This document shows, one piece after another, positions 1 through 64,000 of a DNA stretch of 64,000 bases (positions within the stretch are counted from its first letter, which is position 1; the number at the start of each line of letters is the position of its first letter). Below the pieces are notes generated by a model that had not been told where the DNA came from, made no database searches, and was given only the letters and a program-made list of their open reading frames with translations. A program made the position numbers and the translations under genes. The stretch is from Haloarcula halobia (GTDB taxonomy: Archaea; Halobacteriota; Halobacteria; Halobacteriales; Haloarculaceae): assembly GCF_029338255.1 (NCBI RefSeq), contig NZ_CP119787.1, positions 2,356,001 to 2,420,000 of the forward strand, written 5' to 3'.

Positions 1-1140
1 GAGCAACACGATGTTGGTCGTGCCACCAGTGGCGTTCCCAACGGAGACAGGCAGCATCGACGCGACGGACGACCCGCCGTAGCCGCCGTTCTCGTAGGCG
101 TTGTCGCCGCCGACGACGACGAGGCCGCCGCCCTCGATGACGTGCTCCTGGAGCGCACTGACGTTCCCGAAGCGCGCCGCGGGGCTGTCCTGGACGACGA
201 CGGTCGAGTATCCGGAGAGGTCCGCTGGCACCGAGTCGACCGTCGTCACGTCGTACAGCGATCGCAGGAAGTTCTCGAAGGGGTACGACCGGGCCGAGAC
301 GTAGAGGACGTCCGGTTTCTCGACGACGCGGACGCTCTTGTAGAAGACGTCGTTGCGGTCGAAGACGTCCTCACTCTCGAGCCTCGCCGTCACCCGGTGA
401 GCGCCCAGGTCCTCGAACGTGTGCGTGACCGCCGCAGTCCCGTTCTGGCCGACGGTCTTCGTGGCGACTACCTCGCCGTCGATGGCCACTTCGACGGTCG
501 ACTCGTCGGGCAGTCGGACGCCGTCGACGGAGACGACGAACCGCGACGGGACGCCCGAGCTCACGGTCTGTGGGCCGGCGACGGAGACGGCGGCCTCGCG
601 CCGCCGCGGAATCAGCTCGACGGCGCTCACCGTCGCGTTGAGCTGCCGGGCGTTCTCTCCGGAAACCGCCAGGCTCCGGCCGGCGGTGACCTGCCCGTCG
701 GAGAGGACCACCACCGTCCCGTTCTCCTGGACGTTCGCGGCCAGGCCGTCGCCGAGGCGCGAGGCGTCCCCGCTCCCGACCGTCGTAGTGGTCACCGGGA
801 CGCCGGTGGCCTCGATGTCCGCGACCAGCGACTCCCGCGTGTCGGCGTAGACCTCCATGCTCGCCGAGTCGTCGGTCAGCAGCGTCACGCTCGGTTCGCC
901 GGGCGTCTCGCGGGTCTGGACCGTGTAGGGCCCCATCGCTCCGACGACGAGGAGCGTCGCGACGAGCACGCGACTCACAAACAGGAGGCGGCGACTCCGG
1001 GTGGAGGCCGAGCGGGGGCCCCGCTCGCTCCGGAAGACGACGTACGCGAGGACCGCGACGGCGACGGGGAGCGCGGCGAGCGGCCAGAGGTGCTCGACAC
1101 CGAGCGTCAGGCCGTCCGAGAGCGTGTAGGTGGCACGCAT
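1..1140 (-). CDS. VWA/BatA-like membrane protein, 3' end outside window
   Basis: The reading frame starts at the ATG whose A is shared with the TGA of the upstream gene (TGATG, 1140) and stays open to the window edge, so the C-terminus is missing. About 380 residues are visible. Two hydrophobic segments lie near residues 18-37 and 52-70. A DDSAS motif follows them at the position of the MIDAS metal site of von Willebrand A domains, then a beta-rich stretch and a GGGLVVVGGDNAY segment that resembles the glutamine-amidotransferase-like domain seen in such proteins. It forms a pair with the next gene and probably works at the membrane, in the style of bacterial Bat proteins. The exact function is unknown. 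Confidence 0.8.
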   Translation of the reverse strand, partial: MRATYTLSDGLTLGVEHLWPLAALPVAVAVLAYVVFRSERGPRSASTRSRRLLFVSRVLVATLLVVGAMGPYTVQTRETPGEPSVTLLTDDSASMEVYADTRESLVADIEATGVPVTTTTVGSGDASRLGDGLAANVQENGTVVVLSDGQVTAGRSLAVSGENARQLNATVSAVELIPRRREAAVSVAGPQTVSSGVPSRFVVSVDGVRLPDESTVEVAIDGEVVATKTVGQNGTAAVTHTFEDLGAHRVTARLESEDVFDRNDVFYKSVRVVEKPDVLYVSARSYPFENFLRSLYDVTTVDSVPADLSGYSTVVVQDSPAARFGNVSALQEHVIEGGGLVVVGGDNAYENGGYGGSSVASMLPVSVGNATGGTTNIVLL

Positions 1141-2933
1141 CAGAGGTCACCCCGGTATCGCAGGAAGCCCACTTCGAGCAGGACCACGAACAGGCCAGCC
1201 AGCGCGGCGAACTCCGTGAGCGGTTGGGGGACGCTGCGTCGTTCCTCTCGGGTGAGGTTTCCGGTCGGCCCCGGCCGGTCCGAGAGCGGTTCGACCGCGG
1301 TGTCGGACTCGCGTTCGTCGAGCAGCGAACCGCTCACCGTCCGGGCGTCCGTGGAGTAAAAGCCCGTCCGCTGGAGCGAGGTGGTCGGCCCGGCGACGGG
1401 GCCGTCCGGTCCCTCGATGCGGTCGGCGTCGAAGCGGACTGTCTGGCCGGTCTCGTAGTTCAGGGCGGGCAACGGCTCGCGGTTCGCCAGGCGGAAGATC
1501 GCCCGCTTCCAGAACACCGGGTACTGGTAGTTGAACTTGAAACTCGATCTGTCCTCGATGTAGCCGTAGTACAGCAGTCGGCCGCCGTCGCGTTCGGCGG
1601 TGGCGATGAGGGGGGTCCCGTCGCCGAGCTCGACCACCGTCTGGCCCTCGCGGAGCGACCCGCTGACGTACTCGCTCGGCGGCTGGAATTCGATACCGCG
1701 GGTCAGCTCGTTCGGGGGCGTCGGTTTGACCGTGGCGGCGGTCCTGACCGGCCCCGGGTCGAGCAACAGGAGGTCACCGTACCGCGCCGGGAGTTCCTGC
1801 TGGGCCTGGACGACGACCCCGCCGCCGCGCTCGATGACCTCGCGCCCGGCCTCGACGTTGCCGGGCAGCAGCGCGTTCGGGTCGACGTTGCTGTAGACCA
1901 CGACGTCGTACTCCTCGGTCACGGTGGTCGGTGGCCGGTCGACGGTGACCGCCACCTGGTCGTTGACCTCGAGCGCCGTGACGAGGTACCGGTTCGGGTC
2001 GTTGGTCAGGATAAGCACCTCGACGGTGGGGTCGGCGGGCGCGGCGATGGCGACGCTGTCGTCGGTCGCGAAACTGTCACCGGGCGTGAGGCGCGCCTGA
2101 CTGCGGCCGGCGGGGACCGGGAAGGTCACCGTCTCGATGTCGTCCGGCGCGAGTTCGACGCGGGTCTCCCGGGTGCCGAGCGTGACCGTCCGCGTGACCG
2201 TTTCCCTCCCGAAGTTCGCCACGGACAGCGTCACCTCCGACCCGGAGAACTGTCGGCCGACGAACCCGACGTTCGCGTCGCCGCCGCCGTCGAACTGGCG
2301 CAGGTCCACCGAGAGGTCGCGACCGCGGGCGGTGGCGACGGCGTCGGTCCAGTCGTCGCCGGCGAAGTCGCTGAGCACGACGATGCGCGCGTTCTCGCCG
2401 GCCAGCGCGGTCGCCTGGGAGATGGCGCCGTCGAGGTCCCCTGGCGCGTCGGTCACCTGCAGTCGCTCGAGCGTCTCGCGAGCCTCGCTCGGTGGCCCCC
2501 GCTGGAGGACGACCTCACCCCCGCCGCCGGTGGTGACGACGGACGTGGTGCTCGTGACCTCCGCGTCCGCGGTCTCGAGCGCCCGGGCGAACCGGGTGGC
2601 CCCACCGTCGGCGGTCGCCATACTCGCGCTCGTGTCGACGACCAGGACCGTCTCCTCGACGGTGGCCCGCTCGTTGACCATCACGTACGGCGTCGCGAGG
2701 CCGACTGCGAGCAGGAGCAGCGCCAGCAACTGGAGGAGCAAAAGCAGGCTCCGCGAGAGCCGTTCGAGCAGCGGGTTGGTCGCCTGCTGGCGTTCCTCGC
2801 TGGCGAGAAACCGGAAGGTCGGCAGTTCCATCCGCTGGGGTTCCGGTCGGATGAAGTACAGCACCACGATGGGGACGGCGAGGGCGAGCGCCGCCAGACC
2901 GAACGGGGAGAGGAAGACGTCCGAGAGGACCAT
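1140..2933 (-). CDS. BatA-type VWA-domain membrane protein
   Basis: A protein of about 597 residues. The N-terminus (FLSPFGLAALALAVPIVVLYFIR) is the BatA/aerotolerance-regulator N-terminal membrane segment, and a second hydrophobic helix (LLLLLQLLALLLLAVGLATP) follows. The VWA domain then begins with VLVVDTSASM, an intact MIDAS motif (DxSxS). The C-terminus ends in another hydrophobic helix. An in-frame GTG at 2954 would add seven residues, but the ATG at 2933 is preferred because an AT-rich box lies about 28 bases upstream, which fits a leaderless haloarchaeal transcript. Its stop overlaps the start of the following VWA gene, so the two are translated together. The family is often linked to MoxR ATPases, but none is visible here. 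Confidence 0.85.
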   Translation of the reverse strand: MVLSDVFLSPFGLAALALAVPIVVLYFIRPEPQRMELPTFRFLASEERQQATNPLLERLSRSLLLLLQLLALLLLAVGLATPYVMVNERATVEETVLVVDTSASMATADGGATRFARALETADAEVTSTTSVVTTGGGGEVVLQRGPPSEARETLERLQVTDAPGDLDGAISQATALAGENARIVVLSDFAGDDWTDAVATARGRDLSVDLRQFDGGGDANVGFVGRQFSGSEVTLSVANFGRETVTRTVTLGTRETRVELAPDDIETVTFPVPAGRSQARLTPGDSFATDDSVAIAAPADPTVEVLILTNDPNRYLVTALEVNDQVAVTVDRPPTTVTEEYDVVVYSNVDPNALLPGNVEAGREVIERGGGVVVQAQQELPARYGDLLLLDPGPVRTAATVKPTPPNELTRGIEFQPPSEYVSGSLREGQTVVELGDGTPLIATAERDGGRLLYYGYIEDRSSFKFNYQYPVFWKRAIFRLANREPLPALNYETGQTVRFDADRIEGPDGPVAGPTTSLQRTGFYSTDARTVSGSLLDERESDTAVEPLSDRPGPTGNLTREERRSVPQPLTEFAALAGLFVVLLEVGFLRYRGDL

Positions 2934-2956
2934 TGGCGGAACAACTCTCGGCACCC

Positions 2957-2967
2957 GTATTTATGTT
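2957..2967 (-). promoter_or_regulatory. TATA-like box of the BatA-like gene
   Basis: On the minus strand AACATAAATAC lies about 28 bases before the ATG at 2933. This spacing is typical for leaderless haloarchaeal mRNAs and decides the start choice. Confidence 0.5.
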
Positions 2968-3009
2968 GTGTCTGAATTGGCACGAAGACGGGGCGGTCGA
3001 GGGGCGACC

Positions 3010-3654
3010 TCACTCGCTTCGCACCGGGTCGAACCGGCGGGCGGCGATCGCGACGTCCGCCGGGGTGTCGACGCTCGTCAGCGACCGGCGGCCGACCGCC
3101 GCGGACGCCACGTCGAGTTCCCGGGTGGGCAGGCGCCTGAGCACCGCTCGCAGACTCCGCTCGCCGTCGTCGAGCGCGGCACCGGCCGCCTCGATGGTCT
3201 CGGCGACCGGATAGACGGCGTGGAGCGGTTCAGGGCCGTCGGCCGTGGTCGGTACCACGGCACAGGGGCCCTCCGGGACACGTTCCAGCAGGGCGGCGAG
3301 AGACGGTGGTTCGACGAGGGGCATGTCGCAGGCGACGGCCACGGCGTACTCCGTCTCGACGAGGCGGAACGCGTCCCGGAGTCCCGTCAGCGGCCCCTCG
3401 TCGGGGCGTTCGTCGACTGCGAACCGGACGCCACGCGCCCGGTCGGAGAGCGCGGCCGCAAACGCCTCGCGCTGGTCGGCCCGGCAGTTCACGACGACGT
3501 CGCCGGTCACCGAGCCCACCCTGCCGACGACGTGGTCGAGCATCGGCCGCCCGCCGAGCGGGGCGAGCGCCTTCTCCCGGTCGCCGAACCGCCGGCCGCG
3601 ACCGCCGGCGACGACGACCCCGGTCGCCGGCGTCGCCAGGCCGGCGTCGATCAC
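3010..3654 (-). CDS. mobA: Molybdenum cofactor guanylyltransferase MobA
   Basis: Protein of 214 residues. The N-terminal GVVVAGGRGRRFG is the nucleotide-binding signature of MobA, followed by EKALAPLGGRPML and the VACDMPLV motif that carries the metal-binding aspartate. MobA transfers GMP to molybdopterin to make the bis-MGD form of the cofactor that NarG uses. The GTG start overlaps the stop of the Mrp-like gene as GTGA. It is the last gene of the nitrate reductase operon, so cofactor maturation is made together with the enzyme. Confidence 0.9.
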   Translation of the reverse strand: MIDAGLATPATGVVVAGGRGRRFGDREKALAPLGGRPMLDHVVGRVGSVTGDVVVNCRADQREAFAAALSDRARGVRFAVDERPDEGPLTGLRDAFRLVETEYAVAVACDMPLVEPPSLAALLERVPEGPCAVVPTTADGPEPLHAVYPVAETIEAAGAALDDGERSLRAVLRRLPTRELDVASAAVGRRSLTSVDTPADVAIAARRFDPVRSE

Positions 3655-4892
3655 GGCTTGACTGTCTCTAAGACCCAGTCGTCGGGCGTCGCCCGCCGGA
3701 CCTCGAACGGGTCGAACGCCGACCGCGGCGCCGCCGCGAGCCGCCCGAGGAAGGGCCCGACCGGGCTCGGGTCGCGGTCGCTGACGAGGACGAACCGGTC
3801 ACCGCTGTCCAGCGTCTCGAACCGCTCGCGGACGCGGTCCTTTCGCTCGCCGGGTGGCTGCCCGCGGATGTCGACGGCATCCGCGGGGACGTCGACGGTC
3901 CCGGCAGCGTCGAGAGCGTCCGTCACGGCGGTGCCCAGGCCGGCGACTACCTCCGGGACGGCGCCGGGCTCTGCCGTCCCCTGCAGGTCGTGCGTGAACG
4001 GCACCTCCAGCAGGACCGGCGCGTCGAGGTCCGAGAGTGCGTCCTCGGTGAACAGGTCGTTGGCCTCGCCACAGCAGTCACAGACGTACTCGGCCATGTT
4101 GACGACGGTCCCCAGCACCGGGACGTCGTTGTCCCGGAACAGTTCGACGGTCCGGGCGGTGTCGCTGACACTCGCGTGGAACGGGGTCGTGACGACGACG
4201 ACGCCATCGACCGGCACCTCCTGAAGCGTCGTCAGCACCACGTCGCCTGTCCCCGGCGGGAGGTCGACGACGAGCACGTCGTCGTTTCGCCACGCCGTGT
4301 TCGCAAAGAGGTCGTCCAGCGCGTCGTGGGCCATCGCCCCCCGCCAGGCCAGCGGCGCGCCGGACTCCATCAGCCCGACGCTCATGACGTCCATCCCGCC
4401 GGTCCCGACCGGGAGGGGGTCCCCTTCGTCGCTGGAGTGGACGGGCCCGCTGACGTCGAGCAGCGACGGGACGTTCGGCCCGTGGATGTCGGCGTCGAAC
4501 AGCGCCACGTCGTGGTCGGCGGCGAGGGCACACGCCAGATAGGCAGCCGTGGTGGACTTGCCGACGCCGCCCTTCGCGCTGGCGACGGCGACGACGTGGT
4601 CGAACGCGTCGACGCTGGCGCGACTGTCGGTGGACGGGGTCGCGCGCTCGACGTGGGCGCTGTCGACGCCGTCGACGTCGTCGACGGCCCGGAGCATCGC
4701 CTCCACGACCTGGGTACTGGTCTCCGCGTCGAGCGCCGCCAGGTCGGCGTGAATCGTGGCCTCGCCGTCCTCGACGGCGACGTCCTCGACGAACCCGGCG
4801 TCGAACACCGAGAGGTCGGCCTCGGGGTCCCGGACGGCTCTGAGCGCTGCTTCGATGCGGTCGGTCACGGTGGGGTCGGACTGGGCTGTCAT
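3651..4892 (-). CDS. Mrp/NBP35-type P-loop ATPase with DUF59 head and DUF2249-like tail
   Basis: Protein of 413 residues. Residues 1-80 form a MIP18/DUF59 domain. The deviant Walker A motif AKGGVGKST is at 106-114. A CDCCGE cysteine pair near residue 270 matches the metal or Fe-S binding CxxC of Mrp scaffolds. The last 70 residues (ERFETLDSGDRFVLVSDRDP and on) resemble a DUF2249 domain, which is unusual as an Mrp fusion. The ATG at 4892 lies two bases after the HEAT gene stop; the longer open frame upstream has shadow composition. Mrp proteins carry and transfer Fe-S clusters. Its position between narJ-side genes and mobA suggests a role in maturing the NarGH or Rieske clusters; that role is inferred. 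Confidence 0.88.
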   Translation of the reverse strand: MTAQSDPTVTDRIEAALRAVRDPEADLSVFDAGFVEDVAVEDGEATIHADLAALDAETSTQVVEAMLRAVDDVDGVDSAHVERATPSTDSRASVDAFDHVVAVASAKGGVGKSTTAAYLACALAADHDVALFDADIHGPNVPSLLDVSGPVHSSDEGDPLPVGTGGMDVMSVGLMESGAPLAWRGAMAHDALDDLFANTAWRNDDVLVVDLPPGTGDVVLTTLQEVPVDGVVVVTTPFHASVSDTARTVELFRDNDVPVLGTVVNMAEYVCDCCGEANDLFTEDALSDLDAPVLLEVPFTHDLQGTAEPGAVPEVVAGLGTAVTDALDAAGTVDVPADAVDIRGQPPGERKDRVRERFETLDSGDRFVLVSDRDPSPVGPFLGRLAAAPRSAFDPFEVRRATPDDWVLETVKP

Positions 4893-4894
4893 CG

Positions 4895-5608
4895 TTAGAG
4901 GTCTGGCATGCGGTTGAGGCGGTCCTCGCCGGGGAGCAGTCGCGCGTCGTTCTCCAGGGGGCCGCCGAACTGTCGGCGGAAGCGGCCGGGGTCGGCTTCC
5001 AGAGCGCGCTCGGCCGTCTGGCGGACCACCGTCGCGGGGTCCCCGGTGAGCTCGCGGAGGCGTTCGCGCGCCCGGTCCTCGTCGACGCCGCCGAGCATGT
5101 GGGCCGCCCACTCCCGGACGCGCTCGCTGTCGTCGCGGCTCTGTTCGAGCAGCAGGTCGGCCATCGCCTCCCCGCGGAGTTTGAACAGCGAGACGGCGGC
5201 GTTCCGACGGACGGCGTGGTGGGCGTCATCCGTCGCCTCCTCGATGTCCGACTCGTGGGCCTCCCTGTCGACGTTGTCCAGCGTGACAACGGCTTCCGCG
5301 CGGACCCACGGGTCGGGGTCGTCGAGCAGTTCGACGGCCACGGCTGCCGCGACTTCGCCGCCGTGGTGCGTCAGCGATTCGACGGCGAACTGGCGGACGT
5401 CGCTGTCGTCGTCCCCGGTGGCGGCCTTCGCCAGCGCCGTCACCACGGCCTCGCTCGAGGGGTGGTCCTGCAGCGCGAGGGCGGCGCGGCGGCGGTCGAC
5501 CGTCGCCCCCGTCTCCAGGTCGGCGAGCAGGTCGGCCGTGGCGACGCCGTCCACGGGTTCGGTGTCGGTCGCCGCCAGCTCCTCGGGCGTCGCCTCGCCG
5601 ATGGTCAC
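4895..5608 (-). CDS. HEAT-repeat protein, 5' part cut off by in-frame TAG
   Basis: Residues from the GTG at 5608 form repeated helical pairs of HEAT/PBS-lyase type (for example DDPDPWVRAEAVVTL, DDAHHAVRRNAAVSLF, DDSERVREWAAHML), a scaffold for protein contacts. The frame does not begin naturally here. It continues upstream through an open stretch with normal haloarchaeal coding sense to a TAG at 5684-5686, beyond which the same frame runs to an ATG at 5752 that overlaps the previous stop as ATGA. The intact form would be about 285 residues. Either a restart at this GTG, readthrough, a nonsense mutation or a base error applies. It may act on NarGH assembly, judging only by its place in the operon. 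Confidence 0.75.
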   Translation of the reverse strand: MTIGEATPEELAATDTEPVDGVATADLLADLETGATVDRRRAALALQDHPSSEAVVTALAKAATGDDDSDVRQFAVESLTHHGGEVAAAVAVELLDDPDPWVRAEAVVTLDNVDREAHESDIEEATDDAHHAVRRNAAVSLFKLRGEAMADLLLEQSRDDSERVREWAAHMLGGVDEDRARERLRELTGDPATVVRQTAERALEADPGRFRRQFGGPLENDARLLPGEDRLNRMPDL

Positions 5609-5683
5609 GTCCTCGCGACTGACCTCGATGTCTTCGAGCGCCTCGACGTCGCTGTGGAACCCCGGACTGCGCTCGGGGTCGAG

Positions 5684-5752
5684 CTAGGGGTCGGGGTCGG
5701 CCTCGACCTGTCTCTCGTACCGGTCGTCGTCACTCGGGCACCCGTCGGTCAT
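5684..5752 (-). pseudogene. 22-codon 5' piece of the HEAT-repeat gene, ending in TAG
   Basis: The ATG at 5752 overlaps the stop of the preceding membrane-protein gene (ATGA), as is normal for this operon. It reads 22 acidic codons ending DPDP and then meets TAG at 5686-5684. The 25 codons after the TAG stay in the same frame and join the HEAT-repeat reading frame. A single GAG to TAG change would explain the break. Confidence 0.6.
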
Positions 5753-6612
5753 CGTCCGGCCTCCCGCGTGACGAGGACGGCGACGCCGAGCGCGAACGGA
5801 ACCGCCCGCGGGAGCGACGCCGGAACGCCGGCCAGCGCGACGAGTACGATGCCGGCCAGCAGCGTCCAGCGACGGGTCCTGGCTGCGGCGCTCGCGGCCG
5901 TCACGGCCCCGGCGACGGCGAGCGCAACGAAGGGGAGGCCCGCGCCGACCACGCCGCCGCCGACCAGCGTGACCGCACCGGTGACGAACGGCACCGACAG
6001 GCCCACGACGAGGACCACGACGAACGCCAGCGCCCCGCCGAGGAGTGACTCGGCGTCGGTCGCCGCGAACAGGGGCGTGAGCGCGACGCCACCCAGCGCG
6101 AACGTCGACGCGAGCGGTCTGAGCGCCGTCCAGTCGCCGACGCCGCTCGCGAGCGCGAGTCCGAGCGCGGCGACGAGGACGGTGGTGGCGAGGCCACGTG
6201 CCCGGCAAAGGCTTCGTCGGCTTGCGAGTGCGACGGTTCCGGTACCTGCGGCCACCGCCACCGCGGCGGGCATGGCCGCCCCCCGTGAGACGAGTGCGAG
6301 ACCGCCGAACACCCCGACGAACAGGAGTCCGACGCCGGCCGCCGGGTCGGAACGGGTCACCCCGATACTGACCGCACCCAGCGCGGCCAGCACCATCGCC
6401 ATGGCCGCGAGCGGGCCGGGCGCGACCCCGACCGCCTGGCCACCCACTGCGACGCCGCCCGGGAGGGTCAGCGGCGCGTTCACCGCCAGGCGAGCGACGA
6501 AACTCGCCGTGAGCGCGACGGCGGCGAATCCGCTGCCGGCGACCGTCGCCGCGCGACGCGACCGATCGTCGACCGGGGGCGCCCACCGCCGCGCGACCGA
6601 CGGGACGCTCAT
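5749..6612 (-). CDS. Polytopic membrane protein of the nar operon, function unknown
   Basis: Protein of 287 residues made almost entirely of Ala/Val/Gly/Leu-rich membrane helices, about eight to nine of them, with an arginine-rich cytoplasmic N-terminus. No catalytic or metal motif is obvious. The ATG overlaps the narJ stop as ATGA, and its own stop overlaps the start of the HEAT gene in the same way. It is clearly part of the nitrate reductase transcript. A transporter or membrane assembly role is possible, but the sequence does not show which. Confidence 0.75.
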   Translation of the reverse strand: MSVPSVARRWAPPVDDRSRRAATVAGSGFAAVALTASFVARLAVNAPLTLPGGVAVGGQAVGVAPGPLAAMAMVLAALGAVSIGVTRSDPAAGVGLLFVGVFGGLALVSRGAAMPAAVAVAAGTGTVALASRRSLCRARGLATTVLVAALGLALASGVGDWTALRPLASTFALGGVALTPLFAATDAESLLGGALAFVVVLVVGLSVPFVTGAVTLVGGGVVGAGLPFVALAVAGAVTAASAAARTRRWTLLAGIVLVALAGVPASLPRAVPFALGVAVLVTREAGR

Positions 6613-7289
6613 CGCTGCCCCTCCAGGCGCTCGGCCAGATCGTTCCGGTCGGCGCGGACGACGGCCTCAAGGAGCTGGCCCAGCGGGCCGTAGATGCCGG
6701 TTCCGGGTTCCTCAGAGAGCCGGTCGTTGACGCCGGTCGCGGCGTGGCCGAGGTGGCGGTCGTGGAAGTCGAGCCGTGCTGCTGCGGCGTCCGGTCCGAC
6801 GGCGGCCTCGCGCCGGGCCAGGTAGCCCGCGAACTCCAGTTCGTAACTGAGCGCGTCGTGGTTGTCCCGGTTCCCCTGGTCGATCTCGAGGCCGTAGTAC
6901 TGGTAGGCCCGCGAGAGGTCGAGATTCACGTCGTTCCAGGACGTCCCGGGGCGGTACTTCGACTCGTATAGCGGCACCGGCGGGCCCGACGCGTCGAGCG
7001 AGCCGTCGGTCCGGTCGGTGTACTCGCTGTACCCCAGCTGGAAGACGTCGTTGTAGCGGGCCGCGAGCTGCTCGTAGTCGTCGTCGGTGGTCAGCGGCGG
7101 CACCTCGAACGCGAACGGCGTCCGGTCGAGACACGCCCGGACGTCGGCGTCCAGCGACCCGTTCCGGGCGACCTCGTGGAAGGACTCGTCCGGGTGTTCG
7201 AACGCTCTCGCGAGCACTCTGAAGAGGGTCCCGCGAGCCGTCGCGTCCGCATCGATGGCGGCCTCCGAATCGTCTGCCGTCGACCCCAT
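6609..7289 (-). CDS. narJ: Nitrate reductase chaperone NarJ (TorD/DmsD family)
   Basis: Protein of 226 residues from the ATG at 7289, which shares its A with the stop of the upstream subunit gene (TGATG). The all-helical sequence contains the TorD-type pattern LARAFEHPDESFHEV near the start and a Y-x-x-x-F core (YNDVFQLGYSEYTD; YELEFAGYLARRE). NarJ-type chaperones hold the molybdoenzyme subunit until its cofactor is inserted and, for Tat substrates, until folding is done. NarG here has a Tat signal, so this protein probably also proofreads export. It lies two genes after narH, as in other haloarchaeal nar operons. Confidence 0.88.
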   Translation of the reverse strand: MGSTADDSEAAIDADATARGTLFRVLARAFEHPDESFHEVARNGSLDADVRACLDRTPFAFEVPPLTTDDDYEQLAARYNDVFQLGYSEYTDRTDGSLDASGPPVPLYESKYRPGTSWNDVNLDLSRAYQYYGLEIDQGNRDNHDALSYELEFAGYLARREAAVGPDAAAARLDFHDRHLGHAATGVNDRLSEEPGTGIYGPLGQLLEAVVRADRNDLAERLEGQR

Positions 7290-8131
7290 CACTGCATCCC
7301 CCCTCGGGCGCGGGCGACGCCGAAGGCCGTCACGGCGACGACGGCGACGACGGCGACGCCGGCGACCGACCACAGGAGCGCCTCGAAGGGGGGTCCCGCG
7401 GACCGGGACTCGGACGGGAAGTAGTGCCACTCGCTGACGGACTTCTGCCCCGCCCGCTCGGCGTTCGAGCCGTTCCAGACCGCGAAGGCCACGTCGAGGT
7501 CCCCCTCGGTCTCGAGCGTGGTCCGGTTCTCGCCGGCAGCCTCCAGGTCACGGACGTAGACGACCGTCCAGGTAGCGTTCGCGCCGCTCCCGTGGTAGGT
7601 CGCGTTCGCGCTTACGGCCGGGTCGGGGAACGCCGTCGTCGACCCCGGCCCGCCGGCGAGCAGTTCCTGGGTCCCCGTATCGCTGCTCCAGTACCAGACG
7701 TTGACCATGTTCCGCTGCCCGCCCATCGCTATCGGTGGCCGGGCGCTGGTGTTGACCGGGAACTGCACGGCGACGGCGTCGTTGAACCGCCGCATCGAGT
7801 CGGCGCCGACGTCCCGCGTCGCGTCGTGCCACTGGAGGCGGACGAAGAGCCGCTCGTCGCTCCGGGCCGCCTGCACGTGGACCGTCTCGACGGTCGTGTC
7901 GTCTGCGTTCGGGACGCTACTGGGGGCGCTGCCGAGCGCCACGTCCGAACTCGGGACGCCGTCCCAGCCGTCGGCGGTGGGGCTGGCGAGACCCGATCCC
8001 TGGACCTCGCTGAAGGGTATCTCGTGGGCGGGTCGGGCGCTCGCGAACGGCGTCGCGACCGAGGTGAGCACCACGAGGGCCGCGATGCACACGACCGAGA
8101 CCGTGACGCGGCTGGGCCGCCCCTCACCCAT
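7289..8131 (-). CDS. Ethylbenzene-dehydrogenase-type haem-binding subunit of nitrate reductase
   Basis: Protein of 280 residues with an N-terminal export signal (VVCIAALVVLTSVATPFASA) and a C-terminal transmembrane anchor (LLWSVAGVAVVAVVAVTAFG) followed by arginines. The soluble middle part matches the haem b domain of the gamma subunits of ethylbenzene and dimethylsulfide dehydrogenases. Candidate axial ligands are methionines in AMGGQRNM and the lysine in AGQKSVSEWHYF. It would sit on the outer face and pass electrons to NarH in place of a NarI subunit. Its start lies eight bases inside the 3' end of narH. The equivalent reading frame in Haloferax nar operons is known only as ORF7. Confidence 0.8.
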   Translation of the reverse strand: MGEGRPSRVTVSVVCIAALVVLTSVATPFASARPAHEIPFSEVQGSGLASPTADGWDGVPSSDVALGSAPSSVPNADDTTVETVHVQAARSDERLFVRLQWHDATRDVGADSMRRFNDAVAVQFPVNTSARPPIAMGGQRNMVNVWYWSSDTGTQELLAGGPGSTTAFPDPAVSANATYHGSGANATWTVVYVRDLEAAGENRTTLETEGDLDVAFAVWNGSNAERAGQKSVSEWHYFPSESRSAGPPFEALLWSVAGVAVVAVVAVTAFGVARARGGMQ

Positions 8132-9191
8132 CGTCGAACACCTCGAGCCGGTACTGTTTCGCCGGGTTCTTGTCCTGGAGAATCTCCATCAGTTCGCTCT
8201 CGCCGCCCCGTTCGATTCGCTGTCGATGGCGTTCGATGGTATCGAGCGCCTGGTCGATGCCCTCGCCGAACAGCTGCTCGAGGTACTGTCGGGGGATGCG
8301 GTCGACGTCCACCGTCTCCCCGTCCTCGGTGTGCTGTGGCGGCGCAAAGGGCGGGATGTAGTAGACGTTGGGCTGGGTCTGGAACTCCGGGTGGAGCGGG
8401 AGCGCCACCTCGTACTCCTCGACGAGTTTGTAGATGGGGCCCTGCTCGTCGTCGAGGAAGCCGACCAGTCGGAGCTGGGGCGGGCACTCCTCGGCACACG
8501 CCGGGGCGTAGGTCTGCCCGTCGGGCCCCTCGCCCTCGATGCGCGGGTAACAGAAGATGCACTTCTCGGATTTCTTCGAGACGGTGTTGTAGTACACCTT
8601 CTTGTACGGACAGCCCTCGACACAGTACCGGTAGCCCCGGCAGCGCTCCTGGTCGACCAGTACGATGCCGTCCTCCTCGCGCTTGTACAGCGCTGAGCGG
8701 GGGCAGGCCTCGACGCAGGAGGGGTGCGTACAGTGGTTGCAGATGCGCGGGAGATAGAAGTAGTAGGAGTTGGGGTACTCGCCGGCGCCCTCGTCCTCGT
8801 CCCAGTTGGGTCCCCACTCCGCGCCCTCGCGGGGCCGCAGCGGTTCGTCGCTGCCCTCGTACATGATTTCGCTGTGATTGAACTCCCAGGCGCGGCCGTA
8901 GTCCTCCTGGTCGGGAATCTCGCCGGGCTGACGTTCCGAGTGCTCGCCGGACTGCCACCCGCCGCCGGAGTCTTCCCACCCTCGCGGGTACCCCGCACCG
9001 GGTTTGGTCTCGACGTTGTTCCAGTACATGTACTCGCTGCCGCCGTCCTCCGTCCAGAGAGTCTTACAGGCGATAGTGCAGGTCTGACAGCCGATACACT
9101 TGTTGAGGTCCATCACCATCGCGACCTGGTGATCGATGCCCTCGGCGACGTCGATCTGCGTGTCCGAGTCGTCCTGCTGGTCGGTACTCAC
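8124..9191 (-). CDS. narH: Respiratory nitrate reductase beta subunit NarH
   Basis: Protein of 355 residues with four cysteine groups for Fe-S clusters: CIGCQTCTIAC near residue 32, CNHCTHPSCVEACP, CRGYRYCVEGCP, and CIFC with a late CAEEC. In the third group a tyrosine stands where NarH normally has tryptophan and four-cluster ferredoxins have cysteine, so this site should still hold a [3Fe-4S] cluster. It carries electrons to NarG. It has no signal of its own and would be exported with NarG. The start overlaps the narG stop by four bases (ATGA type). Confidence 0.95.
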   Translation of the reverse strand: MSTDQQDDSDTQIDVAEGIDHQVAMVMDLNKCIGCQTCTIACKTLWTEDGGSEYMYWNNVETKPGAGYPRGWEDSGGGWQSGEHSERQPGEIPDQEDYGRAWEFNHSEIMYEGSDEPLRPREGAEWGPNWDEDEGAGEYPNSYYFYLPRICNHCTHPSCVEACPRSALYKREEDGIVLVDQERCRGYRYCVEGCPYKKVYYNTVSKKSEKCIFCYPRIEGEGPDGQTYAPACAEECPPQLRLVGFLDDEQGPIYKLVEEYEVALPLHPEFQTQPNVYYIPPFAPPQHTEDGETVDVDRIPRQYLEQLFGEGIDQALDTIERHRQRIERGGESELMEILQDKNPAKQYRLEVFDDG

Positions 9192-12049
9192 TGGTCGTCA
9201 CCCCCCGCGGGCCGTACGTCCACGCGGACGTCGCTGTTGACGCCGGTCGGTCCCCAGTAGTTGGGGAAGAAGTGCAGGTGTTCGCCGGTTTCCTCGGGGT
9301 ACTGGACGAGCTGGGTCGGTTTCATGTACATCGGGACGAGGGTGTTGAAGTTGTCGCGACCGGGGTACTGGAACTTCTCCCAGGAGAAGAAGTGCCGCAG
9401 CGTCCCGGGTTCGCTGGAGGGGTAGTACTTCGCCTGTACCTCGACTGCGCCGAGGTCGTTGAACACCTCGACGGTGTCGCCGTCTTCGATGCCGCGTTCG
9501 GCGGCGTCGTCGGGATTGATGAAGACGGTTGGTTCGCCCCGCTGGAGGCGGAGCATCTTCGTGTTCTCGCGCCACGTCGAGTGGATGGACCACCTGCTGT
9601 GGGGCGTGTTGTACGACAGGGGGTAGTCCCCGCCGGTGTCCTGGGGGCCTCGCTTGTGGGTCGGCAACGCCTCGTCGAGTTCGAGGAACCAGTCGTGGTC
9701 GACGTAGTACTGCTGGCGGCCGGTGAACGTCGGCCAGGGTTCCTTGTCGTGAACGTAACTCTGCCAGGGAACGTACGCCTCGCCCTCTTCGATGTCGGAG
9801 GTCCAGTGGCTCCCGGCGGCCAGGAGGCGCTGGGGCTGCTCCTCCGTGTCGGCGAAGGTTATCTGGTCGTCGGTGTCGCTCGGGTTCGACTCCTCGGAGT
9901 GTTCGAGGATGAACTCGGAGGCCGCGCGGCCGTCTTCGAGGGCGTCCTCCTCGCCGGTCTCCCAGTCGCGGACGTAGTCGTCGTAGATGGTGGTGAGGTC
10001 GATTGTGCGGTCGAACTTGCGGTCCTCGACCGGGTCGACGTCGCGTTCGATGGCCCGCTCTTGAATCTTCTCGGCCAGCGAGCGGAATATCTCCCAGTCG
10101 GTCCGGGCCTCGCCCAGCGGTTCGACGGCGGGCGTGAACGGGTGCACGTACGTGTGCATGTCCGTCATGTTCAGGTCGTACTTCTCGTAGTGACTCGCCG
10201 CCGGCAGGACGATGTCCGAGTACATCGCCGTCGAGTCCATCCGGAAGTTGATGTCCACCACGAGGTCGAGTTTCGGCCAGAGCTGCTCATCGACGGCGAG
10301 GTTGCCCTTGGCCTGGTTGAAGTAGTTGCCCCGCCAGACGAACATGGTCGTCGGGTCCGGCCGGAAGCCGTCCTCACGTTCCTCCGGGTACACCGGCATC
10401 CACCCCTCGTCGATGGAGTGGCGGATCTTCTCGGCCGTGTCGGGATCGGTGTTGTCGAGGATGCCGGCGTGGAAGTAGGTCCACAGCGTCGTCGGCACGC
10501 CCCGGACGCTGCCGGTGGGGAACGAGAGGACCTTCCAGCCGTGGAACGTCCAGATCTTCTCCTGGCCGACGTAGTGGTCCAGCCCGGTCCCGGGCTCGCC
10601 GAGGTTGCCCGTCAGCGTCACGAGCAACTGGATGGCGCGGTTGCCCAGGTCGTTGTGGTACCAGTCGTTGACGCCCTTGCCGTGGATGATCTTCGCGGCG
10701 TCGGCCTCGGCGAACTCGCGGGCGACGCGCTGGTAGGTGTTCTCGCCGACGCCGGTCTCCTCGTGGACGAACTCGGGGGTGTACTGGGCGAGTTCGTCCC
10801 GGAGATTCTCCCAGACCGTGCGGACCCGGACCGTGCCGTCGTCGGCCTGGACGGTCCGGTCGGCCGACAACTGCGGGTCGAAGTCGAGTTCGATGCTCGC
10901 ATCGGGGTCGTGCTGGCCGTCACGTTCGCCGAGCGACCCCGGCGCAGTCCTGAGAGTCCCGTCGGCGTCGACCATCACGAACACCTTCTCGGGGTCGTCG
11001 GCGTCGGTCGCCATTCCGACCTCGCTCGCCCGGAGGAACTTCCCGGTGTCCTCGCGGACGAGCAGCGGCATGTCGGTCTGCTCTTTGAGGTGGGCCTCGT
11101 CGTACAGGCCCTCGCTGACGATGGTCTGGGCCATCCCGAGCGCGAGCGCGGTGTCGGTCCCGCCCTCCGGCGAGATCCACTCGTCGGTGTGGATGGCCGT
11201 CTGGGAGTAGTCGGTGAAGACGCCGACGCGCTTGGTGCCGTTGTAGCCGGCGTCGAGGAAGTACTTCGCGTCGGGGATGCGCGTGACGTTGACGTTCGAC
11301 CCCCAGGCGACGAGGTAGTCGGCGTTGTACCAGTCCGCCGACTCGGCGTTGTCGGTCTGGGTGCCCCAGGTGATTGGCTGGCCAGGCGGCAGGTCGGAGT
11401 ACCAGTCGTAGAAGCTGTGCGAGACGCCGCCCAGCAGGTTGACCAGCCGAGAGCCGCTGGCAAAGGAGACGGGTGACATCGCCGGGATGGGTGTGAACCC
11501 GGAGATGGCGTCGTATCGGCCCTCCTGGACCTCGTCGATGACGTGGTCGGCGATCTCGGTCAGCGCCTCGTCCCAGGAGATGCGCTCCCACTGGCCCTCG
11601 CCCCGGTCCCCGGTGCGCCGGAGGGGGTGGGTCACTCGCTGGTCCGCGTTGACGTAGTCGGTGTAACAGGCTCCCTTCTGACACCCGCGGGGGTTCGGGT
11701 CCGGGAGGTCGTCGTCGATGGTCGGGTAGTCACCGGCCTGCTCCTCGCGCCAGACCTGGCCGTCCTTGACGAAGACGTTCCACGAGCACGACCCGGTGCA
11801 GTTGACGCTGTGGGTCGAGCGGGCGACGGAGTCCCAGTCCCACTCCTCGCGGTAGAGATCCTCCCAGTCCCGGTAGGGGTAGTCCCCGATGGGGTCGTCG
11901 ACGGCCTGCAGGCCGCGCATCCCGTCGTCGGCAAAGGAGAGGCCGGTCGCACCGAGCAACGACGCGGCACCGAGGCCCTTCACGAAGTCGCGTCTGCTGA
12001 TTCCGGAGCTGTCCATCCAGCGATCGTCGTCGGGAGTCTGTCTACTCAT
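9188..12049 (-). CDS. narG: Respiratory nitrate reductase alpha subunit NarG, Tat-exported
   Basis: Protein of 953 residues. Residues 18-25 read SRRDFVKG, a Tat signal followed by a short hydrophobic stretch, so the catalytic subunit faces outside as in other archaeal Nar enzymes. H80, C84 and C88 (HSVNCTGSC) and a later CQKGAC form the FS0 [4Fe-4S] site with its histidine ligand. YDWYSDLPPG carries the aspartate that coordinates molybdenum in true nitrate reductases. It binds bis-MGD and reduces nitrate to nitrite. The start lies eight bases inside the preceding small gene. Electrons should come from the Rieske-cytochrome b pair encoded upstream. Confidence 0.96.
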   Translation of the reverse strand: MSRQTPDDDRWMDSSGISRRDFVKGLGAASLLGATGLSFADDGMRGLQAVDDPIGDYPYRDWEDLYREEWDWDSVARSTHSVNCTGSCSWNVFVKDGQVWREEQAGDYPTIDDDLPDPNPRGCQKGACYTDYVNADQRVTHPLRRTGDRGEGQWERISWDEALTEIADHVIDEVQEGRYDAISGFTPIPAMSPVSFASGSRLVNLLGGVSHSFYDWYSDLPPGQPITWGTQTDNAESADWYNADYLVAWGSNVNVTRIPDAKYFLDAGYNGTKRVGVFTDYSQTAIHTDEWISPEGGTDTALALGMAQTIVSEGLYDEAHLKEQTDMPLLVREDTGKFLRASEVGMATDADDPEKVFVMVDADGTLRTAPGSLGERDGQHDPDASIELDFDPQLSADRTVQADDGTVRVRTVWENLRDELAQYTPEFVHEETGVGENTYQRVAREFAEADAAKIIHGKGVNDWYHNDLGNRAIQLLVTLTGNLGEPGTGLDHYVGQEKIWTFHGWKVLSFPTGSVRGVPTTLWTYFHAGILDNTDPDTAEKIRHSIDEGWMPVYPEEREDGFRPDPTTMFVWRGNYFNQAKGNLAVDEQLWPKLDLVVDINFRMDSTAMYSDIVLPAASHYEKYDLNMTDMHTYVHPFTPAVEPLGEARTDWEIFRSLAEKIQERAIERDVDPVEDRKFDRTIDLTTIYDDYVRDWETGEEDALEDGRAASEFILEHSEESNPSDTDDQITFADTEEQPQRLLAAGSHWTSDIEEGEAYVPWQSYVHDKEPWPTFTGRQQYYVDHDWFLELDEALPTHKRGPQDTGGDYPLSYNTPHSRWSIHSTWRENTKMLRLQRGEPTVFINPDDAAERGIEDGDTVEVFNDLGAVEVQAKYYPSSEPGTLRHFFSWEKFQYPGRDNFNTLVPMYMKPTQLVQYPEETGEHLHFFPNYWGPTGVNSDVRVDVRPAGGDDQ

Positions 12050-12224
12050 GGGTCATGAAGACGGTCAACGTTGCACAGGCGGTTCCGGCGAGGGCGAGCA
12101 CGAGGCCGGCGGTCGTCGAGCCACCGGCCTCGAGGCCGGCGGCGACCAGTCCGACGCCGGCCAGCTTGCTGGTGGTATCCAGCAGGCGGTACTGCCGATG
12201 TGTGAGAGTCGCGAGTTCAGTCAT
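12042..12224 (-). CDS. Small membrane protein between narC and narG
   Basis: Protein of 60 residues starting at the ATG at 12224, eight bases inside the narC end; the longer frame upstream is a narC shadow. After a short helix ([16 protein letters not shown]) it has two hydrophobic segments separated by a GGS turn and ends VFMTHE. Its stop lies eight bases inside narG, so it is tightly coupled on both sides. A small unnamed reading frame occurs at this place in haloarchaeal nar operons. It may be an accessory subunit of the NarB-NarC complex. Confidence 0.75.
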
Positions 12225-13623
12225 CGCCGTCACCACCTCCTTCGCCCTCGCCGGCCGGCGTATCCGCCCCACCGTCGGCGGCGACGCCGTCCTCGTCAAC
12301 GCCGGCCCCCGCGTCCTCGTCGCGTAGAAGGAGATAGGTCACGACGCCGAACAGCGGGGGCACCAGGAGCAACGCGGCGCTCAGGACGGGGTTCACGACG
12401 CCGGTAGTCGTATCCAGCACCTGATCGGCGAGGATGTTGTTCATCCCGGCGATGGAGGCGATCATGATGAACGCGACTGCGGCGACGCCGACGCCGGTCT
12501 GCCACGGCCGGGAGAGCGGATCGGCTGTGAAGTGCGTCGGTTCGGGGGTTCGGTCGATGAACGGCCAGGCGGCGACGGCGGCAAAGACCAGTCCAGGCAG
12601 GACGATGCCGCCGATGAACTCCCCGCTGACGTGGACGCCGCCGACTGTGAAACTGGCCCACGTCGGGAGCAGTTTCAGGAAGCCGTATACCCACATCAGG
12701 AACCAGTCGGGCATGATGAGCGCCGGGGTGGACGCGGGGTCGTTCGGCCCGTACTCGGCGACGTTGTGGACCGGGAGCAGGCCGGCGAGTGCCGACAGGG
12801 TCGCCGCCGTCACGAAGAACACGACGGCCGAGACGGCGGCCTGATTCGGGAACGCGGGCAAACCGACGATGACGTCGTCGTCGTCCTCGTCGACCGTTCG
12901 CCGGCCCGACTCGACGTCGCCGTCGCGCGGGGCCTCGGTGTGTTTCTGTCGTATCAGGATCGTCATGTGCAGCGCCAGGCCGCCGGCGATGAGCAGCGGG
13001 ATGATGAGGACGTGCAGGAAGTATAGTCTGGGGATGGTCGCGCTGCTGGGGAACTCGCCGCCGAAGACAACCTGCCCGAGGAAGTCCCCGACGACGGGGA
13101 TGGAGACGGTCAGGTTGTAGCCGATGCCCGTCGCCGTGGCGGCGAACTCGTCGAAGGGCAGCGCGTACCCGGTGTAGGCCGCGCCCATCGCGAGGGCGGC
13201 GAGGCCGGTACCGACGACCCAGTTCGGTTCGCGGGGGTTGCGGTAGGCCCCGGTGAAGAAGACCCGCAGCATGTGCAACCCGATGGAAGCGACGAACAGG
13301 TGGGCCGCCCAGTGGTGGAGTCGGCGGATGAACATCCCGAACGGGACGTCGTAGGTGATGTGCAGCACCGAGACGAACGCCTCGGGCATCTCCTGGCCCT
13401 GGAACTTCTGGACGCTCCCGTCGTACTCGACGTCGGAGGTGGAGGGTTCGAAGAAGAACCCGAGGAAGACCCCCGAGAGCACTAGCAGGAGGAAGCAAAA
13501 CATCGCCACCTCGCCCAGCAGGAACGAGTCCTCGGCGGGGAATGCCTTCCCCAGGAACCGCTGTGCAGACTCGAGGTCGAGTCTGCTGTCGAACCAGCCG
13601 TAGAGCCGCTCTGAACGGGACAT
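12217..13623 (-). CDS. narC: Cytochrome b subunit NarC (bc1-like quinol oxidation)
   Basis: Protein of 468 residues combining the cytochrome b (N-terminal) and subunit IV parts. Haem ligands are visible in [11 protein letters not shown] (residues 100-110), GLHMLR (H117), FLHVLI and ALHMTI. A quinol-site motif resembling PEW is seen as PDWFLMW in the second half. The C-terminus is a long acidic, glycine-rich cytoplasmic tail. It would oxidise menaquinol together with the Rieske protein NarB and feed NarGH on the outside. The start directly follows the narB stop with no gap. Confidence 0.92.
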
Positions 13624-14268
13624 CTACTCTCCCCCCGCGCCGACCGGACCCTCGAAGTCGCCGGTCGCGACCAAGTACCCGTCGCTGCTCAGCGTGATGG
13701 GCAACTGCGGAAGCGGTCGCCCGGGCGGCCCATCGGTCACGGCCGCGCCCCGAAGCGGGGCGAACTTGCCGAAGTGACACGGGCAGACGAGCAGGTCGTC
13801 CTCTCGGTCCGAGACCATACAGCCGGCGTGCGTACATACTTTCGAGAACGCGGCGTAGCCACTGACCGTAAAGCCCATCTCGATGCCGCCGCCGTACTCG
13901 CTCTCGGGGAAGCGCACGAGGAGCGTCGGCGCGTCCTCGATGCCGGGTCGTGGTTCCGGGAAGACCGTCAGCAGCTCGCCCTCGTTCAGACGGTCCTCGG
14001 CGATGCGCTCGCCCGCCTCGTCGACGAGCGGGACGCCATCCGAGTAGACCGGGCCCTCGTACCCACGCTCGAATACCTGCGTGAGACTCGCCAGCGGGGC
14101 GGTGAGACTCGCCACTGCGGTCACGCCGCCGACCGTCGCGAGGAACTTCGCGAAGTCACGTCTTCGCAGCTCGGCGCGCACGTCGCTGTAGAGCGTCGGA
14201 CGCGTCTCGAGTTCCCCGGAACACGAACACTCCTCCGTGCCGTCGTCGTCGGGTTTCGGATAGTCCAT
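13624..14268 (-). CDS. narB: Rieske iron-sulfur protein NarB
   Basis: Protein of 214 residues. The Rieske motifs CTHAGC and CPCHFGKF, each with two cluster ligands, lie near residues 144-165. RRRDFAKFLATVGG near residue 35 is a Tat-like uncleaved anchor that would place the cluster domain outside. The N-terminus before it also has a CSC pair of unknown use. It accepts electrons from quinol at NarC and passes them toward NarGH. The ATG shares one base with the stop of the previous gene (TGATG). Confidence 0.93.
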   Translation of the reverse strand: MDYPKPDDDGTEECSCSGELETRPTLYSDVRAELRRRDFAKFLATVGGVTAVASLTAPLASLTQVFERGYEGPVYSDGVPLVDEAGERIAEDRLNEGELLTVFPEPRPGIEDAPTLLVRFPESEYGGGIEMGFTVSGYAAFSKVCTHAGCMVSDREDDLLVCPCHFGKFAPLRGAAVTDGPPGRPLPQLPITLSSDGYLVATGDFEGPVGAGGE

Positions 14269-14843
14269 CAGTCGTGCCCCCGTATCTCTGCGACCTCGAC
14301 GTGTGGCATGAACCAGGCGTAGTACGCGACGGTCGAGAGCGCCAGCGAGAGGAACATCCCCGTCGCGTAGGCCCCGAAGTACTGGGTCCGCGCGAGGGTG
14401 AGGTACTCGGCCGTGAACAGTGCCGCGAAGACGATAGAGAGGACCGTCAGGCCCCCCATCACGACTAACCCCTCGATGGCGTCCGAGGCGTCGTGGTACT
14501 CGACGACCCAGCGGTGCTCGGTCTGGAACCAGGGGAGCGACACCGACCCGCCGTCGGTCACCGGTTCGGCGTCGTCCGGCGGTCTGACCGCCCGATTCAT
14601 GAACTGGTGGACGCCGGCGAGGACGCCGACGAGCGCGAACAGCGCCACCCAGACGATGACGCCGACCTGACTGGGCGAGAGCTTGTTAGGCGTATCGACG
14701 AATCCCTCAAGCGGGCGCAGCTCGCTCACGCTCTCGTCGATGGCTATCTCCTCCGACGGCGGCTCGCCGTGGAGCGCGACGTACCACATCGGGAGCAACA
14801 CCGTCGTGAGTAACAGGGCGATAAGTATCGTGTTCCGTCTCAT
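14268..14843 (-). CDS. narA: NarA-like membrane protein, first gene of the nar operon
   Basis: Protein of 191 residues with about four transmembrane segments: an N-terminal one (LIALLLTTVLLPMWYVALHG), one near 60-80, and two near the C-terminus. A DGGSVSLPWF loop follows the second. No cofactor motif is certain, although histidines occur at helix ends (GVHQFMNR, WFMPHVEV). Its place before the Rieske and cytochrome b genes matches narA of the haloarchaeal nar cluster, whose function is not settled. It probably belongs to the membrane electron-transfer module. Confidence 0.7.
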   Translation of the reverse strand: MRRNTILIALLLTTVLLPMWYVALHGEPPSEEIAIDESVSELRPLEGFVDTPNKLSPSQVGVIVWVALFALVGVLAGVHQFMNRAVRPPDDAEPVTDGGSVSLPWFQTEHRWVVEYHDASDAIEGLVVMGGLTVLSIVFAALFTAEYLTLARTQYFGAYATGMFLSLALSTVAYYAWFMPHVEVAEIRGHD

Positions 14844-15034
14844 ACCAGGTATCGTGTCTCTATAGTCGGGCGCTGTCCGGTACTCGAAACCGCGTCGTCG
14901 GGCCGTGCTATTGGGGGTTGCAGTAGAAGCGGGTTCAAGTACGCTCCCAAGATGTTAGGGGCTTTTTAAGGGGTTCGACGGGCGAACATATTCGCACACA
15001 GATTTATCATTCAAACTACTACAAGTCATAGCTG
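14844..15034. promoter_or_regulatory. Divergent narA-narO control region with GTTCG/CGAAC inverted repeats
   Basis: This 191-base region separates the leftward nar operon from rightward narO. GTTCG at 14973 and CGAAC at 14983 form an inverted repeat with a five-base spacer, and CGAACATATTCG at 14983-14994 adds a second overlapping dyad. Haloferax NarO is known to act through a CGAAC/GTTCG inverted motif, so these are candidate NarO sites; the spacing here differs from that motif. TTTATC at 15003 lies about 30 bases before the narO ATG. An AT-rich CTTAAAAAGC on the minus strand near 14966 may be the nar TATA box, which would leave a leader of roughly 100 bases. Confidence 0.5.
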
Positions 15035-15694
15035 ATGACTGACCGGCTCCTCACAGAGGTGGAGGTGTTCAGGCCGCAGTCGTGCATGGTGTACCCGCAC
15101 GCGAGCGAGGAGTGGGTCGTCGACTCGGTGACGCGCCGCCGGTTCGGGACGGACCACGACAGGGTCGTCGAGGAGTTTACCCTGAAAGGCGAGGGCGATG
15201 AGCCACCCATCGAGTCGGAAGCAGCCACGGGTCTCGAAGAGGTGTTCGCCCACGAGTCCGGCCACATCTACCGGTTCGAGCGGGAACCCGACCGGGGGTG
15301 TATCTGCGAGCGAATCGAGCGCCGCGGGAGTCTCGTCCACGAGTTCCGCGCGGGCGAGGACACGACGGTGGTCACCTTCCTCAGCCCGGACGCCGAGACG
15401 CTCCGGGCCGTCATCGAGGATCTGCGGTCGGAGGCCGAGTGCGTCCAGTTGCGCCGCCTCATCGAGAGCGCGGACGGGGTGGGCGACAACCACCCAGTCG
15501 TCCTCGACCGCGAGATGCTCACCGACCGGCAGCGAGAAGTCCTCGAGCGGGCGTTCGAGCTGGGCTACTTCGACCACCCCCGCAACGCCAACGCCGGCGA
15601 GGTCGCGGCCGACCTGAGCATCACGACGTCGACGTTCACGGAACACCTGGCCGCGAGTCAGCGGAAGTTGCTCGAGGCGCTCTTTTCCGGGTGA
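15035..15694 (+). CDS. narO: NarO-type anaerobic regulator (bacterio-opsin-activator HTH family)
   Basis: Protein of 219 residues. The N-terminal sensor half holds cysteines C17, C89, C91 and C136, including a CIC pair, as in the NarO/DmsR group, where they are thought to bind a redox or oxygen-sensitive cluster. The C-terminal part LTDRQREVLERAFELGYFDHPR starts the HTH-10 (Bat-type) DNA-binding domain. It is divergent from the nar operon, and in Haloferax the homologue activates nar and nir genes under low oxygen. The assignment rests on domain pattern plus position. Confidence 0.85.
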   Translation: MTDRLLTEVEVFRPQSCMVYPHASEEWVVDSVTRRRFGTDHDRVVEEFTLKGEGDEPPIESEAATGLEEVFAHESGHIYRFEREPDRGCICERIERRGSLVHEFRAGEDTTVVTFLSPDAETLRAVIEDLRSEAECVQLRRLIESADGVGDNHPVVLDREMLTDRQREVLERAFELGYFDHPRNANAGEVAADLSITTSTFTEHLAASQRKLLEALFSG

Positions 15695-15733
15695 AGCCTG
15701 GGAGTTATTGTGCCCGCGTGACAGACGGGGACC

Positions 15734-16273
15734 ATGACCGACGACCACGACCACGACGACCACGACGACCACGACCACGACGACCACCACGCACACGACG
15801 CGTCGGCGGTCGCCGTCGCCGTCCTGACCGTCTCGTCGTCGCGCACACTCGAGGAGGACCCCGCGGGCGACGTGATCGCGGCAGCCTGTGAGGAAGAGGG
15901 TCACGACGTCGTCGGGCGGCGACGGGTCGACGACGACCGGGACGCCATCGTCGAGGCGGTGGCGGCGGCCATCGACGAGGACGACGCCGACGTCGTCGTG
16001 ACGACCGGCGGGACGGGGCTGACGCCCGACGACGTCACCGTCGAGGCCCTCCGCCCGCTGTTCGACCGCCGCGTCCCCGGGTTCGGCGAGCTGTTCCGCT
16101 GGCTCTCCTACGAGGAGGTGGGCCCGATGGCGATGGCCTCGCGAGCGACGGCCGGCGTCGTCGACGAGCAACTGGTCTTTTGCCTGCCCGGAAGCGAGAA
16201 CGCCGCACGGACCGGTGCCGAGCGCCTCGTCGCCCCGGCCGTCGGTCACCTCCTCGGGCTAGTCCGTCGCTGA
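15734..16273 (+). CDS. moaB: Molybdopterin adenylyltransferase MoaB/MogA with histidine-aspartate-rich head
   Basis: Protein of 179 residues. Residues 2-22 are an almost pure His/Asp run (pattern DDHDHDDHDD and on), coded by repeated GACCAC units. The catalytic domain follows: AVLTVSSSRTLEEDPAGD, VTTGGTGLTPDDVT (the MPT-binding loop with the conserved aspartates) and LPGSENAARTGAE. The enzyme adenylates molybdopterin before molybdenum insertion. The metal-binding-type head is odd for this family and might capture or buffer a divalent metal. It follows narO by 39 bases and starts a row of Moco genes. Confidence 0.9.
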   Translation: MTDDHDHDDHDDHDHDDHHAHDASAVAVAVLTVSSSRTLEEDPAGDVIAAACEEEGHDVVGRRRVDDDRDAIVEAVAAAIDEDDADVVVTTGGTGLTPDDVTVEALRPLFDRRVPGFGELFRWLSYEEVGPMAMASRATAGVVDEQLVFCLPGSENAARTGAERLVAPAVGHLLGLVRR

Positions 16274-16317
16274 GGGTACCCGTACGGTTTTGCGGACCGC
16301 CCTGTTACGACCACCCG

Positions 16318-16791
16318 ATGACCGACGAGTTCACTCACGTCGACGAGGAGGGACAGGCCCAGATGGTCGACGTCGGAGAGAAGGCAGACAGCCAGCGCCG
16401 GGCGGTCGCCCGCGGGGAGATTCGGCTCTCGTCGGGCACCCTCGAGGCCATCGCGGCCGACGAGGTGGAGAAGGGCGACGTCCTGGCGACGGCCCGCATC
16501 GGTGCCATCCAGGCCGTCAAACACACGTGGGAGACCATTCCGATGTGCCACCAGATTCCCGTGACGAACGTCGACGTGGCCTTCGACGTCGGCGAGTCGG
16601 CCGTCGAGGCGACGGTGGCCGTCGAGACGGTCGGCAAGACCGGCTGTGAGATGGAGGCCCTCGAAGGGGTGACGACCGGCCTGAACGTCGTCTGGGACAT
16701 GGTGAAAGCAAGCGAGAAAGACGCCGACGGCGAGTACCCGTCGACGGCCATCGAGAACGTCCGCATCGTCGAGAAGTCGGTCGACCGGTAG
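16318..16791 (+). CDS. moaC: Cyclic pyranopterin monophosphate synthase MoaC
   Basis: Protein of 157 residues. The family signature is clear: DVGEKADSQRRAVARG, ARIGAIQAVKHTWETIPMCHQ with the conserved lysine and histidine, and the GKTGCEMEALEGVTTG segment. MoaC makes cyclic pyranopterin from the MoaA product in molybdopterin biosynthesis. The ATG at 16318 is preferred over the longer frame because the family begins with F-T-H-V-D-E-E-G. It lies between moaB and the mobB-moaE fusion. Confidence 0.95.
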   Translation: MTDEFTHVDEEGQAQMVDVGEKADSQRRAVARGEIRLSSGTLEAIAADEVEKGDVLATARIGAIQAVKHTWETIPMCHQIPVTNVDVAFDVGESAVEATVAVETVGKTGCEMEALEGVTTGLNVVWDMVKASEKDADGEYPSTAIENVRIVEKSVDR

Positions 16792-16885
16792 TCGCCGGCG
16801 TCGGTCGCACCCCCGCACGCGGTTCGGACAGCGGGACCGCTCACCGTCGAAAACACATAGGTATCTGCACCGACAAGGAGGTTCC

Positions 16886-17713
16886 ATGCAGGTCCTCGGC
16901 ATCGTCGGGCACGCAGACACCGGGAAGACGACCCTCGTCGAACGCCTCGTCTCGCGGCGCGCCGACACACACCGCGTGGCGACGGTCAAGCACTGCGACC
17001 ACGCGCCCGACGTCGACACCGACGGGAAAGACACCGACCGCCACCGCGCTGCCGGGGCGGCCACCACCGTCGCGACGACGGACGACGGCGGGTGGTTCGC
17101 CACCGGCGAGTCACGAACCCTCGCGGAGACGCTCGACGACCTGGCCCCCGACTTCGACTACGTGTTCGTCGAGGGGTACTCCGACGCGTCCATCCCGAAG
17201 GTCGTCCTCGGGGACCGGCAAGCGGTCGACCCTGTCGTCCATCGCGCCGCTGACGGCGAAACGGCGGACGTCGACGCGGTTCTCGAGGCGGCCGACGCCC
17301 GCGACCCGTACGTGACCCTGGCGTCGCTCGTGCGCGAGGTCAAGCGCAGTCCCGACGAGGACCGCTCGGGGGCCATCGCCACCTTCACCGGCCGGGTCCG
17401 CGCGCGCGACGGTGACGACGACCCGCCGACGGAGTTCCTGGAGTTCGAGCGCTACGACGGCGTCGCCCAGGAGAAGATGGCAACACTCCGCCGGGATCTC
17501 GAGGCCCGCGACGGGGTATTCGCGGTGCGTCTCCACCACAAGACCGGCGTCGTCGAGGCCGGCGAGGACATCGTCTTCGTCGTCGTCCTGGCCGGCCACC
17601 GCGGCCAGGCGTTCCGCGCCGTCGAGGACGGCATCAACCGGCTGAAAGAGGAGGTCCCGCTGTTCAAGAGGGAGGTCACCGTCGACGACGAGTTCTGGGC
17701 CCACGAGCGATAG
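16886..17713 (+). CDS. MobB-MoaE fusion protein of molybdopterin synthesis
   Basis: Protein of 275 residues. Residues 1-120 are MobB: Walker A GHADTGKTT, then TVKHCDHAPD and FVEGYSD. Residues about 140-275 are the MoaE large subunit of molybdopterin synthase: GAIATFTGRVRARDGDD, EFERYDGVAQEKM, HKTGVVEAGEDIVFVVV and KEEVPLFKRE with the catalytic lysines. MoaE adds the dithiolene sulfurs carried by MoaD, while MobB assists guanylation. Joining the two is seen in haloarchaea. An AAGGAGG ribosome site lies just before the ATG. A moaD gene is not in this window. Confidence 0.92.
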   Translation: MQVLGIVGHADTGKTTLVERLVSRRADTHRVATVKHCDHAPDVDTDGKDTDRHRAAGAATTVATTDDGGWFATGESRTLAETLDDLAPDFDYVFVEGYSDASIPKVVLGDRQAVDPVVHRAADGETADVDAVLEAADARDPYVTLASLVREVKRSPDEDRSGAIATFTGRVRARDGDDDPPTEFLEFERYDGVAQEKMATLRRDLEARDGVFAVRLHHKTGVVEAGEDIVFVVVLAGHRGQAFRAVEDGINRLKEEVPLFKREVTVDDEFWAHER

Positions 17714-17754
17714 GTGGCCGGGACGGGAGCCGTTCCGGTCGGTTAGGCGACAGG

Positions 17755-17761
17755 ACTATAA
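17755..17761 (+). promoter_or_regulatory. TATA-like box of a 22-residue membrane microprotein
   Basis: CTATAAC ends about 25-30 bases before the ATG at 17786, correct spacing for a leaderless transcript. Confidence 0.5.
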
Positions 17762-17785
17762 CAGTCATCTTCGTACTTCTACGTG

Positions 17786-17854
17786 ATGTCGAAGAAGGTC
17801 ATCGCCATCGTCGCTATCGCCCTCCTGGCACTCGCGTACGTCTACCGCGATTAG
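17786..17854 (+). CDS. 22-residue single-span membrane microprotein
   Basis: The frame runs ATG to TAG for 22 codons. It begins MSKK, continues as one uninterrupted hydrophobic helix (VIAIVAIALLALAYVY) and ends RD, so a positively charged cytoplasmic end is followed by one membrane span. A TATA-like box lies at the right distance upstream and no other gene uses it. Similar tiny membrane proteins occur in haloarchaea but are commonly left unannotated. The function is unknown. Confidence 0.6.
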   Translation: MSKKVIAIVAIALLALAYVYRD

Positions 17855-17932
17855 CGACGGCACGTTCCCGGTGGTATCGCCCTCCGACCACGTTTCCGAA
17901 CCCTTAGGAGCGACAGCGCCGTAGGCCGCGCC

Positions 17933-18757
17933 ATGTACGGCGTCGTCACGCGCAACGAGGACGAGACCGAGTGGTCGGAGTTCGACCGCGCGTTCTACGA
18001 AGTCAAGGACGTCACCGGTCGGGCCGCCGAACCGGTCGCCGGCGCGGTCAACATGGTGTCGTGTTTCGGGGACAACGCCGTCGAGAGCGAGGAGGAGCTG
18101 CTGGCCTTCGACGACGAGGGCACGGCGGCGACACGCAACGAACCGTACTTCGACTGGACGTACGTCTGCCCCACCCACGACCGGTACCGCGAGGGCCTGC
18201 TCGACATCATCGAGGAAGCGGCCGCGGTCAACGAGGACGTCCGCCTCGACGACGTCGGGTTCCCGCGCGAGGAGTACTGTCACTGCGACCGCTGTGAGCG
18301 GCGCTTCGCCGGGAGCGAGTTCGAAGACTGGGGCGCCTGGCGCACCGACGTCATCACCTCCTTCGTCGCCGCGGCCCGCGAACGGGTCCCCGGCGACCTC
18401 TATCTCACGCTGTACCCCGACCCGTACCCCGGGCACCTCGAGGCCCGCAGCGGGGTCGCCATCGACGACCTGGCCCCGTACGTCGACGAGTTCGTCGTCC
18501 CCATCTACGACATGGCCTACTCGACGACCTACTGGCTCGAGATACTCGCGACGGGGTTCCGCGACCGGCTCTCGACCCCGTTCAGCGTCGAACTGTACGC
18601 CGTCGACGTGGACATCGACGACCTCGCGAAGGCCACCGAAGTGGCCGCGGAGTACGGTGAGAGCGTCCTCTTTGGCTACGACGCGAGCAACGCCAGGGCG
18701 ACCATCCGCCGGGTGAACGCCGACGCGCGCGAAGGGCAGTCGTTCGGCCCGAACTGA
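17933..18757 (+). CDS. Conserved haloarchaeal protein, TIM-barrel-like, with CxC-CxxC knot
   Basis: Protein of 274 residues. Alternating short strands and helices (DWTYVCPTH, DVRLDDVGFP, DLYLTLYPDPYPGHLE, VDEFVVPIYDMAY, FSVELYAVDV, VLFGYDAS) suggest a beta/alpha barrel such as the glycoside-hydrolase-like hypothetical proteins. A YCHCDRCERRF segment near residue 120 has the spacing of a small metal or disulfide knot. No catalytic pair can be named with confidence. It stands alone between two small membrane-protein genes. The function is unknown. Confidence 0.7.
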   Translation: MYGVVTRNEDETEWSEFDRAFYEVKDVTGRAAEPVAGAVNMVSCFGDNAVESEEELLAFDDEGTAATRNEPYFDWTYVCPTHDRYREGLLDIIEEAAAVNEDVRLDDVGFPREEYCHCDRCERRFAGSEFEDWGAWRTDVITSFVAAARERVPGDLYLTLYPDPYPGHLEARSGVAIDDLAPYVDEFVVPIYDMAYSTTYWLEILATGFRDRLSTPFSVELYAVDVDIDDLAKATEVAAEYGESVLFGYDASNARATIRRVNADAREGQSFGPN

Positions 18758-18803
18758 CTGGGTCGCGGGTGCCTTTATTTATTCGCCGCACTACATATCT
18801 AGT

Positions 18804-19082
18804 ATGCGCGAACGCATCACTCGTGTATTCAACAGGGCGAAGTACGCAGCTATCGGCGGGGCCATCGGTGGCGCTGTCGGCGGACTGTTCAGCGCGCGCG
18901 GCGCGAGCACGGCGGCCGGGGCCGGCGCGCTCGCCGGCGCGATTCTCGGCGAGAAGTGGGCGTCGGCCGCCCCCGTCGTCCAGCGGGCCCGCTCGAAGGC
19001 AGACGAGGAGTGGGCCATCGCCGGACCCGTGGTCGAGAAGGCGAAGGCGAAAGCGAAGTCCCACGTCCCCAGCAGGCGGTAA
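18804..19082 (+). CDS. Small glycine-zipper membrane protein
   Basis: Protein of 92 residues. After MRERITRVFNRAKY comes a glycine-rich hydrophobic region (AIGGAIGGAVGGLF and AGAGALAGAILG) with GxxxG spacing, then a charged Lys/Ala-rich C-terminal helix. Such glycine zippers pack membrane helices tightly. A TTTATTTATT box lies about 27 bases before the ATG, which supports a leaderless transcript. The function is unknown. Confidence 0.75.
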   Translation: MRERITRVFNRAKYAAIGGAIGGAVGGLFSARGASTAAGAGALAGAILGEKWASAAPVVQRARSKADEEWAIAGPVVEKAKAKAKSHVPSRR

Positions 19083-19096
19083 TCGGTCGCGGGGGC

Positions 19097-19657
19097 TCAG
19101 TCGAAGAACCGGTCGCGCCACCGCAGAATCTCCTCGCGGTCGCGCGTGTCCTCCGGGAGGGTCTCGAACCACCGAGCATCGCTTATCTCGCCGTCGGGGT
19201 CCGAGACGCTGACCGCCGTCGTCTCCGCGCGCGCCTCGAACACCGGCAGGATGCCCCAGGTCTCGTTGCCGTCGCAGTAGAACTCGACGCGACCGAGCAT
19301 CCCGAGACCCTCGATAGTGGCCTCCACGCCGCTCTCCTCGCCCAGCTCGCGCAGCGCCGCCTCCCTGAAAGACTCGTCGCCGTCGAGCTCGCCTCCGGGT
19401 AGGACCCACTGACCGACGCCGTCGTGGCGGACGAGCAGTAGCTCGCCTGGGGGCCGGTAGGTCAGCGTGTGTGCGCCGAAGGGCGCGCCGTGGGCCTTGG
19501 CGTCGGTGGCGACCCGCTTGAACCGGTGGCGCGGCACGCGGCGGTGGCGGGTGAACTCTACGAAGTCCTCGTGAGCGGTCGCCAGGTCGTGATACGTCTG
19601 CTCGGCCTGCTGGCTGGCGACGTCGGCGAGATACCACAGGCTGTCGACGGTCGTCAT
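19097..19657 (-). CDS. Nudix hydrolase
   Basis: Protein of 186 residues from the ATG at 19657. The Nudix box is complete, spanning GGELDGDESFREAALREL followed by GEESG (pattern Gx5Ex7REUxEExGU). The C-terminus has the usual acidic strand-helix ending (RDREEILRWRDRFFD). It should cleave a nucleoside diphosphate linked to another moiety; the substrate is not apparent. CTTATAGG on the minus strand near 19753 may be its TATA box, leaving a leader of about 70 bases. Confidence 0.88.
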   Translation of the reverse strand: MTTVDSLWYLADVASQQAEQTYHDLATAHEDFVEFTRHRRVPRHRFKRVATDAKAHGAPFGAHTLTYRPPGELLLVRHDGVGQWVLPGGELDGDESFREAALRELGEESGVEATIEGLGMLGRVEFYCDGNETWGILPVFEARAETTAVSVSDPDGEISDARWFETLPEDTRDREEILRWRDRFFD

Positions 19658-19855
19658 CCGTCCAGCGAGTCGGCATGCCGGGTCGCGAGACGATACCGTG
19701 GACGGGAAGGTCGAGGCGAGTAGGTCATAGTTCGGCGTAGGGGAGTATTGCCTATAAGTCTTCGACAACGAGCGCGGCTTCACCGCACGACCGGTGTCTC
19801 CCCGACGCCGGGGCGAATCAGTCCCTTTTTGACGAGTCGTCCAGTAGCGGCGCCT

Positions 19856-20038
19856 ATGGCATTCGAAGAAGACGATCAGGTCATTCTCCACGACGAGCAC
19901 AGCGACTACGACGGACAGGAAGGTATCGTCACGCAGGTCGTCGAGACGATGTTCGGCGACGCGAACTACACCGTCTCGTTCGAGGACGGCCAGGAGCAGG
20001 GCGTCCCCGAGGACAACCTCGAAGCCGTCGAGGAGTAA
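19856..20038 (+). CDS. Small acidic DUF1918-like protein
   Basis: Protein of 60 residues beginning MAFEEDDQVILHDEHSDYDG and built of beta strands (GIVTQVVE, NYTVSFEDGQEQGVPEDNL), an SH3-like barrel layout seen in small DUF1918-type proteins. It lies seven bases before the next gene, so the two may share a transcript with the RNase P and proteasome genes. The function is unknown. Confidence 0.75.
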   Translation: MAFEEDDQVILHDEHSDYDGQEGIVTQVVETMFGDANYTVSFEDGQEQGVPEDNLEAVEE

Positions 20039-20045
20039 GGCCCCG

Positions 20046-20471
20046 ATGTCGTCGGTCCCCTTCCACTACGTCGACCTCCGCACCTTCTGTTACGCGACGG
20101 AAGACGAGAAACGCGTCGAGGAGGCCCTCCGTACCTTCCTCCCGGAGGACTACCCTATCGAACGGGTCGAGAACGAGGGCCACTACGGGGACCGCATCGT
20201 GGTGCTCTCGGCACGGGTGGAGAACGCCGACGACGTCAGGCACGTCCTCACGCAGGTCGCGACGCTCCCGGACATCGACGAGGTGCGCGCGGAACTGGAC
20301 GACCGGGTCGACGACAACTGCTCGTTTTTCCTCACGTTCGACAAGCAGGCCGCATTCGGGGGCGAAATCGCCCGCGGTGACGGCATCACACTCCGTGCGA
20401 AGGTGGAGGCCTACCCCGCGAAGCGAGAGAAGGCAGTCGCGAACGCGCGGGAACTGCTCGACGAACTGTGA
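20046..20471 (+). CDS. RNA-binding protein of the archaeal COG1325 family
   Basis: Protein of 141 residues. The sequence VPFHYVDLRTFCYATEDEKR, the ALRTFLPEDYPIERVENEGHYGD segment and the FFLTFDKQAAFGGE motif are typical of the archaeal protein family annotated as exosome-associated or RNA-binding (Pfam RNA_binding, PF01877). It overlaps the start of rnp3 by one base. The steady linkage to RNase P genes suggests a role in tRNA or ribosome-linked RNA handling. Confidence 0.85.
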   Translation: MSSVPFHYVDLRTFCYATEDEKRVEEALRTFLPEDYPIERVENEGHYGDRIVVLSARVENADDVRHVLTQVATLPDIDEVRAELDDRVDDNCSFFLTFDKQAAFGGEIARGDGITLRAKVEAYPAKREKAVANARELLDEL

Positions 20472-21169
20472 TGTACGAGGCCGTCCACGCCCGTCCCGAC
20501 GGGGCGAGCACCGTCGCCAGACAGGCGCTTTCGGCCGCCGAGTACGGGTTCGACGGCGTCGTCGTCCGGAACCACGGCGACGAGCGGGCGAGCGACGACA
20601 GAGACGCCATCGCGGCCGAGTACGGCATCGACGTGGTCGCCGGAATCGAAGTCCGTGCCGAGGACCCCTCGCGGGCCAGCGGTCTCGTCGGGAACGCGCG
20701 GTCGAGCGAGACGCTGGTCGCCGTCCACGGCGGCGACGTCCGGATGAACCGCTTCGCAGTCGAACAGCCGGCAGTCGACGTGCTCGCCCACCCGATGCGT
20801 GGCGACGGCGACTTCAACCACGTCCTGGCGGCCGCCGCCGCCGACAACGGTGTCCGGGTCGAGTTCTCGCTGGCCCGCGTCCTCCGAGCGGAGGGGGGCA
20901 GTCGGGTGCGGGCGATCCAGGACCTCCGGAAGCTCCGGGAACTCGTCGCGGACGCCGACGCGCCCTACGTCGTCAGCGCGGACCCGTTCACGCACCTCCA
21001 GTTGCGGGCCCCGCGTGAACTCGTCGCCGTGGGCGAAGCCGTCGGGTTCGAGGCCGACGCGGTGCGTGCGGGGCTGGCGGAGTGGGGCCGACTCGCCGAG
21101 CGCAACCGCGAGCGAGGGTCCGAGTCGTTCGTCGAACCGGGCGTCCACATCGATGAGGACGAACAGTGA
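20471..21169 (+). CDS. rnp3: RNase P protein component 3 (Rpp30)
   Basis: Protein of 232 residues with the TIM-barrel pattern of archaeal Rpp30: MYEAVHARPDGA, YGFDGVVVRNHGD, VVAGIEVRAEDPS, LVAVHGGDVRMNR, DVLAHPMRGDGDFNHVLA and ADNGVRVEFS. It is a protein subunit of RNase P, which matures tRNA 5' ends, and pairs with Pop5 encoded just downstream. The ATG at 20471 is chosen over the GTG three bases earlier; it shares its A with the preceding TGA. Confidence 0.92.
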   Translation: MYEAVHARPDGASTVARQALSAAEYGFDGVVVRNHGDERASDDRDAIAAEYGIDVVAGIEVRAEDPSRASGLVGNARSSETLVAVHGGDVRMNRFAVEQPAVDVLAHPMRGDGDFNHVLAAAAADNGVRVEFSLARVLRAEGGSRVRAIQDLRKLRELVADADAPYVVSADPFTHLQLRAPRELVAVGEAVGFEADAVRAGLAEWGRLAERNRERGSESFVEPGVHIDEDEQ

Positions 21170-21236
21170 GGACATCGAGGTGGTGGGCGCGCGCCAGGAC
21201 CGCACGGTTCTTGTCCCGTCCGCCGCTGGAACCGGT

Positions 21237-21275
21237 ATGAACGGCGACCGACGGGCCAGGGGCGACCGGCAGTGA
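21237..21275 (+). CDS. Possible 12-codon ORF coupled to rnp2
   Basis: An ATG at 21237 opens 12 codons rich in Arg, Gly and Asp and ends in a TGA that overlaps the rnp2 GTG start as GTGA. The overlap is of the type used for translational coupling in this genome. It may only be a reinitiation device for the weak GTG start. No conservation can be judged from one sequence. Confidence 0.25.
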   Translation: MNGDRRARGDRQ

Positions 21276-21751
21276 AGCACCTCCCGAAGCACCTCCGACC
21301 TCGCTGGCGGTACCTCGCCATCGCCATCGAGACCTGGCCAGACGCCTCGTTCGACCGGCGGGCGCTCCAGCGCGACCTGTGGTACGCCGCCCAGAACCTG
21401 CTGGGCGACACCGGGAGCGCCGAGGTCGACCTGACCGTCGTCTCGTTCGACCGGACCGGCGGCGAGGGAGACGCCATCGTCCGCACCCGGCGAGGCCACA
21501 CTGACGAGGCCCGTGCTGCGCTGGCCTGTCTCGACAGCGTCGGCGACGACCCGGTGGGGCTTCGCGTCCGCGGCATTAGTGGGACCGTGCGTGCCTGTGA
21601 AGAAAAGTATATACGCGGGCCGCCGGAAGCACCTGCCAAGAGACAGGTCGTGTTCGAGAACCAGGACCGTCGGGCCGTCGAACGGGGCGAGCGAATCGAC
21701 GTCCAGACCGACGACGGGTTCGCGGGCGCGACCGCACTCGATTTCAGATAA
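21272..21751 (+). CDS. rnp2: RNase P protein component 2 (Pop5)
   Basis: Protein of 159 residues with a GTG start. MKHLPKHLRPRWRYLAIAIE is the conserved Pop5 opening. TRRGHTDEARAALACLDSV and VGLRVRGISGTVRACEEKYI complete the RRM-like fold. A C-terminal extension of about 40 residues (KRQVVFENQDRRAV and on) is haloarchaeal. It forms a complex with Rpp30. psmA starts two bases after its stop. Confidence 0.92.
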   Translation: MKHLPKHLRPRWRYLAIAIETWPDASFDRRALQRDLWYAAQNLLGDTGSAEVDLTVVSFDRTGGEGDAIVRTRRGHTDEARAALACLDSVGDDPVGLRVRGISGTVRACEEKYIRGPPEAPAKRQVVFENQDRRAVERGERIDVQTDDGFAGATALDFR

Positions 21752-21753
21752 CT

Positions 21754-22521
21754 ATGCAGGGACAAAGTCAACAGCAGGCGTACGACCGCGGGATCACCAT
21801 CTTCTCTCCGGACGGACGTCTCTATCAGGTCGAGTACGCCCGCGAGGCGGTCAAGCGAGGGACAGCGAGCATCGGCGTCAGGACGAGCGACGGCGTCGTC
21901 CTCGCCGTCGACAAGCGCATCCGCTCGCCGCTGATGGAGCGCTCCTCCGTCGAGAAGATCCACAAGGCCGACGACCACATCGGCATCGCCTCGGCCGGCC
22001 ACGTCGCCGACGCGCGCCAGCTCATCGACTTCGCCCGTCGACAGGCCCAGGTCAACCAGCTGCGCTACGGCGAGCCCGTCGGCGTCGAGACGCTGACCAA
22101 GGAGATAACCGACTACATCCAGCAGTACACGCAGGTCGGTGGCGCGCGCCCATTCGGCGTCGCCCTCATCATCGCCGGCATCGCCAACGGCGAACCGCGC
22201 CTCTACGAGACGGATCCGTCGGGGACCCCCTACGAGTGGAAGGCACTGGCCGTCGGCGCCGACCGCGGCGACATCCGCGAGTACCTCGAGGAGCACTACT
22301 CCGAGGAGATGGACCTCGACGCAGGGATCGACCTCGCGCTCGAGGCGTTGGCCTCCGTCAACGAGGAGGGCCTCGCCCCGGAGGGCATCGGGGTGGCGAC
22401 CATCGACGTCGACACCGAGATGTTCCACGAGCTCACCGACGACGAGAAGCACGCCCACCTCGAGGAGGCGGGCCTCCTGGCGGCCGACGAGGACGACGAG
22501 GCCGGCGACGCCGAGGAGTAA
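21754..22521 (+). CDS. psmA: Proteasome alpha subunit PsmA
   Basis: Protein of 255 residues. It has the alpha-subunit N-terminal helix and YDRG motif (QAYDRGITIFSPDGRLYQVE), AREAVKRGTASIGVR, the gate and ring residues, and an acidic C-terminal tail (ADEDDEAGDAEE) usual in halophiles. It forms the outer rings of the 20S proteasome and docks the PAN ATPases. It closes the block rnp3-rnp2-psmA, an arrangement known from other haloarchaea. Confidence 0.96.
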   Translation: MQGQSQQQAYDRGITIFSPDGRLYQVEYAREAVKRGTASIGVRTSDGVVLAVDKRIRSPLMERSSVEKIHKADDHIGIASAGHVADARQLIDFARRQAQVNQLRYGEPVGVETLTKEITDYIQQYTQVGGARPFGVALIIAGIANGEPRLYETDPSGTPYEWKALAVGADRGDIREYLEEHYSEEMDLDAGIDLALEALASVNEEGLAPEGIGVATIDVDTEMFHELTDDEKHAHLEEAGLLAADEDDEAGDAEE

Positions 22522-22750
22522 CAACCGCGGGTCGACGGCCCCGAGCGCTTCGCGACTGATCGCTCGGGTCGCGACGAACGGTCGTGGCCACGTGTTCAGG
22601 CGTGTCTGCCACGCTTCGGGTCAGCAGGTAGCTCGACGGCGCGGCGAACCCGAGAGCGAGGAGTCCGGCGTATAGTACGGGACCGGCCGGGCGCGACCTG
22701 CGACGCTACCCATCGGTCAATGACGCCCCACACCACCCCAAAGCGACCCC

Positions 22751-23800
22751 TCAGTCGTCGCTCGCTTCCGCTTCTTCGCTCTCCTCGCGTTCTTGCTCCT
22801 GGCTCGCCTGTCGCTCGCGCTCGCCCTCGTCGGAGCGGGCGGCGACCAGCGCACCGCGGGAGACGCTGTACATCGGTTCGTCAGCGTGCCGGACGTCGCT
22901 GATGGAGAACGGGATGTTGGCGTCCTCCAGGTGCTGTTCGAACAGCTGTGCGAACCCGTTCGGCGAGGACGTCCCGCCGGTGACGACGACAGGGACGTCG
23001 AGGCCCTCCTCGACGTCCTCCTCGTCGACCTCCTCGACGATGTTGCCGATGACGTAGTCCAGCAGGTTCTCGTAGTAGATAGCGAGCGCGCCCTCGACGC
23101 CGCCGACGTCGGTCTGGAAGTCCAGTTCGAAGTCGTCCTCCTTGATGGAGGTGACCTTGTCGACCGAGCGCCCGGTCGCCTGGGCGGCCTGCTCGTCGAT
23201 CCAGTCCCCGCCGCGGGCGACGGAGAACTTCATCACCGGCACGGCGTAGTACGCCAGGCAGACGTTCGTCATCCCGGCGCCGAAGCTGATGCCCAGGCCG
23301 GTGAAGTCGTTGTCAGCCAGGTCGGAGTAGATGACCCCCATCCCCTCGTTGATGGGTTCGGCGTCGTAGCCCATCTCGTTGAGGAACGACTCGATCGTCT
23401 TCTGGTGATAGAGCGTGCTGAGGTTCGAGTCCATCGGGTCGGCAGGCGACGAGAAGTACAGCTTCTCGTTCGGGTAGTCCGGGGACCCGACCACCTGCTC
23501 GATGATGAGCTTCATCATCGGAATCGCGGACTTCTCGGAGGACGAGAGGATGCCCTGGGACATCGGCCGTCGTGTCTCGCGGTTGAAAATGTTCGCGAAG
23601 TTGAGGGCGTCGTCGCCGAGGACGTACACCTTGTCGTCCTTCCGGATGTGGAGCACCTCCGAGCGCGACAGCATCTGTTCGGCCATATCGCTATACTCGA
23701 TTTCGACGAACGAGTTCCGCTGCTGGACGAAGACGGTTTCGTTACCTTCCTGTTGCGCGGAAATCAAGTTCATCGTTCCCACGTCGAGACCTTTAGCCAT
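22751..23800 (-). CDS. Salactin/volactin-type actin homologue
   Basis: Protein of 349 residues. The N-terminal [12 protein letters not shown] is the phosphate-1 motif of the actin/Hsp70/MreB superfamily, [16 protein letters not shown] the phosphate-2 motif, and [16 protein letters not shown] the adenosine motif. The last 35 residues are an unstructured Glu/Arg-rich tail. The sequence type matches salactin, shown in Halobacterium to form dynamically unstable filaments important for partitioning DNA at low phosphate, and the related Haloferax volactin. A TTTATC box near 23838 on the minus strand suggests its own promoter between it and the membrane-protein gene upstream. Confidence 0.85.
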
Positions 23801-23896
23801 GGTAATACGTTACGAACGTCGGTGGTTTCGACAGATAAATCTACCTGTAGGTTGGGGTAATGACACGTTACTCGAACGACCAGAACGCGACCGACG

Positions 23897-24775
23897 TCAG
23901 TTCAGGATGTCCGCGATTCGGGCCAGGATGCGTTCGAGCAGGGTATCCTGTTTCTGTTCGGTCTCCTCGCGCTGGCGCTGGCGCAGTTCCTGTAGGCGGT
24001 CCGTCTGGTCGTCGACGGTCGAGGTCGACCGGTCGGACTGTTTGTTCCCGCCCTTCAGGCTCTGGAGGTTGTTGACCTGCGTGTCGACGGAACTCCGGTG
24101 GACCCGTTCGGCCTCGACGTTCATGCCCGAGGTGTCCATGTCTTCGAGGTCGGGGTTCAGCTTCAGGGCGGTCCCCTCGTGGCGTTCGACGCCGCCCCAG
24201 GTGATGTCGACGTTCGCCATCGCCTCCTCGATGTCGCGCTGGATGTCCTCGTCGGAGAACTCCTCACCCTCGTCGTCCTCGATGCCCTCGATGTCGCCCG
24301 GCCCGGGCCGCGCGCGCTCGACGTGGTACGCCACCAGTGCGCCCCCCGTCGAGGCCAGCAGTGCGGTCAGGCCTGCGCCGTAGACGAACATGACGTGAAT
24401 CGCGTACTGGGGGCCGGACCCAGAGGCCCAGTTGAACGGGTACGCGAAGACGAAGAAGGCCAGGCCCGCGAGACAGACCACCGACCCGGCCACGCCGCCG
24501 TAGACGGCGCGTCGGCCGACCGGGAGGAGGACGATGACACTCGAGAGCGTCGCGGGTAGGGCGACCATGCCGACGGCGAAGGCCGCCTCGCGGAAGACGT
24601 ACCCCTCGGCCCCGCCGAACTGGCCCGCGGCGCTGATGACGAACGCCGCAATGCCGAGCCCGATACCGCCAAAGAAGAGCGCGAACCCGACGTATACGTC
24701 TACCTCACGGTCGGGTTCGCCGATGTAGCGTCGATACCACTCGAAAAGTCGTCCGTCAGCGTTCTGGTCTGTCAT
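23897..24775 (-). CDS. Haloarchaeal four-span membrane protein with long helical tail (DUF7139-like)
   Basis: Protein of 292 residues. Four to five transmembrane helices occupy residues 25-155. A charged cytoplasmic part follows with an acidic patch (DIEGIEDDEGEEFSDED) and a final amphipathic, probably coiled-coil segment (VDDQTDRLQELRQRQREE and on) ending LLERILARIADILN. It lies directly upstream of the salactin gene on the same strand, 96 bases away. The coiled cytoplasmic tail makes it a reasonable membrane partner for the actin filament; that is inference from neighbourhood only. Confidence 0.75.
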   Translation of the reverse strand: MTDQNADGRLFEWYRRYIGEPDREVDVYVGFALFFGGIGLGIAAFVISAAGQFGGAEGYVFREAAFAVGMVALPATLSSVIVLLPVGRRAVYGGVAGSVVCLAGLAFFVFAYPFNWASGSGPQYAIHVMFVYGAGLTALLASTGGALVAYHVERARPGPGDIEGIEDDEGEEFSDEDIQRDIEEAMANVDITWGGVERHEGTALKLNPDLEDMDTSGMNVEAERVHRSSVDTQVNNLQSLKGGNKQSDRSTSTVDDQTDRLQELRQRQREETEQKQDTLLERILARIADILN

Positions 24776-24865
24776 GGAGCATCGGTCGTTATCGTCGGGT
24801 ACAACAGTATTGCCGGTATCTCGTAATCAATCTTTCCTGGGCCGGTATGCGGTGCTCGTCCCTCG

Positions 24866-25615
24866 TCACTCGAAGGAGATCCGTGTGACGCGACCCGGCG
24901 TCTCCCGGAACCGCCAGACGCGACTGTCCCGGCGTGCCGGGTCAACCCGGTCGACCTGCCGGAGGCCCTGAGTGATACACTCCCACCAGCTGTCCGGACT
25001 GTCGTACCCGGCCGGGTAGTCCTCGTAGAGCGCCTCGACGAAGTCGCTCCGCGTGGCCTCGGACTCCGACCTGAGGAACGCGAGTGCCGCACCGACGGCC
25101 TCCTGGCGGCGCTCCGTGCGCTCGTCGTTCCGCCCGGGAACGTCGATGGCACTCAGGTCGGTGATGTCCGCGCCCGGCGGCTTCTCGCCGACCAGCGGGC
25201 GGTCCGAACGGTACTCATCAGTGCCGCCGTCGCCCAGTTGCTCGCGCGTCCTGGCGATGGCGTCCTGGGCGAACAGATCCAGTCGCTGCCGCTCGACGGA
25301 GGAGAGTGCATCCGCGGCCGCGGTCAGCTGGTCGTCCTGGATTCGCGCCGTGACGCCGCTCCGGTCGTCGGTACCCGTCCCGTCTGTGACCGCCGCCTCC
25401 GCGACGGCCGCCAGGTCGTCGTCCGCCTCGACGTCGGTCACCCGGTCGGCGTACTCCGCCAGGCGCTGGCCCGTCTCGCCGTCGGACGCGATGTCCAGTC
25501 GGTGCGTGACGAGCCACCGGAGGTAGCCGTCGATGCCGTCGAACCCGAGCACGTCCGCCTCGACCGCGAGCGACCGTGCGGTCTCTGTGTCGACAGTGAG
25601 TTCCAGTGACCGCAT
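24866..25615 (-). CDS. Haloarchaeal protein of unknown function
   Basis: Protein of 249 residues from the ATG at 25615, supported by a TTTATACC box about 30 bases upstream. The N-terminal half (MRSLELTVDTETARSLAVEA, FDGIDGYLRWLVTHR) looks like a short strand-helix DNA-binding or dimerisation unit. The C-terminal part contains RSDFVEALYEDYPAGYDSPDSWWECITQGLRQVDRV, similar in layout to a winged helix. No enzyme motif is seen. It might be a regulator, but the evidence is weak. Confidence 0.7.
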   Translation of the reverse strand: MRSLELTVDTETARSLAVEADVLGFDGIDGYLRWLVTHRLDIASDGETGQRLAEYADRVTDVEADDDLAAVAEAAVTDGTGTDDRSGVTARIQDDQLTAAADALSSVERQRLDLFAQDAIARTREQLGDGGTDEYRSDRPLVGEKPPGADITDLSAIDVPGRNDERTERRQEAVGAALAFLRSESEATRSDFVEALYEDYPAGYDSPDSWWECITQGLRQVDRVDPARRDSRVWRFRETPGRVTRISFE

Positions 25616-25727
25616 TCGAGTCCTCTCTTGCAGAGACGTCGGTATAAAGGTTCCCGACCGTCTGACGCTCCCGTCTCCCACTCCCGACGCAGTAAGGCCT
25701 TTAAGCCGGCCCCCGTAACCGACAGGT

Positions 25728-26456
25728 ATGATATCGCTTGACGAGGCTGTGACGGCCCGCCTCGAATCCCACGGGCAGCGGTTCGAGGTACTCGTCGACC
25801 CGGACGCGGCGCTGGCGATGAAACGCGGCGAGTTCGACGGCGAGCTCGAGGACGTCATCGCCGCGGAGGACGTCTTCGAGGACGCCGTCCGCGGGGACCG
25901 GCCCCCCGAGGAGATGCTGGAGAAGGTGTTCGAGACGACCGACTCGATGGAGATAATCCCGGCGGTCGTCGAACGCGGTGAGATACAGATCACCGCCGAG
26001 CAGCGCCGGGAGATGCAGGAACAGAAACACAAACAGCTCGTCCAGCGCATCACGCGCAACGCGGTGAACCCGCAGATGGACGACGCGCCCCACCCGCCCG
26101 AGCGCATCGAGTCCGCCCTGGAGGAGACGGACTTCCGGGTCGACCCGATGGAACCCGTCGAGAGCCAGGTCGACGAGGCGCTCGACGCCCTCCGGCCGGT
26201 AATCCCCATCCGGTTCGACGAGGTGACCGTCGCGGTCCAGGTGCCGCCGGACTACGCCGGGAGCGCCCAGGCACAGATACGACAGTTCGGGAACCTGGAA
26301 CGCGAGGAGTGGCAGTCCGACGGGTCGTGGGTCGGCGTCCTCACGTTCCCCGCCGGCCTGCAAAACGACTTCTACGACCTCGTCAACGAACACACCAGCG
26401 GGCAGGCCGAGACCCGAATCATCAAAGACGAGGACGACCTCAACACTCGCGGCTGA
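25728..26456 (+). CDS. Ribosome maturation factor SBDS
   Basis: Protein of 242 residues. The SBDS domain opens MISLDEAVTARLESHGQRFEVLV, followed by ELEDVIAAEDVFEDAVRGDR, the three-helix middle domain (AEQRREMQEQKHKQLVQRIT and RNAVNP), and the ferredoxin-like C-terminal domain (RPVIPIRFDEVTVAVQVP). SBDS removes the anti-association factor IF6 from the large ribosomal subunit. A TTTAAG box lies about 27 bases before the ATG. Confidence 0.95.
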   Translation: MISLDEAVTARLESHGQRFEVLVDPDAALAMKRGEFDGELEDVIAAEDVFEDAVRGDRPPEEMLEKVFETTDSMEIIPAVVERGEIQITAEQRREMQEQKHKQLVQRITRNAVNPQMDDAPHPPERIESALEETDFRVDPMEPVESQVDEALDALRPVIPIRFDEVTVAVQVPPDYAGSAQAQIRQFGNLEREEWQSDGSWVGVLTFPAGLQNDFYDLVNEHTSGQAETRIIKDEDDLNTRG

Positions 26457-26480
26457 GCAGTTCGATCCGGGGAGCCGCCG

Positions 26481-26828
26481 TTATCCCTTCTTGAAGCCGA
26501 TGATGAAGCCGCCGGTGAAGCCCGCGCTGACCGGGAGCGCAGAGAGCAGCGACAGCAGCCAGGAGGGGGGCTGTCCCGCGGCCGCGCTGCCCGCGGACGC
26601 CGCGGTGTCCTGTGCCGTCCCGGTGATGGCGTCCCAGTTGACCTGGAGGACGCCGCGCGTCTCGAGGAACTTGAACAGAGCGAGTTCGAGACCGACGATG
26701 ATGGCGATTATCTTCGCGACCTTCTTGGCGGCGTAGCCGATGATGCCGCCGATGAGGCCACCGCCGCCGAACTCGAGTCCCATCTGCCGGAGTCCGAGGC
26801 CGTCGAGCTGTAACGCAAACTCTACCAT
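26481..26828 (-). CDS. FUN14 family membrane protein
   Basis: Protein of 115 residues with the FUN14 pattern: GGGGLIGGIIGYAAKKVAKI, a membrane span with an acidic residue (IIAIIVGLELALFKFLETRG), then a C-terminal SAGFTGGFIIGFKKG. The glycine-rich segments are expected to pack in the membrane. A TTTATATCC-type box (minus strand GGATATAAAAGC) lies about 27 bases upstream and supports the start. The cellular role in archaea is unknown. Confidence 0.88.
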   Translation of the reverse strand: MVEFALQLDGLGLRQMGLEFGGGGLIGGIIGYAAKKVAKIIAIIVGLELALFKFLETRGVLQVNWDAITGTAQDTAASAGSAAAGQPPSWLLSLLSALPVSAGFTGGFIIGFKKG

Positions 26829-26937
26829 GTCGGATACTTACCACCTGCTTTTATATCCTTTGTGCCTCTCGCCGTCCGTCTCTGTGACCGCGGCGCGACC
26901 CGAGAAGGCCAGGCCCTGGCCCGCCTGCCGCCAGCTG

Positions 26938-27252
26938 TCACCCGTTCTTGTAGGTCACGCCGGCGCCGGTCTCCGGGTAGGACCAGTCGACGTTGCCATG
27001 TGGACAGGCAAAGCGACAGCTGCTACATTCCAGGCAGTTCTCGTAGGCGATCTGGGGGACGCCGTCCTCGCCCTCACGCCAGACGTTGGCCGGACACACC
27101 GAGATACACTCGTAGGTGACACACTCCTCGGCACAGAGGTCGGGAATCTCCACGTCCAGGTGGGACTCACCGGGATCCTCGTACTTGACGGTGTAGAGGC
27201 GGTCTTCGAGCGAGTCGTTCTCTATCGTGGGGGTCTTGGGTTGGGCGCTCAT
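26938..27252 (-). CDS. fixX: Ferredoxin-like protein FixX
   Basis: Protein of 104 residues. CLECSSCRFACP is a [4Fe-4S] ligand set, and CAEECVTYECISVCPANVW supplies the second group of cysteines as in FixX and the ferredoxin part of ETF-quinone oxidoreductase. It is one base downstream of fixC and last in the fixABCX order. It passes electrons from FixAB to the quinone-linked FixC. Confidence 0.93.
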   Translation of the reverse strand: MSAQPKTPTIENDSLEDRLYTVKYEDPGESHLDVEIPDLCAEECVTYECISVCPANVWREGEDGVPQIAYENCLECSSCRFACPHGNVDWSYPETGAGVTYKNG

Positions 27253-27253
27253 G

Positions 27254-28612
27254 TCAGATCAGTTTCCGGTATCGGAAGGCCAGTTTCGCCGCGCCCGTGT
27301 ATCCGCCGACAGCCTCGAGCAGTCGCTGGCGGGCCGCGGACGCGTGTTCCTCTTTCGGCGCTCTGTCCATCTGGAAGTACTCGCTGCCGGCGTCGGCCAC
27401 CGCTCGCGGGAGCTCCTCGAAGAGGAACTCGCGGTCGGACTGGACCGTCTCCATCAGCCACTCGTACCGTTCCAGGTTCCGGACCACGAACGAGTCGGTG
27501 AGGTCCTCGCGGTACTGGGCCAGTGCGGCGTCGTCGGGCGTGGCACCCGACGCGGCCGCTGCGAGGGCCTTGCCGGCGTGGTAGCCGCTCTCGACGGCCA
27601 TGTTCGTCCCCTCGAGGTGGACGCCGTTGTTGAGGACCAGACCCGCTGCGTCGCCCACGATGACCGCGCCGTCGTGGACGAGTTCGGGAATCGACTCCGC
27701 GCCGCCCTCCGGAATCGTCTTGGCGGTGTACTCGACGGTCCGGGCGTCCCGGAGCAGCGGCGCCACCTTCGGGTGGGTCTTGAACGCGTTCAGCGTCCCC
27801 TCGGGGTCCGGTTGCGTGGTCGCCGCGTCGGACAGGCGGTAGGCCAGGCCGACGCTGACGGTGTCCTCGTTCGTGTAGATGAACCCGCCGCCGAAGGCCT
27901 CTCCGACGGCGCCCTCGCCGAAGTAGTGGTAGGAGACCCCGGCCTCGTCGGTCAGGCGGAACCGCTCCTCGATTGCGTTCTCGTGCTCGGGGAACTCCAG
28001 AACCTCCTTGACGCCGACGGCGACGTTCTCGGGGGACTCGGGCTTCTTGAGGTCGGCAGCCTCGCTGACCAGCGAGTTCCCGCCCTCCGCGAGGACGACG
28101 TAGGGGGCGCGGATCGTCCCGTCGGGCCGGTCCGTCTCGACGCCGACGACGCGGCCGTCCTCCGTGACCAGTCCCGTCACGGTCGTCTCGGTGAGCAGCG
28201 TCGCCCCCGCGTCGACCGCCTGCTCGGCGAACCACTCGTCGAACTCCCCGCGCAACACGGTGTACGAGTCGTTGTGCGGCGGTTCGTGCCACTCGCCTGG
28301 ACTGATGGAGACCGCCGTCTCGTCCCGGTCGGTCAACATTCCAAAGCGGCGTTCGGCGATGTACCGCTCCAGCGGCGCCTCGTCGATGTCGACGAGCTCG
28401 CGTATCGTCGGCGTGTAGAGCACGCCGCCGAAGACGTTCTTCGCGCCGGGATACCGACCGCGTTCGACGAGCAGTACCTCCAGCCCGCGGTCTGCCATGG
28501 TGACGGCCGCCGCGCTCCCGGCGAGCCCGGCACCGACGACGATAGCGTCGAAGGCGCCGTCGTAGCTTGGCGTCTCCGTCTCGCGGCCCGTTCGGTCGAG
28601 TGCGTCGGTCAT
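27254..28612 (-). CDS. fixC: ETF-quinone oxidoreductase FixC
   Basis: Protein of 452 residues. The FAD-binding GxGxxG motif appears as VGAGLAGSAAAV near residue 27, followed by ERG at the ribose-binding position. YPGAKNVFGGVLY and a C-terminal VGDAAGLVLNNG complete the family pattern. It hands electrons from the FixAB flavoprotein to menaquinone. Its start overlaps the fixB stop as ATGA. No nitrogenase genes are in view, so the module probably serves general redox or acyl-CoA metabolism. Confidence 0.93.
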   Translation of the reverse strand: MTDALDRTGRETETPSYDGAFDAIVVGAGLAGSAAAVTMADRGLEVLLVERGRYPGAKNVFGGVLYTPTIRELVDIDEAPLERYIAERRFGMLTDRDETAVSISPGEWHEPPHNDSYTVLRGEFDEWFAEQAVDAGATLLTETTVTGLVTEDGRVVGVETDRPDGTIRAPYVVLAEGGNSLVSEAADLKKPESPENVAVGVKEVLEFPEHENAIEERFRLTDEAGVSYHYFGEGAVGEAFGGGFIYTNEDTVSVGLAYRLSDAATTQPDPEGTLNAFKTHPKVAPLLRDARTVEYTAKTIPEGGAESIPELVHDGAVIVGDAAGLVLNNGVHLEGTNMAVESGYHAGKALAAAASGATPDDAALAQYREDLTDSFVVRNLERYEWLMETVQSDREFLFEELPRAVADAGSEYFQMDRAPKEEHASAARQRLLEAVGGYTGAAKLAFRYRKLI

Positions 28613-29631
28613 TGGGTCACCTCCAGCAGTCCGTCTTCCTCGATGCGCGCCGCGAGGTCGGGACAGACGTCGAAGAGGTCGCCGACGATGCCGTAGTCGG
28701 CGTGCTCGAAGATGGGTGCGTTGGGGTCGTCGTTGATGGCGACGACGACGTCACTGTCGTTCATCCCCTCGACGTGCTGGACAGCACCGGAGATACCGAC
28801 GGCGACGTACAGCTCCGGCCGGACGGTCTTGCCCGTCTGGCCGACCTGTCGGGCGCCCTCGACCCAGCCCTCGTCGACTGCTTTCCGGCTGGCCGCCAGG
28901 TCCGCGTCGAGCGCGTCGGCGAGTTCCCGGACCGGTTCGAGGTCGCCGTCACAGCCGCCACCGACGGCGACGATGCGGTCCGCCTCCGTGATGTCTGCGG
29001 TGTCGCCGACCTCGCGTTCGCGGACCGCCGACATCGTGTCCGCCTCGTCGACGACCACCTCGACGTGCGCTATCTCGCCTTCGCGGTCAGGGTCGGGGTC
29101 GGCCGCCTCGAAGACGCCGGGGCGTATCGTCGCCATCTGGGGCCGGTGGTCCTGACAGAGGATCGTCGCGAGGACGTTGCCCCCGAACGCCGGCCGCCGG
29201 GCCTGCAACAGGCCGTCCTCGTCGACGTCGATCTCCGTGCAGTCCGCCGTCAACCCGGCGTGTGCCGGGACGGCGACCCGGCCGGCGAAGTCCCGCCCGG
29301 TGTGGGTGCCGCCGATGAGGACGATGGCGGGTTTGCGAGCCTCGACGAGCGCGCGGAACTGCTCGCCGTAGGGGTCGGCGCGGTAGGGCTCGAAGACCGG
29401 GTCGTCGGCGACGAGCGCGCGGTCGGCGCCCCGCTCGATGGCCGCCTCGGCGACGTCGTCACAGTCCTCGCCGACGACCAGCGCGACCAGGTCCTCACCC
29501 AGTTGCTCGGTCAGGTTCGTCGCCTCGTCGAGCAGTTCCCAGGAGACGTTCATCACGTCGCCGTCATGGGACTCGACGAACACCCAGACGTCGCTGTACT
29601 CGTCGACGTCGACCGTGCCGTCGTCGCTCAT
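28609..29631 (-). CDS. fixB: Electron transfer flavoprotein alpha subunit FixB
   Basis: Protein of 340 residues. The N-terminal half has a nucleotide-binding fold starting VWVFVESHDGDVMNVSWELL. The C-terminal FAD domain contains GKTVRPELYVAVGISGAVQH and INDDPNAPIFEHADYGIVGD, the ETF-alpha signature. It binds FAD with FixA as partner. Both its junctions overlap by four bases (ATGA), so the operon is translated in step. Confidence 0.95.
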   Translation of the reverse strand: MSDDGTVDVDEYSDVWVFVESHDGDVMNVSWELLDEATNLTEQLGEDLVALVVGEDCDDVAEAAIERGADRALVADDPVFEPYRADPYGEQFRALVEARKPAIVLIGGTHTGRDFAGRVAVPAHAGLTADCTEIDVDEDGLLQARRPAFGGNVLATILCQDHRPQMATIRPGVFEAADPDPDREGEIAHVEVVVDEADTMSAVREREVGDTADITEADRIVAVGGGCDGDLEPVRELADALDADLAASRKAVDEGWVEGARQVGQTGKTVRPELYVAVGISGAVQHVEGMNDSDVVVAINDDPNAPIFEHADYGIVGDLFDVCPDLAARIEEDGLLEVTQ

Positions 29632-30419
29632 GCCATCACCTCCGTCTCCTGGAGGGACTCGAGCAGGTCGTCGACGTCCTCGACGACCTCGCGCTCCCGC
29701 TCGACGGGGTCGACGGTCTCCATCCCGCCGACCTCCGTCGGTGAGGCGTCCATCCCGACCTCGTGCTCCTCGAGGCCGAGATCGTCGGCGGACAGCTCCA
29801 TCGGTTCGAACTCGTTCTCGGCGTAGAGCTTGCGGTGGAGCGCCGCCGTCCGCGGTTCGTTCTCGCCGTAGGCGACGGCGACGACGACGGGCAGGTCCGT
29901 CGCGACGACCTCGTGGCCGCCCTCGACGTCGCGGGTGGCCACGAGTTTGCCCTCCTCGAGTTCGGGTTCCAGCGCCTCGACGTAGGTCAGTTGGGCCCAG
30001 CCGAGGTGGGCCGCGATACCCGGCGGTACCTGCCCGGTCGAGGAGTCGGTCGTCTCCTCCCCACAGACGACGACGTCCGCGTCCAGCGCCTCGGCGGCTG
30101 CCGCGAGCGTCAGACTCGTCGGCCAGGTGTCACTCCCGGCGAACTTGCGGTCGCTGATGAGGGCGGCGTCGTCACAGCCCAGCGCGACGGCGGACTCGAG
30201 GACGTCCGTAGCCGTCGGCGGCCCCATCGTCATCGCCAGTACCTCGCCGCCGGTCTCGTCACGGAGCGACAACGCTGCCTCCAGCGCGTTGCGGTCCGGC
30301 CGATTCATCACTGCCGGTGCGCTCGCTCGGTCCAGGTGGCCGGTATCCGGGTCGATACCGACCTCGTCGTCGTCGGGAACCTGCTTCACACCGACAACAA
30401 TCGTGGGTTCGATTGTCAT
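29628..30419 (-). CDS. fixA: Electron transfer flavoprotein beta subunit FixA
   Basis: Protein of 263 residues. IVVGVKQVPDDDEVGIDPDTG is the typical ETF-beta opening. DADVVVCGEETTDSSTGQVP is the nucleotide-binding signature and GHEVVATDLPVVVAVAYGENEPR the conserved late segment. It is the first established gene of fixABCX. Its start overlaps the stop of a 25-codon upstream ORF as ATGA. Confidence 0.95.
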   Translation of the reverse strand: MTIEPTIVVGVKQVPDDDEVGIDPDTGHLDRASAPAVMNRPDRNALEAALSLRDETGGEVLAMTMGPPTATDVLESAVALGCDDAALISDRKFAGSDTWPTSLTLAAAAEALDADVVVCGEETTDSSTGQVPPGIAAHLGWAQLTYVEALEPELEEGKLVATRDVEGGHEVVATDLPVVVAVAYGENEPRTAALHRKLYAENEFEPMELSADDLGLEEHEVGMDASPTEVGGMETVDPVEREREVVEDVDDLLESLQETEVMA

Positions 30420-30493
30420 AGATTGATCATCACACTGTGGCTCACTGCCGAATTGTATCGCTGTGCGTCAGTTGCAACTTCACGACTCCCCAT
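30416..30493 (-). CDS. Possible 25-codon leader ORF coupled to fixA
   Basis: An ATG at 30493 starts 25 codons (MGSREVATDAQRYNSAVS and on) ending in a TGA that overlaps the fixA ATG. A strong CTATATAAAT box on the minus strand at 30541-30549 would start the transcript about 20-25 bases upstream of this ATG. So this ORF, not fixA, would be the first one met by the ribosome. Confidence 0.35.
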   Translation of the reverse strand: MGSREVATDAQRYNSAVSHSVMINL

Positions 30494-30791
30494 GGTAAGG
30501 TATCCCGCCCACTCCTGAGAACCAGGAACAGACACTAAATTTATATAGCGGGGCAGGTGGAACCGCTCCTGAGATCTGTGGTTCCGCTCTCGGCCGCCCA
30601 GCCCGGACGAAAAAAGACCCGCAGGCGGGGCGCAGCGGAGCCGGTCTGCGACCCAGCGTCGCAGACTCGCGGCCACGGTGTCACCCTGGTCCCGGCGTGG
30701 CTGGAGGAGGACAGAGACGTCATCGAACGGCAGTTGCTCCGGTTCGATGGACCGTCCGAAGAGTGAAACCGACGGGACGACAGACCAGCGC
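30494..30791. promoter_or_regulatory. Divergent fixA / iron alcohol dehydrogenase control region
   Basis: About 300 bases without a firm gene. AAATTTATATAG at 30538-30549 is the strongest TATA-like element and can serve either strand; its minus-strand spacing fits the fixA leader. A plus-strand frame from GTG 30557 to 30766 encodes 69 residues with a plausible acidic end (WLEEDRDVIERQLLRFDG) but a poor start and no domain, so it is not called. Confidence 0.4.
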
Positions 30792-32009
30792 ATGGACGAG
30801 ACAGTCGACGCGTACTCGGGCCCGTTCCGATTCGAGTACGACCCGGCGGTCCTGCGCTACGGGTGTGACTGCGTCGCCGACCTCGGTGACGAACTCGCCA
30901 CACACGGCCTCGAGCGCGCGCTCGTGGTCTGTGGCTCGACCGTCGGGGAGACGGCGGCGGTCATCGACCCGGTTCGCGAGGGCCTGAGCGACCGGCTGGC
31001 CGGCGTCTTCGCGGAGACCACGCCCGTCAAGCGCCTCGGGACGGCCTACGACGCGCTCGAGTGCTTCGAGTCGGCGGACGCCGACGCCATCGTGAGCCTC
31101 GGGGGCGGGAGCAGCCTCGACGTCGCGAAGGTGCTCAGCGTCCTCACCGCGACCGACGAAGCCCCCGCGGCCGTCGGCGCGGCCTTCGAGGAGACTGGGA
31201 CGCTGTCGATCCCCGAATCGGACCTGACGCCAGTCGTCGCCGTCCCGACGACGCTCGCCGGTGCCGACCTCTCTATCGGCGCGGGCGTCACCGCCGACCC
31301 GGGGACCTGCCCGGTGACGACCCCGGTCAGCGGTGGGATCTCACACCGCTCGCTGATGCCCGCCGTAGTGTTCTACGACCCCGACCTGGTGGCGACGACG
31401 CCACGGCCGATCCTGGCCGCCTCGGCGATGAACGGGTTCGACAAGGGCGTCGAGACGCTCTACGCCCGGACGGCGACGCCGGTGACCGACGCGACGGCGG
31501 TGCGTGGACTCGGACTATTCTCGGACGGTCTCGCGGCGCTCGGTGATGGCGGGACGGACCACGGGGTCTACGCCGCGCTCACGAAGGGCATCATGCTCCT
31601 GCAGTACGGCATCGCCAGGCCCGACACGACGACGCTCTCGCTGGTCCACACCTTCGGCCACGGTCTCACCAGGACCGACGACGTCCAGCAGGGGGCCGCC
31701 CACGCCGTCGTCGCCCCGCACGTACTCGAGTACGTCTTCGCTACCGTCGACGGCCGACGGACCCTGCTCGCCGAGGCGCTGGGAGTCGACGCCGCCGAGG
31801 ACCCCGCGGCGGCGGTCGTCGAGCGAGTCGAGACACTCGTCGACGCCCTCGAGTTGCCGACGCGACTCCGCGACGTCGACGGCCCGGAACCGGACGAGTT
31901 CGGCACGGTCGCCGAGGCGATTCTCGACGACGCGTTCGTGGCCAACCGGCCGCCGGGACTCGAACCGACCCGCGAGGACGTCGAGGCAATTCTCGAAGCG
32001 GCGTGGTAG
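30792..32009 (+). CDS. Iron-containing alcohol dehydrogenase family protein
   Basis: Protein of 405 residues of the group III (iron) alcohol dehydrogenase fold. SLGGGSSLDVAKVLSVL is the NAD(P)-binding signature. VPTTLAGADLSIGAGV follows where the family has PTTAGTGSE. Candidate metal ligands lie in SAMNGFDKGVETLYA, THTFGHGL-type HTFGHGLTRTD, and QGAAHAV. The usual aspartate and three histidines are only partly obvious, so the metal could differ. It stands divergent from fixABCX. The substrate is unknown. Confidence 0.82.
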   Translation: MDETVDAYSGPFRFEYDPAVLRYGCDCVADLGDELATHGLERALVVCGSTVGETAAVIDPVREGLSDRLAGVFAETTPVKRLGTAYDALECFESADADAIVSLGGGSSLDVAKVLSVLTATDEAPAAVGAAFEETGTLSIPESDLTPVVAVPTTLAGADLSIGAGVTADPGTCPVTTPVSGGISHRSLMPAVVFYDPDLVATTPRPILAASAMNGFDKGVETLYARTATPVTDATAVRGLGLFSDGLAALGDGGTDHGVYAALTKGIMLLQYGIARPDTTTLSLVHTFGHGLTRTDDVQQGAAHAVVAPHVLEYVFATVDGRRTLLAEALGVDAAEDPAAAVVERVETLVDALELPTRLRDVDGPEPDEFGTVAEAILDDAFVANRPPGLEPTREDVEAILEAAW

Positions 32010-32077
32010 GACGGGGCGCGGGGGCGACCGGCGGGCGCCCGGCGCTGGTATTTGTTGTCTGAGTATCACTGCTGTGC

Positions 32078-32311
32078 ATGGACGAGTTCGGCATCGAGGC
32101 CACCGTCGCGTCGGTGGACTTCGCCGGGAACGTCCGCGAGGTGACCGAGGACGCGGCCTGCATTGAGCGCGGCCTCGAACAGTCCGACCGGCACACCCTC
32201 TATCACACCGAGGGGCGGTTCGTCGACGAGCGAACCCTCGGGGTCGACGGCGACCGCATCCGCGGGCTCCCGGAGGCCGCCGCGCTCGCGGGCGGGAACC
32301 GCTGCCGTCGG
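32078..32311 (+). other. Plausible small gene running without a stop into a convergent gene
   Basis: The ATG at 32078 starts a frame that reads like a normal acidic haloarchaeal protein for about 78 codons (MDEFGIEATVASVDFAGNVR, then LEQSDRHTLYHTEGRFVDE). No stop follows before the convergent reductase gene ends at 32312. The frame then runs on to 32845 as arginine-rich shadow. A gene that lost its 3' end by deletion or frameshift is the simplest view. Confidence 0.35.
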
Positions 32312-33730
32312 CTATTCGAGGGTGCCGCGCAACACCTTCGCCGCGACGAGAATCGGGTCCCAGACCGGGCTGAACGGCGGAGCGTACGCGAGGTCCATCC
32401 GTTCGAGGTCGGCGACGGTCGCCTCGCCGTCCAGCGCCGCCGCCAGCGTGTCGATACGGATGGCCGCCCGGTCGCGGCCCACGATGGCCCCGCCCAGCAC
32501 CCGGCCGCTCTCGCGGTCCGCCGTCAGGGTCACCGTCGTCTCGTCGCCGCCCGGGTAGTACCCCGAGCGCGACCCGGCCGTGATGGTCTGCGAGACGGGG
32601 TCGAAGTCCGCCTCCCGGGCCGCCCCGTGGTCCAGCAGGCCGGTGCGCCCGCACTCGAGGTCGAAGGCCTTGACGACGGCCGTCCCGGAGACGGCGCCGA
32701 CCGGTTCCGGGTCGCCCGCCACCGTCTGCCCGATGGCGCGACCGGCGCGGTTCGCCGTCAGCCCCAGGGGAATCCAGACCGGGTCGCCGGTCACGGTGTG
32801 GTGCATCTCCGCGCAGTCCCCGGCGGCGTAGACCCCATCGACTGACGTCCGCCCGTACTCGTCGACGGCTACCGCCCCGGAGTCCCCGAGTTCCACGCCC
32901 GTCCCCTCGAGCAGGCGGGTGTTCGGCCGGACGCCGATGCCGACGAGCGCCATGTCGACGTCGATGCGCCCGTCACTGTGGACGACGCCGGAGACCGCGT
33001 CCTCGCCGACCAGTCGCTCGACTTCGGTGCCCAGGTGGAGCGTCACGCCCTGTTCGCGGAGGTGGTCGGCGACGCGCTCGCCGACGGCCTCGCCGAACGG
33101 GGGGAGCAGGCGGTCGGACCGCTGGAACACGTGGACGTCCAGGCCGTGTTCGGCGAACGCTTCGGCCATCTCGACGCCGACGTAGCCGCCGCCGACGACC
33201 GACACCGTCTCGGGCGGGTCGCGGGCGGTGTACCGCTCGACGAGCGCGGTGTCGACGGCATCGACGGACGTGTCGACGGCCGGGACGCCCGGGTCCGAGA
33301 GCGCCGCCCGGACCGCCGCGGCGGAGTCCAGCCCGTGCATCGTGAACACCCCCTCGAGCGTGCTCCCCTCGATGGGTGCCGTCACCGCGTGGGCGCCGGT
33401 GGCGACGAGCAGGTCGCCGTAGGGCTGGACCAGCTCCTCGCCGTGATGGTCGACGGTGACGATACCCTCGTCGGTGTCGACCGAGACGACCTCGTGGTTC
33501 CGCCGGACGTCGATACCGCGCTCCGCGGCGTCGGCCGGCGACAGCGAGAGCAGGTCCGTGATGTGCTCGACGGTCCCTTTCACGTAGTAGGGTGTCCCAC
33601 AGTGGGCATAGGAGATCCACTCCCCCTTCTCGAAGACGAGGACGTCACCCTCCGGGTGTTCGCGAGCGAACTTGCTGGCGGCACTCAGGCCGGCGGCGTC
33701 ACCGCCGACCACCACGAGCGGGTCGGTCAT
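32312..33730 (-). CDS. CoA-disulfide reductase/NADH oxidase-like flavoprotein
   Basis: Protein of 472 residues. The FAD motif LVVVGGDAAGLSAASK is at the N-terminus, followed by ISYAHCGTPYYV, where a single cysteine sits at the active-site position of CoA-disulfide reductases. The NAD(P)H motif is VVGGGYVGVEMAEAF, and VYAAGDCAEM closes the FAD site. The family reduces CoA disulfide or persulfide, or oxygen, through a cysteine sulfenate. Given the sulfur and redox genes nearby, disulfide or polysulfide reduction is possible. The start is clear of neighbours. Confidence 0.87.
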   Translation of the reverse strand: MTDPLVVVGGDAAGLSAASKFAREHPEGDVLVFEKGEWISYAHCGTPYYVKGTVEHITDLLSLSPADAAERGIDVRRNHEVVSVDTDEGIVTVDHHGEELVQPYGDLLVATGAHAVTAPIEGSTLEGVFTMHGLDSAAAVRAALSDPGVPAVDTSVDAVDTALVERYTARDPPETVSVVGGGYVGVEMAEAFAEHGLDVHVFQRSDRLLPPFGEAVGERVADHLREQGVTLHLGTEVERLVGEDAVSGVVHSDGRIDVDMALVGIGVRPNTRLLEGTGVELGDSGAVAVDEYGRTSVDGVYAAGDCAEMHHTVTGDPVWIPLGLTANRAGRAIGQTVAGDPEPVGAVSGTAVVKAFDLECGRTGLLDHGAAREADFDPVSQTITAGSRSGYYPGGDETTVTLTADRESGRVLGGAIVGRDRAAIRIDTLAAALDGEATVADLERMDLAYAPPFSPVWDPILVAAKVLRGTLE

Positions 33731-33812
33731 ACCCTGATACTGGATTGCGGGCCACTAATATCTGAGTTACCTCGCGGTAGGCCGGTCCCGTCGAGACGCC
33801 GTGAGACGCTGG

Positions 33813-33962
33813 TCAGGCGACCCTATCCAGGTCTGCCGCGGGCCAGTCGAGGACCACGCGAACGTCGACACCGTACGTCTCGACCGCGACCCGGTCCACC
33901 GCACGCACCTCGCCCGCGGTGACCGCCGCCCCGTCCGGTGTACGGAACGAATCGAGGCCCAT
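33813..33962 (-). pseudogene. Truncated relic of NAD(P)H-hydrate epimerase (YjeF N-terminal) gene
   Basis: The frame of about 49 codons begins MGLDSFRTPDGAAVTAGEVR and continues AVDRVAVETYGVDV, which matches the opening of haloarchaeal YjeF/NnrE proteins (M-R-x-V-D-R-x-A-V-E-E pattern). The rest of the roughly 200-residue domain, including the nucleotide-binding core, is missing; the frame ends soon after in TGA. It lies between two well-formed genes. It may be a decayed copy or a short recruited protein. Confidence 0.45.
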
Positions 33963-33996
33963 GGGCGACCGACTCGCTCCCGGCCCGGGAACCAAC

Positions 33997-34036
33997 GGTA
34001 ACACACTGTTACTCGCTTACGCGCAGTAACTTTAAA
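33997..34036 (+). promoter_or_regulatory. GTAAC/GTTAC half-site cluster and TATA box before HxlR gene
   Basis: GGTAAC at 33997, GTTACT at 34008 and AGTAAC at 34025 form two nested inverted repeats (GTAAC-N5-GTTAC and GTTACT-N11-AGTAAC). The TTTAAA box at 34031 directly follows and lies about 30 bases before the HxlR start. Placement next to the TATA box suggests an autoregulatory operator. Confidence 0.5.
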
Positions 34037-34063
34037 CGGTTGCTAGACGAATGGTGGACAGAC

Positions 34064-34438
34064 ATGAGCGACTCACCCGAGCGACTCGAAGTGTGGTGTG
34101 CCGGCGAGGACTGGTGTCCGATCACGACGACGGCGACGCTCATCGGCAAGAAGTGGCATCCGGTCATCATCCACCGCCTGCTCGATTCGGGGCCCTCCGG
34201 GTTCAACGAACTCAAAGACGACGTCGACGGCATCTCCTCGAAGGTCCTCTCGGACAGTCTCGAGGACCTCCAGGAGAAGACGCTCGTGGACCGGGAAGTC
34301 ATCAGCGAACAGCCCTTCAGAGTCCAGTACTCGCTGACCGAGCGAGGCCGGTCCCTGGAGGACGTCATCACCTCGATGGCCGAATGGGGTCAGGAGAACC
34401 TCAAGGAACCCACAGACTCCGACGGCGGCATCGGGTGA
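34064..34438 (+). CDS. HxlR-family winged-helix regulator
   Basis: Protein of 124 residues. The domain reads ITTTATLIGKKWHPVIIHRL, then SGFNELKDDVDGISSKVLSDSLEDL (recognition helix) and a wing with FRVQYSLTERG. C13 and C18 (WCAGEDWCP) near the N-terminus could serve as a redox switch, as known for some HxlR-type sensors of reactive electrophiles. It uses a leaderless start with a TTTAAA box. Confidence 0.88.
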   Translation: MSDSPERLEVWCAGEDWCPITTTATLIGKKWHPVIIHRLLDSGPSGFNELKDDVDGISSKVLSDSLEDLQEKTLVDREVISEQPFRVQYSLTERGRSLEDVITSMAEWGQENLKEPTDSDGGIG

Positions 34439-34460
34439 TCTGCGGGGAGTCAGGCCCGTT

Positions 34461-34640
34461 TCAGCACCAGTCGTCGAGCGTGACGACGAGGGCGGTCTGT
34501 ATCCACGCGTCCTCGCACTCCGTATCGTAGATGATGGTCTCGTCGGTGCCGGTCGTGACGAGTCTGTACCGGTCGTAGCGCTCGCTGTCGGGTCCGGTCG
34601 TGGGGAGTCGGCCGTCGGTGTCGGGGGTTCTGGAAGACAT
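34461..34640 (-). CDS. Small haloarchaeal protein of the DUF7331-like type
   Basis: Protein of 59 residues. After a disordered Thr/Pro/Asp-rich head it contains YDRYRLVTTGTDETIIYDTE and ECEDAWIQTALVV, ending DDWC. The C-terminal pattern is a recurring short haloarchaeal family. The frame is closed by TGA at 34461 and lies between two rightward genes. The function is unknown. Confidence 0.6.
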   Translation of the reverse strand: MSSRTPDTDGRLPTTGPDSERYDRYRLVTTGTDETIIYDTECEDAWIQTALVVTLDDWC

Positions 34641-34709
34641 AGGGGGTGGCGGCAGTTTGGTTACTCTACATCACCTAGTACCACTCGGTAACCCTTAACA
34701 CCTGCGTAT

Positions 34710-34733
34710 GCCGGTGGTTACCGGGCCACCGGC
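34710..34733. repeat. Perfect 8-bp stem-loop upstream of bdhA
   Basis: GCCGGTGG at 34710 and CCACCGGC at 34726 pair exactly around an eight-base loop. It lies in the divergent region between the small DUF7331-like gene and bdhA, so it is not a 3' terminator for either. A role as operator or RNA structure is open. Confidence 0.4.
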
Positions 34734-34802
34734 TCGAAACCTGCCGACCCCCACACCCACCCGCGAGGGAGCGAGGCGGAGCGCGTTACCCCCACGTGAG
34801 CT

Positions 34803-34814
34803 GCAGTTAACTGC
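34803..34814. promoter_or_regulatory. 12-bp perfect palindrome GCAGTTAACTGC before bdhA
   Basis: The palindrome lies 34 bases before the bdhA ATG, in the usual place of a TATA/BRE-overlapping operator. It may control polyhydroxyalkanoate breakdown genes. Confidence 0.4.
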
Positions 34815-34847
34815 GAGGCGACCGTCCTGTATCCCGAGTGATAATAC

Positions 34848-35711
34848 ATGGCCGATTCCGAGTTCGACCTGCGCGCACCGGACCTGACGAGCGAGGACCT
34901 GCTCGTCATCGACGACCCGTACTTCTCGGGGGACGACGTGGCTATCGTGACGGGGGCCGCGTCGGGCATCGGGCGGGCGACGGCCGTCGCCCTGGCGTCG
35001 AACGGCCTCACGGTCGTCGGGGCCGACATCGACGCCGAGGGGCTCGAGGGGACGGAAGACATCGCCACAGAGTGTGACGCCGCGGGTGCCTTCCACGGCG
35101 TGGAGACGGACCTGACCGACGACGGGGACGTGGCGGCCGTCGTCGAGGCTGCCGCCCGAGAGGGTGCCCTCCGGTTCGTCGCGAACATCGCCGGGATGCA
35201 ACACATCGCCGGCATCGACGAGTTCCCGATGGAGAAGTACGACCTGCTGACCGACGTCATGCTTCGCTCGCCGTTCAAGATGGCCCAGGAGGCGATGCCA
35301 CGCATCCGGGCGACCGACGACGGCGTCGGGGCGATCGCCAACATGTCGTCGGTCCACGGGCACTACGCCACGAAGGACAAGCCCGCCTACATCACCGCCA
35401 AGCACGGCGTCGACGGGCTCACGAAGGCCATCGCCGCCGAGGGCGAGGGGGCGCTCCGTGGCTTCTCCGTCAGCGTCGGCTACGTGCTGACGCCGCTGAT
35501 GGTGAACCAGATCGAAGACACCGCCCGGGAGCGGGGCATCTCCGAACGGGCGGTCGTCGAGGACGTGATGCTCGGACAGGCACGGACCAAGGAGATGATG
35601 ACCCCCGCCGAGGTGGCGAACCTCTTCGTCTTCGGGTTCTCCCGGCACGCCAAGCACCTCAACGGCGCAGACCTGCTCTTCGACGGCGGGTACACCACCA
35701 CGTATGAGTGA
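34848..35711 (+). CDS. bdhA: 3-hydroxybutyrate dehydrogenase-like SDR
   Basis: Protein of 287 residues of the short-chain dehydrogenase family. The cofactor motif is VAIVTGAASGIGRATA. NIAGMQ is the usual NNAG-type loop, and the catalytic Ser-Tyr-Lys set is in NMSSVHGHY and PAYITAKHG. It should oxidise 3-hydroxybutyrate to acetoacetate with NAD. Its stop overlaps the patatin-like depolymerase gene by eight bases. The same gene pair is known in Haloferax mediterranei, where it degrades stored polyhydroxyalkanoate. Confidence 0.85.
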   Translation: MADSEFDLRAPDLTSEDLLVIDDPYFSGDDVAIVTGAASGIGRATAVALASNGLTVVGADIDAEGLEGTEDIATECDAAGAFHGVETDLTDDGDVAAVVEAAAREGALRFVANIAGMQHIAGIDEFPMEKYDLLTDVMLRSPFKMAQEAMPRIRATDDGVGAIANMSSVHGHYATKDKPAYITAKHGVDGLTKAIAAEGEGALRGFSVSVGYVLTPLMVNQIEDTARERGISERAVVEDVMLGQARTKEMMTPAEVANLFVFGFSRHAKHLNGADLLFDGGYTTTYE

Positions 35712-36687
35712 CGCCGAGCGCGAGGAGGGGGCGACGCGCGTCGCCATCGCCTGCCAGGGTGGCGGCAGTCACACCGCCTTCACCGCCGGCGTCCTCAGGA
35801 CCCTGCTGGCCGAGTGGGACGACCACCACGAACTCGTCGGTATCAGCGGCACCTCCGGGGGTGCGTTCAACGCGCTGGCGGTGTGGTACGGCCTCGTGAC
35901 CGGGGACGAAGGCGACGCGCGGGACCTGCTCGACTCGCTGTGGGACGACCTGGCGGCCTCTAGCCCCCAGGACCGCTGGACGAACGAGGTCCTCACGGGA
36001 ACCTCGCGGCTGGAGAGCGCCGGCTTCCCGATTCCGTCGGTGAGTCCCTACCAGTTGCCGGGGCCCGAGGTCGGCAAACGGCGAATCAGGGCGGTGCTCG
36101 AGCGCCACATCGACTTCGAGGCCATCCCCGAGCTCTGCGAGTCGCGCGTCCCGAAGCTGGTCGTCGGCACCGTCGATATCAACGCCGGCGTCTTCGAGAC
36201 GTTCACCGACGGCGACGTGGACGTCGACGCGGTGCTCGCGTCCGCGGCGGTACCAAACCTGTTCCGGGCCGTCGAGGTCCACGGTCATCTGCACTGGGAC
36301 GGTCTGTTCTCCCAGAACCCGCCGATCAGTGACCTGTTCCACGTCGCCCCGGCCCGGAAACCCGAGGAGCTGTGGGTCATCCAGATAAACGAGCAGACGT
36401 TCGAGGGCGAACCGCGGACCATCGACGTCATCGCCGACCGCCGGAACGAGCTGTCGGGGAACCTCTCGCTCAACCAGGAGCTGCGCTTCATCGAGCGTGT
36501 CAACGACTGGATAGAAGCGGGGACGTTGCCGGCAGACGAGTTCACGCACACGGAGGTCAGCCGGATCCAGAAGGGACGACGCTACGGCTGTGCGACGAAA
36601 CTCGACCGCGACCCCGATTTCCTCGACGAACTGCAGGCGCTCGGAAAGCAGCGGGCCCGGGAGTTCCTCGAAGGTCGCGAGGGCTAG
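35704..36687 (+). CDS. phaZ: Patatin-like PHA depolymerase
   Basis: Protein of 327 residues. The oxyanion motif CQGGGSHTAFTAGVL, the nucleophile motif GISGTSGGAFN (GxSGG) and the DG of HWDGLFSQNPP form the patatin Ser-Asp dyad. No signal peptide is present, so it acts inside the cell. Haloferax PhaZh1 is a patatin-like granule depolymerase encoded next to bdhA, and the neighbour here is the same, which supports the call over a phospholipase. Confidence 0.85.
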   Translation: MSDAEREEGATRVAIACQGGGSHTAFTAGVLRTLLAEWDDHHELVGISGTSGGAFNALAVWYGLVTGDEGDARDLLDSLWDDLAASSPQDRWTNEVLTGTSRLESAGFPIPSVSPYQLPGPEVGKRRIRAVLERHIDFEAIPELCESRVPKLVVGTVDINAGVFETFTDGDVDVDAVLASAAVPNLFRAVEVHGHLHWDGLFSQNPPISDLFHVAPARKPEELWVIQINEQTFEGEPRTIDVIADRRNELSGNLSLNQELRFIERVNDWIEAGTLPADEFTHTEVSRIQKGRRYGCATKLDRDPDFLDELQALGKQRAREFLEGREG

Positions 36688-37706
36688 GGCTCGCCGTACG
36701 TGTGGAAGTCGACGGCCTGTTCGAGCAGTTCGTCGGGGATGCCCGGCACCTCCTCGGACCGTACCGGCCCCTGTTCCTCGAGGAGGTCGGGGTCACGCGG
36801 GAAGTCACGGAGTTTGAAGTGCACCGAGATGCCCGCTTTGGCACCCTGCCCGAGCGCGACGGGGACCTGGTTGTGGCCGGGTGTCAGGTCGCCGACGGCG
36901 TAGACGTTCTCGACCGACGTCTCGCCGTGGTCGTCGACGTCGACGGTGCCGTCGTCGTTGACCGCACAGCCGAGTTCTCGCGCGAGGCCGTTGTTGTACT
37001 CCGCGCCGTACATGGCGAACCCGCCCTCGTACTCGCGGACGCTCCCGTCCTCGAACTCCAGGGCCTTCAGCCAGCCGTCCTCGCCGTTCTGGACGCCGGT
37101 GACGTCCTCGTGGATGACGTCGATAGGGTGATGCTCGAGCATGCCGGCCGTCGCCTCGCTCCACTCGGGGTCGTCGCCGCGGGTCAGCAGGTCCACCTCG
37201 TCGGTGAAGTTCAGCATGATGGCCGCGACGTGGGCCGCGCTCTCGGAGTGGCCCATCACGTACACCGACTCGTCGACGAACATGTAGGCGTCACAGTGCA
37301 GGCAGTAGTGCAGGCCCCGGCCCGTGCGCGGGAGCGGCGGGTCCGGACGGACGTCGTTGAACCCCGTCGCGAGGACGACGTACTCGGCCTCGTACTCGGC
37401 GGCGTTCCCCGAGAGGACGACGGTCCCGTCCTCCTCGCGCGAACACGTCGTCACCATGTCCTGATGGAGGTCACAGCCGTAGGCCTCGAGCTGCTCGCGG
37501 CCGGTCTGGAGGAACTCGGCGCCGCTCGTCGCCTCGGTGACGCCAAGCAGGTTGTGGACCTCCTGCATCATGGCCGCCCGACCCCCGCCCCGGTTCACCA
37601 CGGCCGTACTGTGGCCGAGTCGCGTGCTGTACAGCGCGGCGGTCATGCCGGCGGGGCCCCCGCCGACGACGACCACCTCGTACTGGTGACGGTCGGTGTC
37701 ACTCAT
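36684..37706 (-). CDS. Thioredoxin-reductase-like FAD protein with CLHC site
   Basis: Protein of 340 residues. FAD motif VVVGGGPAGMTAAL opens the chain, the redox pair is HYCLHCDAYMF near residue 135 (thioredoxin reductases have CATC), and NVYAVGDLTPGHNQ closes the FAD site. The NADPH motif VMGHSESAAHVA departs from the usual GxGxxA (a serine and histidine appear), so cofactor use may differ or be lost. It might reduce a thioredoxin-like partner or be a ferredoxin/flavin-type relative. It converges with phaZ, overlapping by four bases. Confidence 0.85.
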   Translation of the reverse strand: MSDTDRHQYEVVVVGGGPAGMTAALYSTRLGHSTAVVNRGGGRAAMMQEVHNLLGVTEATSGAEFLQTGREQLEAYGCDLHQDMVTTCSREEDGTVVLSGNAAEYEAEYVVLATGFNDVRPDPPLPRTGRGLHYCLHCDAYMFVDESVYVMGHSESAAHVAAIMLNFTDEVDLLTRGDDPEWSEATAGMLEHHPIDVIHEDVTGVQNGEDGWLKALEFEDGSVREYEGGFAMYGAEYNNGLARELGCAVNDDGTVDVDDHGETSVENVYAVGDLTPGHNQVPVALGQGAKAGISVHFKLRDFPRDPDLLEEQGPVRSEEVPGIPDELLEQAVDFHTYGEP

Positions 37707-37752
37707 GGCGATACCCTCACAGCGCGTCGTGATATATCTGTGTCACGAAGGG

Positions 37753-39117
37753 TCATCGTGGAACGTCCTCGAAGGCGTGCTGGACGACCTTGTTCAACGC
37801 GGGGTGAGCGTGGATGGTGTCGGCGATATCGTCGACGTGGCCGGAGCCGGCCCGCATCGCGACGACGACCTCGTGTATCATCGTCGAGGCCTCGTAGCCC
37901 AGCGCGTGACAGCCGAGTATCTCGCCGTCGGGGCTCGCGAGCACCTTCACGAAGCCGTGGTCGAGTTTCTTCGCCCGGCCCATCGGCGTGCCGGGGAGGT
38001 CCCGTCGCCCGACGACGTACTCGCTTCCCGCCTCGTCGAGCTGGGCCTCCGTCTCGCCGACGCCGGCCATCTGGGGTTCGGTGAAGATGGCGTGGGGCAT
38101 CGCAGTGAAGTCGGCGGCCCGCTCGCTCCCGTAGACGACGTTGTCGACGGTGACCTGGGTCTCGTAGTCGCCGGAGTGTTTGAACATGAAGTTGTCCGCG
38201 ATGTCGCCCTGTGCCCAGACGTTGTCGGCCGAGGTCTCCAGGCGCTCGTTCGTGACGACGGAGCCACGGTCGTCGGTCTCGATGCCGGCCGCCTCGACGT
38301 TCAGGGTGTCCGTGTTGGGCCGGCGACCGAGCGCGACTAAGAGCTGTTCGCCGGCGACCGAGATCTCGTCGCCGGACTCGGTCTCGGCGTGGACGGTGAC
38401 GCCGGCCTCGCTCTCCGAGACGGCCGCCGCCCGGTGGCCGGTGTAGACGTCGTGGCGCTCGCGCGCGATGTCGGTAAACGCCTCGGCCACCCCGGGGTCT
38501 TCGCGGGGGACCAGGGTGTCCATCATCTCGACGATGGTGACGTCCGTCCCGAGTGATTCGAAGAAGTAGCCCAGTTCCACGGCGATGTACCCGCCACCGA
38601 GGACGACCAGCGAGTCAGGCTGGTCGCGCTCGTAGAGCGCGTCCCGACTGGTCCAGAAGTCCACCCCGTCTATGCCGTCGATGGGCGGCACCAGTGGACG
38701 GCTCCCCGCGGCGACGACCACCTTGTCGGCTGTTACGCGCTCGCCGTCGACCTCGACGGTCCGCTCGTCGACGAACACGGCCTCGTCCGCATACAGCGTG
38801 AGGTTGGCTTTCTCGCGGTAGCGCTCCTCCATCCCCTCGGCGATAGGCGAGAGCGTCGCCTCCATATCGTCTATGACGGCGGCGTAGTCGACACCGTCGA
38901 GGGAGGCGTCGAGGTGGAACTCCGTTGCCCCCCGGACGCGGTCGGCCGCCGTGGCCGCCTGGATGAGCATCTTCGAGGGGTTACAGCCGCGGTTGAGACA
39001 GGTGCCGCCGAGCGGCCCCTTCTCGACGAGGGCCGTCTCGAGGTCGGCTTCTGCGGCCGCCGCGGCGACGTTGTTCCCGGTGCCCCCGCCCACCACGAGC
39101 ACCTCGTAGTGAGTCAT
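37753..39117 (-). CDS. Dihydrolipoamide dehydrogenase/mercuric reductase-like flavoprotein
   Basis: Protein of 454 residues. VVGGGTGNNVAAAAAE binds FAD, the redox disulfide is GGTCLNRGCNPSK, and VVLGGGYIAVELGYFF binds NAD(P)H. The C-terminal HAHPALNK has the histidine of the usual HPxxxE pair, but lysine replaces the glutamate that normally holds it. It lies in an ATGA-coupled pair behind an HxlR regulator. No lipoyl dehydrogenase complex genes are near, so a separate disulfide substrate is likely. Confidence 0.87.
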   Translation of the reverse strand: MTHYEVLVVGGGTGNNVAAAAAEADLETALVEKGPLGGTCLNRGCNPSKMLIQAATAADRVRGATEFHLDASLDGVDYAAVIDDMEATLSPIAEGMEERYREKANLTLYADEAVFVDERTVEVDGERVTADKVVVAAGSRPLVPPIDGIDGVDFWTSRDALYERDQPDSLVVLGGGYIAVELGYFFESLGTDVTIVEMMDTLVPREDPGVAEAFTDIARERHDVYTGHRAAAVSESEAGVTVHAETESGDEISVAGEQLLVALGRRPNTDTLNVEAAGIETDDRGSVVTNERLETSADNVWAQGDIADNFMFKHSGDYETQVTVDNVVYGSERAADFTAMPHAIFTEPQMAGVGETEAQLDEAGSEYVVGRRDLPGTPMGRAKKLDHGFVKVLASPDGEILGCHALGYEASTMIHEVVVAMRAGSGHVDDIADTIHAHPALNKVVQHAFEDVPR

Positions 39118-39509
39118 CGGCGGTCGTCTTCCCCTGCCTCGTCGCCGTGCTCGGCGCCCCACTCGAGCATCGACGTCAGGACGGGTTCGAGCGCGGCACC
39201 GCGTTCTGTCGGAGAGTACTCGACCCGGACCGGCCGGTCGCTCAGCAGGTCGCGGTCGACCAGGTCGTCGTCCTCCAGCGCCGCGAGGCTCTCGGCGAGC
39301 ATCTTCGAGGAGATACCCTCGAGCGAGCGCTTCAGCGCGCTGAAGCCCATGGGACCGTCGGCGAGCAGTCTGTAGACGATGCGGACGTGCCACTTCCTGG
39401 CGACGACGGCCTGTGCAGTCGCGAACGCGTCGTGCGTGTCGACGAACGTCCTCGCCCTGGTCCGGCCGGACGCGTGGGCCCGGTGGAGGGTCTGGGTCTC
39501 TGAACTCAT
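39114..39509 (-). CDS. HxlR-family winged-helix regulator coupled to the flavoprotein
   Basis: Protein of 131 residues. TAQAVVARKWHVRIVYRLLA, MGFSALKRSLEGISSKMLAE (recognition helix) and RVEYSPTERGAALEPVL form the winged-helix domain of the HxlR/MarR type. There is no cysteine in the HTH part. Its stop overlaps the flavoprotein start (ATGA), so it probably controls this pair. A 20-base near-palindrome lies before its start. Confidence 0.87.
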   Translation of the reverse strand: MSSETQTLHRAHASGRTRARTFVDTHDAFATAQAVVARKWHVRIVYRLLADGPMGFSALKRSLEGISSKMLAESLAALEDDDLVDRDLLSDRPVRVEYSPTERGAALEPVLTSMLEWGAEHGDEAGEDDRR

Positions 39510-39532
39510 CGTGTGTCGGGGAAGACACCCGA

Positions 39533-39552
39533 GGGGTTACTTAACGTACCCC
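39533..39552. promoter_or_regulatory. Near-palindromic operator candidate before HxlR gene
   Basis: GGGGTTACTTAACGTACCCC lies 24-43 bases before the HxlR ATG and contains TTAA in its middle, where the TATA box would be. It shares a GTTAC element with the other HxlR promoter at 33997-34036. Confidence 0.45.
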
Positions 39553-39583
39553 GGACGGGCAGCCGACGTTCCAGCGGGCGTCA

Positions 39584-39658
39584 GGCTTATATACGAGATC
39601 CCGCGCTCGTTCGAATCGCTCGATGTGTCTGAGAGCGTAGTCCGCCCCAGACAGGGCG
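39584..39658 (+). promoter_or_regulatory. Orphan TATA box followed by hairpin, candidate leader or small RNA
   Basis: CTTATATACG near 39585 is a strong plus-strand TATA-like box that would start RNA near 39612, about 105 bases before the CoA-binding gene. The RNA would hold CGCCC at 39643 pairing with GGGCG at 39654 and TGTCTG at 39626 pairing with CAGACA at 39648, two mutually exclusive hairpins. No frame longer than a few codons starts there except the far frame ending 39672. Confidence 0.35.
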
Positions 39659-39716
39659 TGTACACCGAGTGAACACCCCCACGGCGCTTATCCGCTCGGC
39701 TCGCGTACGTGACAGT

Positions 39717-40127
39717 ATGCCAGTCACGGATACGGACGAACTGCGCGAGATCCTGGAGCGCGAGCGCGTCGCCGTCGTCGGGTGTTCCACGACGCCCGGC
39801 AAGGACGCCCACGAGATACCGAAGTACCTGCTCGACCAGGGCTACGACGTGATACCGGTCAACCCCTTCGCCGACGAGGTCTTGGGCCGGAAAGCCTACG
39901 ACTCGCTCGCGGACGTCCCCGGCGAGATAGACATCGTCGACGTGTTCCGGCCCAGCGAGGAGGTGAGCGACATCGTCGACGCCGCGCTCGCACGGGACGA
40001 GGATGCGGTCATCTGGTTGCAGCTGGGCATCCACGACGACGACGCCGTGGAACGGGCAGAGAGAGCCGGTCGACAGGTGGTCCAGGACCGCTGTATGAAG
40101 CCGACCCACCAGCAGCTGATGGCGTAG
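39717..40127 (+). CDS. CoA-binding protein (Rossmann, YccU type)
   Basis: Protein of 136 residues. VAVVGCSTTPGKDAHEIPKY is the CoA-binding Rossmann motif, followed by DVIPVNPFADEVLG and IDIVDVFRPSEEV. The late VVQDRCMKPTHQQL has the conserved cysteine of the family. It resembles the small CoA-binding domain of succinyl-CoA synthetase but stands alone. The role is unknown. The ATG at 39717 is chosen because the family begins directly before the Rossmann strand. Confidence 0.87.
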   Translation: MPVTDTDELREILERERVAVVGCSTTPGKDAHEIPKYLLDQGYDVIPVNPFADEVLGRKAYDSLADVPGEIDIVDVFRPSEEVSDIVDAALARDEDAVIWLQLGIHDDDAVERAERAGRQVVQDRCMKPTHQQLMA

Positions 40128-40223
40128 GGCACGCAGAACTGGGCGCACGGGACAGGGAGGTCAATCACCACAGTGACGGTCGGTGGGCCAAGGGTTTTGG
40201 CCGCTCCCGCCCTTCATGACTGT

Positions 40224-40469
40224 ATGAACGCGGACGAAGTCGCCGCCCTCATCGAACAGGACATCGCCGACGCGAACGTCACCGTCACGACGCCGCGGGA
40301 CCCGGACGACGACAAGCACTACGCTATCTCGGTCGTCTCCCCGGAGTTCGCCGACAGGACGCTGGTCGAACAGCACCAGCTGGTCCACGACGCGCTGGGC
40401 GAGCACCTGACCCGCGACATCCACGCCATCGAGCTGACGACGGCCACCCCGGACGAAGCCTCGAACTGA
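40224..40469 (+). CDS. BolA family protein
   Basis: Protein of 81 residues. It starts MNADEVAALIEQDIADANVT and contains KHYAISVVSPEFADRTLVEQ and HQLVHDALG, the BolA fold with the His of the FV-x-H-type loop. BolA partners with monothiol glutaredoxins in Fe-S cluster sensing or delivery. The next gene encodes such a glutaredoxin, 65 bases downstream, so the pair is functionally sensible. Confidence 0.9.
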   Translation: MNADEVAALIEQDIADANVTVTTPRDPDDDKHYAISVVSPEFADRTLVEQHQLVHDALGEHLTRDIHAIELTTATPDEASN

Positions 40470-40534
40470 GTCGGGGACGCCACGTGACCCCCACCAGCGC
40501 CACTGATTTACCCCTGGTCGCACTACAGGTGAGC

Positions 40535-40873
40535 ATGTCCTTCGAACCCGAGACGCTCTCCGAGGCCGAGGTCACAGAGCTAGTCGACGAGACCATCGCG
40601 AACAACGAGGTGGTCCTGTTCATGAAAGGCACCGAGCTGATGCCACAGTGTGGCTACTCGCGGAAGGCCCTGGGCCTCATCAGGCAGTACCGCGAGGACG
40701 TCGAGACGGTCGACGTCCTGCAGGCGACAGACGCCTTCCGGGCCGCGCTCTCGGAGTACAGCGACCGCGAGACGATTCCACAGACGTTCGTCGACGGCGA
40801 GTTCGTCGGCGGGAGCGACATCTTAGAGCAGCTCGACGAGCGCGGCGAGCTGGAGCCGACGCTGCAAGGGTAG
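40535..40873 (+). CDS. Monothiol glutaredoxin (Grx4/GrxD type)
   Basis: Protein of 112 residues. VVLFMKGTELMPQCGYSRKA holds the CGYS site; monothiol glutaredoxins have CGFS. ETIPQTFVDGEFVGGSDIL supplies the glutathione-type binding loop. Haloarchaea use gamma-glutamylcysteine rather than glutathione, so a different thiol would complete the [2Fe-2S] site. TTTACC lies about 28 bases before the ATG. It follows bolA. Confidence 0.9.
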   Translation: MSFEPETLSEAEVTELVDETIANNEVVLFMKGTELMPQCGYSRKALGLIRQYREDVETVDVLQATDAFRAALSEYSDRETIPQTFVDGEFVGGSDILEQLDERGELEPTLQG

Positions 40874-40910
40874 CCTGTCTCGGCGAGTTCCGCGAGGAGT
40901 ACGGGCGCGC

Positions 40911-41084
40911 TTACTCGTCGTCTTTCATCTCGCCGAGCTTCTCGACGAGGTCCGAGGTGGAGGCTTCCGTCTCGAAGGACACCTCCCCGTCGTGGTCGTT
41001 CTCGTGGACGGCCACGCCGTCGCTGTCGTCGGTATCTACGTCCTGGTCCTTTTGCTCAGACTCGTCGTAGCTCCCAAAACCCAT
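40911..41084 (-). CDS. Small acidic DUF5786-like protein
   Basis: Protein of 57 residues from the ATG at 41084; the longer frame upstream lacks coding character. It opens MGFGSYDESEQKDQDVDTDD and ends DLVEKLGEMKDDE, a recurrent short haloarchaeal family. It is very acidic. The function is unknown. It converges with the glutaredoxin gene. Confidence 0.7.
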   Translation of the reverse strand: MGFGSYDESEQKDQDVDTDDSDGVAVHENDHDGEVSFETEASTSDLVEKLGEMKDDE

Positions 41085-41317
41085 ACCAAAGACTTGGGGA
41101 ACCAGCGGCAAAAAACGTCCGGTAGTAAGCGCCTCCGGCGTGTGGTACCGCGTCCCGTCCCGCGAGCGCCCGCTCCGGTGGGCGAACCACGGGTACGCCC
41201 AGGACTCCGGGAAGCAAAGGTTCTTGTTTCTCCTCGGCTTTTCGGTAGACAACGATACTCGAGAGCCGTCGTTCTCGCGACGGCGACGTAGTCTTCAACG
41301 GACAGGTTTCCCGTATC

Positions 41318-49571: not shown

Positions 49572-49594
49572 GTATTGTTCCATTCACACAAAAC
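49572..49594. promoter_or_regulatory. trxA operator candidate: GTATTG-N11-CAAAAC
   Basis: One mismatch from the perfect dyad. It lies directly upstream of the AATTAAGG TATA-like box (49595) and about 33-55 bases before the thioredoxin ATG, the usual BRE-side operator place. Confidence 0.6.
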
Positions 49595-49626
49595 AATTAA
49601 GGGCGTCGGTCACCAAGTCTCGCTTG

Positions 49627-50034
49627 ATGAGCAACGACGAGTCACTCGATGAGATCCGAGAGAAGAAGCGACAGGAACTGCAGACCGGTACCGAAAACGA
49701 GTCTGGTGCGGCGTCACCGTCCGAACCGGTACAGATCAACTCGGTCGAGGAGCTGGACGAGGCGGTCGACGAATACGACATCGTCCTCACGGACTTCTAC
49801 GCGGACTGGTGTGGTCCGTGCAAGATGATAGCGCCGACCGTGGCGGAGATAGCCGCGGAGACGGACGTCGCCGTCGCCAAGGTAGACGTCGATGCCAACC
49901 AGCAACTCGCCGCCCAGTACGGGGTCCGCGGCGTCCCGACCCTGGTGCTGTTCGCCGACGGTCAACAGGTCGAAGAGGTTGTCGGGGTCAAGGGCAAGGA
50001 CGCGCTGCTGTCGCTCATCCAGCGATACCAGTGA
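49627..50034 (+). CDS. trxA: Thioredoxin
   Basis: Protein of 135 residues. A disordered charged head of about 30 residues precedes the thioredoxin domain with DFYADWCGPCKMIAPTVAEI (active site WCGPC) and the cis-proline loop VRGVPTLVLF. It reduces disulfides and, in sulfur metabolism, can release sulfide from persulfides. The promoter carries the dyad found at tusA and the rhodanese-lactamase gene, so it probably belongs to that regulon. The ATG at 49627 is preferred to TTG 49624. Confidence 0.95.
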   Translation: MSNDESLDEIREKKRQELQTGTENESGAASPSEPVQINSVEELDEAVDEYDIVLTDFYADWCGPCKMIAPTVAEIAAETDVAVAKVDVDANQQLAAQYGVRGVPTLVLFADGQQVEEVVGVKGKDALLSLIQRYQ

Positions 50035-50180
50035 CGTCGCCCGCCGGTCCGTGACAGCGTGACCGGTGCAATCCGTGCGGAACTCAGACCGACGTTGGTA
50101 GAGACCCGGCGGTAATTCAGAAGAGTCGATATGTCGGTCGCGGGCGACTGTCGGCCTGTCCCACCCGGGACAGCGACCAC

Positions 50181-50845
50181 ATGACTGCCCAGCGATCTAC
50201 CCAGCCAGCAGGGACGAGCAGGCGCGGTTTCCTGCTCGCCACCGGCGCCGTCGGCCTCGACGCGAGGGTCGCCCAATCTGACGGCCCGAACGGCACCCGC
50301 ACCTTCAGGGTGCGCATCGAGAACGGCTCCGGGGAATCGACGCTCCAGACGACCGACGGCGGGAAACCGGTCCCGCTCTCCCGGGCGGCCACGCCGTTCA
50401 CGCGCGCGACGGACCAATTTCAGCAGCGGCGCGTCCGCCACGCCCGTCGACGGCGACGGGCCTGCGCCCCTGTTCCCGGGCGAGCCCTACGAGTTCGCGG
50501 TCACGGCCACCCGGGGACGACCGACGCAGTACCTCTCGCTCGTGATCATGTCCGACCGGTCGAACGCCCTGTCCTACGCACTCGGCGTCGGGCCGTCGTG
50601 GCACTGTTCGATGGCACCGCCCCACTCGCCTGGAACGTGACCGGGCACTTGGGGCTCCGGGACGCGAGGACGGAGATAGACGAGGAACCCGGCGTCGGGG
50701 GCGACCAGGCCCCCCGACACCGTCGCGACGGCATCGGCCTGGTCGAGCGCGCACCGTCGCCCACGTCGACGCCGTCAACGGGTACGGGTACCCCGCGATG
50801 GACGCCGTTATCCAGGTCCAGATTACGCCGTCGGGTGAGGCCTGA
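50181..50845 (+). pseudogene. Decayed spondin-domain secreted protein gene
   Basis: The gene starts with a Tat signal (TSRRGFLLATGAVGL) and a sequence TFRVRIENGSGESTLQTTDG typical of spondin-N domain proteins. It then changes frame at least four times: near 50385 (to AVHARDGP), near 50415 (to FSSGASATPVDGDGPAPLFP and PYEFAVTATRGRP), near 50590 (to VVALFDGTAPLAWNVTGHLG) and near 50750 (to TVAHVDAVNGYGYP). It ends at TGA 50845. Each piece matches in order, so the loss is recent. It cannot make a full protein. Confidence 0.75.
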
Positions 50846-50942
50846 ACCGGGAACCGAGTCGGTCCCACCCGGTTGCTGGATGGGGCGAGGCGAGCGACGG
50901 GACCGACGGGCCCGACTCGCTCGCCCCGACGATTTCGGGTGC

Positions 50943-51053
50943 CTACTGCCAGTCGGTCAGGTCGACGAGACGGTCCGAGACCAGCCACTCGCCGGGCGCG
51001 TCGGTCGCCATCGAGACCGTGTCACCGACGACCTCGAACGTGGGCGTCTCCAT
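50943..51053 (-). CDS. 36-residue haloarchaeal protein
   Basis: The frame ATG to TAG encodes METPTFEVVGDTVSMATDAP then GEWLVSDRLVDLTDWQ. The product is acidic with a good haloarchaeal codon pattern and an ATAACGG box about 30 bases upstream. It resembles other very short haloarchaeal proteins that end near DWQ/DWC. The function is unknown. Confidence 0.5.
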   Translation of the reverse strand: METPTFEVVGDTVSMATDAPGEWLVSDRLVDLTDWQ

Positions 51054-51111
51054 ACTTCAGCCACGCTCTCGGAGCCGTTATCGGTGATACTTACCCTGTT
51101 CGGGCGGCCGG

Positions 51112-53946
51112 TCACCCCGACGCCCACGCGACCATCCGGCCGTAGACCGGGTCGGTCGACAGCGCGTCGGCGTCGCCCACGAGTACGAGGGACTTCTTCG
51201 CCCGCGTCAGCGCGACGTTGATGCGCCGGTAGTCCTCGAACAGCGGGCCGTCCAGCGCCCCGGTGGCGGTAAAGGAGACGACGATGACCTCCTTGCTCGA
51301 CCCCTGGAACCGGTCGACGGTGTCGACCGCGACGTCGGGGAGACGCCGGGAAATCTCCGAGACCTGCGCGCGGTAGGGCGCGATGACGCCGACGTCGGCC
51401 GCCTCGACGCCGGCCTCACGGTAGGCGGCGACCACGTCGGCGACGGCGTCGGCCTCCGTCGGGTTCGTGTTACCGACCTGCACGCCGTCGGGGTCCACGA
51501 ACGAGACGCGGTCGCGCAGGTGCGCCGGGAGCGCCTCGATCGAGGCGCCCGGCAGGTCGTCGATGCGCTGGCCGGCCACGTCGCCGTTCGCCGGGCGCAA
51601 CGCGCCGTCGTAGAACTCCTGTGAGGCGAAGGCCTGGATGTGCTGGGCCATCCGGTACTGCTTGTCGAGCATCACGCCGGCGTCCGGGTAGGTCTCGATG
51701 AGGCGTTCGAACAGCGACGTCGTCAGCGTCTCGTCCTCGGACTGGACGACCGGGGGGAGCTGCTGGTGGTCACCCACCAGGACGAACCGGTCGGCCAGGG
51801 TCGTCGCGGCCAGCGTCCCCGGTTCGGTGAGCTGACCGGCCTCGTCGACGACGGCGACGTCGAACGACTGGCTCTGGAGCGCCGTGCCGCCACAGGTCGC
51901 CGTCGTCGCGGCCACCACGTCAGCCGACTGGAGGCTGGCGGCACACTCGCCGGGGTCCCCGCTAGTCTCGAGGCGATACTTCTGCATGTCCTCGCGGACC
52001 CCGCTCTCGGTGCCCACGCGGACGACGTCGGTGAATCCCTGGTCCTCGAGGGCCTCGATGGCGTTGTCCACCGCGCGGTTGGTGAACGCCGACAGGAGGA
52101 CCCTGTCGCCGCGCCGCACGAGTGCCCGGACCATCCGGGCCAGCGTGTAGGTCTTGCCGGTGCCGGGCGGGCCGTGGACCAGCGCGAGGTCCTCGGCGCC
52201 AACGGCAAGCGAGACGGCCTCGTCTTGGGCGGCGTTGTTGTCGATAAACGTCTCCTCTGGCGGCTCGAAGCCTGGCTCGCGCCGGCCAAAGAGGACGTCT
52301 TTGGCCCCGGCGGACTGTTTCAGGAGCGCGTCGTGGAGCGCGTTCTGGAGGCGACTGGTGGTGAGTTCGGAGGGGTAGACGTCCAGGCGGCGCAGGTCCA
52401 GCGGTTCGTCGGCGGTGACGACGATCTCCTCGCCGCTCACGGCGTCGCCGTTCGCGCTATCCGAGGCGCGTTGCGCCTCGCCACCCAGTCGTTCGACGCG
52501 GGCGAGTTCGGCGTTGCCCGTCACGGGGTCGCCGTCGCTCGCGAGCACGAGGTTCCCCTCGCGTATCTTCGAGACAGCGCCGGTCCCGCGAGCGCGGAGT
52601 TCCCAGCGCCCGCCGTCGAGTTGTCGCCGACCCGTCGGTTCCAGGTCGACGAGCGCCCGGTCGTCGTCGGCCCGTTCCTCCGGGGTCTGCTCCCACAGTT
52701 TCGCGTATTCGCGGTGGACGGCCCGGCGTTCGGCCTCGATAGCCGCGTAGAACCGCTCGAAGTACTCCCGTTCCTCGTCGGGGATGGCGACGCCGACCTG
52801 GCCGGCCTTGGACTCCTGGTCGAGGCGGCCCGAGACGGCCATGCAGGTGTCCTGTTCGAAGCAGTACTCGCACTTGGCGTTGGCCTCGTATCCCGTGGGG
52901 ACGGCGGTGTCGTGTTCCATCGCGGCGATGGCGTTCCGGGTCCGGATCACGTAGTTCAGCAGGCCGGGGCCGATGGCGAACTCCTTCGCTGGCGAGAGGT
53001 CGCCGCTCTCCTCGTTGCGGTCGACGGCCGCGTTCTTCGTATAGAGGAGCGTCCCGGTGTTCGGGGCGGCCTCTATCGGAGTCTGGGAGCCGCCGTCGCC
53101 CGCCATCACCTCGCTTACGTCAAGCGAGTTCGCGGCGCGTTCGCCGAGCATCAGGGCGTAAGCCGTCGCCTGGATCTTGTCCTGGAAGCGCGGTTCGCGC
53201 TTGGTGTTCTTCCCGGTCTTCAGTTCGACGGGCATTCCCCGACGGACGGCGTCGGCCCGCCCCTTCATGCCGTAGCGTTCCGAGATGAGCGTCATCTCCG
53301 AGCGCCACTCGCTCTCCGCGGGACCGAAGTCCCGCGCCGAGCTGTCAGCGGCCGTCGCCGCTCCGTCGGGTTCCGTGAGCGTCCCCTGGTTCAGCCAGCC
53401 CTCGATGGCTTTCGCGTGGTCCCGGACGTCGCCGGCCACCTCGTCGGCCTCCCGACCCAGCAGGCCGATGTCCAGTCCCGCCTCCCTGACCTGCTCCTCG
53501 ATGGCCGTCTCGACGTCCTGGCCCCGCAGGAGGTCCCCGAACACCTCGTGGACCACGGTCCCCTTCACGAGCGGATAGGCGAGGTCGGCCCCGTCGAGTT
53601 TCCGCAGGTAGTACATCCGGGGACATTGGACCCACGCGCGAACGTCGGTCACGTCGACGAGGAAGTCCGGTTCGACGACGACGGCCGCGTCGCTGCCGAC
53701 CGAGTACTGCGTCTCGCCGCGGTAGGTCCGCTCGTCGGCGTCGTAGACGGCGATCTCCATCCCCGGCTCGACGACCGCGCCCGTCTCGGTCCACTTGCCC
53801 CACAGCGTGACCGTCATGGGTTCGCCGGCCCCCTGCTCGGGCCGCACCGTCACCTCACAGAGGTCGCTCTCGCCGTGGCTCGTCTGGACTGTCTTCGGGC
53901 CGTCGACGTCGACGACGACGCCCCGGAGGCCGTCGGCCCCGCTCAC
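51112..53946 (-). CDS. dna2: Dna2-like nuclease-helicase (RecB/Cas4 nuclease plus SF1 helicase)
   Basis: Protein of about 944 residues. An OB-like head (VVVDVDGPKTVQTSHGESDL) is followed by a RecB/Cas4-type nuclease with RADAVRRGMPVELKTGK (catalytic D-ExK) framed by the cysteines of VQCPRMYYLRK and KCEYCFEQDTC, which should bind a [4Fe-4S] cluster. The helicase has Walker A HGPPGTGKTYTLA, Walker B VVDEAGQL, DHQQLPPVV, and DRFQGSSKEVIVVS with a final NVALTRAKKSLVLVGD. This order matches Dna2, which processes flaps and ends in replication and repair. The start is uncertain: GTG 53946 is chosen over an upstream GTG at 54081 that overlaps its neighbour. Confidence 0.9.
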   Translation of the reverse strand: MSGADGLRGVVVDVDGPKTVQTSHGESDLCEVTVRPEQGAGEPMTVTLWGKWTETGAVVEPGMEIAVYDADERTYRGETQYSVGSDAAVVVEPDFLVDVTDVRAWVQCPRMYYLRKLDGADLAYPLVKGTVVHEVFGDLLRGQDVETAIEEQVREAGLDIGLLGREADEVAGDVRDHAKAIEGWLNQGTLTEPDGAATAADSSARDFGPAESEWRSEMTLISERYGMKGRADAVRRGMPVELKTGKNTKREPRFQDKIQATAYALMLGERAANSLDVSEVMAGDGGSQTPIEAAPNTGTLLYTKNAAVDRNEESGDLSPAKEFAIGPGLLNYVIRTRNAIAAMEHDTAVPTGYEANAKCEYCFEQDTCMAVSGRLDQESKAGQVGVAIPDEEREYFERFYAAIEAERRAVHREYAKLWEQTPEERADDDRALVDLEPTGRRQLDGGRWELRARGTGAVSKIREGNLVLASDGDPVTGNAELARVERLGGEAQRASDSANGDAVSGEEIVVTADEPLDLRRLDVYPSELTTSRLQNALHDALLKQSAGAKDVLFGRREPGFEPPEETFIDNNAAQDEAVSLAVGAEDLALVHGPPGTGKTYTLARMVRALVRRGDRVLLSAFTNRAVDNAIEALEDQGFTDVVRVGTESGVREDMQKYRLETSGDPGECAASLQSADVVAATTATCGGTALQSQSFDVAVVDEAGQLTEPGTLAATTLADRFVLVGDHQQLPPVVQSEDETLTTSLFERLIETYPDAGVMLDKQYRMAQHIQAFASQEFYDGALRPANGDVAGQRIDDLPGASIEALPAHLRDRVSFVDPDGVQVGNTNPTEADAVADVVAAYREAGVEAADVGVIAPYRAQVSEISRRLPDVAVDTVDRFQGSSKEVIVVSFTATGALDGPLFEDYRRINVALTRAKKSLVLVGDADALSTDPVYGRMVAWASG

Positions 53947-54046
53947 GGCCCGGCCTCCCGTCGGCGGCGAGCGCGACTCGCCGGTCCCTGACTCCCGTGC
54001 ACGCTCACGGGGACGGCGTCGATACCCAAAAGTCGTTCGCGCCCGC

Positions 54047-54427
54047 TCATTCCTCGGCGGCGCCGTCGTGGGCGTACTCACGGAGCGTCTCCAGGTCGAC
54101 GTCCGCGAGGACGGCCTCGCTGGTCGCCTCGAGCACGACGGGCGGCGCGACGCCCGCCTCGTGGGCCTCCACCCATCGAGGCACGCACAGACACCACGCG
54201 TCGCCAGGCTCCAGGCCCGGGAAGTCCAGTTCCGGGCGGGGCGTCACCAGGTCGTTCCCTCGTGCCTTGCTGAACTGGAGGAACTCGTCGGTCAGCACGG
54301 CACAGATCTCGTGGCGGCCCGGGTCCCGGGCCACCGGGTAGCAGTGGCCGTCGCGCATGAACCCCGTCATCGGGTCGGTCGAACAGGCCGCGAGGTCGCC
54401 GCCGAGGACGTTGGCTTCGCTCTCCAT
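54047..54427 (-). CDS. DUF2237 family protein
   Basis: Protein of 126 residues from the ATG at 54427, with a TTATACC box about 27 bases upstream. NVLGGDLAACSTDPMTGFMR and DGHCYPVARDPGRHEICAVL carry the cysteines of the family, and PELDFPGLEPGDAWCLCVPR completes the signature. The fold is a small beta-barrel and the role is unknown. It precedes dna2 on the same strand. Confidence 0.9.
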   Translation of the reverse strand: MESEANVLGGDLAACSTDPMTGFMRDGHCYPVARDPGRHEICAVLTDEFLQFSKARGNDLVTPRPELDFPGLEPGDAWCLCVPRWVEAHEAGVAPPVVLEATSEAVLADVDLETLREYAHDGAAEE

Positions 54428-54537
54428 GCGTCGAGTGGTCGGGGCCTCCGGTATAACGGTTCGGTACGGAGTGAAGGTGTAGCCGGTCGGTGAGACCGAT
54501 GGCTTCATTCTCGCGGGGACCCAACACGGACTTAACA

Positions 54538-55083
54538 ATGCGCGTTCGCGACTGGCAGGACATCATCGAAGACGTGATGGAGAGCAACGCCGACCCCGGT
54601 GGGTGGCGCGCCGTCGGCGGCGACCGCGCGAACGGCATCGGCGAGGACATCTACTTCGGCCACCCCGACTCCGGGGTCTACCAGATGAAGACCTACGCCA
54701 AGAACCCCTTCGAGGTCCAGGGGGTCGGCACGCGGGTCGCCCGGCGCGTCGACGACGACATCGAGCCCCTGTTCCCGGAGGAGGGGACCGGCATCTTCGG
54801 CGTCCAGCAGGGCATCGAGGACGAGGACGAGGCCGAGGAGAAGGTCGAGGACCTGGAGACGGTCCTCGAGACCCACGCCGACGCGCCGACCACGCCGCGC
54901 GCACTCATGGAAGACGTGCTCGACGCCGTAGACTCGCCGGCCTACGGCCCGATGGAGTTCGACCAGTACGACCGCCCCGAGCGGATGGAGGGGCTGACCG
55001 ACACGTTCGAGGAAGCCGAGGAACTGCTCGACGCGGAGTTCGAGGACGTCATCGACGAGGACGTCGACCGGGGGTTCTACTGA
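54538..55083 (+). CDS. Conserved acidic haloarchaeal protein of unknown function
   Basis: Protein of 181 residues from the ATG at 54538. MRVRDWQDIIEDVMESNADP opens it; GIGEDIYFGHPDSGVYQMKT and GVGTRVARRVDDDIEPLFPE are the most conserved-looking parts. Its last 80 residues are very acidic. The family is frequent in haloarchaea and no domain can be named. A small membrane-protein gene follows 16 bases later. Confidence 0.75.
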   Translation: MRVRDWQDIIEDVMESNADPGGWRAVGGDRANGIGEDIYFGHPDSGVYQMKTYAKNPFEVQGVGTRVARRVDDDIEPLFPEEGTGIFGVQQGIEDEDEAEEKVEDLETVLETHADAPTTPRALMEDVLDAVDSPAYGPMEFDQYDRPERMEGLTDTFEEAEELLDAEFEDVIDEDVDRGFY

Positions 55084-55099
55084 TGGCCGGAGGCCGCTG

Positions 55100-55432
55100 A
55101 TGGTCGGACCGTCCATCACCGACGCGGACCGCGAGCGGTTCCTCCTGTGGTTGAAGTTCGGGTTCGCGCTCCTGGTCGGCGGTTCGATGGCGATGGTGAC
55201 GGTGTACGGCGGCGCAGCACTGCCCGTCGTCACCGGCGTCTTCGTCGGGACGACTGCGCTCGGCGCGGTGTTCGCGTGGATCGCGATACCCGACAGCGTC
55301 GCGGGCCAGCCGTACGATACGCGCGAGCGGGGGCCGAAACCAGGCACCCGGACGCGGGCGCGCCGCGAGCGCGAGGCGACAGAGGCCGAACCGCGACGGG
55401 CCGACGGTGACGGCCGCGAGCGCAAGAACTGA
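55100..55432 (+). CDS. Small two-span membrane protein with charged tail
   Basis: Protein of 110 residues. Two hydrophobic helices (WLKFGFALLVGGSMAMVTVY; LPVVTGVFVGTTALGAVFAW) are followed by a 45-residue Arg/Glu-rich tail. It probably shares a transcript with the previous gene. The function is unknown. Confidence 0.7.
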   Translation: MVGPSITDADRERFLLWLKFGFALLVGGSMAMVTVYGGAALPVVTGVFVGTTALGAVFAWIAIPDSVAGQPYDTRERGPKPGTRTRARREREATEAEPRRADGDGRERKN

Positions 55433-55483
55433 GCGAACCGCACGCTCACGACGGGTCCCGGCAGTGAGAGCGGCGGCGAGGCG

Positions 55484-56926
55484 TCAGTCGTCCGCGGGCG
55501 TCGGACTCCCGCCGATCTCCGGGCGGACGACGTCGCGGTCGGTCGCCTCGCCCTCGATATCGTAGGGGTACTCGCCGGTGACACAGCCCAGACAGAGGTC
55601 GGCGCGGCTCTCGCCCAGCGCCGCCGCGATGGCGTCGATAGAGAGGTACGACAGCGTGTCGGCCTCGATGTCGTCGCGGATGTCCTCGACGGACTGGCCG
55701 GCCGCGATGAGCTCGTCGCGGGAGGCCATGTCGATACCCATGTAACACGGGGAGACGATGGGCGGCGAGCCGATGCGGACGTGGACCGCCTCCGCCCCGG
55801 CGTCTTTCAGCAGGGAGATGAGCTGTGTCGAGGTGGTCCCGCGCACGATCGAGTCGTCGATGATGGTGACCGACTTCCCCTCGATGGTCGACTTGATGGG
55901 GTTCAGTTTCAGGCGGACGGCGCGTTCGCGCTCGTCTTGGGTCGGCATGATGAACGTCCGGCCGACGTACCGGTTTTTCATCAGGCCCTCCGCGAACTCG
56001 ATGTCGGAGCCGTCGTCCTGGGCGGCCTCGGCGTACCCGGAGGCAAACGCCCGACCGGAGTCGGGCACCGGGAGGACGACGTCGGACTCGATGCCCGACT
56101 CCTCCCAGAGCTTGCGGCCGAGCTCCCGCCGAATCTCGTAGACCAGGTTCTCGTCGATAGTCGAGTCCGGTCGGGCGAAGTAGACGTGCTCGAAGAAGCA
56201 GTTGGCCGTCCGCTCCTGGTCGACGAGCTGGTAGGTGTCGAAGCCGGTTCCGTCGGGGTAGAGGACGACCAGTTCGCCGGGTTCGACGTCGCGGACGAGA
56301 TCGCCGTCCAGGGTGTCGATTGCCGCTGACTCGGAGGCGATGACGTAGCCGTCGTCCAGTTCGCCGATACAGAGCGGCCGGTTGCCCTCGGGGTCGCGGA
56401 CGCCGAGCACCGTCTCGTCGTGCATGATCGTCAGCGAGTACGACCCGTGGATGCGGTTCATCGTGCGCTTGACCGCGCGCACGAGGTCCTCCTCCAGCAG
56501 GTTCCGTGCGAGGTCGTGTGCGATGACTTCGGTGTCGCCGTCTGAGGTGAAAGCGTGACCCAGTTCGGCGAGTTCGTCGGCGATCTCGTCGGCGTTGACG
56601 AGGTTCCCGTTATGCGAGAGCCCCAGCGACCCGGACTTGAACGAGACCGAGAAGGGCTGGGCGCAACTGGAGTTGACGCTGCCCGCGGTCGGGTAGCGGA
56701 CGTGCCCGATACCGTTTGACCCGTTCAGCGATTCGAGGTCCGCCGGGGCGAACGCGTCACCGACCAGTCCCATCTCGACGTGGCTGTGTTGCTGGAAACC
56801 GTCGTGGGTGACGATGCCGGCCGACTCCTGGCCGCGGTGCTGGAGGGCATACAGAGAGTAGTAGAGCGGGCGGGCGGCACTTCGGTCCTGAAGAGAGATG
56901 CCGACGACGCCGCACTTTTCGTGCAT
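55484..56926 (-). CDS. purF: Amidophosphoribosyltransferase PurF
   Basis: Protein of 480 residues. Cys5 (MHEKCGVVGI) becomes the N-terminal nucleophile of the glutaminase after removal of MHEK. IGHVRYPTAGSVNSSCAQPF is the glutamine-site region, and SVTIIDDSIVRGTTSTQL the PRPP-binding loop. Late cysteines (LCLGCVTGEYP) match the Fe-S site of B. subtilis-type enzymes. It catalyses the first step of purine synthesis. It lies downstream of the Lsm-L37e pair on the same strand. Confidence 0.96.
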   Translation of the reverse strand: MHEKCGVVGISLQDRSAARPLYYSLYALQHRGQESAGIVTHDGFQQHSHVEMGLVGDAFAPADLESLNGSNGIGHVRYPTAGSVNSSCAQPFSVSFKSGSLGLSHNGNLVNADEIADELAELGHAFTSDGDTEVIAHDLARNLLEEDLVRAVKRTMNRIHGSYSLTIMHDETVLGVRDPEGNRPLCIGELDDGYVIASESAAIDTLDGDLVRDVEPGELVVLYPDGTGFDTYQLVDQERTANCFFEHVYFARPDSTIDENLVYEIRRELGRKLWEESGIESDVVLPVPDSGRAFASGYAEAAQDDGSDIEFAEGLMKNRYVGRTFIMPTQDERERAVRLKLNPIKSTIEGKSVTIIDDSIVRGTTSTQLISLLKDAGAEAVHVRIGSPPIVSPCYMGIDMASRDELIAAGQSVEDIRDDIEADTLSYLSIDAIAAALGESRADLCLGCVTGEYPYDIEGEATDRDVVRPEIGGSPTPADD

Positions 56927-56944
56927 TTGTGGGATGTCAGACCG

Positions 56945-57118
56945 TTACTCGCCGGCCTTTGACTGCCACTCGTAATCGCGTCGTTTCGCCGATTTGCCGA
57001 AGCCACACGACGCACAGACCTTCTTTTTCTTGTGATACGACTTTTCCCCACACCGGCGACACTTCACGTGTGTCGTGGTGTTTTTCTTACCCTGGCTCGG
57101 AGTTCCTGCACCAGTCAT
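56945..57118 (-). CDS. rpl37e: Large ribosomal subunit protein eL37
   Basis: Protein of 57 residues. [20 protein letters not shown] opens it and the zinc ribbon is [19 protein letters not shown], followed by [19 protein letters not shown]. Its ATG overlaps the Lsm stop as ATGA, the usual archaeal order Lsm-L37e. purF starts 18 bases after its stop, so all three may share a transcript. Confidence 0.93.
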
Positions 57119-57297
57119 GGATTAATCGAGACGACGTTATCCCCGCGTATAATCGTTGTGTCTTCGTCTTCGATGACCAGGTTCATGTGCTGGTCGTAGC
57201 CCGTCAGTTCGCCCTCGAATATCTCGCCCCCCTTCAGCTGTACGGTGACCTCTTCGCCCAGCGACGCTTCGAGTACGTCAAGCGGTCGTCCACTCAT
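57115..57297 (-). CDS. lsm: Sm-like (Lsm) RNA-binding protein
   Basis: Protein of 60 residues. Sm1 is [20 protein letters not shown] followed by HMNLVIED, and Sm2 is [10 protein letters not shown]. It forms a seven-membered ring that binds U-rich RNA and takes part in sRNA control and tRNA handling; Haloferax Lsm is the model. It is the first gene of the Lsm-L37e unit. Confidence 0.95.
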
Positions 57298-57373
57298 GTT
57301 CGGTTGGGATAGTGATGGCCGCTTAAACGTACCGCTTGCTCGACCAGGCGAGGTCCGCGTCGACGCGGCGGCC

Positions 57374-58432
57374 TCAGACGTCGACGCTGAAGGGGGCGTA
57401 CGCCGCGGCGTCGGCCGCGAACCCGGCCACCAGGTCCGCGAGCGCGTCCAGGTCCGCCGGGTCGATGACCTCGACCGGCGTGTGCATGTAGCGGTTCGGG
57501 AGGCCGACGTTGACCGAGGGGACGCCGTCGCGGGAGGTGTAGAACGCGTCCGCGTCGGTGCCGGTCCGCGTGCCGGTGGCCTGCAGCTGGACGTCGATGC
57601 CCGCCGTCTCGCCGACCTCGCGGAGCGCGTCGACGACGACCGGGTGGTTCGCGCTCCCGCGGGCGACGACCGGCCCGCCGCCGAGCTCCACGCCGGTCGA
57701 GCGCTTGCCGGGCGACTCCGGGGCGTCGGTCGCGTGGGTCACGTCGATGGCAAGCGCCGCGTCGGGGGCGACGTCGAAGCCGACCATCTTCGCGCCCTGG
57801 AGTCCGACCTCCTCCTGGACCGTCGAGACGGCGTAGAGCGTCGCGTCGGTGCCGCGCTCGGCCGCCCGACGGAGCCCCTCGGCGGCCGCCCAGATACCGA
57901 TCCGGTTGTCCATCCCGCGGGCCGAGAGCCGCCCGTTTTCGAGGGAGCGAATCTCCTGGGAGAACGTCACCGGGTCCCCCCGGTCGACCAGGGCCGCCAC
58001 CTCGTCGCCGTCCGCTGCCCCGACGTCGACGTACTGCTCGCTGATCTCCGCGACGGCCTCGTCGTCGGGGTCGCGGAGGTGGATGGCCGTCTGCCCGACG
58101 ACGCCGGGGACCGGGCCGTCGGCCGTGTGTATCGTGACGTGCTGGCCGCGCGTGACCGTCTTGTCGGACCCGCCGATACGGCTCAGGCGCACGAACCCGT
58201 CGTCCGTGAGGTCGCGGACGATGAAGCCGATCTCGTCGCCGTGGCCCGCGAGCGCCACCGACATCTCGCCCCCGTCCAGTTTCGCCACCGCGTTGCCGTA
58301 GTCGTCGGTGTACACCTCGTCGGCGAACTCGGCGACGTAGTCGACCCAGACCCGCTGGCTGTTCGCCTCGTAGCCCGACGGCCCGGGCGTCTCCAGCAAC
58401 GACTCGAGGAACGCACGCTGTGGTTCGTCCAT
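57374..58432 (-). CDS. M42-family metallo-aminopeptidase (TET/deblocking type)
   Basis: Protein of 352 residues. LETPGPSGYE starts the family; zinc ligands sit in VALAGHGDEIGFIV, ARGMDNRIGIWAAAEGLRRA, VSTVQEEVGLQGAK and IDVTHATDAP, with a late NRYMHTPVEVIDPADL. These enzymes form dodecameric cages and trim peptides released by the proteasome. It converges with nothing and stands alone here. Confidence 0.93.
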   Translation of the reverse strand: MDEPQRAFLESLLETPGPSGYEANSQRVWVDYVAEFADEVYTDDYGNAVAKLDGGEMSVALAGHGDEIGFIVRDLTDDGFVRLSRIGGSDKTVTRGQHVTIHTADGPVPGVVGQTAIHLRDPDDEAVAEISEQYVDVGAADGDEVAALVDRGDPVTFSQEIRSLENGRLSARGMDNRIGIWAAAEGLRRAAERGTDATLYAVSTVQEEVGLQGAKMVGFDVAPDAALAIDVTHATDAPESPGKRSTGVELGGGPVVARGSANHPVVVDALREVGETAGIDVQLQATGTRTGTDADAFYTSRDGVPSVNVGLPNRYMHTPVEVIDPADLDALADLVAGFAADAAAYAPFSVDV

Positions 58433-58509
58433 GCCCGGCGTTGGACCCCGGACGTCATGAAAGGGCGGTACGGGGCAACCGATAAGGTCGACGGGGGAGA
58501 ACTGCCAGT

Positions 58510-58746
58510 ATGGTTGACGTTACGCTGTTCGAACTCCACCTCGAGGGGTCCCAGTTCACGGCCAACGCCCCCGACAGCGGGGTCGGCGGGGCCACAGAGA
58601 GCGACGAAGACACCGGGGAAGTCGCCGACGAGGGGACGGGTACCGTCCCCGTCGCCCTCCTCGCCGTGCTCGGGGTCGTCCTCGCGCTCGCGTCCGCGGT
58701 CGCCGCGAAGAAGATACTCGGCGGTGTGGACGAGGCGTCCGACTGA
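58510..58746 (+). CDS. Small membrane protein with acidic exposed part
   Basis: Protein of 78 residues. MVDVTLFELHLEGSQFTANA leads, an acidic linker (ESDEDTGEVADEGTG) follows, then one membrane helix (VPVALLAVLGVVLALASAVA) and a KKILGGVDE end. An ATAAGG box lies about 28 bases upstream. The function is unknown. Confidence 0.65.
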   Translation: MVDVTLFELHLEGSQFTANAPDSGVGGATESDEDTGEVADEGTGTVPVALLAVLGVVLALASAVAAKKILGGVDEASD

Positions 58747-58908
58747 CCGGACAGGGACGGCAGTTCTCCCGGCCCGGGCGACGACCAGTACCGGACGGTC
58801 CGTCGCGGAGCCACCGTCACCGTGGCGACGAGGGCGAGCGGTCGGCCTCCCTGTGAGCGACGCGAACCTGGCTGTTAATGCGGGTGGGCCCCAACAGCGA
58901 GCAGAGCC

Positions 58909-60477
58909 GTGGCGGACCCATCGCTTCCCCGTCCCGTGCCCGCGAGGCCCGCACCGCCGGCAGCGGGCAGCGGGTGTGTCGTCTGGCATCGCCGGCACCT
59001 CCGCACCACCGACCACCCGGCCCTGGCGTACGCGGCGCGAGAGTACGACACGCTCTGTCCGCTGTTCGTCTTCGACCCCCGCTTCTACGACGACGCGTCG
59101 CTGGCCTGTGACGCCCGGATCCGCTTTCTCCACGAGTGTCTCTCCGACCTCCAGGACCAGTACGCCGACCGCGGCGGCGAACTGACCCTCGCACACGGGG
59201 ACCCGGTCGCGGTGCTCGAGGGGTTCGTCGACGCGGGGTGGGACGTCGTCGCCACCGCCGACCCGACCGGCCGCTACGGCCGTCGGCGTGACGACGCCGC
59301 GGCGCGGCGCTGTGACGTGACCTTCGTCGACGGCGACGGGCTGGTGCGAGACGCTACCGACACCCGGGAGAACTGGAGTGACCGCGTCGAGGCCTGGTTC
59401 ACCGCCCAGGAGGCGACGTGGGACGGGACCGCGGTCACGCTCCGGAACGAGTCGACGTCCGTCACTGTCGATGCTGTCGAGAACGCGTACGACGTCGAGC
59501 CTCAGAAGACGGACGTCCCGCGGGGCGGCACCACCGCGGCACGCCGGCGGTTGCGCTACTTCACGCGGCACCTCGGGGAGTACCCCGGAAGCATCTCCGC
59601 GCCGGCGGACGCGGAGACCGGAACCAGCCGGCTCTCGCCGTACCTCCGGTTTGGCTGTCTGTCCGTCCGCGAGGTCTACCAGTACGTCGACGAGCACGCG
59701 ACCCACGACCGGGGGCGACAGATGTTCGTGTCCCGGCTGTACTGGAACCGCCACTACAACCAGAAGCTCGAGGACTGGCCGGGGTGGATGCACAGGGCGG
59801 TGAACCCGGTGTTGCGGGACGTCCACGCCGACACCTACGACCCGGACCTGGTGACCGCCTGGAAGCAGGGCGAGACCGGGTACCCGATGGTGGATGCCTC
59901 GATGCGCTGTCTTCGGGAGACCGGCTGGCTGAACTTCCGGATGCGCGCGATGTGTGCCTCCGTCCTCTGTGACCTGCTGCGCCAGCCGTGGCGGGTCGGG
60001 GCCGACTGGTTCTACTACCACCTCGTCGACGCGGACCCGGCGATAAACTACACGCAGTTCCAGAGCCAGGCGGGCGTCGTCGGGACGAACATGCTGCGCA
60101 CGTACAACCCGCGGAAACAGGTCCGGGACAACGACCCGGAGGGCACGTTCGTGCGGCGGTGGGTGCCGGAACTCGAACCGCTCCCCGTCGAACACCTGGA
60201 CCAGCCCGAGAAGACCCCGCTACACGTCCAGGACGAATGTGGAGTCACGATCGGCGAGGACTACCCGTACCCCGTGGTCGAGTACGAGGCGGCGCGACAG
60301 GCGCGCCTGGAGGAAGTCGAGTCGCTCCAGGACGGCGCCGAGGCCGCCCTGTCCGACCCCGAAGTCGCCCGGCGAGCGTCGCTATCCCGGCGTGGCCGGA
60401 CAGACGACTCCGTGGACGGGTGCGCGGACGATCTGGGGGACGACGACGGGTCGCAGACGTCACTGTCCTCGTTCTGA
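58909..60477 (+). CDS. Cryptochrome/DNA photolyase family protein
   Basis: Protein of 522 residues with a GTG start. WHRRHLRTTDHPALAYAARE is the antenna-domain opening. The FAD-binding half has RLSPYLRFGCLSVREVYQY, GETGYPMVDASMRCL, GWLNFRMRAMCASVLCDLL and GTNMLRTYNPRKQ; the last is unlike classical CPD photolyases, where N-P-T/x-Q is common. The final 60 residues are a charged tail. It may repair UV dimers or act as a light sensor. It is not linked to its neighbours. Confidence 0.9.
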   Translation: MADPSLPRPVPARPAPPAAGSGCVVWHRRHLRTTDHPALAYAAREYDTLCPLFVFDPRFYDDASLACDARIRFLHECLSDLQDQYADRGGELTLAHGDPVAVLEGFVDAGWDVVATADPTGRYGRRRDDAAARRCDVTFVDGDGLVRDATDTRENWSDRVEAWFTAQEATWDGTAVTLRNESTSVTVDAVENAYDVEPQKTDVPRGGTTAARRRLRYFTRHLGEYPGSISAPADAETGTSRLSPYLRFGCLSVREVYQYVDEHATHDRGRQMFVSRLYWNRHYNQKLEDWPGWMHRAVNPVLRDVHADTYDPDLVTAWKQGETGYPMVDASMRCLRETGWLNFRMRAMCASVLCDLLRQPWRVGADWFYYHLVDADPAINYTQFQSQAGVVGTNMLRTYNPRKQVRDNDPEGTFVRRWVPELEPLPVEHLDQPEKTPLHVQDECGVTIGEDYPYPVVEYEAARQARLEEVESLQDGAEAALSDPEVARRASLSRRGRTDDSVDGCADDLGDDDGSQTSLSSF

Positions 60478-60554
60478 GTGGAGCGGGTCGGCGGCGCCCG
60501 ACCACACCACTTTCGCCCGGCTGATCCCGGTCGGCCAGCGTGCCGACCAGCATC

Positions 60555-60577
60555 GTATTGGATATATCTTACAATAC
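60555..60577. promoter_or_regulatory. Perfect GTATTG-N11-CAATAC dyad (distal operator)
   Basis: Identical in arms and spacer length to the one before tusA at 45918-45940, 14.6 kb away. The spacer sequences differ, which argues against a simple sequence duplication. Confidence 0.65.
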
Positions 60578-60710
60578 CGAGGTCGATCAGAGACCACACA
60601 CGACTGTGAGAATCCGTCGGCTCCGTGGCTTGAACCGTACCACTGTATTCAGTTCCAATATCTTAATCCTCGTCGACCCGGCCGGCGCAGACCGGTTGTC
60701 CGGACACATA

Positions 60711-60733
60711 GTATTGTATAGAATTTGGATTAC
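60711..60733. promoter_or_regulatory. Degenerate dyad GTATTG-N11-GATTAC (proximal operator)
   Basis: It matches the dyad with two mismatches and lies about 10-30 bases upstream of the putative TATA box of the rhodanese-lactamase gene. Confidence 0.5.
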
Positions 60734-60779
60734 TATGCAAACGTTTTAGTACACCCATCCGGTAGGTGGGGGTGACGAC

Positions 60780-61973
60780 ATGAATCCAGAAGACTTCCCG
60801 AGTCCGGACGAAGAGGTGGAGACGGTCGACCCTGCGACACTCAAGCAGCGCATCGACGACGGTGAGGACGTCACGCTGCTCGATACGCGGATGGAATCGG
60901 ACTACGAGGAGTGGGCCATCGACGGCGAGAGCGTCTCGTCCATCAACGTCCCGTACTACGAGTTCCTCGACGACGATATCGACGCGGACGTCCTCGAGAC
61001 AGTCCCCGACGACCGCGAGGTGACAGTCCTGTGTGCGAAAGGCGGCGCCAGCGAGTACGTCGCCGGTCGGCTCGCCGAGCACGACTACGAGGTCGAACAC
61101 CTCGAGGAGGGAATGAACGGCTGGGCGCGCATCTACGAGGCCGTGGAGGTCACGGACTACACCGGCGCGGGAACCCTCCTCCAGTACCAGCGCCCCTCCT
61201 CGGGCTGTCTGGGCTACCTGATCTACGACGACGGCGAGGCGGCGGTCATCGACCCGCTCCGGGCGTTCACCGACCGGTACCTAGAGGACGCCGAGGACCT
61301 GGGCGTCGACCTGCAGTACGCACTGGACACCCACATCCACGCCGACCACATCTCGGGCGTGCGCGACCTGGACGAGGCGGGCGTCGAGGGCGTCATCCCG
61401 GCCGCCGCCGTCGACCGCGGGGTCACCTACGCGGACGAACTGACGACCGCGGCGGACGGCGATACGTTCTCCGTCGGCGAGGTCACCATCGAGGCCGTCT
61501 ACACCCCCGGCCACACCACGGGGATGACCTCCTATCTGGTCGACGGCAGCCTGCTCGCGACCGGGGACGGGCTCTTCGTCGAGAGCGTCGCCCGCCCCGA
61601 CCTGGAGGAAGGCGACGAGGGCGCACCTGACGCCGCGCGCATGCTCTACGAGTCGCTGAACGACCGCGTGCTCTCGCTGTCCGACGACACGCTCGTCGGC
61701 GGGGCCCACTTCAGCGACGCGGCCGAACCGGCCGCGGACGGCACCTACACCGCCCCCATCGGCCAGCTGGTCGAGGAGATGGACGCGCTCACGATGGACG
61801 AAGACGAGTTCGTCGAGCTCATCCTGTCGGACATGCCACCCCGCCCGGCCAACTACGAGGACATCATCGCGACGAACCTCGGGCAGAACGCCGTCGACGA
61901 CGACCGGGCGTTCACGCTCGAGCTGGGGCCGAACAACTGTGCAGCGAGCCAGGAATCCCTCGCGGGTGACTGA
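60780..61973 (+). CDS. Rhodanese plus ETHE1-like metallo-beta-lactamase protein (persulfide dioxygenase-like)
   Basis: Protein of 397 residues. The N-terminal rhodanese domain (residues 15-115) has the sulfur-carrying C85 in VTVLCAKGGASEYVAGRL. The metallo-beta-lactamase domain starts GCLGYLIYDDGEAAVIDPLR and carries THIHADHISGVRDLDEAG and VYTPGHTTGMTSYLVDG, the iron ligands of ETHE1-like persulfide dioxygenases. Fused enzymes of this kind oxidise low-molecular-weight persulfides to sulfite and pass sulfur to the rhodanese cysteine. It starts an operon with the second YeeE pair. Confidence 0.9.
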   Translation: MNPEDFPSPDEEVETVDPATLKQRIDDGEDVTLLDTRMESDYEEWAIDGESVSSINVPYYEFLDDDIDADVLETVPDDREVTVLCAKGGASEYVAGRLAEHDYEVEHLEEGMNGWARIYEAVEVTDYTGAGTLLQYQRPSSGCLGYLIYDDGEAAVIDPLRAFTDRYLEDAEDLGVDLQYALDTHIHADHISGVRDLDEAGVEGVIPAAAVDRGVTYADELTTAADGDTFSVGEVTIEAVYTPGHTTGMTSYLVDGSLLATGDGLFVESVARPDLEEGDEGAPDAARMLYESLNDRVLSLSDDTLVGGAHFSDAAEPAADGTYTAPIGQLVEEMDALTMDEDEFVELILSDMPPRPANYEDIIATNLGQNAVDDDRAFTLELGPNNCAASQESLAGD

Positions 61974-61981
61974 GGAGGGTG

Positions 61982-62473
61982 ATGGTCCCTGAACTAGTCC
62001 CGCTCCAGGTCGCCGCCGACCTGTTCCCCCACGGCGTCGACCGGTACGCCATCGGCGGGCTCCTCGTCGGCCTCGGGGCGGCGGTCATCTACGTGGGCAC
62101 CGGCATCAGCGCCGGCGCCAGCACGTTCCTCGAGTCGACGCTGTCGTACGTCTCGGGCCAGTCGCGGTTCCAGCAGTACGTCGCCTCGCGCGACTGGCGA
62201 CTCGTGTTCACGCTCGGTATCGTCCTCGGGGCCGCTATCTACGCCGTCGTCTACCAGGGCGGCGCCTGGACGACGGACGTCGCCTGGTGGCGACTGCTCG
62301 CCGGCGGCGTCCTCGTCGGCGTCGGGACCCGCGTCGGGAAAGGGTGTACCTCCGGCCACGGGGTCTGTGGCGTCGGGTCGGCCTCGAAGACGTCGCTGGC
62401 GGGCGTACTCGCGTTCCTGGCCACGGCGATACTGACGGCCCAGGTGGTCGCCGCGCTGGGGGTGACGCCGTGA
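61982..62473 (+). CDS. YeeE/YedE sulfur transporter, N-terminal half (second copy)
   Basis: Protein of 163 residues with about four spans. GKGCTSGHGVCGVGS is the core motif; IVLGAAIYAVVYQGGAWTTD is the variable loop. It resembles the copy at 46127 along its whole length, with GCTAGHG replaced by GCTSGHG, so the pair is an old duplication. The ATG at 61982 follows the rhodanese-lactamase stop by eight bases. Confidence 0.9.
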   Translation: MVPELVPLQVAADLFPHGVDRYAIGGLLVGLGAAVIYVGTGISAGASTFLESTLSYVSGQSRFQQYVASRDWRLVFTLGIVLGAAIYAVVYQGGAWTTDVAWWRLLAGGVLVGVGTRVGKGCTSGHGVCGVGSASKTSLAGVLAFLATAILTAQVVAALGVTP

Positions 62474-62943
62474 TGGCGGGCGCTCTGTCGGACCGCCACC
62501 CGCTGTTCGTCCCGCTCGTGCTGGTCGGCGGCGTCATCTTCGGCTTCGGTCTCGCGTTCAGCCACATGGCCCGGCCCGAAGTGGTGCTGAACTTCCTCCA
62601 GTTCGAGGACTTCGGCCTGCTGTTCGTGATGTTCGGCGGCGCGGCGGTGACTGGCCTCGCGTTCTTCGTCGCGCCGCGCGCGCTGGACCGGGCGCCGCTG
62701 ACCGGCGACCGGTTCGAGCGCCGGCTGAAGCCCTTCGACCGGAACGTGCTGGTCGGCGGGGGCATCTTCGGCGTGGGCTGGGGGCTGTCGGGCATCTGTC
62801 CCGGCGCCGCCTACGCGAGCCTCGGCATCGGCAACGTGACCATCCTGTGGGCTATCGCGGGGATGTTCCTCGGGGCCTACGCGCAGGGGTGGTGGCGCAG
62901 CCGGACGGACACCGTCGACCCTGCCGCCACCGGGGCGGACTGA
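62473..62943 (+). CDS. YeeE/YedE partner half (second copy)
   Basis: Protein of 156 residues. LAFSHMARPEVVLNFLQFED and FGVGWGLSGICPGAAYASLG repeat the motifs of the copy at 46621. The ATG shares its base with the preceding TGA (TGATG), the same coupling as in the first pair. The two halves should form one thiosulfate or sulfane-sulfur importer. Confidence 0.9.
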   Translation: MAGALSDRHPLFVPLVLVGGVIFGFGLAFSHMARPEVVLNFLQFEDFGLLFVMFGGAAVTGLAFFVAPRALDRAPLTGDRFERRLKPFDRNVLVGGGIFGVGWGLSGICPGAAYASLGIGNVTILWAIAGMFLGAYAQGWWRSRTDTVDPAATGAD

Positions 62944-62955
62944 CCCCATCGACCG

Positions 62956-64000
62956 ATGGATGTCTCCGTCGTCGCGCTCTTTCTGGTCGCCGGGCTCGCG
63001 AGTCTGTTCATGGCCTGGGTCATCGGTGCCGGCTCCAGCGGCGCGACCCCGTTTGCCCCCGCCGTCGGCGCGAACGCAATCTCGACGATGCGCGCTGCGT
63101 TCGTCGTCGGCATCTTCGGGCTGGCGGGCGCGGTGACACAGGGAGCGAACGTCTCTGAGGCCGTCGGCCGCGGCCTCGTCGGTGGCGTCAGTCTCCCCGC
63201 CCTCGGGGTCATCGTCGCACTCCTCGCCGGGGCGGGGCTCATGGCCGTCGGCATCTACACCGGGTATCCCATCGCGACGGCCTTCACCGTCACCGGTGCG
63301 GTCATCGGTGTCGGCCTGGCTCTCGGTGGGGCGCCCGTCTGGGGGAAGTACCAGCAGATAGCGACCGTCTGGGTGCTGACGCCCGTCGTCGGTGGGGGAC
63401 TCGCCTACGGCATCGCGAGCGTGTTGCCGCGGCCGACGGTCCCGGAGGCGGCGACGGTTCCCACCCTCGCCGCGCTGGTCGGCGTCGTCCTCGCCAACGT
63501 CGAGTTCGCCTTCCTCGGCCCCGGCGGCGGTCCCGGGACGCTCACCGGGTTCGGCCAGCGCGTCCTCGGTCTCGACGGACTCGTCGCGGCCGTCCTCCTG
63601 TCCGGAGTCGTCGCCCTCGTCGTCTGGAGTGCGGTCTACCGGGACATCCGTCGCGACGAGGCGGCCGGACTCAGACACGTCCTGCTGGCCCTCGGTTCGC
63701 TGGTCGCGTTCTCGGCCGGGGGGAGTCAGGTCGGCCTCGCGGTGGGCCCCCTCTTACCGCTACTGGACGAGGTGGGGACGCTGTCGCCGGCGGTCGTGCT
63801 GGCCGGTGGTGGCGTCGGCATCCTCGTCGGGTCCTGGACCGGTGCCCCGCGGATGATAAAGTCGCTCGCCCAGGACTACTCTTCACTGGGGCCGCGCCGC
63901 TCGATCGCGGCGCTCGTCCCCTCGTTTCTCATCGCACAGACAGCGGTGTTCCTGGGCGTGCCGGTGTCGTTCAACGAGATAATCGTCAGCGCAATCATCG
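62956..64000 (+). CDS. PiT-family inorganic phosphate/sulfate permease, 3' end outside window
   Basis: Nearly 350 residues are visible with about ten membrane spans. AGSSGATPFAPAVGANAIST is the N-terminal PiT repeat signature, and FLGVPVSFNEIIVSAII begins the second one at the window edge. The family carries phosphate, but CysP members import sulfate. Placement 12 bases after a YeeE pair and a persulfide dioxygenase favours sulfate, sulfite or thiosulfate as the cargo. Confidence 0.87.
   Translation, partial: MDVSVVALFLVAGLASLFMAWVIGAGSSGATPFAPAVGANAISTMRAAFVVGIFGLAGAVTQGANVSEAVGRGLVGGVSLPALGVIVALLAGAGLMAVGIYTGYPIATAFTVTGAVIGVGLALGGAPVWGKYQQIATVWVLTPVVGGGLAYGIASVLPRPTVPEAATVPTLAALVGVVLANVEFAFLGPGGGPGTLTGFGQRVLGLDGLVAAVLLSGVVALVVWSAVYRDIRRDEAAGLRHVLLALGSLVAFSAGGSQVGLAVGPLLPLLDEVGTLSPAVVLAGGGVGILVGSWTGAPRMIKSLAQDYSSLGPRRSIAALVPSFLIAQTAVFLGVPVSFNEIIVSAII

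Follow-up and report, generated by a model that had tools for sequence, protein, structure and literature searches.

The HEAT-repeat gene of the nitrate reductase (nar) operon of Haloarcula halobia is interrupted by an in-frame TAG at codon 23, probably a recent nonsense mutation, private to the sequenced genome, in which a C-to-T transition converted the conserved Gln 23 codon CAG into TAG. The gene lies in the stretch of 64,000 nucleotides that was analysed (the window), which spans 2,356,001–2,420,000 on the larger of the two contigs of a 3.48 Mb genome, and comprises the following parts:

4895–5752, minus strand: HEAT-repeat gene of the nar operon, 286 codons including the stop, broken at codon 23 (translation)
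5687–5752, minus strand: first 22 codons, poorly conserved in the family except for the terminal DPDP
5684–5686, minus strand: in-frame TAG, standing for a Gln codon that is CAG or CAA in 22 of 22 close relatives of the genus
5609–5683, minus strand: 25 codons between TAG and GTG, strongly conserved (LDPERSPGxHxDxEALEDIEVSRED)
4898–5608, minus strand: open frame from a GTG at column Val 49 of the family, holding the whole HEAT solenoid (Pfam, and AlphaFold model of an orthologue)

Translated on the minus strand, 4895–5752 reads MTDGCPSDDDRYERQVEADPDP, the stop, then LDPERSPGFHSDVEALEDIEVSREDVTIGE and onwards, the frame being open to the TAA at 4897–4895. The ATG at 5752 shares bases with the TGA that ends the gene before it (ATGA) and has GGGAGG just 5′ of it; start codon and GGAGG are both retained. 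From there, 22 codons lead to the TAG at 5686–5684 (codon 23), and 262 open codons follow up to the TAA. The first in-frame start codon past the TAG is the GTG at 5608–5606, 25 codons or 75 nt on. The translation thereby bears out the preliminary description, which had a TAG splitting a HEAT-repeat gene of the nitrate reductase operon, with an ATG overlapping the upstream stop, 22 codons, the TAG at 5684–5686 and 25 codons lacking a start; the coding nature of both flanks is likewise confirmed. HEAT repeats are present in the gene (Pfam HEAT_2, PF13646, E = 1.4e-27), a PDB search with the family profile gives matches to alphaRep HEAT structures, and the part past the GTG shares 75–85% identity with close relatives in the genus. 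The break falls in the N-terminal motif DPxxxPExSPG...DIEVxR, whose coding sequence is present, with the TAG at its Gln codon.

Among the 31 other genomes of the genus, 24 carry the HEAT gene, and the site of the TAG is Gln (CAG or CAA) in 22 of these and Arg in the other two. In close relatives the Gln sits within the motif DPDPQLDPERSPG, the context in the genus being DPDPQLDP(E/A)(R/K)SPG. Across ≈60 non-redundant family members from Halobacteria the site is Gln or Arg and once Gly, residue outliers being confined to remote Halorhabdus-type sequences in which the alignment is unreliable. Orthologues with a species name belong to Haloarcula and other Halobacteria. None of the relatives compared, neither the 24 genus genomes nor any of the ≈60 non-redundant sequences of the family, has a stop at this site. 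Judged from these alignments the ancestor had CAG, since TAG ends in G and not in A, and the change is a single C-to-T transition. A change from GAG to TAG, as first put forward, is ruled out, since the relatives show Gln (CAG/CAA) and not Glu. The broader proposal, that one base was changed or misread in a gene of ≈285 residues that used to be intact, holds, because the relatives carry the gene intact, and the ≈285-residue form, when sought in related nar operons, was found with the frame open throughout. Every close relative begins at the upstream ATG and has the 47 upstream codons; the case considered earlier, in which relatives all start at the GTG and lack similarity upstream of it, does not apply.

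Compared with nine relatives, codons 24–48 (from TAG to GTG) show a pN/pS of 0.08–0.18, with 6–10 synonymous and 3–5 non-synonymous changes in the 25 codons. The value is 0.20–0.31 for the segment past the GTG and 0.42–0.62 for the segment before the TAG, which is less constrained and variable across the whole family; GC3 amounts to 0.91, 0.88 and 0.93 in the three segments of the gene. As codons 24–48 are under no less constraint than the remainder of the gene, the pattern of substitutions argues that they belonged to translated protein until very recently. No decay is visible in the gene beyond the stop, and this fits a sequence error or a mutation in cell culture as well as a natural allele.

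It is possible, though less likely, that the TAG represents a base-call or assembly error and that the cell has CAG and an intact gene. In favour of an error, the gene is clearly under purifying selection, relatives universally have intact copies of it, and the stop is its sole flaw; the stop also creates a CTAG. This tetramer is scarce in the window, with 12 copies where a Markov estimate predicts ≈50, in agreement with the known under-representation of CTAG in Halobacteria (PMC6471742). Against an error stand the nearly finished state of the genome (two contigs, 99.97% complete) and a coding-frame scan of 464 kb, which shows no sign of many such errors. Errors of long reads are more typically indels than lone substitutions, which also counts against this explanation. 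The scan, which covered the window and a further 400 kb of sampled sequence and used codon usage to detect in-frame stops with coding flanks, is rough and blind to frameshifts; it returned only the HEAT-gene TAG and one further match (L155, position 9637), rejected as spurious because its frame is shut by nearby stops and other ORFs overlap it. The HEAT-gene TAG exceeds chance, being the sole credible site in the 464 kb.

General recoding of TAG had been judged unlikely from the outset and is rejected here for want of support. TAG terminates 59 of 255 coding-like ORFs in the 464 kb (≈23%) and 10 of 40 in the window. A profile search of the genome for PylS gave a best match of 29.8 bits, below the cut-off of 178 bits; the same profile also responds in 13 of 14 control genomes, in one of them above the cut-off. 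No CUA anticodon was present among the 42 of 44 tRNA loci for which ARAGORN gave an anticodon, nor, by inspection, in the anticodon region of the two remaining, intron-bearing tRNAs; the set of 44 detected tRNAs is incomplete, tRNA-Trp being missing from it. In favour of programmed or suppressor-mediated readthrough of this one TAG into full-length protein are the constraint that flanks the stop on either side and the Gln ancestor, as a near-cognate tRNA-Gln could in principle restore the residue. Such readthrough is nevertheless exceedingly improbable: programmed readthrough calls for a stop conserved at the site, and no relative shares the TAG; a PylS match above cut-off and a CUA anticodon among the detected tRNAs are both lacking; TAG is an ordinary terminator; and the RNA structure around it is unremarkable (fold z = −0.89), which speaks against an RNA fold promoting readthrough. 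The alternative of programmed readthrough thus finds no support.

With regard to a restart at GTG 5608, two modes have to be distinguished. Reinitiation there is unlikely, because the gap of 75 nt exceeds the ≈22 nt at which reinitiation past a stop is nearly abolished in Haloferax volcanii (PMC10666635). This part of the earlier suggestion is disfavoured by distance, whereas de novo initiation at the GTG may still occur and would keep the HEAT domain. It could be argued that the protein is made from GTG 5608 anyway, the stop being nearly harmless and the N-terminal tail dispensable. GTG accounts for 76% of the Val codons at column 49 as compared with 25% over the Val codons of the family, and for only 26–39% in matching codon context in this genome, such that context alone explains less; moreover, the tail is predicted to be disordered and the HEAT domain starts past the GTG. 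Set against this, 17 of 68 relatives (some duplicates) have GTC, GTT, ATC or ATA at the column, the Val columns 44 and 119 are GTG-rich too, and conservation of codons 24–48 shows the long form to be the selected one; together with the reinitiation gap, these points make such a start very unlikely. Given that several genera have GTC, GTT, ATC or ATA at Val 49 and that Val 44 and Val 119 are GTG-rich, a conserved internal start is therefore unsupported, and GTG 5608 as the true conserved start is ruled out by the upstream start in relatives and by the 17 sequences with no start codon at the column. As an observation in its own right, Val 44 and Val 49 are encoded by GTG in about 70–76% of the family, compared with about 25% for Val overall, possibly a codon-context effect or an internal initiation signal. 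That the nar HEAT gene normally gives a full-length product from the ATG as well as a tail-less one from the Val 49 GTG, of which this strain lost the long one only, is highly improbable; if true, the strain would allow the tail and the HEAT solenoid to be told apart in function.

The interrupted gene is seated in an otherwise well-preserved operon, in the order Rieske protein, NarC-type cytochrome b, small protein, NarG, NarH, ethylbenzene-dehydrogenase-like protein, NarJ, a 287-residue hypothetical protein, HEAT protein, Mrp/NUBPL-type NTPase and MobA-type protein (Rieske, NarC, NarG and MobA identities were assigned from their sequences):

9188–12049, minus strand: NarG, catalytic subunit, intact
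8124–9191, minus strand: NarH, iron–sulphur subunit, intact
7289–8131, minus strand: ethylbenzene-dehydrogenase-related subunit, intact
6609–7298, minus strand: NarJ/TorD-type chaperone, intact
5749–6612, minus strand: 287-residue hypothetical protein upstream of the HEAT gene, overlapping its start by 4 nt, intact
3651–4892, minus strand: Mrp/NUBPL-type P-loop NTPase with C-terminal DUF2249, beginning 2 nt past the HEAT stop, intact
3010–3654, minus strand: MobA-type protein, so named from its sequence and not by a family search, intact open frame

All ten other genes of the operon are full length and free of stops, and decay of the entire operon is ruled out by the intact neighbours. The HEAT gene occupies the place expected of it, after narGH, the ethylbenzene-dehydrogenase-like gene, narJ and the hypothetical gene and before the Mrp-type NTPase, and the annotated order around it is identical on plasmid copies in Halomicrobium urmianum, Haloferax larsenii and Halarchaeum sp.; the MobA-type gene adjoins the operon in one of eight relatives compared. 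In Haloferax larsenii and Halarchaeum, DUF2249 also occurs as genes of its own in the vicinity of the nar cluster. In one relative (G020; L140, about 9437, plus strand) the 287-residue hypothetical protein matches as two adjacent pieces in different frames (8784–9437 and 9437–9577), which suggests that this copy carries a frameshift.

A literature search found no description of a HEAT protein of haloarchaeal nar operons. In the AlphaFold model of the orthologue from Haloarcula mannanilytica, residues 1–69 are of low confidence and about 70–260 mostly have a pLDDT above 90. Because confidence is low for the tail and high for the HEAT solenoid, a product from the GTG would, on this model, keep its fold. 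In its HEAT core the protein is similar to designed alphaRep proteins, which are a protein-binding scaffold, and this resemblance, together with the place of the gene beside NarJ and the Mrp-type NTPase, makes it likely that the intact protein helps the Nar complex to assemble or mature. Several orthologues (L028:1309-1370, L017:1342-1400 and L162:5600-5930, all plus strand) have Cys/His-rich N-terminal tails, e.g. MSHNHDHDHDCGCDSGCGC and MSDDCGCGDGGCG, and these tails suggest that the nar HEAT protein may bind metal. The orthologue from Halomicrobium urmianum has a long HGHGHDHGHSCG-type tail, most of which is omitted by the annotation, which starts at 5926.

On the reading of a C-to-T transition at Gln 23 in the sequenced genome, translation from the native ATG 5752 would stop after 22 residues, and the HEAT protein would then be absent, or present at a low level by internal initiation at GTG 5608, in a form presumably without the disordered N-terminal tail and with the whole HEAT solenoid kept. 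Overlapping gene pairs of H. volcanii were shown with premature stops to be translationally coupled (PMC6728339). A polar effect of the TAG on the Mrp-type gene is plausible, as this gene begins 2 nt past the HEAT stop and coupling is known in H. volcanii; its translation, probably coupled to that of the HEAT gene, may also drop.

In annotation the gene should be marked as probably a pseudogene or possibly a sequence error, not as recoded, and an automatic gene caller would yield a falsely short protein of 237 residues. If the base is real, the strain is a natural test of the need for an uncharacterised HEAT protein in nitrate respiration; beyond annotation the significance is small and the finding an ordinary one.

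With pyrrolysine/TAG recoding in archaea the gene shares an in-frame TAG flanked by coding sequence, but differs in that PylS stays sub-threshold, no UAG-reading tRNA was found, TAG is a common terminator and relatives have Gln or Arg at the site. It has the same slot, HEAT core and N-terminal motif as the haloarchaeal nar-operon HEAT proteins, e.g. WP_007541427.1 from Haloferax larsenii, whose frames are open throughout whereas the copy in the window has a TAG at codon 23. It is also like a recent nonsense allele, a first-stage pseudogene: here too an in-frame stop absent from orthologues arises by one substitution in a gene otherwise conserved and free of further decay, and no difference from this class was seen, a loss of function being putative for the gene described here.
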